NCBI RefSeq assembly: GCF_000344685.1
Contig: NW_006920419.1
Location: 1,009,288 to 1,073,287 of the forward strand
Reading direction: 5' to 3'
DNA: 64,000 nucleotides
Source of the DNA: Gloeophyllum trabeum ATCC 11539
Lineage: Eukaryota > Basidiomycota > Agaricomycetes > Gloeophyllales > Gloeophyllaceae
Below the pieces are notes generated by a model that worked only from the letters and a program-made list of their open reading frames with translations, ran no database searches and had not been told where the DNA came from. How positions within the stretch are numbered: position 1 is the first letter of the stretch; the number at the start of each line of letters is the position of its first letter. Below, piece by piece: positions 1 to 64,000 of the stretch. Both the position numbers and the translations under genes were made by a program.

Positions 1-47
1 AGTTATACTGACTCGTCTGGAAATCTAGTCATAAGCCTACTACTGCC

Positions 48-1941
48 ATGGTCTCTTTCACCGTCGTCATTGCCTCGATTCTTGTTATTTCGCCCGCTCT
101 TGGGGCTCCCGACCCCATCGAATTGCCCGCCACCATATTGTACGTCCTCGCTCTACACGGACTCAGATATTTTGTTTCATGCCAAATGCAGAAGTCTTCC
201 TGGCCCTGAACTCCCGGGATCTGCTCTCGGTCCTTCTGGAGACTTTAGCGTCCCTCAGACGACCTCCACAAGTACTCCTAGTGCATCCGCGTCCTTCCCT
301 TCATGAGTTGTTATGGACATACATGGATGTCATGAATCCTTATACACCATTACTCATCGCGCAGGCATGTTATCTTCCCTCCTGAGCTCAAATACCTGCC
401 GACGGATCTATCTCCGCCACTGCTCGAAGGCACAGCATCCACGCCTACAGCAGCGACGGTGTATGTTTATTATCTCGTGTTACAGCTCTTGTCAGCTGAG
501 CATTTCTGGCGTCATTCACCATAGATCTGCCAGAAGCGTTGGAACCACTACTGAAGAGGGTCTCAAAAACGGGCTTCAGTTTATTACCCAGGAGTTCTTC
601 GGGAGATCGGGTCCTGACCACAAAGAGCGTCGAAGCTTGGCCAGCGACGCGCTCAAAATAGCAAAGAAGTACGGACCTAAAGCTGTCGAGGCCCTCGGGC
701 CCTTGGCAACGGATCTCGCGGGGCATATCTTCGATTCTGGATACAGCACCTCTGACGCGAGCGCGCAGCCTACCACACCGTACGTTTAGGTCACCCCCTT
801 CACCCATAGCGACGATACTGAAGTATCTGCCGCTCTTAGGCCTCAGCGGAGGAGCGTAGCGAGCACGATGATTAAGGTAGCAGAGAAGTACGGTCCCGAC
901 GTGGCAAAGGTCCTCGAGCCAGTAGCGAGTCATCTCGCTGAGAAGGCCTTTGGCTCTGGTTCCAGCACTTCTGATGCGAGTGCTCAGCCTACTGCAGCCC
1001 CGTAAGCAGTGTCTCCTTTCTTTCTCGTCCATGCTGATCGAGGCATGTACTAGGGCCCACCGGAGGAGCGTGGCGAGCACGATAGGGAAGGTAGCGGAGA
1101 AGTACGGTCCGGAAGTGGCGAAGGCCCTTGAACCACTGGCGAGCAAGCTGGCAGAGCATGTCTTGGGCTCTGGGTCCAGCACTTCCGATGCCGGCTCAAC
1201 CACTGCTCGGTATGTACCAGATCCCGACCTTTGCTTCGTCCATTGAATCAAAACAAATGGTATCTGTATCAGACCCCAGCGAAGGAGCCTAGGTGACAAG
1301 GGACTTGAAGGGTCCGCAATCGCTCCGGGAATCGAACCGTCCATCGCAAGTGGAACTGGCGGTATTCCCTGTGCAAACCCTGATACTGCTGCACTGTCAG
1401 TGTTCTCTTATTCATTCCGCATTGATATTCATTCGTGCGTGCATGCCGGATGTCAGGAAAGCGCGCAGCGCAGCTAGCATTTTGGGCGATCTCGTGGAGA
1501 AGTTCGGCCCGGAGGTGGTGGATGGCATCCAGTCGCTGCTCAGCGGCGGCTCGAGCGACGGCAGCGTACGTAGCACCTCACCACCACCTTGTGACACCTA
1601 CTTACATCTATCTGTTCCTATAGTCCCAGCCGGCGCCTCGACTCCGCTACTCGGGCCTCTCTTGAAGCGCAACGCAAGGACATGCATGGATATTGTAAGT
1701 TACTACACCTACTTATTACGGTGTCTTGTCGCTAATATTCCTCCCTACGCACCTACAGTCGGAGCATAAAGCCTGCGTCCTTTGGCAATGATCGTCGATC
1801 ACTCGAAGATGACCTGGAAGCTTGCAAATCGGAAGTCTCTTCTTCCTGCTAAGGTCTCGTCGTAGCTTGGGGAAGGATCTGAAGCAGGGGGCTGAGGATC
1901 TGCTGCCTCTCCTGGGTGGCATCTTGGGTGGGGAAGAGTGA
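48..1941 (+). CDS. Secreted exon-repeat protein A (dibasic-site precursor-like)
   Basis: I do not recognise this family. The start at 48 gives a signal peptide (MVSFTVVIASILVISPALG) followed by a Ser/Thr/Pro-rich stretch (about 192-303) and then repeated exons. Units at about 612-781, 839-1001 and 1052-1211 share a core reading RRS-x-AS, then EKYGP-[ED]-V, then LEP-[LV]-A, ending in a Ser/Thr-rich tail (STSDAS). A degenerate unit lies at 1276-1390 and a shorter one at 1448-1567. The last exon reads SRRSLGKDLKQ...LLGGILGGEE and stops at 1939-1941. Introns are about 50-60 nt and the well-preserved repeat exons begin and end in phase 2. Gene B just downstream is a tandem paralogue with the same order. 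Oddities: the exon-2 donor expected at 303 reads ATGAGT, giving a stop at 304-306, and phases near 1567-1660 do not join cleanly, so A may be decaying. I infer a secreted precursor; the function is unknown. Confidence 0.5.
612..1567 (+). repeat. Repeated exons of gene A
   Basis: Five tandem units of about 35-53 codons, one per exon, separated by introns. The first three are well conserved: a dibasic RR, then S-[VL]-A-S, an amphipathic stretch, a central GP pair, a second amphipathic stretch and a Ser/Thr-rich tail. Unit 4 (1276-1390) keeps PQRRS but loses the helical core. Unit 5 (1448-1567) keeps EKFGPEVV but has KAR in place of the dibasic pair. Confidence 0.75.
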
Positions 1942-3287
1942 GAAGGGGGCAATAAAATACTATTATACGCGAACATAGTGCACATGTCGATGAATATTTG
2001 TACCGCTATGATCAACTAATGGCAGTATGCAGTTTCCTCTCCTGTTACCTCTCCGGCACAGATGACGAGGGAACGAAGCGCACCGATTCCCCTTTTTCAT
2101 AGCAGTTCTCTGATTCCGCAATTTCTTTCTTTGACGGTCTGGGCGTCGTTCATCCATGCTCCGGAAGAGCATCCGAGTCCATAGTAGCAAGTGATATCAA
2201 TGACAACTTGAAATGAAAACTTTTCTCCCGATACCCCCTTATTCAGAAAGTACTAGTAAGTACTCTGGGCTCCTTACTTCAATGCGACGGCACCGGAGCT
2301 GAAATGACGCTTCTCAAATATGCCATTGCGACCTGAGCGATCCCACTCTGCCGTCTGCTTCTCGTCCGCCAAACCTGCTCGTGTATCGAGCCTGAGCATG
2401 GGTACTGTTCAGACCTGTCGACTCTGGTCGGGCACTAGTCGTCCTTTCCCATTGGTAATATGATTTGCTACTAGTACTTTGCCTTTTCCGACAGATTGGG
2501 GGCTCTCCGATGTAACAAGCTGGTCACGGTGGTCATTTCGCCAGCTGCAGTGCGTAGCACCTGCATTACGCTGTATCGCAAGTCCAGTGAGAGGACTCGG
2601 ACTCGGGCTGCGAGTCGATGTCTTCCCCGAGCTGCCTAGCCCTGCCAATGTTACAGTGATGATGCAAACAGCGCTTCCGATTCCCCATCATTTACCCTCA
2701 GTTTCTCGTTTCTCTGACGATATCATACAGCGTTCCAGCTCATGATGTCCGGACTCCGTTATGCCCTCGGTGCAGATTCGCCACACAATCGATTCTCGGG
2801 TGGCGTATAGCGATTACTAGTTCAGCCTGTATCCGAGTCGACTCAATTTCCGGATCTGGACCTGCTCTAGAATCTAGGTCAGGGTTGCAAGTCGACATAC
2901 ACTGTTTATATTGCCTAGCGTCGTTGACCTCGTTTACTACTCTGTGAAAGACAATGGTTTTCGCGCGTTTACTAAAATTACAACGCGAGCTCTTAACAAG
3001 GCTACGGCACCTGCCAATGCCTACCTCTTCGGTGTGGATGTTGCGAGTGAAGCCTCTCAGATCATGGCAACCTTCAGAAGTCGGACATGAACTGATCATG
3101 ATCTTTTCTTCCGTAAGATAGCACTTCGCCGATCGCTGTCTCTCCCTACCATGGGACGTTCGGCCGACTTCATCTCATACCCGTATCTTCTTGATGCTCA
3201 GCCCGACCATTAGGTGGTGTACTATAATTACACTCTCGAGGCTGGTGTTGTGGGTCCCATTGTAGGGCCAACTAGGCAGGCCCGCTG
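1942..3287. other. Spacer between paralogues A and B, no gene seen
   Basis: Only short unrelated open frames occur on either strand, without plausible splice partners or recognisable domains. The 3' UTR of A and the distal promoter of B must lie here. Confidence 0.6.
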
Positions 3288-3293
3288 TATAAA
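3288..3293 (+). promoter_or_regulatory. TATA box of gene B
   Basis: TATAAA in a GC-rich setting, about 280 nt before the gene B start codon and followed by a pyrimidine-rich leader. The long gap allows for a long 5' UTR. Confidence 0.5.
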
Positions 3294-3466
3294 GGCCAGG
3301 CAGAACCCTCTCTGCAGCTCCAGAGAGGACCAGGTCTTCGCTCCCTTCTTCGTTCTATTCATTCGCTTCGGTGCCGGACAGTAAGCACGCGTCATTCAAC
3401 GCTGGGTCGCGCTTTCTGATCGCTCGCAGCCTTTACGTCTTCTTCGCGTTCACTATAGACTCTTTC

Positions 3467-3493
3467 ATGGTGCTGAGCACTGATAATATATAG
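3467..3493 (+). other. Possible upstream ORF in the gene B leader
   Basis: An ATG followed by seven sense codons and TAG (MVLSTDNI), lying between the TATA box and the gene B start. It could lower translation of B if the leader is unspliced here. A GTGAGT overlaps its end, but no acceptor at a usual intron distance was seen. Confidence 0.3.
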
Positions 3494-3566
3494 TGAGTTT
3501 TCTCCATATTCACCTGCTAGTTATACTGACTCCACCTACGATCGTAGTAATAAACCTATTGCTGCC

Positions 3567-6247
3567 ATGATTTGCACCACTATCGTCCTTGCAGTTTCCC
3601 CTGTCCTTGGAGTTCCGGTACCCGACACAGCCCGGAGAGCAGTGTACGTCTTACTCTAGCTGAACAGAGTCTCTGGATCCATGCTCCTCTGCAGAGGTTT
3701 CCGGGGCCAGAACCAGGGTCCAGGACTTGCACTTCCTCCTGGAAGCTTCGAATCCACTCGAACGACGACCACAGCTACTCTTACGACTTCCCTGGCTCTG
3801 TCGTAAGCTATGGGCTCAGGACTAACAGGATTTACTGTTCTTCTCACCTCCTCGACACGCCTTCATTGACACCTCTTGAATTACTTCCAGATATCCGAGA
3901 AACTAGAGCTACTGCGGCTCCTGTGTGCGTGTCATATCTGTCACTAACTAAGCGTTGACTCAGGGTGCCCGACAGCGCCAGCCCGTACTGCAGTCATCGG
4001 CACTGCCTTTGAAGACGGCCTCCAAGACGGGCTCAAGTTCATCGCATCGGAGCTCTTTGGCGGGCCCAATTCGGGAAGTACTAAACGCGAAATGTGAGTT
4101 CGTGACCGCCGGCATTGGATGCCATGCACTGAAACATCTGAGCAGCGGAGTGTCCCACATCCCCGTCAAGCTGTACGTCCTGTTCTATTTGAACTCAATA
4201 GCTGATTCCAGACATCTGCGCAGGCCAGATATCGCGCGTCCGGACTCCGGACCTCGCGTCGTTCTTCCTCCCTCTGCCATCCCTCAAGCGACCACCACGG
4301 CTGCCTCCAGTGCATCCGCTATCGCATCGTGAGCATTACGATTAGGTATTCTAGGAATGGCTGTCCATCAAGCTTCTCGCAACAGACATTCGTCCGCGTT
4401 TCGCTTCGCCCCCTCCATCCCCTCCGTCGGCTCGATTCCGAGTCCAACCATCCCCCCTTTCTTGATTGATGGGCAGGCAAACGGGTAGGCTCACGAAGGC
4501 TATGACTGGAGCCCCATGTACTGAATATACGAAAGTCATCAGACCTCAGCGGAGGAGCGTTGCGAGCACCATAGGGAAAGTGGCAGAGAAGTCCGGCCCG
4601 GACGTGGCAAAGGCCCTCGAGCCAATTGCTAACAAACTCGCGGAGAAGGCCTTCGGCTCTGATTCGAGCACCTCCGATGCGAGCGCCCCACCTACTACAT
4701 CGTATGTATCCGCGCCAACTGTCCTCTATGTCCGCGTTAATTATGACTCGTCGCTATGGATTAGACCTCAGCGTAGGCGCGTAAAGCCTGAGCGCAAGAT
4801 GATCGATGGGACAACCGTCATTCCTCCGACTGAGCTACCCATATGCGGCCCTGGCGATTATGATCATGATGTCAATTGTATACAACCACTGTCAGCCGTT
4901 TTTGCTTGTGCTCGCTTCCCTCTGGACTCACATTCTCTCGTATTCCATAGAAGTGCGGAGCGTTATGGCTGACGTCGTGAATGATCTCGGCCCCGAGGTG
5001 GTCGACGGTATCCATTCGCTGCTCGAACACGGCTCGGGCACGGCGACCGTGGCGTACGTGGCGCGCCATGCTTTCCCCCGTAGAGGTGGCACACTAACCA
5101 CGCATTTTGGCTAGTCCCAGCCGGCGCTCCCCCGGCCTCGGCCCTGCAACATGGGCCGAGCTCCGCCAGATGCACGAGGAACTCCCGCAGAAATACGGGA
5201 AAGTAGGTTCAGCTAGCCTGATCCTTACTCACACGGCCATGACCACGTACCCAGTTCGGCCGGATCGTGAGTCACAAATATCTCCCTGGCGGATAGACAC
5301 ACGCTCACACTTGTCTCCGATTCTTTTCTGCTTAACCTGAACCTTGATACCTTGATGTTTGATCATATGCTTTCCCGGGGCGCGGCGCAGAGGCGTAGCG
5401 GGCACAATCGAGGAGTTGGGCCCGAAGGTGCGACATCTTCCACGACGCCCTCGGGTCCGGCCCGAGCACGGCGACCGCAGCGTAAGTCCCTGCATCTCCC
5501 CCGGCTGCTGGCACACTGACACACTTGCTGGACAGCCCCAGCCGCCGCGCCCCGGGTCACCTCTCTCCAGTCGCACCCGCTGGCTCGTCCCCCGAGTCCC
5601 CATTTTCCGCACCCCCGAGTCCCCGTTTTTGTCAGTCCACCCCCCCCCCCCTTCGAGAGGCGATCTGTGTCTCACTCGCATTACGGCTCCAGCGCTCCCA
5701 TTCGGTGAGTGGAGTCGGAAAGAGTGCTCGCACAGACCCTCGCGCCCGACGACGGCCAGGCGAGACGTGGACACCACGCTCGCGGGCCTCGCCCCGGAGG
5801 AGCTGACGCGCTCGCGCCCTCACGCCCTCCCCGTGACGCACACCGCACGCTGGCCCTGGCCGAGCCGGCGCAGGCAGACGACGTGAGTCCCCTCCCCATC
5901 CCCGCCCGCCCGCCCATCTGCTCGTGGATCCCATGCAGAGGAGTCGCGACGTGCGTCTGATACCAAGTGCCGTGTCCCGGGCGCACTGTCGCCGCGGTAA
6001 CGACGATGCCGCCGAGCGGCGGGCGGGCGCTCGCTGGCGGAGATATCGAGGGCAGCATCGAGCCGTCCGGCTGATCAGGGGCGGGGTATATCCCCCGCCT
6101 GCGTCCGTCTTGTCTGCTCCTTCCTATCCGCAGTGGGTGACTCGTACTCGTACTTGGTGCCCTCGTTTGCGAACCTGTTTTAGCGAGAAGAGGAGTTTCG
6201 GGGGGACACTCGCGGACGCGCTGCCGCTGTTTGGTGCGGGCGGGTGA
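3567..6247 (+). CDS. Secreted exon-repeat protein B (dibasic-site precursor-like)
   Basis: This is the tandem paralogue of gene A. The two share about 30 bp before the start, a signal peptide (MICTTIVLAVSPVLGVPVP here), a Thr/Ser-rich second exon, an exon reading AFEDGLQDGLKFIASELFGG (EEGLKNGLQFITQEFFG in A), repeat exons and a similar last exon. Repeat units: 4543-4700 (PQRRSVASTIGKVAEKSGPD), a degenerate PQRRR unit at 4765-4840, a GPEVVDGIHSLLEHG unit at 4960-5053, a PSRRS unit at 5115-5200 and an RRRGVAGTIEELGP unit at 5395-5470. The final exon follows a TTTTAG acceptor and reads KRSFGGTLADALPLFGAGG, stopping at 6245-6247. The part from 5,500 to 6,180 is very GC-rich and its exons are unsure. 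No known function; a precursor cut at dibasic sites by a Kex2-type protease is my inference. Confidence 0.5.
4543..5470 (+). repeat. Repeated exons of gene B
   Basis: One well-conserved unit (4543-4700) is followed by four shorter or degenerate ones. Intron junctions are mostly phase 2, as in gene A. Most units open with RR, RRR or KR. The GP pair is kept in the units at 4960-5053 and 5395-5470. Confidence 0.65.
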
Positions 6248-6645
6248 GTGAGCGGAGCGGTATCGTGGTTGGTGGATGTGGCGGTTGCTGGCGGTGATAT
6301 CGCTGCCTGCGCTCGTTCTCGGCTGGCCAAGGTGTGCGTGCAGGAAGCGCTAGCCGCTGCGTGTCGCAGCAGTCCTCGGCGTCTCGCGGGGGGAGGTGGA
6401 ATGTCGCTCGAGGGATGCCGCGTGCTTGTGCTGCGGGGGCGCAGCTTTCGGAGGATCTGAAGCACGGGTGGGTTTGAGGACGTACCGAGGCCTGGCCTCC
6501 GGGGTGGGAGGATAACATGCGATGTACGCTGCGAAAGAAGGTCTGCATGTACCGGAATGGCAGTAGGTACATGTGATGCAACGTCCACGAAACGGAGTAC
6601 CTACCCACGCAGCGTCAAGAAAACGGCCTCCGCGCCATCCCATCC

Positions 6646-7791
6646 CTACTCCCCTACTCCGCCTGCCTCCTCTCCCTCCCCCCTCTTGATATCCGTCCTC
6701 TGCCCCTGCAAAATCCCCCCGGCCATCCTCGCCACCACGCGCTCCGGCAACACCCGCAACACCCAGCTCGTGAGCTCGTGCACCCAGTACGGCGTCACAT
6801 ACTCCTTGTCCCGCCCGATCGCGACTATGATGGCTCTGGCCATGACGTCGGGGTGCGGCGCGGCGAGCGAGACGGGCGAGCCGTTCGCCTTGGTCGCGAC
6901 GGAGTGGATTTCGTGGTATTGCACGGAAATGGGTGAGGGGGAGAGGAGGGCGAGTTCGGTGCGGAGGGCGCGGGAGAAGGCCTGTCCGACACCGTTCAGG
7001 TTGGGGAACAGGGAGTGAGGGGGTAGTGGGAAGAGGGAAGAAGAAAGGGGGACGCACGAGCATGTACCCCTTCGTCCCCGCGTACACCGCGAGGAACGGC
7101 GGGGGGTGCCTGGCGACGTAGCTCCCGACGTTGACGACCGCGGCGGGCGCGTCCGCGCGCAGCTGCGGGAGGAGCGCGCGCGTGAGCTGCGTCGTCCAGC
7201 TGCACCCGATGTCGATGCCTCTTTGTACCGCTATACCATGCCATACCAATCAGTTCACCTCTCAACGGGACAGTACGCGACCGAGTGAGTGAGAGCGGGT
7301 CCTTACCGTCGTAGTCCTGCGTCTCCAGCGGCTGTATCAGCGTGCTCGTATACCCCGCGTTGTTCACCAGGATCGTCACGGTCCGGCCCTTACACGCCTC
7401 CGCAACCTCGCGCGCCAGCGCGGACTTGGTCGCGTCCGCGACGACGATTTCGAACTGCGCGTTCGGGCACTCGGCGGCGAGCTCGGATCGGACGGCGGTG
7501 AGTTTCGTGGGGTTGCGCCCGTGCAGGAGGACGTGGAAGCCTTTTTGCGCGAGGGCTTTTGCTACGCTGGTAAGGGGGGACGCGTCGGGGGTCAGGAGGG
7601 ACGGATGAGGCGGGGAGGAAGGGGACGCACGCCTTGCCGATGCCGTCAGACGCGCCGGTGACGAGCGCCCACGACTCCTGGCCGTGCTTGTACTACTGCG
7701 CAGAGTGTGTCAGTGCGTGGTGGTGCGGCGGAGGAGGGAGAGTACGGACACGGTTGATCCCGTTGGGGCTCGCCCAGAGACGCCAGAGCAT
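6646..7791 (-). CDS. Short-chain dehydrogenase/reductase, 3-ketoacyl-CoA/hydroxysteroid reductase-like
   Basis: An NAD(P)H-dependent oxidoreductase of about 280 residues. Spliced exons give the Rossmann motif TGASDGIGKA near residue 27, the NNAG motif (LVNNAGYTST) and the catalytic NVGS...YAGTKGY, which holds the Ser, Tyr-x3-Lys triad. A hydrophobic/basic tail follows (WVHELTSWVLRVLPERVVARM). Order and tail resemble the Ifa38/HSD17B12 group, which reduces 3-ketoacyl-CoA during very-long-chain fatty-acid elongation at the ER, but the long N-terminal anchor of that group is missing. A sterol or other carbonyl substrate is therefore equally possible. Five short introns with GTGCGT, GTAAGG or GTCCGT donors restore one frame. 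The start at 7789-7791 (MLWRLWASPNGIN) is the first ATG in frame before the Rossmann fold; a longer frame runs upstream without a better start. Confidence 0.75.
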
Positions 7792-9011
7792 CTTCGAGGT
7801 GGCGTACGGGGAATGAGGTGAACTGCCCGCTGTGGTATGTACGACACTGCACCTTCCTTCTCGGAAGCTAAAAATAGAACTTGGGAAGTATTCGGCGCTG
7901 CGCGGCACGCCAGGTCCGATTCCTCGCAAGGTAAACGAGTGGCAAGGGTTCTACAAGTAGGTAAATAGTCTTTCTAGCCTCCCGGGCACTGCGCGGCATC
8001 AAGAATACTCCTAGTTATTATATGTTGATCTCAGTGATACTAAATCATATAAGTTTGTAACTCTCAAACATAACTGTGTGTGGCTAGAACCTTCAATCAT
8101 CCTATACTCGGTGTCAAGTACAGTTATTTCAATACACAATACACTATTTACATCAGTACTACACTCGGGTAGCATTACTATCGAGTCACTGAGTCAGTGC
8201 ACATGCATACTGTAGCTGAGATGCACGTCGTCAGGCTGAGGCCTCAATGCTGCCAGTACTATGCCTCGTATGTAACTTACCAATCTTGTGCCATAGGCAG
8301 CAGGGTACTTGCCATTGGCGCAATTCCACACACAGCCGGGGGATGCCTGACAGTGCCATTGGCCCGAGATCTTGCAAGGATCGTGCCGTGCAGAGACCAC
8401 ACTACATATCTGGAATTAGTCCCTATTCACAAACGGTAATTATTGACATGAGAGGTAATAGCTCCTATTTGCTGATGGTGGTAAGATTTGGATCGGTGGA
8501 CCTTCCATTTAAGGAGGGTGCTCCCGTTACAGTTAAGGTAATTTGGGCTATAAGGGGTATACCCCCTGTTCAACGCTGGCAATTTTCGATCACCAGAGAG
8601 CCCTATACAACGACTGAACAGTAAACCGATTCTAGGGGAATCGGAACACTCCTACACTCATTCCGTAACAGTCGGTAGGGACTCGTAGAATGACGCAGTC
8701 ACAAAAGCATAGCTTCCAGCCGTTTGCAGATCGATAGACCACCAATTCAGAAAATCGCGTATAGTCGGAGTGGGTCGGAGTGGGTGCCAGGGACGTCGGA
8801 GGAAGGTGGGGAAGTCCAGATGGTTTGATTTCCGTCTCTCGGGGACTTACAATTGCTTGTCCGACGTGGTCCGACTGTAAGTGATTTTTGGAAAGTGGGC
8901 CCATCAATCTGCAAACGGCTGTCAGCTCCGAGTTGTTCTCCTCGCATCGCATCGACCGCCGGCTCAACACAATCTGATAGGCCGTTCCCCTTCCCCGCCA
9001 AGGACCCGCTC
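7792..9011. other. Divergent intergenic region, no gene seen
   Basis: AT-richer spacer between the SDR (leftward) and the Gas1-like gene (rightward). It holds a palindrome AGGGGTATACCCCCT-like at about 8553-8568 and a direct 10-bp repeat GTCGGAGTGG twice at 8764-8783. No coding frame is supported. Confidence 0.6.
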
Positions 9012-9184
9012 TGATTGGCCCAGCACAGACACCCCCATCTGACGCACTTTGGCAACATCAGCCAATCACGATGGCCAGGCACCTGCAACAGGGAATCACC
9101 CTGCCCGTTGCCAGGGCGTCCTGCGTCTGCACAATACAGTACACTCACCGGGTTAGCTTCAGATGGCACATGCGACGTATAAAA
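9012..9184 (+). promoter_or_regulatory. CCAAT boxes and TATA box of the Gas1-like gene
   Basis: An inverted CCAAT box (GATTGGCC) near 9012, a direct one (GCCAATCACG) near 9060 and TATAAAA at 9178-9184, 139 nt before the start codon. This strong-promoter layout fits a highly expressed secreted protein. Confidence 0.6.
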
Positions 9185-9322
9185 CCCCGCCCGCCCGCTC
9201 GCAGCCCTCCATTCCCTTTCCACATCTGAGGCCGGATCCTCTGCAACGCACCTAGTCGTTCGCTTGACACTTTACGTTCACCTTCTGCCCTCTTTGCCAG
9301 CACCCCTCCCTCCAGCTTTACC

Positions 9323-10051
9323 ATGTTCGCCAAGCCCCTCCTCGCCTCCCTCCTCGCCGCCTCGCTCGCGCTCCAGGTCAGCGCGCACGCGGCCATCGCC
9401 CCCGCGCTCGGCGTCAAGGGCACGCCCGCGCGCAGCGACGTCCAGCGGCCCAGCGCGCAGAGTCCCTGCGGGAACGTGAACGTCGCGCAGGCGCTGGGCA
9501 CGTCCGCCGCCGTCACGATGTCCGGCACCACCTTCGCCGCCACCATCACGAACTTCAACGGGTACGCCTCCCCCCCCCCCTATTCCTTTTATTTCGGTGC
9601 GCGGTCGTGTCATTGATAAAAACGTAGTGGCACGGACGGCTCCCGCCAAGTGACGGCCAAGATCGACGCAGCCGGCACCGGCAAGTCTTTCGTCGCCGCC
9701 ACGGTGACCAAGAACGGCGACAAGTCCCCCGCCACGACGGGCTCGCAGCAGCTCGAGGTGCAGGTGCCAGCCAACACCAAGTGCGCGGGCGGCCCGAATA
9801 AGGATACGTGCCTCGTGTCGTTCACGACCGCCGGGGGATTCGGGAACTGCGTGGCGGTCAAGCAGGGGGGTGCGGCGGCGGCGGCGGCGGCGGTGGGGAA
9901 CCAGGCCTCGGCGAAGAAGGGCAAGGCCGGGAAACAGGCGCGGGCTTGGGTGAGTTGTCTGTCCACCTCGAACGGACGGGTGAGACTGATGTTTGTGTCG
10001 CTTCAGGGATCGCGGCAGGCTAGGGCGTACGCTTTGGGCGACCTCGAGTGA
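9323..10051 (+). CDS. Gas1-like (GEgh16/Egh16-like) secreted protein
   Basis: A secreted protein of about 205 residues, in three exons (9323-9561, 9628-9949, 10007-10051). The signal peptide ends at about residue 21 (LALQVSA), so the mature chain would begin HAAIAPALGVKG. The middle part carries the family pattern PCGNVN, TNFNGGTDGSRQV and CAGGPNKDTCLVSF, with Cys residues that could pair, then FGNCVAVKQGG, an Ala run and a basic Lys/Arg-rich tail. Relatives in ascomycetes (Gas1/Gas2, GEgh16) are expressed during appressorium formation; basidiomycete copies are common and of unknown biochemistry. The N-terminal His is typical of the family and recalls copper-binding lytic monooxygenases, but no second His of a brace can be assigned by eye. 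Neighbours do not point to a pathway. Confidence 0.85.
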
Positions 10052-10441
10052 ACTTGAGGGCTTCGGTGTCATGAAGAGTACTGGTATGGCTGTCAAGCTG
10101 TTTTCGACTCGATGTGGTTGTACCTCTATCCGCTGTGTTCCCGGGAGCATGGCGTTAATGATGATGTTGGATTGGGTTGTGGCACGTTTCGATTCTGGTT
10201 CCCTTGAGCACACGGCACTGGCAGCGGTGGTATCCCCGTTCCTGCCTGTATTCGCGTCGGCATGCCTCGGGTCCGGGTCAGTCTGTTGACGCTGACACCC
10301 ACAATTGAGCATGGCAGGCTGCCATAAAGCGTAGGCTACACAGCCAACAACAAATTTGTATACCGTCGTTTTGTCACAAAAATAGCGTCACCCAACCACC
10401 GGTCCTATGCAAGTACATTCTATACCCCTCAGTGTTTCTTC

Positions 10442-11896
10442 TCAAGTCCTCCCTTTCAAGTCCAACTCGGCCTGCATCGCCTCGCCGAACACGCCCGCGA
10501 GCAGATTGTTGGCCGCGAGCGTCGCCATGCCGAGCCGCGTCTCCGTCGTCGCGCTCCCGATGTGCGGGAGGACGACGCACCTGTCGGACCATCAGTCCGC
10601 AGTCCCCGCCCACCCGCGCTCATCACTCACCGGGGCTCCTGCACGAGCGGGTGCGCGCTCCCCACCGCCGGCTCGCCCTCGACGACGTCCACGCCCGCGC
10701 CCCACAGCCACCCCTCGCGCAGCGCGCGCGCGAGCGCGTGCGCGTCGACGAGCGTCCCGCGCGCGGTGTTCACGAGCACCGCCGTGCGCTTCATCTGCCG
10801 CAGGAAGCGCTCGTCGACGACGTGGCGCGTCGCCGCGCCGCCCGGCGCGAGCACGAAGACGACGTCGCTGCCGCGCGCGAGCGCGGCGAGGCTGCCCGCG
10901 CGCCGGACGGACGTGAGGCTGAATTGGCGGGTGTACTGCGCGTCCTGCGCGGGGCTCGGCGCGGAGCCGGGGGAGGTGGTGTACAGCGCGTGCGTGATCC
11001 CGAAGGGCACGAGGCGCGCGAGCGTGGCGCGCGCGATGCGCCCGAAGCCGATGAAGCCCGCGGTGCGGGTGCTGGAGGGGGACGGGCGGGAGAGCTGCGG
11101 GCCGCAGAAGGAGAAGGGGGACCAGGAGGTGTTGGGCCACTGGGGTGGGGTTAGCGGGGTGGGGGATGGCGATGGGAGGGGGAGTGAGGGAATGGGGGGA
11201 ACGAGTAAGGGACGCACCTCCCCCCGCTGCACGACGCCCATCGTCTCCTTCGCGTTCCGGCCCGCCATCAGCGCGAGCATCACCGATACGTCCGCGACTG
11301 TCCACACATCATTTGCATTTCAGCTTGGTGTACTAGCGGGAGTGGGGAACGGGAGAGGGAGGAATGGTCACCTGCGTCGGTGAGCACGTCGGGCGTGTAC
11401 CCCAGCCGGACGTTGCGCGCGGCGAGGGCGGGGAGGTCGACGTGTTCTGTGTGTGGGGCGGTGAGGAAAAAGGTACGAGAGGGAGGTGGGCAGGGGCGCA
11501 CCGTAGCCAACCGACATCGTAGACACCACCTTCAAAGTGGGACCAGCTGCACGCCCGTCAACATCCCCGCGAAAGCGCGGCAGCTACGACGCGCCTTTAT
11601 CGAGTAATTCCTCGTTCACCTGGTGGGGTGAGGGTGCATGAGACGCGAGTGGACGGGGCAGGAGGAGGGAAGTACCTTGTCCGAGAGCATCACCAGCACG
11701 CCCGCCGCCCCCGGTACGTGCTCGAGCAGCCACGCGCGCTCGCACGCGCGGTCCTCCGGCCAGACGACGACCTACGTACAGACCGTCACCGCGTGCGCCG
11801 TGCGACGCCGTTCCAGGTACTCACGTCGAGCTCCGTGCGCGCGCGGAGGAGGGGCATCACGTCCGGGCCCAGGTCGCGGCAGACGACGACCTTCAT
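10442..11896 (-). CDS. D-isomer-specific 2-hydroxyacid dehydrogenase, glyoxylate/hydroxypyruvate reductase-like
   Basis: Reduces 2-oxo acids such as glyoxylate or hydroxypyruvate with NAD(P)H. The start at 11894-11896 gives [18 protein letters not shown], typical for the family; an in-frame ATG at 11986 would add 30 residues rich in Ser/Ala/Thr and could supply a mitochondrial presequence. Visible motifs: [20 protein letters not shown], then [14 protein letters not shown], then the dinucleotide-binding GFIGFGRIA, then NTARG (substrate-binding Arg), GVDVVEGEP (catalytic Glu) and PHIGSAT (catalytic His). The stop at 10442-10444 follows LDLKGRT. Several short introns split the gene. All catalytic residues are present, so it looks functional. 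The exact 2-oxo acid cannot be told from sequence. Confidence 0.85.
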
Positions 11897-11986
11897 GCGA
11901 CTGGTGCTGGTGGGAGGCCTGAGGTGAGATGCGAGCGAGGTCAGACGGTGCATGGGTGCTGACGCTGACGCTGGCTCGGCGGACAT

Positions 11987-12994
11987 GGCTCTCCAGAAAT
12001 CTTGCTCGCGGTGATTTTGGAATGGAGGGGAGAAGGGAGGAAGGGACGGGCGGGTGGCCGACGGAGGGGTATTTCAGGATGAGATGCAAGGGAGATATGG
12101 GCGGCCCCGGGCCGGGAGCCGTCATGTGCGGGTTAGGGATTCCGTTGGTACATCGCGTGCGCCAAAAGCATCAGAGAGAGTTTCGGGTGCGGCAGTCGTT
12201 CGCGAGTAGTTGTCAGCAGCGTCCGTGCTTGCTGCATATATGTTGCTGAAGGTGGCAAGGCCTGAGCTCAGGCTGTGAGTGATCGTGATGAGGTCAACGT
12301 CTGCCACGCCCTAATGTGAATCCCGCTGAGACTGCTGTACCCCATATGAACGAGCTCGAAGCGCACACGTTAAGTATTGTGGGCGTCGTCCATGCTTCCA
12401 GAGTCATGTAAAGTGGTGATGGTGTAGGGAAACTTTGACGACACAGCGTACTGATCTCAGCCACATTCAGCCACTGGACATCGGAGCCCATTGTGCTACA
12501 TACTAGAAACTATATATCACAGTGCAAATAAGGGCTACACGAGGCTACGCGACGGTACACAATGACAGGTTGGGACAAACCTCAGCCATAATTGGGTTAA
12601 AATACATGTAATACAAAGGGTAAATACATTCGGCCAGTCCGTTGCCAACTTGCCACACAGCCGTGTCCGGACTGTAACCGGCATGGGAGCTCGGTCATGA
12701 CCGGTGTCCGGACTGTAAAACCGGGATGGCCGGTTCGGTCGTCCATCCTTGTCCGGATGGCGTCTGGCATGGAGGGCTCGAGACCGCGATTTTTGTCCGG
12801 ACTAGCACCGGCATCTATCGGTATTTTCAGGGGTCCTGGCAAACTGTCCGACCGGACCGGCCAACTCCGGACGCGCTGTCGTGAGAGTCAGTGACGTCGC
12901 TCTCTAACGCGCTCGAGATTTGTCTTGATTCGACTCTGCCTTGTGACATTGGTTCTCCTCTGCTGTTTGCTCTACTACCACTTCACAACCGGCC
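11987..12994. other. Divergent intergenic region upstream of LTN1
   Basis: Divergent promoter space between the hydroxyacid dehydrogenase and LTN1. Short leftward frames at 12122-12307 and 12294-12491 have no recognisable domain and I did not call them. The part nearest LTN1 holds the palindrome cluster listed separately. Confidence 0.5.
12663..12815. repeat. Cluster of short GTCCGGAC-centred repeats
   Basis: GTGTCCGGACTGTAA occurs at 12663-12677 and 12704-12718, with a related TTGTCCGGACTAG at about 12794 and TTGTCCGGATGG near 12749. GTCCGGAC is its own reverse complement. ACCGGCAT follows two of the copies. Confidence 0.6.
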
Positions 12995-15900
12995 ATGGGC
13001 AAGGGCCAGAAATCCTCTGCCTCCTCCGGCACTCGCAAGAAACACGCACGCAAAGCCGCAGGCCCGCAGGAGCCCACCCCGACCAAAGACAAGCGAGACA
13101 AGGGCACGGGCAAGGGCAAGGGCAAGAACAAGGAGCCGCGCAAGAAAGTGTACATCCCCCCGACCAAGCCCGCGCCCGCGCGCCCCGACCCGCTCGACAC
13201 CCTCGGGCTCGCCAACCAGCTCCCGCCGGAGCTCCTCGTCGTCCTGCGCAGTCTAAGGAAGAAGGACGCGGTCACAAAGGCCAAGGCGCTCGAGGAGCTG
13301 CTCGGCGCGTGGGTGGAGAGGGCGCTCGGGACCCGGGATGAGGGCGCGGTGGCGGCGACGCTCGTGCTCATGCTGCCGGTGTGGGTGCGTGCCGCGGCTT
13401 GTATCCACACTATCTCGAGGTTGAATCCAAGTTTCTTGCATCGCAATGGCATCGCACAAAGGTCCACCACATGCCCGCGCTCTTCCTCCACCCCTCGCGC
13501 CGCATCCGGCTGCTCGCAGCCAGCGTCCACTCCTCGCTCCTGCGCATCCCGGACGCGCGCGCCGCGCTCCTCACCTTCCTCGCCGACGCCGCCCCGCCCG
13601 ACCAGGCCGAGTGCGTGCTCGGCGCGTGGTGCATGGCCGGCAGCGACGCCGACCGGCTCGTCGCGCGGCACGCGCGCGCGTCCTGGGAGGACTTTGTTTC
13701 CCTTGCCCCGCCAAGTGCGTCTCATTCCAATACCGATTCCGATTCCGATAGGTTGGCGCTGGATGAGAGCGCGCTGCTGCGCATGCTGCAGCGCACCGCG
13801 CTCGACCCGGGCGCGGTCTACCTCTCCCTCAACCCGCCGCAGGTGAGCGTGGAGCCCGGCGTCCCGGGGCGGAAGGCCCCACCGAAGAGGCGGGAGGAGG
13901 AGCCGGTGAGGGCGAAGACCGAGGACGAGGAGGAGAGCGAGGACGACCGCAATGCGCGGCTGCGCGTCGGCGCGCTGGGGGGTCTGAAGTGGGTGCTAGG
14001 TGAGCGTCTGATTCGTTTAATGAAAGTGGTGTCAAGGGGATTGCTGAGAGTGCCTCCTCCCGGAGACGCGCGGAATGCGAATAACGTGGAGGGCGCGAAG
14101 TCGCTGAAAGGCCTCGCGGAGATCCTAGGCAACCCCGCCCTCTGGACTTCACTGTCTCACGCGCGCGCGGCGCCGTGGGTCGACGTGCCGAGTTTTGGGT
14201 GCGGCCAGCCGGTCGTGCGGCGGGCGGCGTGGGCGCTCGTGCAGGCCCTGGTAGGGCACTGGGCAGGTGCGTTCCTTCACCCGCATCCGTGTGGACACGG
14301 GGCTGACGGGTATGGACTGTAGAGGAGGTGAAGAACGCGGACTTGCTGGGCGTGCTGAGTACGGTCGTGCTGAGGTCCGCGTGGGTGGAGCCGGACCCGA
14401 CGGTGAGGACGGTGATGTGGCAGCCGCTCATGATGTTCCTCAAAGGTTCGCTCCTCCCCCCTTCTCTCTGTATTCCTAATATCCATGTTTGCGTGCACCC
14501 TAACCCTGACTCGCACCCCCGCTCAGAGTTCCCGCAAGCGTGGACGGTCGATGGCTCCAAGACCGCCGCCGACGATGCGTCCGAATCCGACGGGGATCAC
14601 AGCGACGAGGAGGACGGGGACAGGGAGCAGGGCACCCCCGGCCCCGCTCCCACCACGCCGGGCACGTCGCTAGCGTACGACGAGTTCCTGCAGTTCCTCC
14701 AGCTCGGCTGCGCGGGCTCGCCGCTGCAGGGCTACCCGACGGTCGTCATCGTGCTCTCCACGCTGCCCGCTTCCGTGCGTCCCCCTCCCCTCTCTCCCTT
14801 CCTCCATATATTATCCCGCTGATTCCCTGCGTTTTGTGTTCGCGTGTGTGTGCAGTTCCTGAGTACGCCTACCGTAGAAGACGCACTGAAGGATCTGTTC
14901 ACGTCCTTTTGGGCGGCAGTCGACGCGCGCGCGCTCGGCGGGCTGGACAAAGCCGCCGCGCACAGGGCGTTCCTCTCATCTCTCCTCGAGTGCACCGCGT
15001 TCCTCGTCCGGCGCATCAGACAGGATCCCGCATTCCGCGATGCGAATGTGGATGCGCATGAAGTGCGTAGGTGGCTGGTGGGGGAGCAATCTGCGAGAGT
15101 GATGGAGGCGCTGGCGGGAGGCGGGTTGAGGGTGGAGGGGGCGGGGGCGGGGGCGGGGGCGCTGGTGGGGAGGCACCTGGAGGCGCTCGAGGGCGTTGAT
15201 ATAGGTGCGATTTTTCTCGGTCCCTGGTTCCTCGTCTTTGGCGGTCGTGTGCTGAACCCGCCCGCGGGCGCTCAGAACTGTTCAGGGCCGCGTGGGCGCC
15301 GGTCGACGCTACCCTCGCCCGCGTGGGCGCGCGGTTCGCGTGTGGTGCCCTGAAGGCGTTTTGGGAGACGTTCGGGGAGGGCAGTGAGGCGCGGGCGGCG
15401 GCGCGGAGGGCGATTGGGGAGGTTGCGCGGCGCGCGGTGGGGGAGGTGCAGGCTAGGTTGGCGGGGAAGGAGGGCGAGGGGGAGGGAGAGGGCGAGTTTG
15501 CGTTGGAGGTTGTGCTGCGTGTTTTGGGCGAGGCGGTGGTTGGTGATGAGGAGTTGACTGCTGTATGTGGGCGGTGTGTCTACCATCGGAAGCCTCGGTG
15601 TGTTGAATTTTTGCCTTGCAGGCGATCGACGAGACTGTCCAGGCGAATGTCGCGCAGCTCGTCGACGCTGCGCCCTCGCTGCTCCTCGCGTACCTCACCC
15701 ACCGGAACGATCAAGCACGCGCCCTGGAAATCTGGCGTAGGATTCTGGACGTGCTCTCCGGCAAGGACCCGCGCGAGCTGGCTACGCGCATCGCGCCCTT
15801 CGCCAGGGCCGGCGCGCTCCCGTGCTACTGCGCCCCGGAGGACGGCGAGCTGGACGAGCCGCTCACGCGGTTGGTGGCGCACGCGTCGGGGGGGAGCGTG

Positions 15901-18900
15901 GATTCGGAGGCGGCGGGCGTGGTGTGTTCGGTATTGCGCAACCCTCGTGAGCTCTCAATCCTTCATTGGTTGTATTGGCTGGATGGTGATACTGACTGAG
16001 CGGTGGGGGTGGGATGGCAGAGTACTTCTTGTCGAGCGCCGCGCGTGTCGGGCTGGTTGAGGGTTTGGTGGCGACGTTCGGTGTGCACGTACAGCAGGCG
16101 CTGAGAGATCCCGCGGCCGCGGCGTACACGCAGGCGTTTGAGAATTTGCTGGGGTTGCTGGAGGCGGCGTTGGCGGGGGATCCTGCGGTGTTGTCGTCAT
16201 CGACGCTTGGGGTGGGGTTGCTGCCTGATCTCTGTCTGTTCGCGTATGTGCTTCCGACGTTCTCTTCGTCCAAGGGTGAGGCATACTTTGAGAAAGCGAG
16301 GGATCTGTGGAATGGATGGTGGGGCCAAAGTACAGAGGAGTCACGCTCGGATACCCAAGCTGCGCTGGTTGGCAAGTTGCGCGATATTATTTTGGATACG
16401 CAGGTTGCGGTGACGTGAGTCCATTGCTTAGTGGGTTGGCTGAGACTCTGAAATGCGCATTTGCTTTTTGCACTAGGCCGGACAGTGTCCTGGATGTGCT
16501 GTGGGATGGTATCCCGGGGCTAGACATTCAAGCCGCTGATGTATTACCGGACTCGGGGACCATGCTCCGGATGCTCGAAGGCCTACCTACATATCCTGAG
16601 GACCCGAGCGCCGCAGTTGTCAACAATCTCATTCCTCCTGCATCTCTTCTGGGCGACCGCGTCACCTGGACGCCCGAGTATGATTCCGAGGGGTATTCAC
16701 AGTACGGGAGAGTTACGACTGCGTTTGCTCGGGTGTTTGCCTCGGATCGTCAAGCAGCCAAAGAGCATATCTGGGCTCTGCAACATCTTTTGGCGGCAAG
16801 CGTCTATGCCGAAGACCAGGTTCAACTTTCCTTGGAGCGTAACCCACTGTGTACCCGCAAGGTGTCTAGAGCAAAGCTGCAAGCCTTTGTGTCTAGAGTG
16901 CAGTCAATCACTGCGTACCTCCTCGTCCCGGATGCGGAAGACGGGTGGCATTCAAAGATCGTCAACGCCGCCCAAGATCCAGCTATCGAACGAAGTACCC
17001 CGTCCACTCTCACCGCGCATCTCATCCAGTATGCTTCCGGGCACGACAACCCACGAGAGGCGCGTGTCCTGTATGCCGCGCTCCAGACCGTCATGAGCGG
17101 TGCAACTAAGGAAGAAGCAGACGAATGGATAATGCTAGCTCGGAAACTCGAGAAGAAGGCGCCGTTGACCTCGATAGCTCTCGTGTCCTGCGTGACTGCG
17201 TTCGGACCTGAGCCACCACGGTTAGATCGCTACAGGAATGAGCTAGCTGCGGGAATTTTCGGTGTACCTGCTTCGAAGGCCAACGACGAAGGGCTCTTGA
17301 GTCTACTGAGACTCGCGGCTACTGCTCCCGATCCGGAGTCGGACGTGGTATTCCTCCCTCAGCCGAGGGCTATCAACCTCATGAAAGCCTGTCAGCAGTG
17401 GGTCGAATCTGACGAGGATATTTCGGAGGATGTCGAGAGCGCGATGACGCTGATATTCTACCACCTGGTGCCGATCTTGCAAGACGTTCCTGGAGGCCAC
17501 TGGGACTTCATTTTTGATGTCATAGAGAATAACCTTGAGGTAAGCCTCACGCACGCTCTGTGATCTCCACCCATCCTCATTCTATCGACTTTGAGAACGG
17601 CTCCTTCAACGAGAATTCCACTCTTGTGACTCTGGCGCGTACATTCAGGCTCATCATCGCCATCCAAGATATAGCGACGACCAACAAGTCGCTCCGCGCC
17701 CTATGGGACGAGCGGCGGCAGGCTGTCCTGACGTTGGTCAGAGACCTAATAGCGTCACGCGAGAGTTAGTGAATCGTTACGGGCATTTTTCATGTTCTAA
17801 CGAGCATCAGGTTCACGGGCCCCTTCCACCCCTCAGTTAATGTCTCTGGAGTTGGCGATGTCAATCGTCCAAGATATGCCTGATTCCCTACACGACGCGA
17901 AGATTCTACCTTCGGTGAGTATCTCGCCTGTGCTCCAAGCCGGGGCTATCGTTAATGCTCTCGCCAGATGTGTCGCCTCATCGTCAATACGTCATCAGAA
18001 ACGCAGAAAATGGCGTATCACTTGCTGCAGGAGTCTAGTAGGAAGTACACGGAAAACCTCGTCATTGAAGCAGGAGTTGATACAGAGGCTAACGTCAAAT
18101 GCGAGCTCCCCATGGAGCTGGTAGATATCCTTCAGCGATCCATCTCGGACGACGATCCAGACGATATACCTCAGGTTTGTCGTGACCATCGCATGGAGCG
18201 CGTTTTCTAATGTTTTGTAGGATCCATTTGGGTATTTCTTGGCATGGATGGCCGTCTTCGACCTCTTCTCGAACGCGGTGTGTAATCATGCCTGGTCACC
18301 CGTCTACGTTCGCTGACATTCCGAGGTTAGTCTTTCAAAGTCAAATCTGGATATATTCAACATCTGAGAGACCTGGATCTCATATCGACAAGGTTCTTGC
18401 CCTACATCTTCAATGCGTTAGGCCTCTATGGTGGCCCTCGCTCGACCTTCAAGCTGGACGTTTGGGCGGTTGACGAGTACCATGTTTCACGTAAGTAGAC
18501 ACCTGATGCGTTGCTCCTTGCACAGCCTCAAATAGGCCCTTCGCCCAGTGTACGATCCGGACGTCCCAGTCAGTGCAGCTCTGCAAGCCGCGCACCTGTA
18601 TTACCGTGGCCTGCTGATTATTCCCTCCCTCATCCGTGCCTGGCTCCAAGATTGCAAGGACCGCACCCTTTCTACGACGGTCACCACGTTCACCGCCCAA
18701 CATTACTCTCCAGTCATCATTGCCACGGAGTTTGCTCGGGTCAAGTCTCCCGACGCTGCCTCTGAGTTAGAGCACGAGAACTTGGCAATCAAGGTCGCTG
18801 GCACTGTTAACGAGATAACGGCGTCCTGGGCTGTGGACGAGCACCAATTGGAGATTTCTCTGAAGTTACCGGCAGACTGGCCCTTGCACCCAGTTCAGGT

Positions 18901-19384
18901 AAGGGACTCCAAGAAGGTAGGCGTAGAAGAGAACAGATGGCGGGCGTGGGTGCTCGGTGTGCAACAGATTATGTGGACGCAGGTCGGTATAACTTCGGTC
19001 ATGGACACAATATTCTGTAAGTGATCCGCTGACATTTCCTGTCAGAATGGCTCCATCGTGGACGGCCTCAGCCTCTTCAAGAGGAATGTCAGCCTCCACT
19101 TTGAGGGTCAGGTCGAATGCGCGATTTGCTATTCGTGAGTGGTGGTGCTTCCTCGCGCCTATGGAAGTGGAGTTGACGCAGTGGTACAGTATTATCAGTC
19201 CGATGGACTACAGTCTACCGAAGAAACCGTGCAAAACCTGCAAGAATCGATTCCATTCTACTTGTCTATACAAGGTGTGTGATGTATGCTGGGCAGATTG
19301 TGACTTGAAGACTAAGCATGCCATCAGTGGTTTAACACGAGTCACTCTTCGACATGCCCCCTTTGTCGGTCAGATATCTTTTGA
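12995..19384 (+). CDS. LTN1: E3 ubiquitin-protein ligase listerin (ribosome quality control)
   Basis: Listerin binds 60S subunits that still carry a stalled peptidyl-tRNA and ubiquitinates the nascent chain on the ribosome. The start MGKGQKSSASSGTRKKHARK is followed by a Lys-rich linker and the conserved N-terminal segment LDTLGLANQLPPELLVVLRS. Helical HEAT-like repeat exons fill the middle. The C-terminal RING-CH-type finger reads ECAICYS, then CKTCKNRFHSTCLYK, an intron, then WFNTSHSSTCPLCRSDIF, stopping at 19382-19384. All eight zinc ligands (seven Cys, one His) are present. Length (roughly 1,750-1,850 residues over about 15 introns) matches fungal Rkr1/Ltn1. Lysine-poor acidic and Gly-rich linkers near 13,850-13,950 and 15,100-15,170 are typical disordered spacers. 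No lesion was seen. Confidence 0.92.
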
Positions 19385-19569
19385 TTTGTACAGAGATGGA
19401 CTGCCGGACGAGGTCAGCACATGTTCTCTCTTTTCAGCCCAAGACGACTTACCAGAACGTTGAATGAAAGAATAAATACAACCATTATTTATACGTAGTG
19501 TATAATCACCCCTAGAAATACAGCACGGACAACACTTCATCCCTCCCCCTCTAACCGGCCGTGGTATCT

Positions 19570-20068
19570 TCATTGTAGGTATTTTGGCCGCCTGAAGTTG
19601 CTCGGGCGACGTGGTGGCATGGGCCTGTGCCGTTCGGTTGCACTTCTTAACCGCTCCATAACGTTCTTTGCTAAAAATGCTGTTCCGTTCTCCTCTTCGT
19701 AGAGGACGTGTTCTGGGGCAATAGGTTCGATGATGTGTATGTCGGAGGGGTGAAGCGAGGTGCTGTGCGAGTAGCGGAATATCGAGATGAACTCGTGCCG
19801 GAAGATGTCGACGTCCACAACTGCCAGAGCGGACGCTGCCGAGCCTGGCAGCTGCTGTGACACTTCACGTCAACGTGTCAGTTCGGAGAGGCTTTGCATC
19901 TGGCGTCGGATGCGTACCTTCCACAAGCTGCACCTCTCCTCGTATCCGCGCCAGTGCAAACCGGCGAGGGTTTGGTGTGGTATCGTTGAGATCAACAACC
20001 GAAACATGTTCAACCGCTGCCTTATCCGAAGGATATACGGGCATCGAGGCAAATGCTACGGCAGCCAT
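19570..20068 (-). CDS. Small hypothetical protein
   Basis: Two exons joined by a short intron give about 140 residues. Exon 1 begins MAAVAFASMPVYPSDKAAVE at 20068 and reads ARIRGEVQLVE up to a GTACGC donor. The acceptor CTGCCAG, in phase 1, restores GSAASALAVVDVDIFRHEF. The chain continues through SLHPSDIHIIEPIAPEHVLYEE and ends with a basic PPRRPSNFRRPKYLQ tail at 19570. The upstream frame closes just after the donor, so splicing is needed. The hydrophobic/acidic pattern of exon 2 looks like a folded domain. No family is recognised. The gene is convergent with LTN1, about 185 bp apart. Confidence 0.5.
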
Positions 20069-22683
20069 TGTTAGGTATAATTATCCAGAGGATAGACTAA
20101 GAGGATGGGTTGCGGAATAATACAGGCGGGCGAGGGTGGGTCGAGCAACGAGAAAGACCCAGCATTCCGAGCTTTATAGGAGGGTCGGACATGCTTTGGC
20201 CATGCGGGTTCGGGTGCCATCTTCAGAACAGCGTTGTCCGCTGCTCTGGGCTCATGAGACGCCTAATTATGATCAAAGAAGCACAACTTGTGGAGTCTGC
20301 TTTGGGTCTCCGAGAGTGTTCGGCACAAACAGCGTCTCCCAGGTCGACCCTTTTGGCCGCGGAGACACACAGGGATCGGGCAAGGGCTCGAACCTAAATA
20401 AAACTTGTGCCGTTTCCAGGCCTACGATTCTTTGTTCTGGCTAGTAGAGCGACGTCGACCGCACCGTCGCGACTACCCTGAGTCTACCTCACTCATCCCA
20501 TGATTTTCTGAAACGTTCATGATAACGTGCTGACATCGAAGTATAGCCGCCTTGACTATCGGAGATGCGAATGTAAAGCGGTGCATGGGAGATTAGCTTT
20601 TCTTGGATGCGCGTCAAGCAACCCTTGATTGAAAGATCATGCTCGGGGTGTACCCTCAAGCAAAGGGATAGTAGAGAACTCCAATGAGACTTCAAGACTT
20701 GTGGAGATCGCGAACGTCAGAATCCGTCTCACGAGGGCATCTCATCCATATTCGCGAAATGAAAGAATGAATCCGTGGAATGAGGGCACGGCCATATCAC
20801 TGTTCCTTGTCAACACTACCCCGCACTCCACTGAGTGCGGACGTGCGATCTTGAATGTTGGATTAGGCATAGCCCGTGCTTCACGAAGAGATCCACATAT
20901 ACTATCCAATCCTCGACACCGAGCGGACTCCTTTAACTGTCAGTCTCCGAGATACTGAGACAGACCAAGAATCCACCAACTCACTATGAGCCCTGCCAAG
21001 GGCGGTGAGTACATTTCAGTACGCAAAACCGCCACGAAGCAAACAGAGGGATGGTACAGTCCCATAGCGCCACCGATGGTGAGGCTCGTGCCATGGTATG
21101 GAACGACGAAGACTGGTCAGCGGATGGCACGACCGCTGCTAACTCCGCTTCTCGAAGCTCCGAAGGGCGGGCAACCCACCGACAGTAAATAGTAACTGAC
21201 AATCAACAGGCCAGCGTTCATGAGAACCGTTCACAGGGATTCTAAGTCAGTAAGACCGAAAAGCCGATGTGGTGCAAACCCGGATATCAGGCGCCTTTCC
21301 CTGCAAATAACGCGACTCCGTTTAGTGAATCACAATATTGTTACGTTCCGACACTATCTCTTTGCTGACAAGGTTTCCGCGATGAATGTGAGGGAGCCGA
21401 TGTGCGTAGACTTACCAATTTGGGTAACATCCTTGAACGAGTAAATACGATCACAAGAAGTCGCTATCGCCGTGACTCGCCGGGCTGACACTCAGTGCGA
21501 TGGACGGCTCCAGTTCAGTCAGCCTTGGCGCCTTTCCAGACTCTTGAACGCCTGATCCGAGACTTAAATAGAGACGTCTTTCGCGCGACGAGCATATTAT
21601 GGACAAGCCGGCAGGAATAGTGAAGGGAAGAGCTAGCGGCAAACAGCATGAAAACCAGGGGCCAGACGCTGGGCCATGAGGTTCGAATACACTGAGGCAC
21701 GTAAGGCAAAACTGTTCAACGTGGCCCAGAGTCCAATATCGCTCCATGACGGAGAAAGGAGGATGGAAGCATCCATTACGCAAGTGCAGCAAGCCGTGCC
21801 AAAGCCTGTCGGCCTTTCTAAAGACTTAGGCCCTGCGTCGATGAACAGATAGGAACAAAGCAGGGAGCTCGACGCGAAGCAGAGTTTAAGTATTTTTGGT
21901 CGTTCGCGATTTCATGTTTCCCGTCTAGTTGTTGCTCGACCAGCGACGCCCAGGTCGGGCGAGATTTTCAAGGCGGTTCCATCCGAAAGTCGTCTTATTT
22001 CGTAATTTTCGGGTGGCATCTGTCCAGGTAAGTCGATAGAATCGTGCCAGACACTTCCAGCAAGGATATTCTGATATACAGTCGCGTCTGGGCAACCGTT
22101 ATATAGCTAGACGATGAGATGGAAGGTAATCGAACGCAGTGCGTTATACGTGGATGCTCTCTCGGGTGCACACGGAGCCCAGATGTGGCGGCGTATTTGT
22201 TGCTGCTTGTGGGTAACATTGCAGGTGGCGGCGGAAACCGACAAACAACCTTTCCTTGTTGCTTTCATTCATGTTTCATCTTAAAGAGCTAACGCTAAAT
22301 CTAATATCCACGTGTATGAAGCTCCAAATACTACTTTACCACCGGCCCCGCCCCAACTCCAAAATCACCTCGGCTTGTAACCAGTCTCTATGGCAGCCTC
22401 ATGAAAGAAGAGGCTGAGAGGAAGGCATCGAAGAGTGTGCGCGTGGTTTCTCTCTGTGTATCATTTGTCCCATGCTGCTTATCCCACTGCGAACGGCCGA
22501 CGAGAAATTGCGCATCGGTTTGTCCAGGGAAGCGATGTACTCAGGCTGTGGCATCTGTAACGCCTTTCCCCACACAACCTGTACCGATCGCAGCAGTGAA
22601 CGGGCATTTGTGTTCTCCGCCGGTGAGTATACAGTAATGGCACAAATATGATGCCTCTAGGAGCAGGGCCACAATTTCTCGTC
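20069..22683. other. 2.6-kb region without a supported gene
   Basis: Many short frames on both strands, the longest 113 codons (21451-21792, minus), none with a signal peptide, a domain or plausible splice partners. Base composition is near 50% GC, lower than in neighbouring exons. It may be decayed coding or transposon sequence, but I see no repeat ends. Confidence 0.5.
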
Positions 22684-24695
22684 TTAAGTATCAGCGTCCT
22701 CTTTCTCGGCGACGGAACTGATAACCACGGACTTCGGCATCGGAGGCCTTAGCAGGAGATGAGGTTAATATCAAGAGGAGGTACCAATGACTCCAAAGGA
22801 AAAGGACTTACTCTGAGCACCCGGTGTCGTCACTAGCATTACGGACCCGAAAGTAGAGCATCGGCAAGGCTACAACCAGTCCTGCTACCAATAGAACCCA
22901 GGTGGAAAGGAATATGTTCATATAACTACCACAAGTTAGACATCAGTGCATCACGGCATACCCAGCTGTAAGTTGGGCGGAAACACGTACGGTAAGCCCA
23001 CAGCATCGGCCCCAAAAGCGCCCGCGGCACCTGCGGATTGCATTGAGTGATCTACGATTGAACGCTCTGATTAGTCGCCGATATCACCGAGCACACATGA
23101 TGGCGTCCGTACAGAATCCCGCGTAGTAAGCCAGCTTCGCGGGATCGTCGGTCATAGCGCCCATGATCCAGTAAACGAAACTCTGATACATTGCACCGAG
23201 TGCACCGCAAAACCCGTACAGCAAGACTCTGCCTGCATATCCCTTGTCGAATATATCCATCTTGAGCGAGTTGACAGGTATGGACTCTCGGGTATAGTTT
23301 CTGGGTAATCAGCCTTAGTCACGGGTCATCCCCAGAAGCCCAACTTATCCTTATAATTACCTTTGGTAGATAAATGCCCAGACGTGAACGATGAAGGTGA
23401 GTGATATAAGTATCCCCCATCCGTAGAACGCTCGGAGGCGTCGAGTAAGCCCGCGCTGATCCAGGACGAAACCGATAAGGATGGAACCGAGGATGGTCGA
23501 GACCCAGTAGACGAGATTATTGAGAGAACGTGTTCTGATGTTGAATAGGGCAGCATTATAGTCGTTGAATTCTATACGGATATGATGAGAACGTCAGTCC
23601 CGACAATAATATCGTCGTCTGAAAAGATGCATACGCCAGGTGAAGTACCAATTACTCGCGAAAAACATAGGGAAGAGAAGAAGCACCATGGGATCGCTCT
23701 TGAGCGAGAAATATAGACTATGAAGTTCCGATCTCCAGGAAGGACGACGAGGGGTGGTGACTTTGGTACCATCGGAGCGATACATGCGATTTGGGTCTAC
23801 CATGATGAGTGGGACCGCCATGCCTACAGTGTTCAGTGTAATGAGACCGATCTGGGCAAACAATGTGTTTTTCAGCCAAAACGCATGCGAGCGTGCCATT
23901 CAGGACGCACGTAAGTCCCGTTGCTGACTGCGGAAGCAGATTAGTCGGAAACTAGAATGGCCGGAGGTTACCGCAACGCACCAGAGTTCGTCTGCAAACC
24001 ATCCAATAGTGTCAGTATCCAAGTACCAATCGCAAACCAGCATTGTACACACCTTGAGATGAATGTTCTCACCGAGGGATACAGTAGCGCCTACGACCCC
24101 TCCTAAGTTATATATAGCCCAGAAGATACTGATGAATCTTCCACGCTGGGAGTCTGTAGGATATGCCATCATGAGGGTACTCTGGGCCGTCCAAAGAAGG
24201 GCGGCACAGAGACCCTCGATCCCGCCTGCCGTTATGACAAACCAACCGGCATTGGGATTAATATTGATCACCCTACCGTACACATGTCAAACATCGGTTG
24301 GGAAAGCATAAGGAACAAACGCACAAGTATGATATGAGACCGAGGACGTATCCCGTGGTGCCGAGGAAGAGTGTGAGCCGCGGACCGAGCATATTCATGA
24401 CAGATCTATGCACAGAGACATACTTAGCCGAGTTCTTGCATCAATCCGAGCAACGATCCTACCCTGCAAAGACTGATAATAATGCAAGTGCAGCATACAA
24501 AGCCGAATTGGCGTTCGCGCTTGTTCTAGGGTCGACCTGCCCTGCCCCTCCCAGACCGGTCATCGCATTATACAGCCCAGCACACGTGAAGCAAACAAGG
24601 CCAAGCATGGACACTTGAGCATATGGACTTTGATATACTCCCTTAATCCCATTAGGTTTACGACCATCCTCGACGACGGAAAGCACTTGAGCCAT
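22684..24695 (-). CDS. UNC93-like MFS permease, copy A
   Basis: A multi-pass membrane protein of the fungal UNC93-like branch of the major facilitator superfamily; substrates are not established. It starts at 24695 (MAQVLSVVEDGRKPNGIKGV) and enters the first membrane segment at QVSMLGLVCFTCAGLYNAMT. Later exons give ITAGGIEGLCAALLWTAQ, YPTDSQRGRFISIFWAIYN, GVVGATVSLGENIHLK, the loop DGTKVTTPRRPSWRSEL, LFPMFFASNWYFTWR, RTRSLNNLVYWVSTILGS and, near the end, LVAGLVVALPMLYFRVRN with the tail ISSVAEKEDADT stopping at 22684. About ten short introns. The order matches copy B at 37,098-39,132, and the two clearly derive from a duplication. No stop or frameshift was needed. Confidence 0.8.
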
Positions 24696-25974
24696 TGTGA
24701 GGAGGGTAGAGGGGGTGGGCGACTGCTGGGATAATTTCTCAAGGTAAGACGTACCTATTTATCCTCCTTCAGAAGCCAAATTGAGGGCCAGCTGTGCCTG
24801 CATTGGTAGCATACTCGGGCGCTTGCACAGCGACGAGCGCCTATGTATATGGTAGGCTCAAAGTCATTCAACGACAAAATGTCGGCAGATCTGCAGTGAG
24901 AATCCTCAGCGCTCTACTATGCAAATAACAGCTGTCTGAGTCAGAGACGTGGAGTTCTCCGGCCCACTGAGACGGCGACTATGAACGAGAAAGGGTTCAG
25001 TATTGGGTCGCTGACAGTCAGTATGGATCGATAGGAAATACGCACATAGCCACCATGCAGGACTCCTTCGGGCCGTTCCTACTTCTGAAGAGACCTGCCA
25101 TTTTCGATTCCTAGTGGGATGGCATAGCAGTCCTCCAGTGTAATGCTGCACTGCGTGTATGCGGGCTAGAACGTAGCGAACACATCCGCGCGAGCAGTTA
25201 AGGTAACCGCGCGGAGCCGACGCTCGTTTGGGGCATGTACATTGTTCTGATTCCTGGATCAACATCATGACTCCGACAAATTTGAGAAACCCAGTGAGCA
25301 ACTGGTTCTCCATCCGTCGCTCAACTACTTAGTCTCCCATAGACTGAGTCATTATTGAGTAGGATGGCAGATAGCCGTCGGGAGTCCTGTCCGAAGTCTG
25401 TACGATCGTCATACGCTGAACCCAAGCTCCCCGAGTTATACCGTTGTACAGAGGAGAGCGCCCGAGCAGCCTGGGGCATGAGGATGTTTGACGCTCAGTA
25501 TGTAGTACTGTCAGGACGTTCAAGCTTCAAGTTGGGGTGACTTACTTGCAAGCAACTTGGGGCTTGCGTGCCTCGCGGAAAGGAAGTGCTCCGCCCAGTC
25601 GAAATTCGCGGTGTTTGGGCAGTGCCCCGGGCATGTCGCGGCAGCAACCTTCCGGGTGGCGTAGGGCGTGAGAATTCTTCAGGCTTTGCAACCCGCAGCA
25701 TATACCCGCATTGCTACACTTCCAGCTATTTCAAGTTTCTCCTCAATATTAATAGTCCTTCTACATCTCTAACAGTTTCGCATTCTTGTACTATCAGAGG
25801 TCCCGTGCTACGCAGACTGGTCATGTCGACATCCCTAATGATCCCCGTTGCAAAGTACCGACGAATCGCCGCTATAGGACGGCACCGTAGCTGGCCATAG
25901 AGCACATTTAAGGACGATGTCTTGGACTTGAGCGCTTGAGGAACCTCCGTCGGCGCCGACCATTGCGACGCAAT
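24696..25974. other. Divergent spacer between UNC93-like A and the beta-glucosidase
   Basis: No supported gene. A 135-codon leftward frame (24906-25313) is unrecognised and lacks splice partners. Both promoters must lie here. Confidence 0.5.
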
Positions 25975-28309
<2,335 letters not shown>

Positions 28310-28635
28310 TGATTGTGTTGTCGTATTGAATATCTTCTTTGTCGACTATATCGAAATGGATCCGCCCATAACCATGGACACTGGGCAATGGTCAAATGCA
28401 CATCACTGCCTCCCTTCAGACGTGAGACGGACGAGGATAAGTTGACGAAAATCTAATACCATGATACATACACACAACAACCTACGACAGAGATACGTGA
28501 AGTCTATAAGAGATTCAATAGTGCAGTCGTACAGTTCAGAGGAAATGCCTGAAGCTGGGATTCTTCGGTCCCTCGGCAAGGACAGCCGTCGGGACATCTT
28601 TTGAAGTCTGCGTCGGGGCACTTCGGTCAGCTTTA

Positions 28636-30781
28636 TTAGAAAACATCCTCGATTGCATCACTCACCCAATTGACGCCCTGCTTCCTGTTTCTCCTCCTGT
28701 TGTCCAGGGCCATGTACGTCCGCATGCTAAGGACAAGTGTGATCCCCAGAACTTGCAGGCACGCAGAGATGATGAGCGCCTTGGTGTACTTCGGGGCCCA
28801 GGAGTCCAGGAAGATGTTGGAAGAAATGAGCGAGCCGGCGTTGGCAGAGAACGTCAGGAATCCCCTGTTAAAGGGCCTCCGTGTCAGCTGGATGCTATGG
28901 ACTAGTGAAATATGAACGTACGTTCTGAAAGCCCGACCGTTCTCCGAAGGGTCATTGTTGTTGTGCCTAATGGTGATCGTAGGAATTGACTGATGTCCGA
29001 TAACGCTGAACAAGATGCTGAACATACCATGAATGGAATAAGCTCGTGGGCACGAAGGCACCGCACTATTGCAAGCTGTCAGTAACAGCATTCTCCTTCC
29101 TAAAGCGCACAATCAAACAGCATACCTGGATCAAGAAGCACGCAAAATACCCAGGCCCCGTAGCCGAAAGGGGTAGTGCCGCTAGCATTATACAACCAAT
29201 CATTGTCGTGCCCAGCGCCAACGCGAGGAAAGGCGTGCGCTGCCGGACTTTGTCGGACATGAATGCCAGCAAGTACAAGTACAGCGCGGCCACGACATTC
29301 GGTGCCACGGTGTACAAGTTCGTCTTCACTTTCGAGAAGCCGAAGCGACCGATGAGCTGCGGTAGGAAGGTCGTCGCCGTCCTGCGCGAGAGCAGATGTC
29401 AGACTCAGTAACGAATGAGGAAGAGAGGGACGGACGATGAGGCTGTTCCGTAGCACTGAAGGGAGAAGCAGTTAGTTTTGGTCGCCTGCAGGAAATCATG
29501 AGGAGACATACGAGGGCAAAGATTATGAACACGTAGAATTTCCACTCCTTTGCAGGAGCAAAGAATTCACGTGCGTTGAAAGGAGCGTCAACCCTCTTCG
29601 ATGCATCCTCTATACTGAAGTCAGATACACGCCCAATGCCCAGAGGTCTGTTCGAGCGTACTCAGCAGACGCATCTGAAGATTCATGTCAGCTCGAAGAC
29701 ACGCAGATGACAAATAGTAATTGCTACTCACAACCGCAGCTTCCTTCTGCTTGGGTGTCAAGAAGTCGACGTACTGGGGGTATGTCGGCAAGATGAATCT
29801 GAAGGGATATCAATGAGAGCTGCGCATGGCGGAGCCCGTCGCGCCACGTAACGTACATGGCAATGATAGCAACGCAGATCGTCAAGCCTCCTTCCAGGAG
29901 GAACAGTATCCGCCACCCAGACATGCTACCCTTAATCTGGAAAATACTAGGACCAACGCGTGTCAGGGCTAGTGTGGACGCCACTGGGCGTGATGCTTAC
30001 CCGTAGCTCAAAAGGCCAGCGAAGGCACCGGAAAGGGCCGTGCTGGAATACCAGATAGCCAGTCTCTTTGCGAGCTCCCCACGGGTGTAGAAGGAGGAGA
30101 GGTAGATGGGCACAGACGGACCGAAGAAGCCTTCAAAGGTACCTAAGAAGAATCGAACCGCGACGATCCCGCCATAGTCCTTGTCGAAATGTCAGCACTT
30201 CTCTCCAATTGTCAGCAGTCGTTAAATTACCTTGACAGCAGCGTTCTGCGTACAGGGTTAGCCAGAGAAATTACGCAATGAAGATATAACAACTTACGAT
30301 CATGGCCATTGAGCCCCACCCGAGCATGTAAATAGGGAGCATCCGCGGAGGCCCGAACCTCTTCGTCACGAAGCCACCGCATATAGCCATGGTAGCAAAC
30401 ATCAGAGACAGCACGGTGAGGACATTGTTGTACTGGTTCCCGACGAGATGGAGATCTTGTTCGAGGGTGTCCGTCTTCGCATTTCCCAAGTTACCTCTGT
30501 CGAGAGCCGAGAAGAGGTACATGAAGAAGATCACGGGCATGATCCGTCGGTCGTAGCTGAGCATAGCCAAACTTTAAGTTAGTATAGGTTGGTGAGATAT
30601 GGGAAGTGGACACGTACGCCCTGCGGACAGCCTTGGACACTTCGGGATCGAGTTCGTAGGCGTCCACTTCTTCCGGCGTGAAGTCATATTCCCGTCGGCC
30701 TTCGTCGACGGCGTCGACCTCAACCACTGGCGAGGGACCCTTCTCCGCGTCAACCGAGGACATGCTCTCCTTTCTATCCAT
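28636..30781 (-). CDS. MFS anion:cation symporter family permease (Dal5/allantoate-permease type)
   Basis: A 12-helix plasma-membrane transporter of the ACS family, whose fungal members carry allantoate, ureidosuccinate, nicotinate, pantothenate, biotin or similar organic anions with H+. The ATG at 30779-30781 (MDRKESMSSVDAEKGPSP) opens an acidic cytosolic N-terminus with EYDFTPEEVDAYELDPEVS. Then YDRRIMPVIFFMYLFSALDR and GNLGNAKTDTLEQDLHLVGN, the family's first-helix and loop signature, followed by FVTKRFGPPRMLPIYMLGWG. A later stretch GSMSGWRILFLLEGGLTICV matches the usual GWRWLFIIEG block. The C-terminal helices end NRRRNRKQGVNWVSD at 28636. The gene is transcribed away from the FAD oxidoreductase, with 704 bp between starts. 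Substrate unknown. Confidence 0.85.
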
Positions 30782-30904
30782 GTCTAGGCTCTGATGCTTC
30801 GCGATTTCCGGAAGAGGGGACACGGAAGTGACTCTCGACCATGCGCGGGTTCATAAGCACTCGAACATTTACCCCTGGAGCGGAGACGGGATGGGGCGGC
30901 ATGC

Positions 30905-31450
30905 GATAAGTGATAGTAATATTCATATCAACTATCTTATCTTTGCCTGGCGGTTGTCGAGATGCAGCTGCTCGTATCTGAGGCGGAAAGGGGCAGCAGG
31001 ATACCAATATCAGGAACTTCGAATGCCCTGACCTGGAACTTGAAATCCTGTCAGTCTATCAGCGTACATATGATTAAATTCAGCAACACTCTCCGAACTG
31101 ACTGTAGCGTTGGCATTACCGATGTGAACTACTCCTTCAAACTATTGAATGCGAATGACACCACCCGCTGACCGTTTGGCGAGTCAGCGGCCCGCGAGTC
31201 TTTCGCCTTTGCGGCAAGTTAGCGAGCGGCCAGTGATGGCCATGCCGCTCGAATACTACGTCAAATCGAGATCTACGTCTATCGTCCGACGATGCCGATG
31301 TCATGACCAGGTTCAGGCCAGGCACTTTGCAGATCGGCTTCCCTTCCATCCCCTCTAAACTGCCGAAGATATTTCGTATCGCTCGTCAAGCGGCTGAGCG
31401 GCGCGGCCATGTAATCCACAAGATAACGTTCCGATAAACTCTGTGATAAG
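30905..31450. promoter_or_regulatory. GATA-motif clusters in a divergent promoter
   Basis: Shared upstream region of the ACS permease (start 30781, minus) and the FAD oxidoreductase (start 31486, plus). On the permease side, GATAAG at 30905-30910, GATAG at 30912-30916 and two inverted copies (30932-30936, 30936-30941). On the oxidoreductase side, GATAA at 31422-31426 and 31433-31437 and GATAAG at 31445-31450. Paired GATA sites bind AreA/Nit2/Gln3-type activators of nitrogen-source use. Confidence 0.5.
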
Positions 31451-31485
31451 TACGAGAGGACCGCCACAATCATAGTAGGCATTAT

Positions 31486-33500
31486 ATGGGGAACACATCA
31501 CGGGGCTCCAGTTCTACTGAATCTGCCATGGCAAACGACCTACCCAGCGTCGGCGATGAATCTCTGACTGGCCCAGCGCAAGCTATAGAGGCGTCCGTAT
31601 CACCTACAACGAGCTTGCCGCTCGCAGAGGGTATGTCCCTGTCATATTGGCTGCAAGGGGTACGGGCGAACCCCCTGCTCGACCATCGGACAACGGAGGA
31701 TTTGCCCAAGGAAGCGGAAGTGGTCATCATCGGGTCCGGGGTACGTCAGGCCGCACCTTATTCCATGCCACGTCTAACAGAATGTACACAGATGACAGGC
31801 ACACTTACCGCATATGAGTTACTGAAGGGCGACAACCCTCCAAAGAGCGTTCTCCTGCTTGAAGCACGAGAGTTGTGTTCTGCGGCCACTGGGCGCAATG
31901 CTGGTCATTGCAAGCCGGATCAGGTACGTATGCTGAGCCTCCCCTGCTTCTTATTCGGAGCTTAAGGCTTTCTAGTGGCGAGGATTTGCAAAGTATGAGA
32001 AGATGTTTGGTGCCGAACAGGCCCTGAAGGTCAGATCGACATTTTCTCTACCATTACTTCTTATTGACTCGTAATCATGCTAGATCCTAGCGAATGAGCA
32101 AGACACTTGGGAGCACCTAGTTGCCTTCATCCGCGAGGAGAAGATAGACTGTGACCTATGGGTAGGGAAGACTGTACGTCTATGTCCCGTTTCTCAGCTA
32201 CAATATCATACTAAGGCATCCACCTGCGCACAGCTTGATGTGGCCATGACCGAGGAAGTCGCTGCATTGGCCGCCGACACCTTCAACCGCTTCAAGGCAG
32301 CCGGTGGGCCCACCTCGCACATCGAGCACATCACAGACAGAGACGAAGCCGTCAAGCGCTCCCGCATCAAGAATGCCGTCTCGGTGTTCGCATGGGACGC
32401 GTCGACGCTTTACCCCTGGAAGGTCGTCGCACACATCATTAAGCTGTCTTTGGCCTTGGGTTTGAACCTCCAGACGTGGACGCCGGTCACGGGTGTAGAG
32501 GCGACGCCGTCGCAAGACGGGAAGTGGGTGGTGAGGACCGAGAGAGGGGACGTCGTTACCCCCACGGTTGTCCACGCGACCAATGCGTATGCCGCTGCTC
32601 TGCTTCCCGAGCTGCAGAACGTCATTCGACCGACGCCGCATATGTGAGTTCCTCTTCCGCGCAGATCGGGTCGCTCTTGACTCGCGGGATATGTTAGGTG
32701 TAACAAGACCATCCCGCCACGATCGTTCGCCGGGACAAAAACCCTGCAGAACTCGTATGGTGTTCTGTGTCCGGGCGGCGCACTCTTTTCTATCAACCCT
32801 CGAGCGAACACCGATGGTATAGTACTTTTTGGAGGTAAGTGCCTGAGACTACTCTGCTCGTGAGGACTCGATGTAAATGATGGGTATTGCTTCAGGCAGC
32901 AACCCGAACCAACACCATCTTCTGAAGTACCTTGACGAGAACCCGGACCGACGGACGGACGATAGCCTATCGAATTTCGAGCCGGTTACTCAAGCAGTCA
33001 TTGACTTCGCGACGGAGGAGTTTGGATGGTAAACCTGTGCATCACAGTATCTAGAAGCTTTCCCTGACCACTGTTCGACTGCTCAGGGACAAGAAGACGT
33101 CTCCCGGACAAGGCTACGACTACAGCTGGAGTGGTATCATCGGCCGAGTACGTGTTTTCAAACTGTCTTGCAATGTGCGCGGTTCTCTGACACATCTATT
33201 CCCACCATAGAGTGCGGATGGCGTTCCCTACATAGGACCTTTACCTGGCAAGCCTGGGCAGTGGATATGTGCTGGTCATAACGGCCACGGGATGGTACGC
33301 AGACGGCGGTTTACCTTGTTCCATGCCTACCTACTAACTTTCTTCATCTACAGGCACGTATATTCACCTCTGCGCCGGGCCTCGTAAAGCTAATGAAGGG
33401 GGGTAGTTGGGCGGACACGGGTCTCCCGGAGTGCTTCCAGGTGACGAAGGAGAGACTAGACAAGCTAGCAAAGATCGACTTCAAGGTACCCATTATCTAA
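31486..33500 (+). CDS. FAD-dependent oxidoreductase, DAO family
   Basis: A flavoenzyme that oxidises an amine or amino acid, in the family of glycine/D-amino-acid oxidase and sarcosine oxidase. The start MGNTSRGSSSTESAMAND is followed by the substrate-side segment MSLSYWLQGVRANPLLDHRT and the FAD-binding dinucleotide fold EAEVVIIGSG | MTGTLTAYELL, split by an intron at GSG. Then LLLEARELCSAATGRNAGHC (the ribose-binding acid and the ATGRNAGH block), LYPWKVVAHIIKLSLALGLN, VVHATNAYAAALLPEL, the C-terminal GIIGRSADGVPYIGPLPG and AGHNGHGMARIF. The frame closes at 33498-33500 after IDFKVPII. All FAD contact motifs are intact. No signal peptide or peroxisomal SKL tail. The exact substrate is unknown; pairing with the ACS permease suggests a nitrogen compound brought in by it. 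Confidence 0.85.
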
Positions 33501-34151
33501 CCATTGGTTTTATTTGCTGTGGATATAGGAGGGACGGAATATATTCGTTCACTCAACGGGTCTCTTCGCGCGGTCCTCCGATCCGCTACCCTTGGAGTCA
33601 TCCCATACTCGTCCTCACCCGTGGCTGTGCTCCTTCTCGTGGCTCCGGCCGAGGCTCCTATATGAATGTTGTGCTTCGAGAAGCCACAGAGTAGCGGTGC
33701 AAGTAAACTACATGCCTTTATAGTCACCTGCGCCACATACTGCCGACGATAACCCTCGCGAACTGTGGTGAATGCCATCCTACCTCACGTTTATATTTGA
33801 ACTGCCTTCGCATGTCGTCAGAAGGTAGGCACATGCTCTATCTTTTGGGCTGCCGATAGCGCAAGCTTAGGGATGTGCGAAGGACGCTTAGAGCAACGGG
33901 TACGGACTTGCATTCCTGTTCTTCTGCCAGACTAACTGCAGGGCCCTGATACGCGTCTATTGTCGTGCGGGAGACAGAACTGGGTGTCCTAGTGCGCCAC
34001 CATCTCCACGACACGGACTCAAGCTTACACCCTTTCTCACCTTCTCTTTGGGAGCACTGTAGTCAGGTCATACTCTTCGTCATGCCTCTAGGTGCCGCTA
34101 CTTCCCTCGCTCCTCAACGATAACTCGAGTTGGTCAAAAATGGAGCTCAGG
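33501..34151. other. Intergenic region, no gene seen
   Basis: 3' UTR of the FAD oxidoreductase and upstream region of the sugar porter. Only short frames without domains. Confidence 0.6.
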
Positions 34152-34159
34152 TATATAAA
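34152..34159 (+). promoter_or_regulatory. TATA box of the sugar porter gene
   Basis: TATATAAA, 115 nt before the ATG at 34274. Confidence 0.55.
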
Positions 34160-34273
34160 CGAGATCCACCTCGACTCCTCTTGCCATCTTGCCAGCAATC
34201 TGCGTTGGCGCATTGACTCCTGTCAATCATCGCAACAGTCCGTCAAGACACACGCAGGCTTCTATCTACTGAC

Positions 34274-36704
34274 ATGTCTGCACCAAGTTCGGTCGCGCAC
34301 GACTCTGAGAAGCAGGGGAAGCGCTCCCCCGACGTCCGCCTGGAGGATATCACAGATAAACCCGCATCCGAGTTCGAAGCCGACGTCGCCTCAAGGGCTC
34401 CCAGATGGCGCGGACGAAAGCTGAGGACAGTTCTGGCTTTCATTGCTGGAGTCGGCTTTACTCTCTTCGGGTAAGTTACAGGATCACACCCTCCACTAAT
34501 TGCGATGCTCATACCTTCGCGCTCAGCTATGATCAAGGAGTCATGTCGGCGTTGCTTACTGGCAATCAGGTATTCATGCGGGCGTGTTTATAGTTCCAAT
34601 GTATCTAACGTGGACATAGTTCGAAGCGACTTTTCCCGAAGTCGTCGTAGATTCAGCACATCCCAATCATGCTACCTTACAAAGCTTCATTGTGGCTATC
34701 TATGTATGTCAAGCTTAGCATGCCCAAACGTGAAGCTCTGACCACGGTCTGCTACAGGAAATAGGTTGCCTTTTTGGTGCACTCTCTAACCTTTGGATCG
34801 GTGACCGGCTGGGACGCAGACGCACCATATTCGTTGGAGGCGTGATCATGATTATCGGTGCTGTCCTACAGACCACCTCATACTCTTACGCGCAAATGGT
34901 CGTCGCCCGGATCGTCACAGGCTTTGGTAACGGCTTAAACGTGCGTACCATCGAAGGAAGATGCTTGGACCTGGAGCTCTTGCTGATACAAGCGATTCAA
35001 CAGACATCTACTGTACCGTCATACCATGCCGAGTGTTCTCATGCTTCTAGCAGAGGCAGTTTTATCATGTTCGAAGGGACCATGATCACGCTAGGTCTAA
35101 CTCTATCGTAAGTACCCCAATTCGGGAATCAGATACGTAAGGGACCTCGGTGTTTGTTCAGTATTCTTTCGCTAACATCGCCTCAATTTCGACAGTGGAT
35201 TGACTTCGCTTGGTGAGGCAGGATCCCTTGCGCAGTGCCCGAGTACTTACGGGTGCTTGTGGTCAGCTATTTCGCGACAGGCTCTCCCTTGCAATGGAGG
35301 ATTCCGATTGCCTTACAGATAATTCTAGAGCTCATCATGATCGGAGGCATCATGTTCGTGAGTACTGCCTCGATTAACATTATTCCCATATGGGCTAGGA
35401 TGTTGACGAAGCATAACTTATAGCTACCTGAGTCGCCCAGATGGTGAGCAACAAGTTGAGTCTCGTCAGAACCTACATCATCTGACTGTCGTTCGGAACA
35501 GGCTAGTCAAGCAAGGTTACAATGAAGAAGCCCTGGCAATCCTCTCTGCTATCGACGACAAACCTCCGACTGACCCGGAAGTTCGAGCGACATTCGTGGG
35601 CATCCGCGAAGCTGTCGCGGCGGAAGGTGACTTGAGCAAGGGGTCACTGAAAGAACTGTTCAGGGGTGGTAGAAGTCAAAACTTCCGCCGCGCTGCAACC
35701 GGGGTCGTTTGTCAAGCCGTACAGCAACTTACCGGCATCAACTTGGTCAGCTAGTACGTAGTCTGTCCTCTCCTATTCGGCTCAGGCACTGACGGCTTCT
35801 CATAGTTACGCGGTAGGTGGCCTATTCACATGAATTGAGTAGTATTTTTCCCTTACATCACACCTAGACTGTCCTGTTCCAGCGTCTTGGTATGAACGGA
35901 GTGGATTCTCGCATCGTAGCTGCTTGCAATGGCACCGAATACTTCATGGCTAGCTTCTTGGCAATCTACTTCATCGACCGCGCAGGGCGTCGCAAGTTGA
36001 TGCTAATTGGAACGGCTGGGTGTTGCCTCACGATGGCCCTGCTCGCCATCCTGGGCGCTATAGATACAACAGCCGCGCAAGTTGTGTCTGCGGTTCTACT
36101 GTTTGGGTTCAATACCTTCTTTGCCCTGGGTTGGCTTGGAATGGGATGGCTCTACGTAAGCATGAAGGTGCCTTCATCTCTTCCAGCTGGGTACTAACCT
36201 TGCGTAGCCCGCCGAGATTGTCGGCATTGGTATCCGAGCCCCTGCCAATGCTCTCAGTACTGCGTCGAATTGGACATTCAATTTCCTGGTTGTTATGATA
36301 GTAGGACCGGCTTTTAACAGCATCAACTGGGGTACCTATCTTGGTACGTCTCGTCACTCGAGACATGTTCATGTATTGACTGTCTTGGTACCTTTCCAGT
36401 ATTTGCTGTACTCAACTTCCTCATTGTACCGGTCGTATATTTCTTCTTCCCGGAGACAGCAGGACGCTCCCTTGAAGGTGAGAAAACCTTGCGCCCTCCT
36501 AGCGGTCCAGCCGTATCCTGATGTTACCCATGCCACCCAGATATGGATATCGTTTACGCAGTAGCGTATAATGAGGGGGTCTCGCCTGTCAAAGTATCGT
36601 TCCGCAAAGATCTGCCACCTGCAGGATCCCCAGAAGCCGACGAGATCCTTGGACTGACTGCAAGGCGAAGGGGAAGCAACACCTCTTTAGAAGCCCAGGA
36701 GTAA
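34274..36704 (+). CDS. MFS sugar porter (hexose/disaccharide transporter family)
   Basis: A 12-helix H+-coupled sugar transporter of the plasma membrane. After a hydrophilic N-terminus, spliced exons give the first helix ending LFG | YDQGVMSALLTGNQ, then GCLFGALSNLWIGDRLGRRR (the loop 2-3 signature), VVARIVTGFGNGLN, LPESPRW | LVKQGY, AVQQLTGINLVS | YYA | TVLFQ (sugar-binding helix 7, QQLTGIN), FIDRAGRRKLMLIG (loop 8-9 signature), WLYPAEI and FFPETAGRSLED near the C-terminus. The chain ends SNTSLEAQE with the stop at 36702-36704. All signatures are present, at about 530 residues, the family norm. The YDQGVMS helix is common in fungal Stl1/monosaccharide transporters; the substrate cannot be told. 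Its position two genes downstream of a beta-glucosidase would suit uptake of glucose or glucosides. Confidence 0.88.
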
Positions 36705-36794
36705 AGTTCCGATTGAAGCTTCCAATGCGATAAGTGTATTGGTAGTTGCCTGAACCTCATACCTCTGTATCCCTATGGGCCTATAGAACATTGT

Positions 36795-36870
36795 AAGTAT
36801 AGTTGCTTGGCTCATTTTGCACCCGATCCTGTAAATCGATGTACATCGACCCTGCCGTGACCTGGGGTCA
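36795..36870. repeat. Dispersed 76-bp repeat, copy 1
   Basis: Matches 63246-63321 without gaps at about 62 of 76 positions by eye. The last 25 bp (ATCGACCCTGCCGTGACC, then GGGGTCA) differ at only one site. It lies just beyond the sugar porter stop. Both copies lose similarity right after GGGGTCA, which suggests an element end. Confidence 0.7.
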
Positions 36871-37097
36871 TTATACCTATGTATCATAGATCATATCCCA
36901 TGAGTCTTGACGTTTGTCTCGTCAATCCGATTTGCAAGCAATGAGGAACGAGAAAAGGGTTGATCTGGGCGCTCTCTGACCCCGGGGCTGGCATACACTC
37001 ACGAGACTTGTATCAGGGTCCAAGGTATGTGAGAAACTTTCACCTATGTTGCTAGCATACAGAATTAAATCGGTCGGATGATCTCGGACATGCCTCT

Positions 37098-39132
37098 TCA
37101 CGCTGGGCTAATCGAGACTTCTGCCTCATCTTTGTCCTTAATCGCAATATCCTCCGCTCCGGTATAGGACGTTCTGTGATGGATGTGTTTAGCGTGAAGC
37201 TCTGAAGTCAGCGATCCGATGCGTCGCAACGTACTGAGAGTGTTCCGAGGCATCCGGAAGCGGCGAATTCTCGACCCGCAAGTAAAACATCGGCAGGGCG
37301 AAGAGTAAACCAACAACCAGTAGACACCACATTGCAAGGAAGATGTTCATGTAGCTGGTCATGTCTTGAATATTTCTCACTAGGACTGCCGGAGACTCTA
37401 CTCACGGTATTCCAACAGCATCAGCTCGGAAAGCGCCAGCAACACCAGCGGACTGAATGGATTTATCTACGCAGGGAGGAGATATCACAAGTAAACCGTG
37501 ATTCCAATCAAGAGGAAATCTGGATGCTCACAGAATCCGGCAAAATGAGCAAGCTTACCAGGATCACTGGACATAGTGCCAAGGACCCAATAGAATGCGG
37601 TTTGCCATATGGCATCTAAAGCGCCACAGAACATGTATAACAAGATCTTGGCGGGATACCCCTTGTCATATATATCCATCTTCACGGAATCTGGGGGAAT
37701 TGACTGGCGTGTATATTGCCTGTATCCCTGGCATTAGTGTATTCTTTCGGGTACAATAACATGTATTGCCTACCTCTGGTAGACGAAAGCCCATGAATGA
37801 ACGAGGAATACCAGAAAGAGGAGGATAACCCATCCAGAGAACGCTCGGAATCTCCGACTTAACCATTGCTGGTCCAGGAAAAAGCCTATCGCCACGGCAC
37901 CCAGTATTTGGGCGATCCAGTACACTAGATTATTCAGGGAACGCGCTCGGATGTTGAAGAGGGCGGCATTATAGTCATTAAATTCTATTCATTTCAATCA
38001 GTACCCACTTCCCATATGTACCGGGAGGGAGACTTACGCCAGGTGTAATACCAGATGCTAGCAAAGAAGGAAGGAAACAAAAACAGCACCATAGGATCCG
38101 TCTTCAGTGTATAGTAGAGGCCGTAGAATTCAGATTTCCAGGTCGGCTGTCGCGGCGTTGTCACTTTGGTCCCGTCGCTGCGTATCATCTTCTGCGGGTC
38201 TACCATGAGCAGAGGGACTGCCATTCCGAGAGCGTTCAACACGATGAGGCCAATCTGGGGAGTAGTTTCATATGTCAGACCCGAGCCGACGCGGCTGTTC
38301 TCCGTGGAGACATACATAGGTACCATTCCCAACTAGCACGACGACGGATCACTCAGTACGAAGAGTCGTGAGTCTTCGGCATCCGATCAACTTACCCGAA
38401 TTGGTCTACACCCGAGGCGTGAGCCGCTTATCCAGCGAACGGAGGCTACGACACATGACATACCTTGAGATGTATGTTCTCGCCCAAAGATACAGCAGCG
38501 CCGACTACACCTCCCAAATTATAAATAGTCCAAACGACACTGATGGATTTGCCCCGCTGAGCATCGGTTGGGTACGCCATCATGAGCGAACCCTGGGCAG
38601 TCCACAGCAAACCTGCACAGACACCCTGAATTGCGCCCGCCGTGATGACAAACCATGCAGCGTTCGGATGGATATTCATCGCGCTATGATGACAGCTTGG
38701 TCAATTGTGTGTCCGAGTTACGTGGGTGGGGACTGGACGGACAGATAGGATCCAAGGCCCAGCACGTATCCCGTCGTACCCAGAAAGAGGGTGAGGCGCG
38801 GGCCAAGAACGTTCGTAATAGACCTAACTCACACTCTAATTAACGAAGGCGCTTCATAAGAACTAGCTCATGACGTACCCAGAGAAGAAAGCGAAGAACC
38901 CAAAGATGGCGTACAGCGCCGTATTCGCGTTCGCGCTCGTGGTGGCGCTGATTTGCCCACCCCCGCCCAGGCCTGTCATCGCATTGTACAGGCCCGGGCA
39001 GGTGAAGCAGACCAGACCGAGCATGGCCACCTGCGTGTAGGGGTTGTAATAGAACCCTTTCAACCCTGTGGGCCGTTCATGGCAAGCAAGAGGCTGCTGG
39101 GCGTCGCCTGGATTAGTGGATACCACGAACAT
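37098..39132 (-). CDS. UNC93-like MFS permease, copy B
   Basis: Paralogue of the gene at 22,684-24,695, same strand. The ATG at 39130-39132 (MFVVSTNPGDAQQPLACHER) leads to PTGLKGFYYNPYTQVAMLG and LVCFTCPGLYNAMTGLGGGG. Then come ITAGAIQGVCAGLLWTAQ, YPTDAQRGKSISVVWTIYN, GVVGAAVSLGENIHLK, ALGMAVPLLMVDPQKMIRSD, LFPSFFASIWYYTWR, RARSLNNLVYWIAQ and ALPMFYLRVENSPLPDASE, ending GAEDIAIKDKDEAEVSISPA at 37098. About ten introns fall in places matching copy A. Multi-pass membrane protein, substrate unknown. No lesion needed. The N-terminal ~25 residues are the least certain part, since no similarity to copy A is seen before PTGLKG. Confidence 0.8.
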
Positions 39133-40850
39133 CGCGAGCAAAGGGAAGCGGACGGCGGTGTGTTCTCGTCCCTAGAGCAGCTTTAATTTGGGTGGATGGG
39201 TGCGGCTCTATTTTTGCTTCGATAAGAGGTTTGCGATAGAAGTTTGAGTGAGGTTCTCTGTCATCAGCATCATGCACGTAGACTTATCAAGTGCTGTTAG
39301 GTTTGCTGAACGGGTGTGTGAGACTTAACAAAACTCTTCCAGGACGGGGCACCTGATCCGGAAGCCTTAACGTTCGGACTGGAGTCACAGGCTCCCTGGT
39401 CCACGTCAGGCCTCATCTCATAGGTATGGACACGCCCATCGGGATAACAGAGTGTCGCGTAGCCCAAACTCTGAAAGCTATGAAGTAGTATTTCGTGGTG
39501 AGGAGTCCCGAAAGCACCAGCACGCTCCGATACCAAGGACGCGTGGCCGCACTGCCCAGTTCTAACGGCTCACCACGATCACTACTGTGCCCATGAGACA
39601 TGGGAATGTCCATGTGCGGTCTGACTAGACAGTTTCGATTGGGAGGGATTGCCGTTCAGGAAACACCTTGCACAACGTCCTGACAAGGCGGTTGGGGAAA
39701 CAGGCAGAGCTGTGGCGGCTGGGGCTGCTATAGCTGCGTTCGGTATGCAGTACGAAAGAAACCGATGCTCACGTCGAACCCCGAAAGCAAAGTAGCTGTC
39801 TTCAAGATTCCGCAAGAGCACCGCCTCACATACTGCAAACCATACATATGTACTTGGGCATATGACCAACGAGTGCATGTCGACAGTTTCGAAGGAACTA
39901 GAGGCAATGATGAAGAGCACGCCGATATTCTGTACGCGCGGGGGCAAGTGTGTATGTAGGAAGCGGAACGTGTGGCTCGCCGTCGGCCGCTCTGTCAAGT
40001 CTAGCAACCGGAGTGTGGCTGTGCACGATATGTAGTCTGCTTTCTTTCTGCTCGCTGCCGCCAACCTCAGGCTTCATGCTGCACCTCTACCTGTTGTCTA
40101 CTTTGGGAAGATCTGAAGACCTGCAATCTGATACTTATTTAAGATATACTGGTGAGACACCCGATCTACGAACGATCCACTGGATCATGGCAATATGGAA
40201 GGGGGCCGCGCACCTGCAGCTGCAAGTCTTCCCAGATTCAAGGACCCGGACTCGGACCATTTGTCAATTGGAAAGCTATTGGCCGGGACGCCTTTGACCT
40301 GCCTTGTCAAACAAGCTACTTGCTCCGAGTAAGTCTGTCCCCGACCGCCCACATTGCAATATGGCTGCCCCCCCGGCGCCAGACGTCGAAATTTGCTTGA
40401 CATAGCCATCGAGGTGAATAGACTCAGACTGGTGTCTCTCCGTTAATATCTTTGTTATATTATACGCGAGTGTCCAATTCCAGAGGTACGCACGCGCTCC
40501 CCCACTACATATCGCGATTCACGACTCTCCTGGCAGTCTAGCGGCGAAGATAGTCCTGCGGCTCTCAGCGACAACAGTCTCCAAGAGAAAACTACTCAGG
40601 TGGCAGAGCTTCCAGGATTATTTAGCCAATTGTCATGTATTTACGAGTGTGCCTGACCGGCGAATACACAATAAACCGGCAAATCTCGATCGAGGAAGAG
40701 GGAACGAGACGCGCTTGTGGCGGTGTATTATTTGTCCCTGTTTTGACCCGCGTACCCATCAATTTACCATTAAAAATTCGAACGCGTCCCAATTGTCCCT
40801 TCCCCCCGTAATCACTGCAACCCCCAGGACCCAGGACTAGCCGGCGCGCC
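39133..40850. other. Divergent 1.7-kb intergenic region, no supported gene
   Basis: Upstream of both UNC93-like B (minus) and CTP synthase (plus). A 160-codon frame at 39582-40064 (minus) begins at a TTG, lacks introns and is unrecognised. I do not call it. Confidence 0.5.
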
Positions 40851-43312
40851 ATGACCAAGTACATCCTCGTCTCGGGCGGTGTGGTGAGCGGTATCGGGAA
40901 GGGCATCATCGGTGCGAGGGAAATCGATATATTTTTGCGTGCTGGAGTTCAGATAGGCCATTGTAGCGTCTTCGACCGGTCTGCTCCTAAAGACGACGGG
41001 TCTGAAGGTGACCGCGATCAAGATAGATCCGTATATGAATATAGATGCCGGTACGATGCGGCCGACTGAACACGGTGAGGCGCCATTGCGTGCGGTATGA
41101 GTGTGAAAGTCTGAGACAGGTGCGTGCATAGGCGAGGTATACGTCCTGAACGACGGCGGGGAGGTGGACCTCGACCTTGGGAACTATGAACGATATTTGG
41201 ACGTCACGTTGTCCCGAGATAACAACATCACCACCGGAAAGATCTACAGAGAGGTTATTGAGAAGGAGGTAGGTAATTATACGAATGGAGAACCGTTACT
41301 TGGGAATGAACGCTCCAACAGCGCCGGGGAGATTACCTTGGAAAGACAGTACAGGTTCGTGGTTTTGACCACTAGACGAAGTCAGGCATGTTAAATCTAA
41401 GGTATAGATTATCCCTCACGTTACGAATGCCATCCAAGACTGGATCGAGCGTGTATCTAAAATCCCCGTCGACGAGACCGACGAGGAGCCAGACGTCTGC
41501 ATCGTCGAGGTAACGTACCAATACCCTCCCTCCCACACCCAAAGCTTACACTGCTTTAGCTCGGCGGGACCGTCGGTGACATCGAATCCGCGCCCTTCGT
41601 TGAAGCCATGCGCCAGTTCCAGTTCCGCGTCGGTCACGAAAACTTCGCGCTCATCCACGTCTCACTCGTGCCCGACATGCACGGCGAGCAGAAAACGAAA
41701 CCGACCCAGACGACCGTGCACGCACTCCGCGGGCTGGGCCTTCTCCCCGATCTCGTGCGCCCTCCTATGATACTATGTGTTCGGAATTTTTACTGAGCGG
41801 TAGGCACTGATTATGCAGATCGCCTGCAGACTCTTATCCCACCAACCCCTCGAAATCCCCACACGGGAGAAAATATCACTATTCTGCCATGTCTCAAAAG
41901 AACAGGTCGTCGGCGTGCACGACCTGTCATCAGTGTACCACGTCCCCCTCCTCCTTCGCTCGCAAGGTATCGTCGAATATCTTCAGAAACGACTAAATCT
42001 TGGAAGCCTCCATATTTCCAAGAACATGACCGACAGGGGCACGATGCTGGCGCGCAAGTGGAAGGAGATGACGACTGGGTAAGCGGGGTGGCTATCGGCG
42101 ACTATATGGGGAGTCGGCTCATTCTTCGTTAACGAAGGCAAGAGCGGTTCTTTGACGACGTCAATATCGTCTTGGTCGGGAAGTACACGGATCTCAAGGA
42201 TTCGTACATGTCCGTCGTCAAATCACTAGAACATTCCGCCTTCCGATGCCAGCGAAAGCTCGTCCTACAGGTAGGGTCTCTATACTCTTGCACTAGTAGC
42301 ATTTATTAAAATCGTTTGGCCTCAGTGGGTCGAGTCGTCTGACCTGGAGCCAGAAACACAGGAACTCCACCCAGCAAGATACCACGACGCATGGCGGGCA
42401 GTCGTCGGTGCCGGGTACGTTCTCTATCGATCACATCCCCTTGATCAGCTGCGCGAACTCTGACCGCTCGCAGAGGGATCCTGGTCCCGGGAGGCTTCGG
42501 CATGCGCGGAACGGAGGGCATGATCCTCGCCATCAAATGGGCGCGCGAGCAGAAAGTGCCCTTCCTGGGCATCTGCTTCGGCTTCCAGCTCGCCGTCGTC
42601 GAGTGGGCGCGCAACGTCTGCGGGCTCTCCAGTGCGTCTCTCCTTCCCTCCTCTCACCTCCCCCCTTCCTGACACGCATGCCCCCAGACGCGCAATCGGG
42701 GGAACTCGTCGAAAACGCCGAGACGCCCGTGATCATCTTCATGCCCGAGATCTCCAAGACGCACATGGGCGGAACGATGCGTCTCGGGCTGCGCCCGACC
42801 GTCTTCCAGCCGGGCTCCGAGGCGTGGTCGAAGGCGCGCAGGCTGTACGGCGGCGCGGGCAAGATCTGGGAGCGCCACCGGCACCGCTACGAGGTGAACC
42901 CCACGTTCATCGAGAAGCTCGAGGGTAGCGGGATGGAGTTTGTCGGGAGGGATGAAAAGGGCGAGCGGATGCAGGTGATGGAGTTGCGAGGTATGCGTCT
43001 GCTTCTTCGTTGCGCAAGTGTTAAGCGAGGCTGAATGGTGGTGTCGCTGTAGATCACCCATTTTTCATGGGCTTCCAGGCGCACCCGGAATTCTGCACGC
43101 GGCCTCTCAATCCGTCGCCGCCGTTCCTTGGGTTTGTGGCTGCTGCGTCGGGAGAGTCGGTACTCGAGCAGCAGCTCGACCTGCAGATGCAACTGTACAA
43201 GCCACCACACCCCGAGCACTCCATGGTCAGTGAACGGGAAATCCTCGAGGGCAAAAAGGAGGGTATGCAGGGCGAGACCCATGTCTTGGTTAATGGGCAC
43301 TCGGACGCTTAA
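40851..43312 (+). CDS. URA7: CTP synthase
   Basis: Converts UTP, ATP and glutamine to CTP, the last step of pyrimidine nucleotide synthesis. The start [20 protein letters not shown] is the invariant opening of the synthase domain, then [76 protein letters not shown] and [20 protein letters not shown] linker [16 protein letters not shown] opens the glutamine amidotransferase domain, with the oxyanion/Cys segment [12 protein letters not shown] and the nucleophile Cys in [18 protein letters not shown]. The catalytic His-Glu pair lies in GFQAHPEF. The chain ends [10 protein letters not shown] at 43312. About 600 residues after some twelve short introns, as in other fungi. All active-site residues are present. 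URA7 and URA8 cannot be told apart by eye. Confidence 0.95.
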
Positions 43313-43489
43313 TCTATTTAAATTGTTTTCCCTTGAGTCTTCGTACACCATCACACCAGTAAGAGCTGTGCCATAACCAGTCTATGCTATTAATGGATGT
43401 AAATATGCAAGTAATATGAAGACACTATAGCTACAATACATATCCGAAAGCAAAGCCGCCGTCTACCCAGCGAAGATCATCGTACAACC

Positions 43490-45770
43490 TCAGTTATAGT
43501 CGTAGTCCCGGTCCTGACTAGCCCTCCGCAGCTTGAAGCCCTCCCCGTCCGACCTATCCGACCTGTTTGACCGATACGGCCTGTCCCTGTCCGACCTTTC
43601 TGACCTGTACGAAGGTCTTTCCGACCTGTCCGATCCATATCGTCTATCCGACCTGTCCGACCTATCGGTCCTGTCGTTACCGTAAGAGCGAGACCGTGGC
43701 CTGTCGTCTTGTTCCCAGCTTTTACTGCTCCCCCGCTTCTCCCAAGAGGGCTTTGAGCCGCCGCCCCTGCCGCGGCTCGAACTGCTCGACCTAAAGGAAT
43801 CCGACTTCGAACTACCAGAACCACCAGGGCGGTACCCGAGTTTCGCCAAGAACGAGTCTGTCAAGAACGGAGGGACACCGAGGCCGCATGCCTGCGTCGC
43901 CCAGTCTTTCAGGCCCTCGAGAATGACGGACTTCGACACCCGCAGGTCTCCGTCGCGCGACGCGTAGTAACCGAGGACGGACGCGAACGTCTCTTCGACT
44001 TCGTTCGTGTCTACATGGCGCTGCACCTCCTGCACGTGCGCGGGGATGTTCTTGATAAGAGGAACCAAGGGGTTGCGGAACGCCTCTGGGCGAACGGGGG
44101 CATCCGCGACGAATGCATTGGGGTCCGCATCGTGCTTCTCGGCTAGGGCAAGCACTTGCGACTCGAGCTCGGTGGTCGTTACTGGCTTCAGAGATATCTC
44201 AGTCAACTGCCAGGAGACGAAGCCGACTTCCCAAGGCAGGAGGACGAGGTCGCCACGGCCACGTGACCCTGCACGGCCTGTCCGGCCAACACGGTGGACG
44301 TACTGGTCAGTGGAGGAGGGAATGCCGAGTTGGATGACCCGAGTCACGCCTGGGTAGTCCACGCCTCGCGCAGATACGTCGGAAGAAACGAGTATAGAAG
44401 AGGGCGATGTGTCTTTCCTGAACGCGTCCGAAGTCCTCGTGCGCACGCCCTGGTCCTTCCTGCTATGGATCTCGTAGATTTTCATTTCCTTCACGGGCAG
44501 CCCGGCCTTCAGATCAAGCAGCTGCGACGTGAGGAGCTTGGTATGCTTTGTCGTGGAGCAGAAAACCATGATTTTCGACTTGCCAGGGTTCGCGAGCTGG
44601 TCGTGCGCGATGAGCCGGAGCAGATGCGGAAGTTGCTCCTTGGCGGACGGGAGGACGGTGTGGTATTGCGGGATGTGCGCGTGGACGGGCGAATCGTCTG
44701 CGGAGACCGTGTCGATGCTGATGAAGTCCTTCGCGAGGAGACGCCGAGCTGTCTGCTGGACAGCACGGTTGATAGTCGCGGAGAAGAGCAGTGTCTGGCG
44801 TTCAGGAGTCGGCGGCAGAGCCTCAACAATTGCGTCGAGGTCGTCGCGGAAACCCATATCCAAGAGCGTGTCGCATTCATCCAGAATGAGCTGCGACGAC
44901 AGATGAGACACAACACAACGAATAGGATAAAGATGCACGTACCGTTCTGACTTTCGAGAGACCCTTGGCAACGTCCGGCTCGTTTTCAATCAAGTCCCGT
45001 AACCGACCAGGCGTCGCCACGACAGTATCCCGTGGAAGTTTCATCCAATCCCGCATCTGCTTGCGTTTGCCCTCGCCGCCAACAAACAGCTGCACTTCCA
45101 TATCGTTGTGATGCGTGGTCAACCGTTGAGCCTCCGTCGCGATTTGTGTTGCGAGTTCGCGGGTAGGACTGATTACCAAGATGCCGGCGTCGTTCCGCGC
45201 GAACACCTTTGCGATTCGACGCCTGACATCAGGTGTATTTTTGTGACCTTGATCCCTGATAACCTTATCCACGTGGTCCTCGATCGCTCTCAGTCGCCCT
45301 TCGACGGCGGGGATGAGGAACGCCAGCGTCTTGCCTGTCCCGGTTTTGGCCCTGACAAGGAGGTCACGAGGGTGACCCTCAGCGTCCTTGTGGGAACGCA
45401 CCAGTGTTGGCGTGAGAGGGAGTACAGCGGCCTGAACGGGAGTCATGGTCGTGAGCTTGAAGGGGTGGGCGGTGAGTGCACGGAGAGTATTAGGGTGAAG
45501 CTCGTCCTTGAGAGACTCGAAGGGCAGAGGTGCATCAGCAGCTTGGCTATCGACATTCTTCGGCGTCTCCTCTTGTACTGCAGCGGCCGTAGACTGACAG
45601 CGCCGAGCGAGTGTACCTGCAACACCTTGAGAATGGTCAGTAAACTGTCGCCGTCACAGAATCCGCTCTACGAACCTGCTCGCCGACCAGCATCTGCACC
45701 AAAGACGGTGCATCTATTAGAAAGAGAGCGACTACATGTCTTCCCCGCCGTCAACCAGAACGAAAGAGCC
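43490..45770 (-). CDS. DEAD-box ATP-dependent RNA helicase, probably mitochondrial
   Basis: An RNA-unwinding or annealing ATPase. The ATG at 45768-45770 starts MALSFWLTAGKTCSRSLSNR, a basic, Ser-rich, acid-free stretch that looks like a mitochondrial presequence. An intron joins it to GVAGTLARRCQSTAAAVQEE. Core motifs in order: Q motif MTPVQ, I AKTGTGKT, Ia PTRELATQI, Ib TPGRLRDLIE, II DECD, III SAT, IV IMVFCSTT, V ARGVDYPG, VI HRVGRTGRAG. The C-terminal extension is very rich in Arg, Ser and Asp (repeats such as RSERSDRD) and ends DYDYN at 43490. This layout recalls Mss116/CYT-19, which help splice mitochondrial group I and II introns, but motif II is DECD rather than DEAD. Head-to-head with the acyltransferase; a transposon sits 166 bp before the start codon. 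Confidence 0.85.
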
Positions 45771-45935
45771 ATCACGACGAGACCGTCGTGGTAGGTTTGG
45801 AAGGAGTATACTCTCGACAAAAATTACTTTAGGCAAATTAGGTCACGTGATGGCGGGGCACACTTCACCAAGAGCGGGCTGCGCAGTCACGCAGTCAAAC
45901 AGCTACGGAGTACATATATGAGGGGGACGTAGTGG

Positions 45936-45944
45936 GGTCTTTCC
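45936..45944. repeat. Left 9-bp target-site duplication
   Basis: GGTCTTTCC directly before the element at 45945-46926 and again directly after it at 46927-46935. Nine bp is the usual duplication length for Mutator-like elements. Confidence 0.85.
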
Positions 45945-46236
45945 CAGGCTCCTAGAACCATCCGTCTCCGCGTCCTCGATCCTCTCTGCTAGGGCATATG
46001 TGAAGATATTATGTAATAGGGCTTATATAATGCAACTTATTTATAGATGTGTTTCCTAATTAAGACGACTAGTGAGGATGAGGACGCTCTGAGACGGCTG
46101 GCCCAACTCGTCGTCCGAGGTTTTACCGGAATTATGTAAGGCAGCTAAGCGACTAACGACGCGTCGGTTTATTGACGTTCGCCGACTGCCCGATTTGGAT
46201 TTTCGAGCTGGCTTTGTCGTAGCACCTCAGCCGCCC
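45945..46236 (+). repeat. Left terminal inverted repeat of the MULE
   Basis: 292 bp, identical to the reverse complement of 46635-46926 at every position compared. Confidence 0.9.
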
Positions 46237-46634
46237 TTCGAGCATGTCATCTGCTCATCCGCGTGATGTTGGGGACATAGAGTTTGCATCTGTCAATATT
46301 GGAATAGTGCATCTCTGACCCGTTGATTGCATGCACTTCGGGCGAGTGTGCGCGGGAAACTTCCCACTTCAACCAAGAAAACAGTGAACAGCTATTCACC
46401 GCAAGAGTGAGGCAAGCTGCCATATCCGTATCATAGGAAATTTCATATACCCCGTGCCCTAAGGTCTTGGGCCATGTTTCATTGAGGAGCCTAGTACTTG
46501 CACCTTTCAATGTTTGCAAAGTGATTTATGCATCAAAAATACATAGCAACAACCCATAGACTTCTCATGCATACTATCCAAGGATTACTTCTATTTAATT
46601 GCATTATACATCCCGCTATCGACGCAGATGACAT

Positions 46635-46926
46635 GGGCGGCTGAGGTGCTACGACAAAGCCAGCTCGAAAATCCAAATCGGGCAGTCGGCGAACGTCAAT
46701 AAACCGACGCGTCGTTAGTCGCTTAGCTGCCTTACATAATTCCGGTAAAACCTCGGACGACGAGTTGGGCCAGCCGTCTCAGAGCGTCCTCATCCTCACT
46801 AGTCGTCTTAATTAGGAAACACATCTATAAATAAGTTGCATTATATAAGCCCTATTACATAATATCTTCACATATGCCCTAGCAGAGAGGATCGAGGACG
46901 CGGAGACGGATGGTTCTAGGAGCCTG
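46635..46926 (-). repeat. Right terminal inverted repeat of the MULE
   Basis: 292 bp, reverse complement of the left arm. Ends GGTTCTAGGAGCCTG next to the right duplication. Confidence 0.9.
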
Positions 46927-46935
46927 GGTCTTTCC
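46927..46935. repeat. Right 9-bp target-site duplication
   Basis: GGTCTTTCC, identical to 45936-45944. Confidence 0.85.
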
Positions 46936-47126
46936 ACGATAAATCCCATTTAGGCTAACCAATTACCATAAGAGCGCATGTCTCTTTCGTCATTTGTCCG
47001 GCCTTTCGATCGTGTCTGATCACGCGGTTTTATCACATGCAGGAGGACTTGGGCCCGGAGCGAACTTGCATGAACTTTGGTACTCGAATCCTACTCTCGA
47101 ATTCGCTCCTCATTTGTCCCTGCTCA

Positions 47127-48996
47127 ATGCTTCGCCGTTTGTCTGTTTCTGTAGACGATGTGTCGCGTCGGACGAACAAAATCGAGACTTCCGAGCGGAA
47201 AGGTCTCATGGGCGGCGCTATCGGAAAGTGGCTGGAGCAAGAATGGGACTACCAAAGACACTCCTTACCTGGCATCGACAATATGTGGTTTCTCCTCCAG
47301 CGGGAGACTGATTTCAATCCCGTTTGGTGAGTGACAGGAGCCCCAAATGTTCGTGTTCAAGAATCATTCGAGCCCAGGGCAGCGCGGGCATATTCACCTT
47401 CAAGGACGCCTTCACATTCGAATCCCTCGTCTCCGTATGGTCGGCCATGACAGAGCGCTACCCGGCCTACCGCCAACGCGTCACTGGGCTGAACCGCCGC
47501 TTCCACACCGCACGTCTGAAGGAGGACCTCAACTTTGACGTGCGGAATAATATCACGGTCGTGGAGATGCCTGACGGGAAGAACGGGAAGGACGAGCTGG
47601 AAGACGAGATGGCACGCTTCATTGCGCGCGACTGGGACCTCAGCAAGCCGCTCTGGGAGGTGATAGTGTTCTACAACTACCGCGATGAAACTGGCGCGAA
47701 ATGTGCCGTCATCACGCGAGCGCATCACGGTGGGTATACTAGAACCTCAGGTGCTGAATTGCTTATAGTAACGATGCATCTCAGCTTTATCGGATGGACA
47801 AGGCTTCGTCCTCTCCCAGCTATCCATCACCTCCGCAGGGCCCAAGATCGAAGCCCAGCTGAAAAAAGCTGCAGCGGTCCAATGCAACCTTGAAGTAGGC
47901 AGAGCGAAACTTTCCGATCTTCCCATCAACGGTCTCGGCAAGCGCCTCAAACCCCTCGATCCCTTCGTCCCCAGCGTCCTCGTCACGTTGCTCTTCTGGG
48001 TGCTATGGCTTCTATTCAGTGCCATTACGATCCTGTACGACGTATACACGTGCACCCGCGCGGTGCTCATCTTCGTCAGCTTCCGGCGGAAGGCACTGCA
48101 GTACGACGGTCCGCGCAGGGAAGAGAAGGAGTTCTCCTTCTCGGACGCTATCTCGCTGCAGGACATTAAAGTCGTGCAGAAGGCGTTCCAGACGCCGCTG
48201 AGAAGGATCACGCTAAACGACGTGATGTGCGCTGTCGTGACCAAGACCATCCGGCAGTACTGCGAGGAGCACGGGGGCTTCCCTGACAAGCGGTGCGTAT
48301 TCCCACATATACTATAAACACGCTCAGACTGAAATGTCTCCCCCATGCAGCGTTGCGCTCTTCATCCCGATCTCCATCCGCTCGCCCTCCGATCAACGGA
48401 TGAAAAACCTCTCCACCGGCGCAACCGCCTACTTCAACGCGCACAAGCCTTGCACGCAGGCGCTCATCCACGCGTGCCACGACGAGATGCAGAAGCTCAA
48501 GACCGCGTTCTACCCGCGCATCGCGTTCGCGTTCCTCGAGCACATCTACCGCATCCCGATGCTCTTCCCGCACAGCATCCAGTACTACTTTACGCACCAC
48601 GGCGAGGAGCGCAACGTCATGGACGAGAGGATCCCGATTATTGACTGGGCGATGAGCAATTTCCACGGCGTGCTCACGAATGTGCCGGGTCCGTCTAGTC
48701 CGTTCGACGTTGATGGCGCGGAGGTGCTGAGGTGGACGGCGAGCCCGCCGCAGGCGGGGAAGGGTACGCTGGGGCTTGGCATGATTTCGTATAACGGCCA
48801 TTTGGTGTGGACTGTCACGGCGGATAAGGTCGAGCAGTACCAGGGAGTTGCTAGGTACTTGACTAGAGGATTCAAGAAAACATTTGAGGAGTTTCTGGAG
48901 GAGGCAAAATCTCTGCAAGAGCACGACGATTCGTCGCATTCGTTGGGTATCAACGGACACAGCATCTTGGGTAACGGGAAAGCACACTCGGACTAA
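47127..48996 (+). CDS. WSD1/WS-DGAT-like O-acyltransferase
   Basis: Related to bifunctional wax ester synthase/diacylglycerol acyltransferases, which move an acyl group from acyl-CoA to an alcohol or diacylglycerol at ER or lipid-droplet membranes. Exon 1 reads GIGKWLEQEWDYQRHSLPG-like sequence, then PGIDNMWFLLQRETDFNP, which matches the family's opening. The catalytic HHxxxDG is split by an intron: ITRAHH | ALSDGQGF. A hydrophobic segment LVTLLFWVLWLLFSAI follows, then LNDVMCAVVTKTIRQYC, VALFIPISIRSPSDQRM, DWAMSNFHGVLTNVPGPSSP (the NVPGP motif) and GMISYNGHLVWTVTADK. The chain ends NGKAHSD at 48996. The start at 47127 (MLRRLSVSVDDVSRRTNK) is chosen over in-frame 47070; the true one is unsure. 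The exon 1-2 joint uses GTTTGG. Active-site residues are intact. Acyl acceptor unknown. Confidence 0.82.
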
Positions 48997-49126
48997 AACT
49001 TGGACTTTATATACCTTGCATCACATACCAGTTAGACTACACTCATTAGATACACGGAGTAGTTACCAAAAGTATAATAGCGAGGATCTTGGTTTCACGA
49101 CAGGACGAACGAGGGATAGAATCATA

Positions 49127-49781
49127 TCAAGACGACGATGACTCTAGCTTCTCCAGCTGGCTGACCAGATCCTCCATGACATCCTTTGGTCTCCCCGCCG
49201 CCTGTGGACTCATAGATCCTGGCGGCGACTGTTGAGCGTTCGCTGGCCCCGCCGGAGGCGCACTTGTACTCTTTCGTATAGGCGTTGGCACGAGGGGCGC
49301 GGCAGACGGCTCGAATCCAGGTGCGACCTTCCGCAGGGCCTCACGCTTGCGGCGCTCCTTCTCTTCATCGCGAGCACGTAGGTACGCTTCCCGTCTGGCG
49401 GCGTGAGCAGCTAAGGTCGAGCGTCTTGCTGATTCGAGAGTAATGATGTGGGGCTCCAGAGTGAATGGGTAGACGAACTGTTTGGCGTTAATTGGAAACG
49501 CGAAGGAATGGGACAGCACCACGAACATATGCGTTCACATCGTCTGGCAATGGGTGAAGATCCGGTGGTAATTCGACCTATAGCAACTCCATCAAAGTTG
49601 TAGGCGCAAGATCCCGATTCTTCAGGTACGACGCACTGGACGAGGAACTCGGAGACTTGGTGACTTGATTAATGGGACATGAGCCGCTGCTGCGTATTGC
49701 GATTGCGCTGGGTAAACGTACCACAGGAAATCAGCTTCGACTATAAGTAATTCGAGAATCTCGCTTACATTGTTCTTGCAT
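49127..49781 (-). CDS. Small conserved-looking protein of unknown function
   Basis: About 185 residues in four exons. The start MQEQ (49779-49781) runs by a GTAAGC donor into FEADFLWYVYPAQSQYAAAA, then RVPRP | VELPPDLHPLPDDVNAY | FVYPFTLEPHIITLESARRS (bars mark introns, both in phase 0). A charged, probably coiled helix follows (ARREAYLRARDEEKERRKRE), then a Pro/Ser/Ala-rich linker and a final MEDLVSQLEKLESSSS. The PPDLHPLPDDV...FVYPFTLEPH segment looks like a conserved core, but I do not know the family. No signal peptide or membrane segment. Convergent with the acyltransferase, 131 bp apart. Confidence 0.6.
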
Positions 49782-50098
49782 ATCTGTTGGTATCTACTCG
49801 AATAACGAATGTTCCAGGAGGACGACAAGGTCTGGCTTTGTGGCGACTGCGAAGGTCCAGGTTATGTCCGAATAACCCGAATTCACGTGACTTTGCAATC
49901 GAGTCACTCTCCCGAAAACTATGGTGTATTTATTGCGAGTCTCTCTGTCTGTCCCGCAATGTCGCAACTGCATCTGCAATAGGTATTTTCTGTTTTCCAT
50001 GTTGTGTCTCGCATAGCTCTGTATTACTTGGACATTGTTTGCTTCCTTGCTTGCTTTATCTATCTTTCCTGGACAATTCGACCTAGCAAAACTTGACC

Positions 50099-52316
50099 AT
50101 GTCGGGACCCCCTTCTCCGAGCTCATCTACCTCTTCGCTCTCTGACAACACCATGCCCGGGACGCCACCGAATCTGCACCAGAATAGCATCGATCCCGAT
50201 GCGAAGTGGCTGGTGCAGAAGTACGGTGGCACGAGCGTCGGAAAGTTCGCGACCAAGATCGCGCAGGACATAGTCTCGTACGTCGTGATCCAATGATCGA
50301 CCGTCTTCATCTTTAACACGCTCTATGGTTCATCCGGATTAGTGGCTACCTGGATCAGAACAAGGTAGTCATTGTATGTTCAGCGCGGTCGGGCAAGACA
50401 AAAGCACTCGGGACCACCAATCTGCTGCTCCGAGCCGCATCCGAAGCCTTGCAGCGCAATCCTGCGCCTTCGATACCTAGCACGCCGGGCACGGTCACTC
50501 CAGCATGGATGAACGGCTTTACGCGACAGTCCAGTCCCTCGTCCCCCGTGTCTGGCTCGCCGTCCCCGTTCTCATCCTTCAACCTGGGATCGGCCAGCGC
50601 AAGACATCAGCCGTTGTTCAGTGCGACTGTTGATACTATTCGTGCTGACCATCTGAGCGCCGCGAGGACGTCCATCAAGAATGCTGCTGTTTTACGCGAC
50701 ATCGAGACGGAAATTGAAGCTGATTGCGAGGCCCTGCGGGCCTTCCTATTCGCGGCTCAAGTATGTAGTACGAGAATTGAATGGGACCTATCTGACGAAG
50801 ACATGTCAAGGTCATAGACGAAATCTCACCTCGCTCGAAGGACAGCATCGTCGGATTTGGCGAGCGCCTCGCATGCAAGCTCATGACCGCCGTCCTGAGG
50901 GACAACGGCGTCGACGCAGAATTCGTCTCGCTGGAGAACGTCGTGCCCCCGATGGAAGAACGGGACTCCTCGCAGACCGAAGCGCTGGACCAGTCCTTCT
51001 ACGACCGAGTAGCCCAAGCCGTCGGCGAGCGCATCAAGCTGTGCAGCCCGCGGGTGCCTGTCGTGACAGGTAAATCCCACCAACGCCTTCCTGACGTTTA
51101 TGTCTGACACCGCTGCTTAAGGTTTCTTCGGCCCTGTACCTGGCTCGCTACTCCGCCAAGTTGGCCGCGGGTACACGGACCTGCTAGCGGCCCTGGCTGC
51201 GGTGGGCCTGGAGGCGTCGGAGCTGCAGATATGGAAAGAGGTCGACGGGATCTTTACCGCCGACCCGCGCAAGGTGCCCACCGCGCGGCTCATACCGATC
51301 ATCTCGCCGGACGAGGCGGCGGAGCTGACGTACTACGGGAGCGAGGTCGTGCACCCGTTCACGATGGAGCAGGTATTGTCGTCTATAGCACTCGCGGGAG
51401 GTGAGGTCTGATGGTGGCGTAGGTTATCCGTCGGAAGATTCCTATACGGATCAAGAACGTCGAGAATCCGAAAGGGGGAGGGACGGTCATTTATCCCGAC
51501 TCCGACGTAGATGCGCCGCAACTCCAGCAGGAGCTCGAAGCGGATCCGTTCCGCGGGGCGATCCTGGAGGAGCCTGTCTCATTAGAAGCCCTGCAGGACT
51601 TGTCCGTCGCTGCAGAGGAACACCCGCACAAGCGACTGCCCACTGCTGTGACGATCAAGGAGAACATAGTAGTCCTGAACGTGAACTCGAATAGGAAGAG
51701 CGTCTCGCATGGCTTCCTGGCGGGCATCTTCGGGACGCTTGATAGGTTCGGAGTCGTGGTCGATTTGATCAGCACCAGCGAGGTGCACGTCAGTATGGCC
51801 ATCGAGGACCAGGGGTTGGATAAAAAGCTGCTAGACAGGCTCATAAAGGAGCTGCGCAAGAGCGGCTCAGTGAGTCCTGACCCGTCTCTCAGGCTTGTCT
51901 GTTCCATCCTGATCAGTCATCCCATGCAGGTTTCGGCCCACCGCGACATGGCTATCCTGTCGCTCGTCGGGAAACAAATGCGCAATATGGTCGGCATTGC
52001 TGGCAGGATGTTCACAACGCTTGCCCAGGGAAATGTGAATATCGAGATGATCAGCCAGGGGGCCAGCGAGATCAACATTTCTTGTGTGATTGACGGCAGG
52101 GACGCTGTCAAGGCGTTGAACTTGATACACCAGAGCTGTTTACAGATCAGGTCTGACGGGGGACGAGCAAAAGGTGCGCCTCCATCAACTACGAGGAGAC
52201 GTATCGATTCTTACACGGTTGCTTGTGATAAGGGCCATATCTGTTTTAGATCTGCATTGGGGTATAGAGTAGGGCTGTCGGTGCTGTCTGCCATCCAACT
52301 GGCAGGCAGCGGGTAG
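50099..52316 (+). CDS. HOM3: Aspartate kinase
   Basis: Phosphorylates L-aspartate, the first step towards threonine, methionine and homoserine. The ATG at 50099 (MSGPPSPSSSTSSLSDN) precedes the nucleotide-binding opening WLVQKYGGTSVGKFATKI. Then VVIVCSARSGKTKALGTTNL, a Ser/Pro-rich insert (about 50460-50580), FGERLACKLMTAVLRDNGVD, the substrate-side segment GFFGPVPGSLLRQVGRGYTD, ELQIWKEVDGIFTADPRKVP and ELTYYGSEVVHPFTMEQVIR. Two ACT domains follow: VTIKENIVVLNVNSNRKSVS and MAILSLVGKQMRNMVGIAGR, which bind the feedback inhibitor threonine in the yeast enzyme. The frame after ALNLIHQSCLQIR runs to a stop at 52314-52316; a late intron could give an earlier end. About six short introns. It looks functional. 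Confidence 0.93.
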
Positions 52317-52381
52317 AAGTCAAAATACTTGTAGAATAGTAGTCAGGACCGGTGTGGTCTAATGCTGCCATCCAACTGGCA
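52289..52381 (+). repeat. Two copies of a 16-bp imperfect hairpin
   Basis: TGCCATCCAACTGGCA at 52289-52304 and 52366-52381; TGCCA and TGGCA can pair around a six-base loop. It overlaps the end of the aspartate kinase frame and the region just after it. Confidence 0.6.
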
Positions 52382-53453
52382 AGGGCGCCGCCATTCGCGA
52401 CACTTTTCTGTATTTTTGAGATCGTATATGGTGCTTGCGGAACGCGGGGCACCAGATTGCTGCCCGGACTCTGATTTAGAGGCCTTATCAAGGCGGCGAT
52501 TTGACGGCAGAAGATACGGTTTAGACGATGCTTCTCCGAGGATATCTTCCGGAGGCAAATGCGCTAGAAGCACGGACTGACGTCGTCGTTCCAGACAGAT
52601 TTGTTCTGGCGGAATGGATGTGTGGCTATGTGTGGGGAGAGACGTGCTCTTCCTCTGAAGCTCATTCCAGGCGATATCGCGCGACTCCCACGCGAGCTGC
52701 GTGCGAGAGGTCCTCCGAGTCTTCGTGGAGACTTGAATGATGAATTTCCTCCGCGGTGGAATTTGAAGCGGATATCATATCGCATCAGATATTTTATTCG
52801 GCTTCGGGCAGGCGCCCGAGGAATGTGAGATGGGTAGACCCATATGGCCAAGGGAGGACCGGTGCTTGACCCAGTGTCGCAGCAGCTGGACAGGTGGCGT
52901 CTATAGTTCTGCTCTTTGTCTGCGCGCCCCTTGCACCCACAGTGCCTTCCCTGTTCCACAGCTGTTCTCGAACTTGGCCCGGGAATCCATGTCGTCTCGG
53001 TGCCTGGTGATCAGGCACTGTTAGCTACACGTGTATGCTATAGTTGATTGTGGCGGCGTATAAACAGGCGGGTTTCAGCGCGTCCTCTGCAGCGCGTATT
53101 ACGGTTGGGAAAAGTGGAGGAGAAACATATGCCATGGCGTAAGCGAACACAACATACGGCGTCCGCAGAGATGGGCGACGCGCACGGCTGTCGAACATTT
53201 CAAGAATTTGTGGGAAACGAGCCGCGAAGGACGCCGGATATGGGCATTGGAGCCCGGAGACGTGGGCCGGGAGGCGCCGACATTGCAGATATGTCGGTCG
53301 ATCGCACAACCGGGGTGTTGGTACCTGGCGGCGGTGTCTGAACAGCTCGTCCTCTCCGTCCTCGTCGTGGACTCTGTGGACCGCTGGACCGAAACCCACC
53401 GTCCGTCCGCATATCCATCACCATCGTCCGCCCTCCCGTCAAGCCTGCCCATA
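52382..53453. other. Intergenic region, no gene seen
   Basis: Space between aspartate kinase and the G-alpha gene, both rightward. Frames of up to 131 codons (52564-52959, minus) have no recognisable domain. It should contain the G-alpha promoter; a pyrimidine-rich stretch lies at 53,340-53,450. Confidence 0.55.
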
Positions 53454-56213
53454 ATGCCCTCCATACGTGTCGGGAACAGCGACGACCCCTTCGAGCACAT
53501 TATGCGCCCCCCTCCAGACGAAACCCCAGAGCAGAAGGCTGAGCGGCTTAGGAGGGAGGAGGAGGCGAAGCGGATCAGCCAACAAATCGACGAAAGTATC
53601 AAGATGGAGAGAATTGAGAGGAAGAAGAAGAGGGTGGTCAGGCTGCTGCTGCTAGGCCAGAGCGAAAGTGGTGCGTGCAATGGCCCCTTTGCCGCATTAT
53701 TGCTGGAGTAACGTCGGCTATTAATTGCAGGGAAATCGACAACGCTACGGCGTAAGTGTCGATTCAGCCATTCAGCTTCGGATAAGTACCGTCTGGCGAA
53801 AGTTACAGTGCTGACGGAGGCTCCTGTTCGCAGAGTTCCAGCGTCTGTACACGCCGACGGCGTTCAGACAGGAGCGAGTCCTCTGGCGCTCCGTAATCCA
53901 ATTAAATCTCATAAGATCGATACGCACAATCCTCGACGCGCTGCCCTCCTCGTCCGGTCACTCCTCCTACCCCCATTCTCCTCCGCGCTACACTTCCCGC
54001 TCGAACTCCCTCTCCGACTACCATCGCACTACAAATGGGCACCCCCGCCATCACACCAAGTCCGACTACTCGCGCTCCCCCTCCCGAAAGCGCTCGCCAA
54101 AGTACGCGCACCACCACTCCACCCCTTCCCACCACATGGTCAGCAGCACCTCGCAGACGCGCTCGTACGGCAGCGCGACGCTCGATATCTTCGAGGAGGA
54201 CCGGGAGTCCTCGCCGCCGCCCGACGCCTCGTCGTCCTACACCGCTTTCACCGCAGACTACGACTCTGACGAGCGAATATTGGCAGCACTGGGCTCGCCT
54301 GCCTTGCCTGAGATCCGGGAGCGCCTCGAGGTCCTCAGGGATGTGGAACATTCTTTGATTAGGATGCTCACCGTCGAGCCGCCACGAGAAGGCGAGGCGG
54401 TGGACTTCGACGACGAAGAGCGCGGCAGGTGGGCGCGCGGTAACGGCAAAGGTAAATGGATTCTATCATTTTCTACAGATGAATATTTACGGCTGTATCC
54501 TCGCAGCAAAAGCCGTCGATTGCCCCACCACAAACGGTAACTGGCCATGGTCGGACCAGGAAGTCTACATCCGTCCTGGGACGGCGTGGAAGGGTGCCCT
54601 GGCCAAGCTCGTCCAGTCCATGGGCGATGCGGACGGCGACATCCCGCCCGTCCCGTCGCTCTCGAATTCCGTCACCACGCGCGCGACGACGACGGCGTCG
54701 TCGTCGCCCATCGACTTGTTCACCAATGCCGCGATGCAGAACGGCAGGCGGCCTTCGTACCCGGGGATGGAGGAGTCCCCGACGAGTGTATTGTACCGGC
54801 TGAGGGAGGATATTATGGCTTTATGGACGGACCGGGGGGTCAGGGAGGTCCTGAGGAGGCGGAAGCTCAGGCTGGAAGAAGGGCCTGGGTTGTAAGTAGT
54901 TCTGCGGTGTCGTTCGAGGGTTGCGTCAGGCTGACACTGTACGCTTGCGTCCGCAGCTTCTTGAACGACATCGAACGGGTAACTTCTCTGAAGTATACAC
55001 CGACGGAAGGTGCGTTAGCTAGTCATCGTTTGATGATGATTAGCGGTTTATCCTGGTATGCAGATGACGTGCTGAAGGCGCGGCTAAAAACCGTCGGGGT
55101 GTCAGAGTACAAATTCGAGATGGAGGCTAGCGCAGGTAAGGAGAGTGGCACCGAATGGCGGATCGTGGATGTCGGCGGGAGTCGTAGTCAGGTAAGTATA
55201 GCTGTCGAGTGCCGCATTCCTCCGATGGCTGATCTATCGTCTCATTTTCGTAGCGACGTAAGTGCCTTAGAGTAGCTTCGCTATGTATGAATACTAAGAA
55301 ATGTCGTAGCGACTTGGATGCCATTTTTCGACGATGGTCAGTATCTAGTGGTCTTCTTCCTGTCTTTTTGCTGACTCCTCCTGTGTTGTTCGACAGTCGA
55401 TGCTATCATTTTCCTTGCCCCGATATCTGGGTTCGACCAGGTGTTGACAGAAGATCGGAGCGTGAATCGGCTGGTTCGTACTCTTCTGATACCATGTTCT
55501 GTTGCAGGTATACTGACTCTTATCGTACAGGAGGACTCCGTTCTGCTATGGAAAGCCATTTGCTCGAATAAGCTGCTCGCGAACGTCGAGCTCGTGCTCT
55601 TCCTGAACAAGTGCGACATCCTCGATCAGAAACTGAAGAGCGGAGTCAGGTATGTACACCCTTCTCTGCGATGGATAATCATCAATTCGCCGGTCGTTCG
55701 CCCGATCTGATGTGGCATTTTTCATTTTTCATTCTGCAGATTGGCCAAGTACGTCCGGAGCTTCGGTGATCGACCTAATGATCTGGAGACGGCGAGCAAA
55801 TGTGAGTGGGCGAGTACATCTCCATGTAGTCGGGGCTGCTTGATCACGATCATGCGTGCTCCGCGGAGTCGTGATCCGGCGCGCCCGTACCTCTTGACCT
55901 GCCTGATGCTAATGACTTTACGTGATCACGACAGATTTCCGCAGTAAATTCAATGCTATACAGAGGGAGTATTCGCCGAACCCTCGGAAATTCTACGGTT
56001 TTTGTACTTCCGTGACGGTAAGGATTTGGCATGTGGCTGCTGTGGCTTTGATCACTGAACCCGCTTTGACTCAGGATACGACTACGACCGCTGGTATACT
56101 TGCGAGTGGTAAGGGTACTCCGTTGCTTCTGCTCCCGCATTTGACTGAGGGCCTTTCCTGCAGTTCGAGATATGGTAATTCGGCAGCACCTGAAGCAGTC
56201 TAAGCTGCTTTGA
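53454..56213 (+). CDS. Atypical heterotrimeric G-protein alpha subunit
   Basis: A GTP-binding signalling subunit. From the ATG at 53454: MPSIRVGNSDDPFEHIMRPP, a charged helix, then G1 GQSESGKSTTLRQFQRLYTP (P-loop near residue 68; usual form GAGESGKS). A long Ser/Thr/Pro/His-rich insert follows inside the helical domain (about 53,950-54,800, over 200 residues). Then FFLNDIERV, switch I DDVLKARLKTVGVSEYKF (Arg and Thr kept), G3 DVGGSRSQ in place of DVGGQRSE, DDVDAIIFLAPISGFDQVL, G4 FLNKCDIL, KFYGFCTSVTDT (G5, like TCATDT) and the tail QHLKQSKLL, ending at 56211-56213. More than ten short introns all keep frame, so it is under constraint. Odd: residue 2 is Pro, so no N-myristoylation; the Gln that drives GTP hydrolysis is Ser; one exon has four nucleotides. 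Confidence 0.9.
55254..55257 (+). other. Four-nucleotide microexon of the G-alpha gene
   Basis: CGAC lies between a TTTTCGTAG acceptor and a GTAAGTG donor. The flanking introns would be 55192-55253 (62 nt) and 55258-55309 (52 nt, branch-like TACTAAG). Exon DVGGSRSQ ends in phase 0 and the exon reading TWMPFFDD needs phase 1, so exactly these four bases restore the frame and give GGSRSQRPTW, the same length as GGQRSERKKW in ordinary G-alpha. Confidence 0.7.
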
Positions 56214-57614
56214 TTCTTGCGGTTCTCCCAATCGGAGCGGCGAGCTTACCTTTCTGGTTCTGCAAGCGGAAGATGACTTTTTATGACCTTCTACGTACGG
56301 ATTAATGGTTATTGGGGCGACACCTTACCATTTGGTGCTTTGGTGCGGGGACCATCAGCGGAAACTCGTCTTGCTTGTGCTCGTCATGACGGCGGACTCC
56401 TCTCGCGACGCACTTGCTTTACCCCTGTCATTTATGTCCTTGATTTGGCGTGGTATATACCTGTTGTATACATACAGTACTACTATGATGTTTGTTACTT
56501 AGCCACAGCTGCTCTGCTGCATAGAGGCATTCTGTGGATCTGTGCCATTCTAATATGCGTCGGTTAATGATTATTGTGTTTGCTTGCTATACTTGGGTGT
56601 GTCAGACAGGCCGTGTGCGTCGGGTGATGGGATATCTTGGAACCCTCACATAGACGCGGCAGGCAAGATTGGGAGAAGCTGACAGCCGCCGGCCCAACTA
56701 TATCATCATAGCACAGGGAGCGTGGCTTCCATCCTCGTCCAGGAGGACAGCATCCATGGCAGAGAATCTGATGCATTCTTCGGACCGCAAATAACATGCC
56801 GCCGCGAGATGCTGGGGAGTGACTACGAACTTGAGATCGCCGGACTCCTGAGAAAAGTGGCTGCAATATACAAAATCAAGGTGCAAACCATCGAATACCG
56901 CGGGAGAAGAAGGTCATACTTCTAGGTTGAGGATGACCCGGATTTGTATTTCCCTTCCTGAAAGTACGTCGATGAAGTCTGAACAATCGAGTTCCACTGG
57001 CCGTATTTGCAATGGTCAGTCTTAGCCAAAAGATGCGAGCACAGTACTTACCTGGTTCCGGACAAAGGTACTCTGCCTTCTCCCTTCACATATCGAGCGC
57101 TGGTTGATTTCAACGCTCAGGATTCAGATCACTGGCAGTCAACTTCGAGGGTCCTCATAGGCACCAGTGCCTGCCCATAGTTCTGGTGCACTCGTCAACC
57201 TATAGATAGGCTGACCTATTATTCGTACTGATCCCACCGTGGGATAAGTTATATCGGTCAGTAAGGCAGTATCAAGTAGCCAACCCGTCGGGCAGTTCCA
57301 ATTGCAATCTACAAGATGTGGATCGATGCCAGGTGAACTGTTCGACGACGTGTGAATTCACCGGAGAAATATGCATAACAGTGTACATACCATGCAGGCC
57401 GCAGTGCATGCGTATGGACGGTATCCCCGAACTTGAAGCTTGAAGCTTGAAGCCACAAACACAAAACACGATGCCGGGAGAAGCCGCGCGAACGTGGATC
57501 ATAAGGCGGCATTCTCACGCCCTCCATGCCACAAATGGCCTAACAATGGCGGACTAAGTACCTCGCCGCCCTGCTTCTTCGGATCCGGCAGGTCGAGTCA
57601 CCACCGACGCCCGC
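56214..57614. other. Intergenic region, no gene seen
   Basis: 1.4 kb with only short frames. Three tandem TTGAAGC units lie near 57,430-57,453. The promoter of the Hsp20-domain gene should be here. Confidence 0.55.
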
Positions 57615-57620
57615 TATATA
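57615..57620 (+). promoter_or_regulatory. TATA-like box before the Hsp20-domain gene
   Basis: TATATA, 19-24 bp before the first ATG (57639) and about 40 bp before the second in-frame ATG (57660). The closeness favours use of the second ATG. Confidence 0.35.
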
Positions 57621-57638
57621 CGTGGCGACGGTGGGAGC

Positions 57639-58819
57639 ATGTCGCCCCCCTTCCTTCCAATGGCATACAACTACACGTACGGTGACCATGGACATTATTC
57701 GACAGCGCCAACAACGCCGACGACGTACGCAAGCCCTTGGAGCGAGCAAGACCAAACACTCGACCCGCAGCAGCCTCCGGCCTACCAACCGCCGCAGACG
57801 GTACAACTCGAAGAGACTGTTCCTGTTGCACCTAGTCAGTCGCGATACGGCGGGTATAGTGCTGAGACCAGCCATGCTGGTAGACCAACATATTCTGCGC
57901 CTGGCGGTGATACCGCTGGTGTCGCGTCAGAGGACGCCAGGATGCGTCTTGGCTTAGACACGACGCGTCCTAGAACAACCCTGCCTGTGAGGACGTCGCC
58001 GCGCGGCAGACATGCCACGCAGGTGTCCCACCCTTATAGACGGCCGTCGCACGCTCAAGGCGGCGCGACGGAGACAGCGTCTGGCAGTGGTAGCAGAGCT
58101 CAAGCTCGTCGTTTAACTGACGATCTGAGGAGTCTTGCTGTGGGGCTTACGCCCGGGTCTACTACTACTGTGTCGTGCCCCGCGCAGGGTCGCCGCCCGA
58201 ATACAGCCTCGTCTGGTATTACTTCTGGTTATCGAGCAGCGAGGTACGCTCTTGTGATATTCTCGACCCGTAGGATGTCCCCTGAGGGACATCGCAATCT
58301 CCATCTCTGATATGCAGTTCGCCTCTTGCCACAACAGCGCCATCTGTCGGAGAAGATGCCCAACCTCAGCAACAGCTTTTGGATGGTGCTACAGGGAAAC
58401 GGTGGAACATTCGAACCGACGTACACTTCAACGCAGAGAACAACACGATGACCGCCATGTTCGAGATACCCGGCATACAAAAGTCTGACCTGACAATAAC
58501 GCTGGCAAGGTGCCCGTACAGCAGAGTGAAGCAAGTCACAGTCAGAGGTATATCTAAGTCAGTTTTGCCCGACGACGCAGCAACAGACGGATTTTTCACC
58601 ACCCGCGAACGAAAGCACGGTGAATTCAAAAGGACACTCGTGGTTCCACACGATGCTCAGGTACGTCACCGCCGTTTCTCTCTTTCTTACTCACGGCGGA
58701 ATGGTGCACCACAGGCCAGCTCTATACGGGCACAGCTGAAGGATGGCATCCTCATTCTTCAAGTACCAGGTGGTACCCCAGCAGAGCCATTCGACCCAGA
58801 AGCTATCAATATTCATTGA
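57639..58819 (+). CDS. Hsp20/alpha-crystallin domain protein with long disordered N-terminus
   Basis: Small heat-shock-type chaperone domain on a much larger chain of about 340 residues. The N-terminal 200 residues are rich in Pro, Thr, Ser, Tyr and Arg (MAYNYTYGDHGHYSTAPTT, QQPPAYQPPQTVQ) and look disordered. The domain lies in exon 2: GKRWNIRTDVHFNAENNTMT, AMFEIPGIQKSDLTITL (the FEIPG strand), VTVRGISK, GEFKRTLVVPHDAQ, then after an intron SSIRAQLKDGILILQVPG (A-x-L-x-DG-I-L-x-[IL] signature) and a short tail ending INIH at 58819. Typical small Hsps have short N-termini and about 160-220 residues. The start is either 57639 or 57660 (MAYNYTYG). All signature strands of the fold are present. 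Confidence 0.82.
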
Positions 58820-59148
58820 ACCCTAATGCGCAATCCTATCTTCATGATCGCTCTGTTTATTCTGTACCAGGTTATCCTGCGCCATGGACTAATGCTATCG
58901 CTGCTCCCGCTCTAGATGTACTATAAACCCCGCAACCTCTGTATCTATATCCTGGCTGTCCTCGTTGCACTGTTTTCCTTCCTATTTTAGTAAAATTGAC
59001 CATAGTTGCCCTGACTCCTTTCCTCGTTATTGTATCCGGTGTCTTGATGCTCGATCAATGGATGTGGACGAGAGTCTCGCGCGCAGTACCGCTCAGATAC
59101 AACATGAGGACACGGGGTCGACTGGAAGTGGGTACAGGCTATGTGACG

Positions 59149-60709
59149 CTAGTCTGCTACGGCGTTGTCCATCTCAACATCTGCACGAGACTCTTCAGCT
59201 TGCTCCACGCTGAGATGTCCAGCGGCCCTCCATACGTTGCCCACAGTAGCTTTCCATAGTCGAACGCGTCCGTCATTTCCAGCTGACGACAGGACGGTTC
59301 TGTAGACCCAGTTCAGTCGGTTTCACATATCGAATCCATATCTTTTACGTACCCGGTAATATTCCACTCCACCCTCCCGACGGCGAGCCTTCGCAGCAAG
59401 GTTACTTGACTTCATATGCTAATCCCGAGAAAGCACTCACTTATGGTCGTCAAAATCTGCAACGATATGAGCACTCCACCTCTCCTCATCATCATCCGTA
59501 CCCATGCTGATATCTATCGTCTGCGCAGGGGGCTTCACCTTCCATATTCGCACCCGACCGTCACGACTGCCGGTCGCGATCAAGTGATACGAGCGACCGC
59601 ACGAGGGCGCCCACGAAACAGAGGTCACGGCGTAGGCCGTTGGACCTTCCGCCTCCGACGACGCGCCCGACCGTTCTGATGCGTATGGGTCCAGTGCAAG
59701 GAGAGCTACCGGACGCCGTGTCGGCGATATTTGAATAATCTAGTGTATATGAGATTATGTCCCCCGACCTGGGTAGCAGCGGAAGCGTACCTTCACCACG
59801 CCACTCACACCCGCACCCGCAGCGATCAGCTCGCCCCAGTACTTGTCTTTACACCAGGATATACACCAACCGCCGTCGGCTTCGCGGTTGCCCATGCCCG
59901 GGCGCGAGGGGGGCTGAGATTGCTGCAGAGCAGTGGCTACGAGGCTCGCGTTGGGACCCTCGAGGGACGAGTGCGTTTGTGTGGGGGTAGACTGGGCCAA
60001 TGTGTGTGACAAGGACGTGGGAGGGGGCGTTGATGAGGGGATAGCATGAACATCGATTTCTTCGGAGAGCTGCCAGGTCGTGAGCGAGGGTTGTTCGAGG
60101 CATTCGTAGATTCGGAGGTAATTGTCAGATGCTATGGAGGCCTACGAGGACGTCAATACACCACGAAAAGTCTGGAGATTATTGACGGACGAGCTTTAGA
60201 CCGAAATGGCGCGGCGCAAACTCAACAGCTCGTACTGTTCCTTTTGCGTCTACCAGCGTCGCCCGCTCAACCCAACGTGAAGTCGCCGACGAAGGCCCAC
60301 TTCCATTAGGCTGCGGGTCGGCCTCAACAGATGTCTCCTCCCATACTTTGACGGTGCGGTCGAAGGAAGAAGAGGCTACTATCGAGCCGAATTCTGGATG
60401 AGCCCAGTGGACCTTCGACACCGCAGCATCGTGTGCCTGGGTACCAACACTTTCAGGGCAGAGACAAGTATGAGCACGGACGGTAACCACCTTCCAGTCA
60501 TCATCAGCATCCCAGGTTCCAGTGGTCTCGTCCAGTCTCCATATCTTGATCCTACGCGAGCATAATGTGTAAGGGACACGCTAAGGTCGTTCGAAGGGAG
60601 TAGACCTTTGGTCGAGGCTGCACGTCGCCAATCGCAGTCCATAGAAGTCGTATGACGCGTCTGTCACCAAGTCATTATGTGCGCTTTCTATCAGTCCCGA
60701 CTGAATCAT
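59149..60709 (-). CDS. SEH1: Nucleoporin SEH1, WD40 protein
   Basis: A beta-propeller subunit shared by the nuclear-pore Y complex (Nup84/Nup107) and the SEA/GATOR2 complex on the vacuole. The start at 60709 (MIQSGLIESAHNDLVTDASY) and DFYGLRLATCSLDQR form the first WD repeat as in Seh1 and Sec13. Then come AHDAAVSKVHWAHPEFGSIV, ASSSFDRTVKVWEE, WVERATLVDAKGTVRAVEF, APRHFGLKL, ASDNYLRIYECLEQPSLTTW, WCKDKYWGELIAAGAG, VTSVSWAPSCGRSYHLIATG, SRDGRVRIWKV and GRVRLWKATVGNVWRAAGH. A Thr/Ser/Pro-rich insert of about 60 residues (SSTPPPTSLSHTLAQSTPTQ region) lies between blades 3 and 4, longer than in yeast Seh1. Ends DVEMDNAVAD at 59149. Several short introns, all in frame. Confidence 0.9.
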
Positions 60710-60980
60710 TGTGGAAAGAGAGATGAGCGGTAAGTCTGCCTTTGCAGCCACAACCGGGCTTTGACGCGACGCGTCCGATGAGTGACTGTGACTGCAAATC
60801 GTGACCACATTTGCCACATCGCCCTACAGGCAACTTGCAGGAAACGAAGCAGTATATCAAGTGGTGGAAACGAGGACTATCGCTCTAGGTACACGTGCTA
60901 CTATGTTCGGGTATCCTTTAAACCGACAGGGTATTTATTTCTCGGCCCCGATCGCCCCGCGTTGACATCCTGTTCGCTCA

Positions 60981-62807
60981 CTAACCAAGCCTCCGTCTGC
61001 CTCGTCGAGCTTCCTGAGTTTCGTGGGCGACCTAAGGACACAGTGATATGTGAGAGGATAGCCGAATAATGACCGGTGAGCTCACTTCGATAAACCGCTC
61101 CTGGTCCCAGTCAATACGCACGAAGTCCACGTCCTCCCTCGGCATGAGCCACTCCAAGAACAGGAAGAAAAGACAGTCGACGACTAGGATGGTTAAAAAT
61201 ATCGGACCAGCAAATCTTCCAAGATCCAGCGTACTATGAGCGAACATCAATTTGGGGACATAATGTAGTAGACCAATATTCTTACCGCTGCATCCTGGTC
61301 CAGAAGTCCCGCGGCTGAGACTTAAGGACGGCATCGTACACTCGCATAGTCCGTTCACATACTCCGCCCCAATCGTAGAAGCTCTTGACGCGCTCATGTG
61401 CTTGCGAAGGGTCGTGCTTCCCCTCGGAGACTATTCGAATGGCTTCGGACATGGCACGGAAGACATCTGCCTTTCCCACGTTAGCGTTTGTGCCTCACAG
61501 AAGTGATCTTCAATATGTACCATCTTCTTCAGGATTGGCGAAAGAGATCATATCCTCGGGTAGAATCTCGGGTACACCACCGACGCGAGTGGAGACCACG
61601 TACAGTCCTGCACACGCTGCCTCGACCATAGCTATCCCGAAGGCCTCCGTGAGGGAAGTATTAAGGAATATAGATCCCTGAACGAGCACCTAGAATCCCA
61701 AGTGTTATAGTTGCTCAAAGCCGGCATTCAATTATGCAACTCACACTTCGAACGTCATTTGGTTTCACTGGCCCAAGGAGCTCGATCCGGTCTTGGAGGA
61801 GATGTTTTTCTCGCATCTGGAGGAGTTCGACCATCTTCGGGCCATCTCCGCCTGGAAGTGCATTAGTCAATCTCGCTCATTACAACAAACGGGTCCAGGT
61901 ACGCGCCTACCAAGAACCGTACATTGGGGAAAGCCGCGCAAATCCGTGGGGCCGTGGCAACGAGCAGATCGATACCTTTACGGTACGCCAGACGCGATAC
62001 AACGACCACAGTGACTACGGTGAACTGGGCTCAGAGCCGAGTCTGATGCGCGTATTCCATACACTTACTGGTGTCGGTCTGCTTGAAGTTGGGATCCGGC
62101 TTAAAGCGTTCTGCGACTAGAGCGTTCGGGATCACGTATACGTTGTTGTTCACGTACTGGCTAGGTCTAAGCGGTTCATCAGACGCAACGACTGGATGTC
62201 TCTCAAATAGTTGAGCCCGGAGGACAGTATTCTCTCTCCTGCGCACCAAACCCCTTCTCAGTACATAAGTGGAGGAACCTGAAGGAAGGATGATACCCGG
62301 TATGGGAAACACATATAACAGCATCGACATTACGCAGTGCTGCTTCCACGAGTTTGTTAGTCAGGATACTGGCAGCATCGTCGAAGCCGAAGAGACTGTG
62401 ATCAGTGAAGACTGTTCGGACGCCAAGCAGATGGCTATGTAGGATCCCTTCGTGGGCGAGTGATGATAGACTGGCGTGTGCGTGAATCAAAGTAATATGT
62501 TCCCTGAGAATAATGGTCCGGAAATAAGGTAGAAAGGTGAAGAAGTTGGGGAGCGTCGCCGATGAGGCTATGGTGGGGAATGGGATGTAATATACTTTTA
62601 GGCCAGGTGATAGCCAGCGGATACCGACCCGGTCTGGAGGGTGGCTATGGGTTATCACAATGACCTGGACACAGAGGTGAGTATTGGGCAAGGTACGGCA
62701 ATACCCAGTCTGGTAACCTTATGGCCTCTAGTAATTAGGTTCGCGCTAAGCATATAGATGTGACTCTCCACACCCCCCACATTAGGATGGAAGAAATCGC
62801 ATATCAT
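60981..62807 (-). CDS. PIGA/SPT14: GPI-anchor synthesis GlcNAc transferase catalytic subunit
   Basis: Catalytic subunit of the GPI-GlcNAc transferase, which adds GlcNAc to phosphatidylinositol on the cytosolic face of the ER. The start at 62805-62807 gives [20 protein letters not shown], matching the family's SDFFYPNVGGVE opening. Then [113 protein letters not shown], the GT4 acid motif [20 protein letters not shown] and [11 protein letters not shown]. One C-terminal membrane helix follows ([19 protein letters not shown]). After a last intron it ends [16 protein letters not shown] at 60981. About 470 residues, the family norm. The E-x7-E motif is intact. Upstream of it lies repeat-rich DNA. 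Confidence 0.92.
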
Positions 62808-63245
62808 CCTGGATCATAGGAACCGTTAAATGTTAGAGCTTTGTGTCTGAGTTTTATCTTACGCAATGGCAGTCCTCTCCATAAATTTGGATTGTTTCTC
62901 CATTCATTTTCAACCGTTGTCGAGCTGGTCGCGCCCTTGTGGCAATGGAATACCGGGGTTGGGTGACTTGCCAGCCCACGATCACTCAGGACGAATGAGA
63001 GCAGACTCAGAGGGGTCAGTGACCGCAGTTTGGCCGGAGTGACTCCGTTGGCCAACGTAGCAAAGGAGCGGTGACGTGGCTAAGCCCGGAGGAACTCTAA
63101 ACTTCGAGGGGACGCCCAGTACCTACTCTTTCCTCAGGAAGCTAGTGAACAACTCAGAGCTTTTGCAACCGCCAACCGTACTGGGGGATTCTATGCATAG
63201 ACCGTACTTGGTTACAAATTGTCAACATGTCGATTATGGAGGAAT

Positions 63246-63321
63246 AAGTATAGTTATTTGGCTTAGTTTACATGAGGTACTGTAAATCCACGTAAATCGA
63301 CCCTGCCGTGACCCGGGGTCA
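63246..63321. repeat. Dispersed 76-bp repeat, copy 2
   Basis: Pairs with 36795-36870. This copy has two GTAAATC units (near 63282 and 63292) before the conserved ATCGACCCTGCCGTGACC and GGGGTCA end. Confidence 0.7.
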
Positions 63322-63674
63322 ACGGTGGCTGATGGCCCAAGGTAGCGGGTACAGCGCGAAGATTGTAGTCCCACCGCATTGCAAGGTCCCGAGGGGTGTC
63401 AGATTCATGGTGAATACAAGCAGTATACTGTACATAATCATTCTTACTAGATACAGAGGCTCTATATATGAGAAATAATGCTATTTGACGAGGAGCACAT
63501 GGGTCCTCAACGCGTCAGACGCGTTCTAATTATTCGCCACGCGTCCTGGGGTCCCGAAATGAATATCCCGACAAGGGCGCCAAAGCTCTCGGGGTTTGAT
63601 GGGGAGAAGCGCTCGGGAACGCCGCGCGAAGCGGCGGCGGCTTGATGTGATTGTACGGAGGGCGTGACGTGCCC

Positions 63675-63724
63675 GTAAATCCACGCATCACGTGGCCGTA
63701 AATCCTGTAAATCGGCGTAAATCC
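63675..63724 (+). repeat. Cluster of GTAAATC[CG] motifs
   Basis: GTAAATCC at 63675-63682, 63698-63705 and 63717-63724 and GTAAATCG at 63707-63714. The same motif occurs in both 76-bp repeats. Downstream, CTTATGC is repeated three times up to about 63,780. Crowded short motifs like these are common just inside transposon ends. Confidence 0.6.
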
Positions 63725-64000
63725 ACCGAAATAAACGCTTATGCTGCTTATGCCGCGCTTTCGAGCACTTATGCGGTAAAATGAGTGCTTTTCCGCTTGC
63801 AGGATGCCTCCCCGGCTCTTGGGGGCTAAACTGACGACATAGAACGATTTTTTGAGTACATTATCCGTAGTAACACGCATTTTGGTAATATACATCAACT
63901 TCTATCTACTGCAGGAGAGCAAAAACACCCCCGGGGAGGTGCAGCCGCCGGGGAACGAGCGGGACAGGCGACGCGTCGACGCGTCGCGCGAGGCGTGGGA

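What the first reader, a model, noticed from the sequence alone, without database searches (positions are those of the whole stretch)
48..6247. Tandem genes for secreted precursors in which each repeat is its own exon and most open with a dibasic site
Seen: two paralogues with signal peptides. Their repeat exons mostly open with RR, RRR or KR followed by S or G, then two amphipathic stretches around a GP pair and a Ser/Thr-rich tail. The final exons of A (RRSLGKDL) and B (KRSFGGTL) have diverged in sequence but both keep a dibasic pair before Ser. The well-preserved repeat exons are phase 2 at both ends, so they can be gained, lost or skipped without shifting frame. Known: fungal Kex2-processed repeat proteins (Rep1, Ece1, dikaritins, alpha-factor) release several peptides from one precursor. 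Inference: an exon-per-peptide precursor in which duplication or alternative splicing changes the peptide set. I do not know such a family.
Basis: partly seen in the sequence, partly recalled or inferred. Interest (0 to 1): 0.82.

Follow-up and report, generated by a model that had tools for sequence, protein, structure and literature searches.

The report
Exon-by-exon secreted peptide precursor gene pair
A brown-rot fungus carries two neighbouring genes for a secreted protein built of repeated helical segments, several of them on separate exons that start with a likely protease cutting site; it is probably a peptide precursor of a known general kind with an unusual, exon-modular gene structure, but cutting has not been shown.

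Summary
The window is from Gloeophyllum trabeum ATCC 11539. Gene A is the annotated hypothetical protein GLOTRDRAFT_94863 (377 aa); my hand-built exons 1 and 3-7 match that public model. A carries three ~50-residue fragments between RR sites, plus a shorter cousin. The units evolve under purifying selection (dN/dS 0.13-0.42 in the five computable pairs). An xxRRS-like start recurs: a dibasic pair within four codons at 10 of 25 candidate exon starts, against about 5% at background YAG sites. It also opens exons whose bodies look unrelated to the unit. Only 3 of those 10 starts (A5, A6, A7) are in a public model.

Corrections: A's first unit shares its exon with an upstream segment. The RRSLGKDL exon start is not in the public model. 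B has one good unit; its public model (GLOTRDRAFT_94864) stops before it, and some B exons conflict in frame. No transcript or peptide data were available, so cutting and alternative splicing are inferred.

Three protein searches returned only these two proteins; gene A reached no Pfam cut-off; no other locus in the genome matched. Best reading: a lineage-restricted, Kex2-processed-repeat-like (KEP-like) precursor of ~50-aa two-helix amphipathic peptides with phase-2 repeat exons. New variant of a known kind.

The parts
48..139 (+). Gene A exon 1: signal-like peptide MVSFTVVIASILVISPALGAPDP..., ends phase 2
   Evidence: in public model P0001 (GLOTRDRAFT_94863)
192..303 (+). Candidate exon A2 (Pro/Ser/Thr-rich); no GT donor at the expected place; right edge approximate; skipped in the public model
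   Evidence: related to B2 and B6 (repeat family D3)
365..460 (+). Gene A exon 3, phase 2 at both ends
525..779 (+). Gene A exon 4: segment SARSVGTTTEEGLKNGLQFITQEFFG plus first repeat unit RRSLASDALKIAKKYGP... in one exon; phase 2/2
840..1001 (+). Gene A exon 5: repeat unit PQRRSVASTMIKVAEKYGPDVAK...; phase 2/2
1054..1209 (+). Gene A exon 6: repeat unit AHRRSVASTIGKVAEKYGPEVAK...; phase 2/2
1273..1395 (+). Gene A exon 7: opens PQRRSLGD, body unlike the unit; phase 2/2
1457..1569 (+). Gene A exon 8: shorter cousin of the unit (KARSAASILGDLVEKFGPEVVDG...), single R only; ends phase 1 in the public model
1624..1694 (+). Gene A exon 9 of the public model (phase 1: LPAGASTPLLGPLLKRNARTCMDI); a phase-2 reading would open PSRR
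1854..1941 (+).
3179..3531 (+). Promoter region of B, 72% like the region just upstream of A
3567..3643 (+). Gene B exon 1: signal-like peptide MICTTIVLAVSPVLGVPVPDTARR
   Evidence: same residues in P0002 (GLOTRDRAFT_94864)
3695..3802 (+). Gene B exon 2, Pro/Thr-rich; read in a different frame in the public model
3964..4093 (+). B4: exon with GTAFEDGLQDGLKFIASELFGG, counterpart of the first part of A exon 4; open only when entered in phase 1
4224..4328 (+). B6 (relative of A2/B2), phase 2/2
4386..4484 (+). B7, phase 2/2; the public model reads on past its donor and stops
4543..4701 (+). B8: the one well-preserved repeat unit of B, PQRRSVASTIGKVAEKSGP...; phase 2/2; not in the public model
4765..4890 (+). 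B9: opens PQRRR, counterpart of A exon 7 by position, opening and donor
4951..5053 (+). B10: counterpart of A exon 8; open only when entered in phase 1
5115..5202 (+). B11: exon candidate opening PSRRSP
5536..5704 (+). B14: exon candidate opening PSRRAP; B10-intron-B11 and B13-intron-B14 alike through the intron
6184..6247 (+).
6440..6468 (+). DNA match to the start of the A last exon, in a different frame

Best explanation
Gene A (and probably, less intact, gene B) encodes a secreted precursor. After signal removal, a Kex2-type protease in the late secretory pathway would cut after the RR pairs at the start of the units and release three ~50-residue peptides, trimmed of their C-terminal basic pair. 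Each peptide is a short amphipathic helix, a GP break, a second amphipathic helix, and a disordered Ser/Thr-rich tail. They most likely act outside the cell as membrane- or surface-active peptides. The gene grew by duplication of whole exons with phase-2 borders, so copies could be added without frame loss. Shown: exon structure in silico, repeat homology, selection on units, recurring dibasic exon starts. Inferred: secretion, cutting, peptide activity, the duplication route. Not shown: alternative splicing.
For: Exons 1 and 3-7 reproduced by an independent public annotation. Units show an excess of third-position changes; dN/dS 0.13-0.42 in the five pairs where dS is finite, dS saturated in the sixth. 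In-silico cutting at KR/RR gives fragments of 51, 52 and 50 aa, aligned at 56%, 51% and 72% identity. RRS four times, 0 of 20,000 shuffles; 3 dibasic pairs just after junctions, P=0.014. Dibasic pair within four codons, phase-2 frame, at 10 of 15 exon starts tested (10 of all 25 candidate starts; the ten left out have none), against 0 and 2 of 15 in the other frames, 7 of 162 other YAG sites in 1-6400 and 82 of 1524 in the rest of the window. First helix amphipathic beyond shuffles in 4 of 4 units (P 0.001-0.012), second in 3 of 4 at P<0.05. AlphaFold of the unit: helices 3-17 and 19-38, disordered tail, mean pLDDT 64.5. A Kex2-type P_proprotein domain is encoded in the genome.
Against: No transcript, proteome or peptide evidence. 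Unit identity (51-72%) is lower than in near-identical KEP repeats. The number of dibasic pairs in the A protein is not unusual (P=0.076). The last exon of A in the public model lacks the RR. In both AlphaFold models the RR falls in the first turn or so of the predicted helix, not in the free linker. A Kex2 preference for KR, and a weak fit of Pro or Ala at P4, are recalled, not tested. Gene B has one unit and frame conflicts.
Confidence: 0.55

Rival explanations
1. A secreted, uncut helical-repeat protein (for example a surface or wall-associated protein with S/T-rich, probably O-glycosylated linkers). The RRS motif is kept because it caps the first helix or because the exons share ancestry.
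For: The motif opens every full unit copy by descent; units are long (~50 aa) and only 51-72% alike; in the models the RR lies in the first turn or so of the predicted helix (full-length pLDDT only 42.3).
Against: RR-like starts recur on exons with bodies that look unrelated to the unit (A7, B9, last exons), though most of these are outside the public models; the RR borders a predicted disordered linker.
Confidence: 0.27
2. A young or decaying orphan locus: A is transcribed with little function and B is a degenerating copy; the 3' exons are remnants.
For: Only these two G. trabeum proteins found in three searches; no GT donor at A2; frame conflicts in B2-B4 and B10; public B model stops before the unit; A8/B10 show little constraint (pS 0.31, pN 0.27, 18 codons); a B copy of the last-exon start lies in another frame.
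Against: Strong constraint on the full units, including B8 (dN/dS 0.13-0.17 against A5/A6); promoter regions alike at 72%; in-frame readings exist for A and B with every intron phase 2.
Confidence: 0.15
3. A dikaritin-type RiPP precursor whose core peptides are cyclised by UstYa proteins.
For: Signal-like peptide plus repeats between dibasic sites, as in ustiloxin precursors (PMC7329392 abstract).
Against: None of the 13 UstYa matches reported for the genome (a lower bound) lies on this contig; fragments of 50 aa are far longer than dikaritin cores (size recalled).
Confidence: 0.03

Closest known systems
KEX2-processed repeat proteins (KEPs) of fungi
   Same: Signal-like N-terminus; at least three repeats of 8-100 aa between RR/KR sites (definition read in PMC7329392 section 13); motif size 50 aa lies in the reported 3-352 aa range (passage of PMC6339444)
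   Different: Repeats less alike than the 70% rule of PMC9769878 section 14; unit copies A5, A6 (and B8) lie on separate phase-2 exons; the word exon does not occur in the main texts of the three KEP papers (find counts)
Ustilago maydis Rep1 (repellent)
   Same: Several secreted peptides from one Kex2-cut repetitive precursor, water-repellent (passage of PMC7329392); amphipathic (cited title); peptide length of tens of residues (recalled)
   Different: Not compared directly; Rep1 not among the hits; Rep1 exon structure not checked
Candida albicans Ece1 / candidalysin precursor (names recalled)
   Same: Non-identical peptides from one Kex-cut precursor (passage of PMC6339444)
   Different: No relation in the searches done; peptides here carry long Ser/Thr-rich tails and near-zero net charge over the helices
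Aphid bicycle genes
   Same: Orphan secreted proteins whose internal exons are almost all phase 2 (passages of PMC9168663)
   Different: Animal effectors with CYC motifs and many small exons; an analogy, not a relation; no dibasic exon starts in the passages seen

Membership tests
KEP (Umemura 2020 rule) | Signal peptide | tested here: inconclusive
   Hydrophobic N-termini in A and B; SignalP could not be run
KEP (Umemura 2020 rule) | At least 3 tandem repeats, each 8-100 aa, between KR/KK/RK/RR | tested here: met
   Gene A: 51, 52 and 50 aa when cut at KR/RR. If KK is also cut, the first splits into 10 and 39 aa. Gene B: one full unit only, so not met for B
KEP (Umemura 2020 rule) | Per-residue repeat score above 0.6 | not tested
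   The published scoring was not rerun
KEP (Vogt 2022 screen) | A fragment at least 70% identical to two others | tested here: not met
   28/50, 25/49 and 36/50 by local alignment: one pair of three reaches 70%. The second, RADAR-based visual screen of that paper was not applied; it took proteins under 300 aa
KEP | Kex2 cleavage in vivo | not testable with these tools
   Only one P_proprotein match in the genome was shown
Dikaritin RiPP | UstYa (DUF3328) genes near the precursor | tested here: not met
   13 matches on C1, C4, C5, C6, C7 and C14, none on C10
Known Pfam family | Match over the curated cut-off | tested here: not met
   Gene A core protein only: best 13.8 bits against cut-off 25, SicP-binding. 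B proteins were not scanned
Known fold by sequence | Relative among solved structures | tested here: not met
   Unit profile: 11 matches up to E 10, best E 0.16

The most novel reading that the evidence does not exclude
An exon-cassette peptide precursor: each cassette carries its own protease site at its 5' end and has phase-2 borders, so exon duplication, loss or skipping rewrites the set of secreted peptides without breaking the frame. The same dibasic exon start is also reused by exons with unrelated bodies.
Probability: 0.2. Interest if true: 0.75.

Novelty: new variant of a known kind. Interest (0 to 1): 0.5.

Why it matters
If cut as proposed, exon borders and peptide borders nearly coincide. 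This would make G. trabeum a simple system for asking whether fungi change their secreted peptide set by exon gain, loss or skipping. The public annotation of gene B stops before its unit, so such genes may be under-counted by protein-based KEP surveys.

Tried and rejected
Dikaritin-type modification: rejected for lack of UstYa matches on the contig. Wider gene family: a unit, P0001 and P0002 against the own genome gave matches only inside this locus (4, 11 and 5 matches up to E 10; only the best candidates are scored by that tool). Relatives elsewhere: three protein searches up to E 10 returned only P0001 and P0002. In the first two only about 8,000 best-word candidates were scored and Ser/Thr-rich words may have crowded the list; the third (73 residues of P0001) had 257 candidates. 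Other fungal genomes could not be searched with these tools. Intron duplication: of 45 intron pairs only B10-11 with B13-14 stood out (z 4.1, next 1.9); introns beside the units do not look alike. The full-length AlphaFold model is too weak to use (pLDDT 42.3). No fold search was run, because a two-helix model at pLDDT 64.5 would match many unrelated chains.

Papers: four searches for an exon-per-repeat precursor. One search held 0 papers; one (an ant antimicrobial-peptide paper, listing seen only); one (PMC8786786, passages: genes with one or two introns); one search was loose (1,418 papers, 8 listed) and says little. One search (Rep1 and intron) listed 4, of which only PMC9769878 had been opened, for other passages. 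None of the listings describes such a precursor. A search for G. trabeum gene ids gave one paper, whose main text does not hold 94863. PMC7329392 lists Gloeophyllum among the genera of a widely shared KEP type; I could not see its sequence, and such a spread does not fit an orphan. Supplements could not be read, so I cannot say whether GLOTRDRAFT_94863 is in the survey lists.

Changed on checking: the dibasic count is now given as 10 of 25 candidate starts as well as 10 of the 15 tested, and as 3 of 10 in a public model; confidence in the best explanation and the novel case was lowered a little for this, and the first two rivals raised a little.
Full report
Origin. The window lies on a 1.64-Mb contig of a 35.5-Mb genome. 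The best protein match names it: gene A is GLOTRDRAFT_94863, hypothetical protein of Gloeophyllum trabeum ATCC 11539. Gene B is GLOTRDRAFT_94864. That G. trabeum is a brown-rot fungus agrees with PMC10512373 (title and start of abstract in the listing, passages).

Observation, gene A. I placed exons by hand before seeing the public protein. A script then mapped the public protein onto the DNA: 48-139, 365-460, 525-779, 840-1001, 1054-1209, 1273-1395, 1457-1569, 1624-1694, 1876-1941; a second solution differed only at the very end. The first six introns are phase 2, the last two phases 1 and 0. My exons agreed for 48-1395. Whether the public model rests on transcripts is not known to me. Candidate exon A2 (192 to about 301) is absent from it and lacks a GT donor at the expected place, which its relative B2 has.

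The unit. Four copies of 159 nt. The first (628-780) shares its exon with an upstream segment, the next two (A5, A6) are separate exons, the fourth is B8. Shorter cousins are A8 and B10. Pairwise dN/dS by Nei-Gojobori over 44 codons: 0.13, 0.17, 0.21, 0.23 and 0.42, with dS saturated in the sixth pair. Amino-acid differences are fewer than under random substitution (at most 1 of 1000 simulations reached them, in each of six pairs). A8/B10 show little constraint (pS 0.31, pN 0.27, 18 codons).

Dibasic exon starts. Of 25 candidate exon starts (10 in A after exon 1, 15 in B after exon 1), reading one base and then codons gives a dibasic pair within four residues at 10: A5 PQRRS, A6 AHRRS, A7 PQRRS, A9 PSRRL, A11 SRRS, B8 PQRRS, B9 PQRRR, B11 PSRRS, B14 PSRRA, B16 EKRS. 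One search listed 15 of the 25; the five without a pair there are SARS, KARS, PDIA, HSSA and PSRP. The ten I left out (A2, A3, A10, B2, B3, B4, B5, B10, B12, B13) have no pair in that frame. For the 15, the other two frames give 0 and 2; other YAG sites give 7 of 162 in 1-6400 and 82 of 1524 in the rest of the window. Caveats: starts were chosen partly by eye; units are related by descent; only A5, A6 and A7 are in a public model; A11 uses an AAG acceptor. Within the public A protein, 3 of 6 dibasic pairs lie just after a junction (P=0.014), while the total of 6 is not unusual (P=0.076).

The final exons. The public model starts the A last exon at 1876, after the RR. Against this, the A and B last-exon peptides resemble each other from the dibasic pair onward (shuffle P 0.0015); at DNA level these two places do not resemble each other (406 of 500 shuffles as good). 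A second place in B (6440-6468) matches the A exon at DNA level from the RS codons on (0 of 500 shuffles of the A stretch as good), in another frame.

Gene B. One good unit. Two readings exist. The public 199-aa protein includes B4 but ends just past B7, before the unit. My reading (247 residues printed, 245 before the stop) keeps all six introns phase 2 and includes the unit, B9 and the KRS exon, but skips B4 and needs introns of 421 and 1293 nt. B may be drifting or partly decayed.

Exon relationships. Besides the unit, A2, B2 and B6 form a second exon family (63-75% over 40 nt, D3). A7 and B9 correspond in position, opening and donor, by eye hardly in body. B10-intron-B11 and B13-intron-B14 are alike through the intron (71% over 107 nt; intron cores z 4.1). 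Introns beside the units are not alike. This fits growth by duplication of exon blocks with phase-2 borders, old enough at the units for introns to have diverged.

What the product looks like. Cutting the public A protein at KR/RR gives 97, 51, 52, 50, 88 and 29 residues; the units are the 51, 52 and 50. The first helix has a hydrophobic moment beyond shuffles in four of four units; the second in three of four at P<0.05 (A5: 0.061). AlphaFold of the unit from a six-row alignment gives helices 3-17 and 19-38, broken at the Gly of the GP pair, and a disordered tail; mean pLDDT 64.5. The RR is in the first turn of the first helix. Net charge over the helices is near zero, unlike typical cationic antimicrobial peptides (comparison recalled).

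Mechanism. Secretion, then cutting after RR by Kex2, is the simplest reading. It is inferred. The genome encodes a P_proprotein domain, as expected of fungi (recalled). Surface or membrane activity is inferred from amphipathicity and from precursors such as Rep1 (passage) and the Candida one (passage). Defence, competition or surface wetting cannot be told apart.

Known kinds. The KEP surveys and study (PMC6339444: outline, abstract, passages; PMC7329392: outline, abstract, passages, section 13; PMC9769878: outline, abstract, passages, section 14) define precursors by repeats between dibasic sites. Gene A meets the count and length rule but not the 70% rule. None of the three main texts contains the word exon. 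Aphid bicycle genes also have nearly all internal exons in phase 2 (PMC9168663, passages); that paper calls genes with many same-phase exons of similar size rare. This is an analogy only.

Verdict. The repeat, its selection and its exon placement in A are real and more than chance. The family is an orphan so far. It is probably a KEP-like precursor with an exon-modular layout. The strong claims (peptide release, splicing-driven variety) wait for RNA and peptide data.

Noticed in passing
window 6646-7709 (-) and L003:4270-5166 (-): Short-chain dehydrogenase-like genes flank the locus on both sides. The window one matches PF00106 in ORF 6996-7709, and 6758-6924 matches the upstream one at 65% over 167 nt, so the wider region may have been duplicated.
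   Followed up: partly
L003:9572-9901 and window 3179-3531: Promoter regions of A and B are 72% alike over about 358 nt.
   Followed up: partly
G000 contigs C1, C4, C5, C6, C7, C14: Thirteen UstYa (DUF3328) matches, four of the contigs (C5, C6, C7, C14) with close pairs on opposite strands, which look like dikaritin-type clusters in this fungus.
   Followed up: no
window 5030-5135 and 5458-5556: Exon end, intron and next exon start are duplicated together (71% over 107 nt).
   Followed up: partly
window about 3467: The public protein of gene B starts at an ATG upstream of the likely signal peptide, inside the leader region, which may be a mis-annotation.
   Followed up: no
window 9278-17563: Seven long stop-to-stop frames here (255-423 aa) have no Pfam match at E 0.001 (which scanned 10 of the 18 frames listed); they may be non-coding frames in GC-rich DNA or orphan genes.
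   Followed up: no
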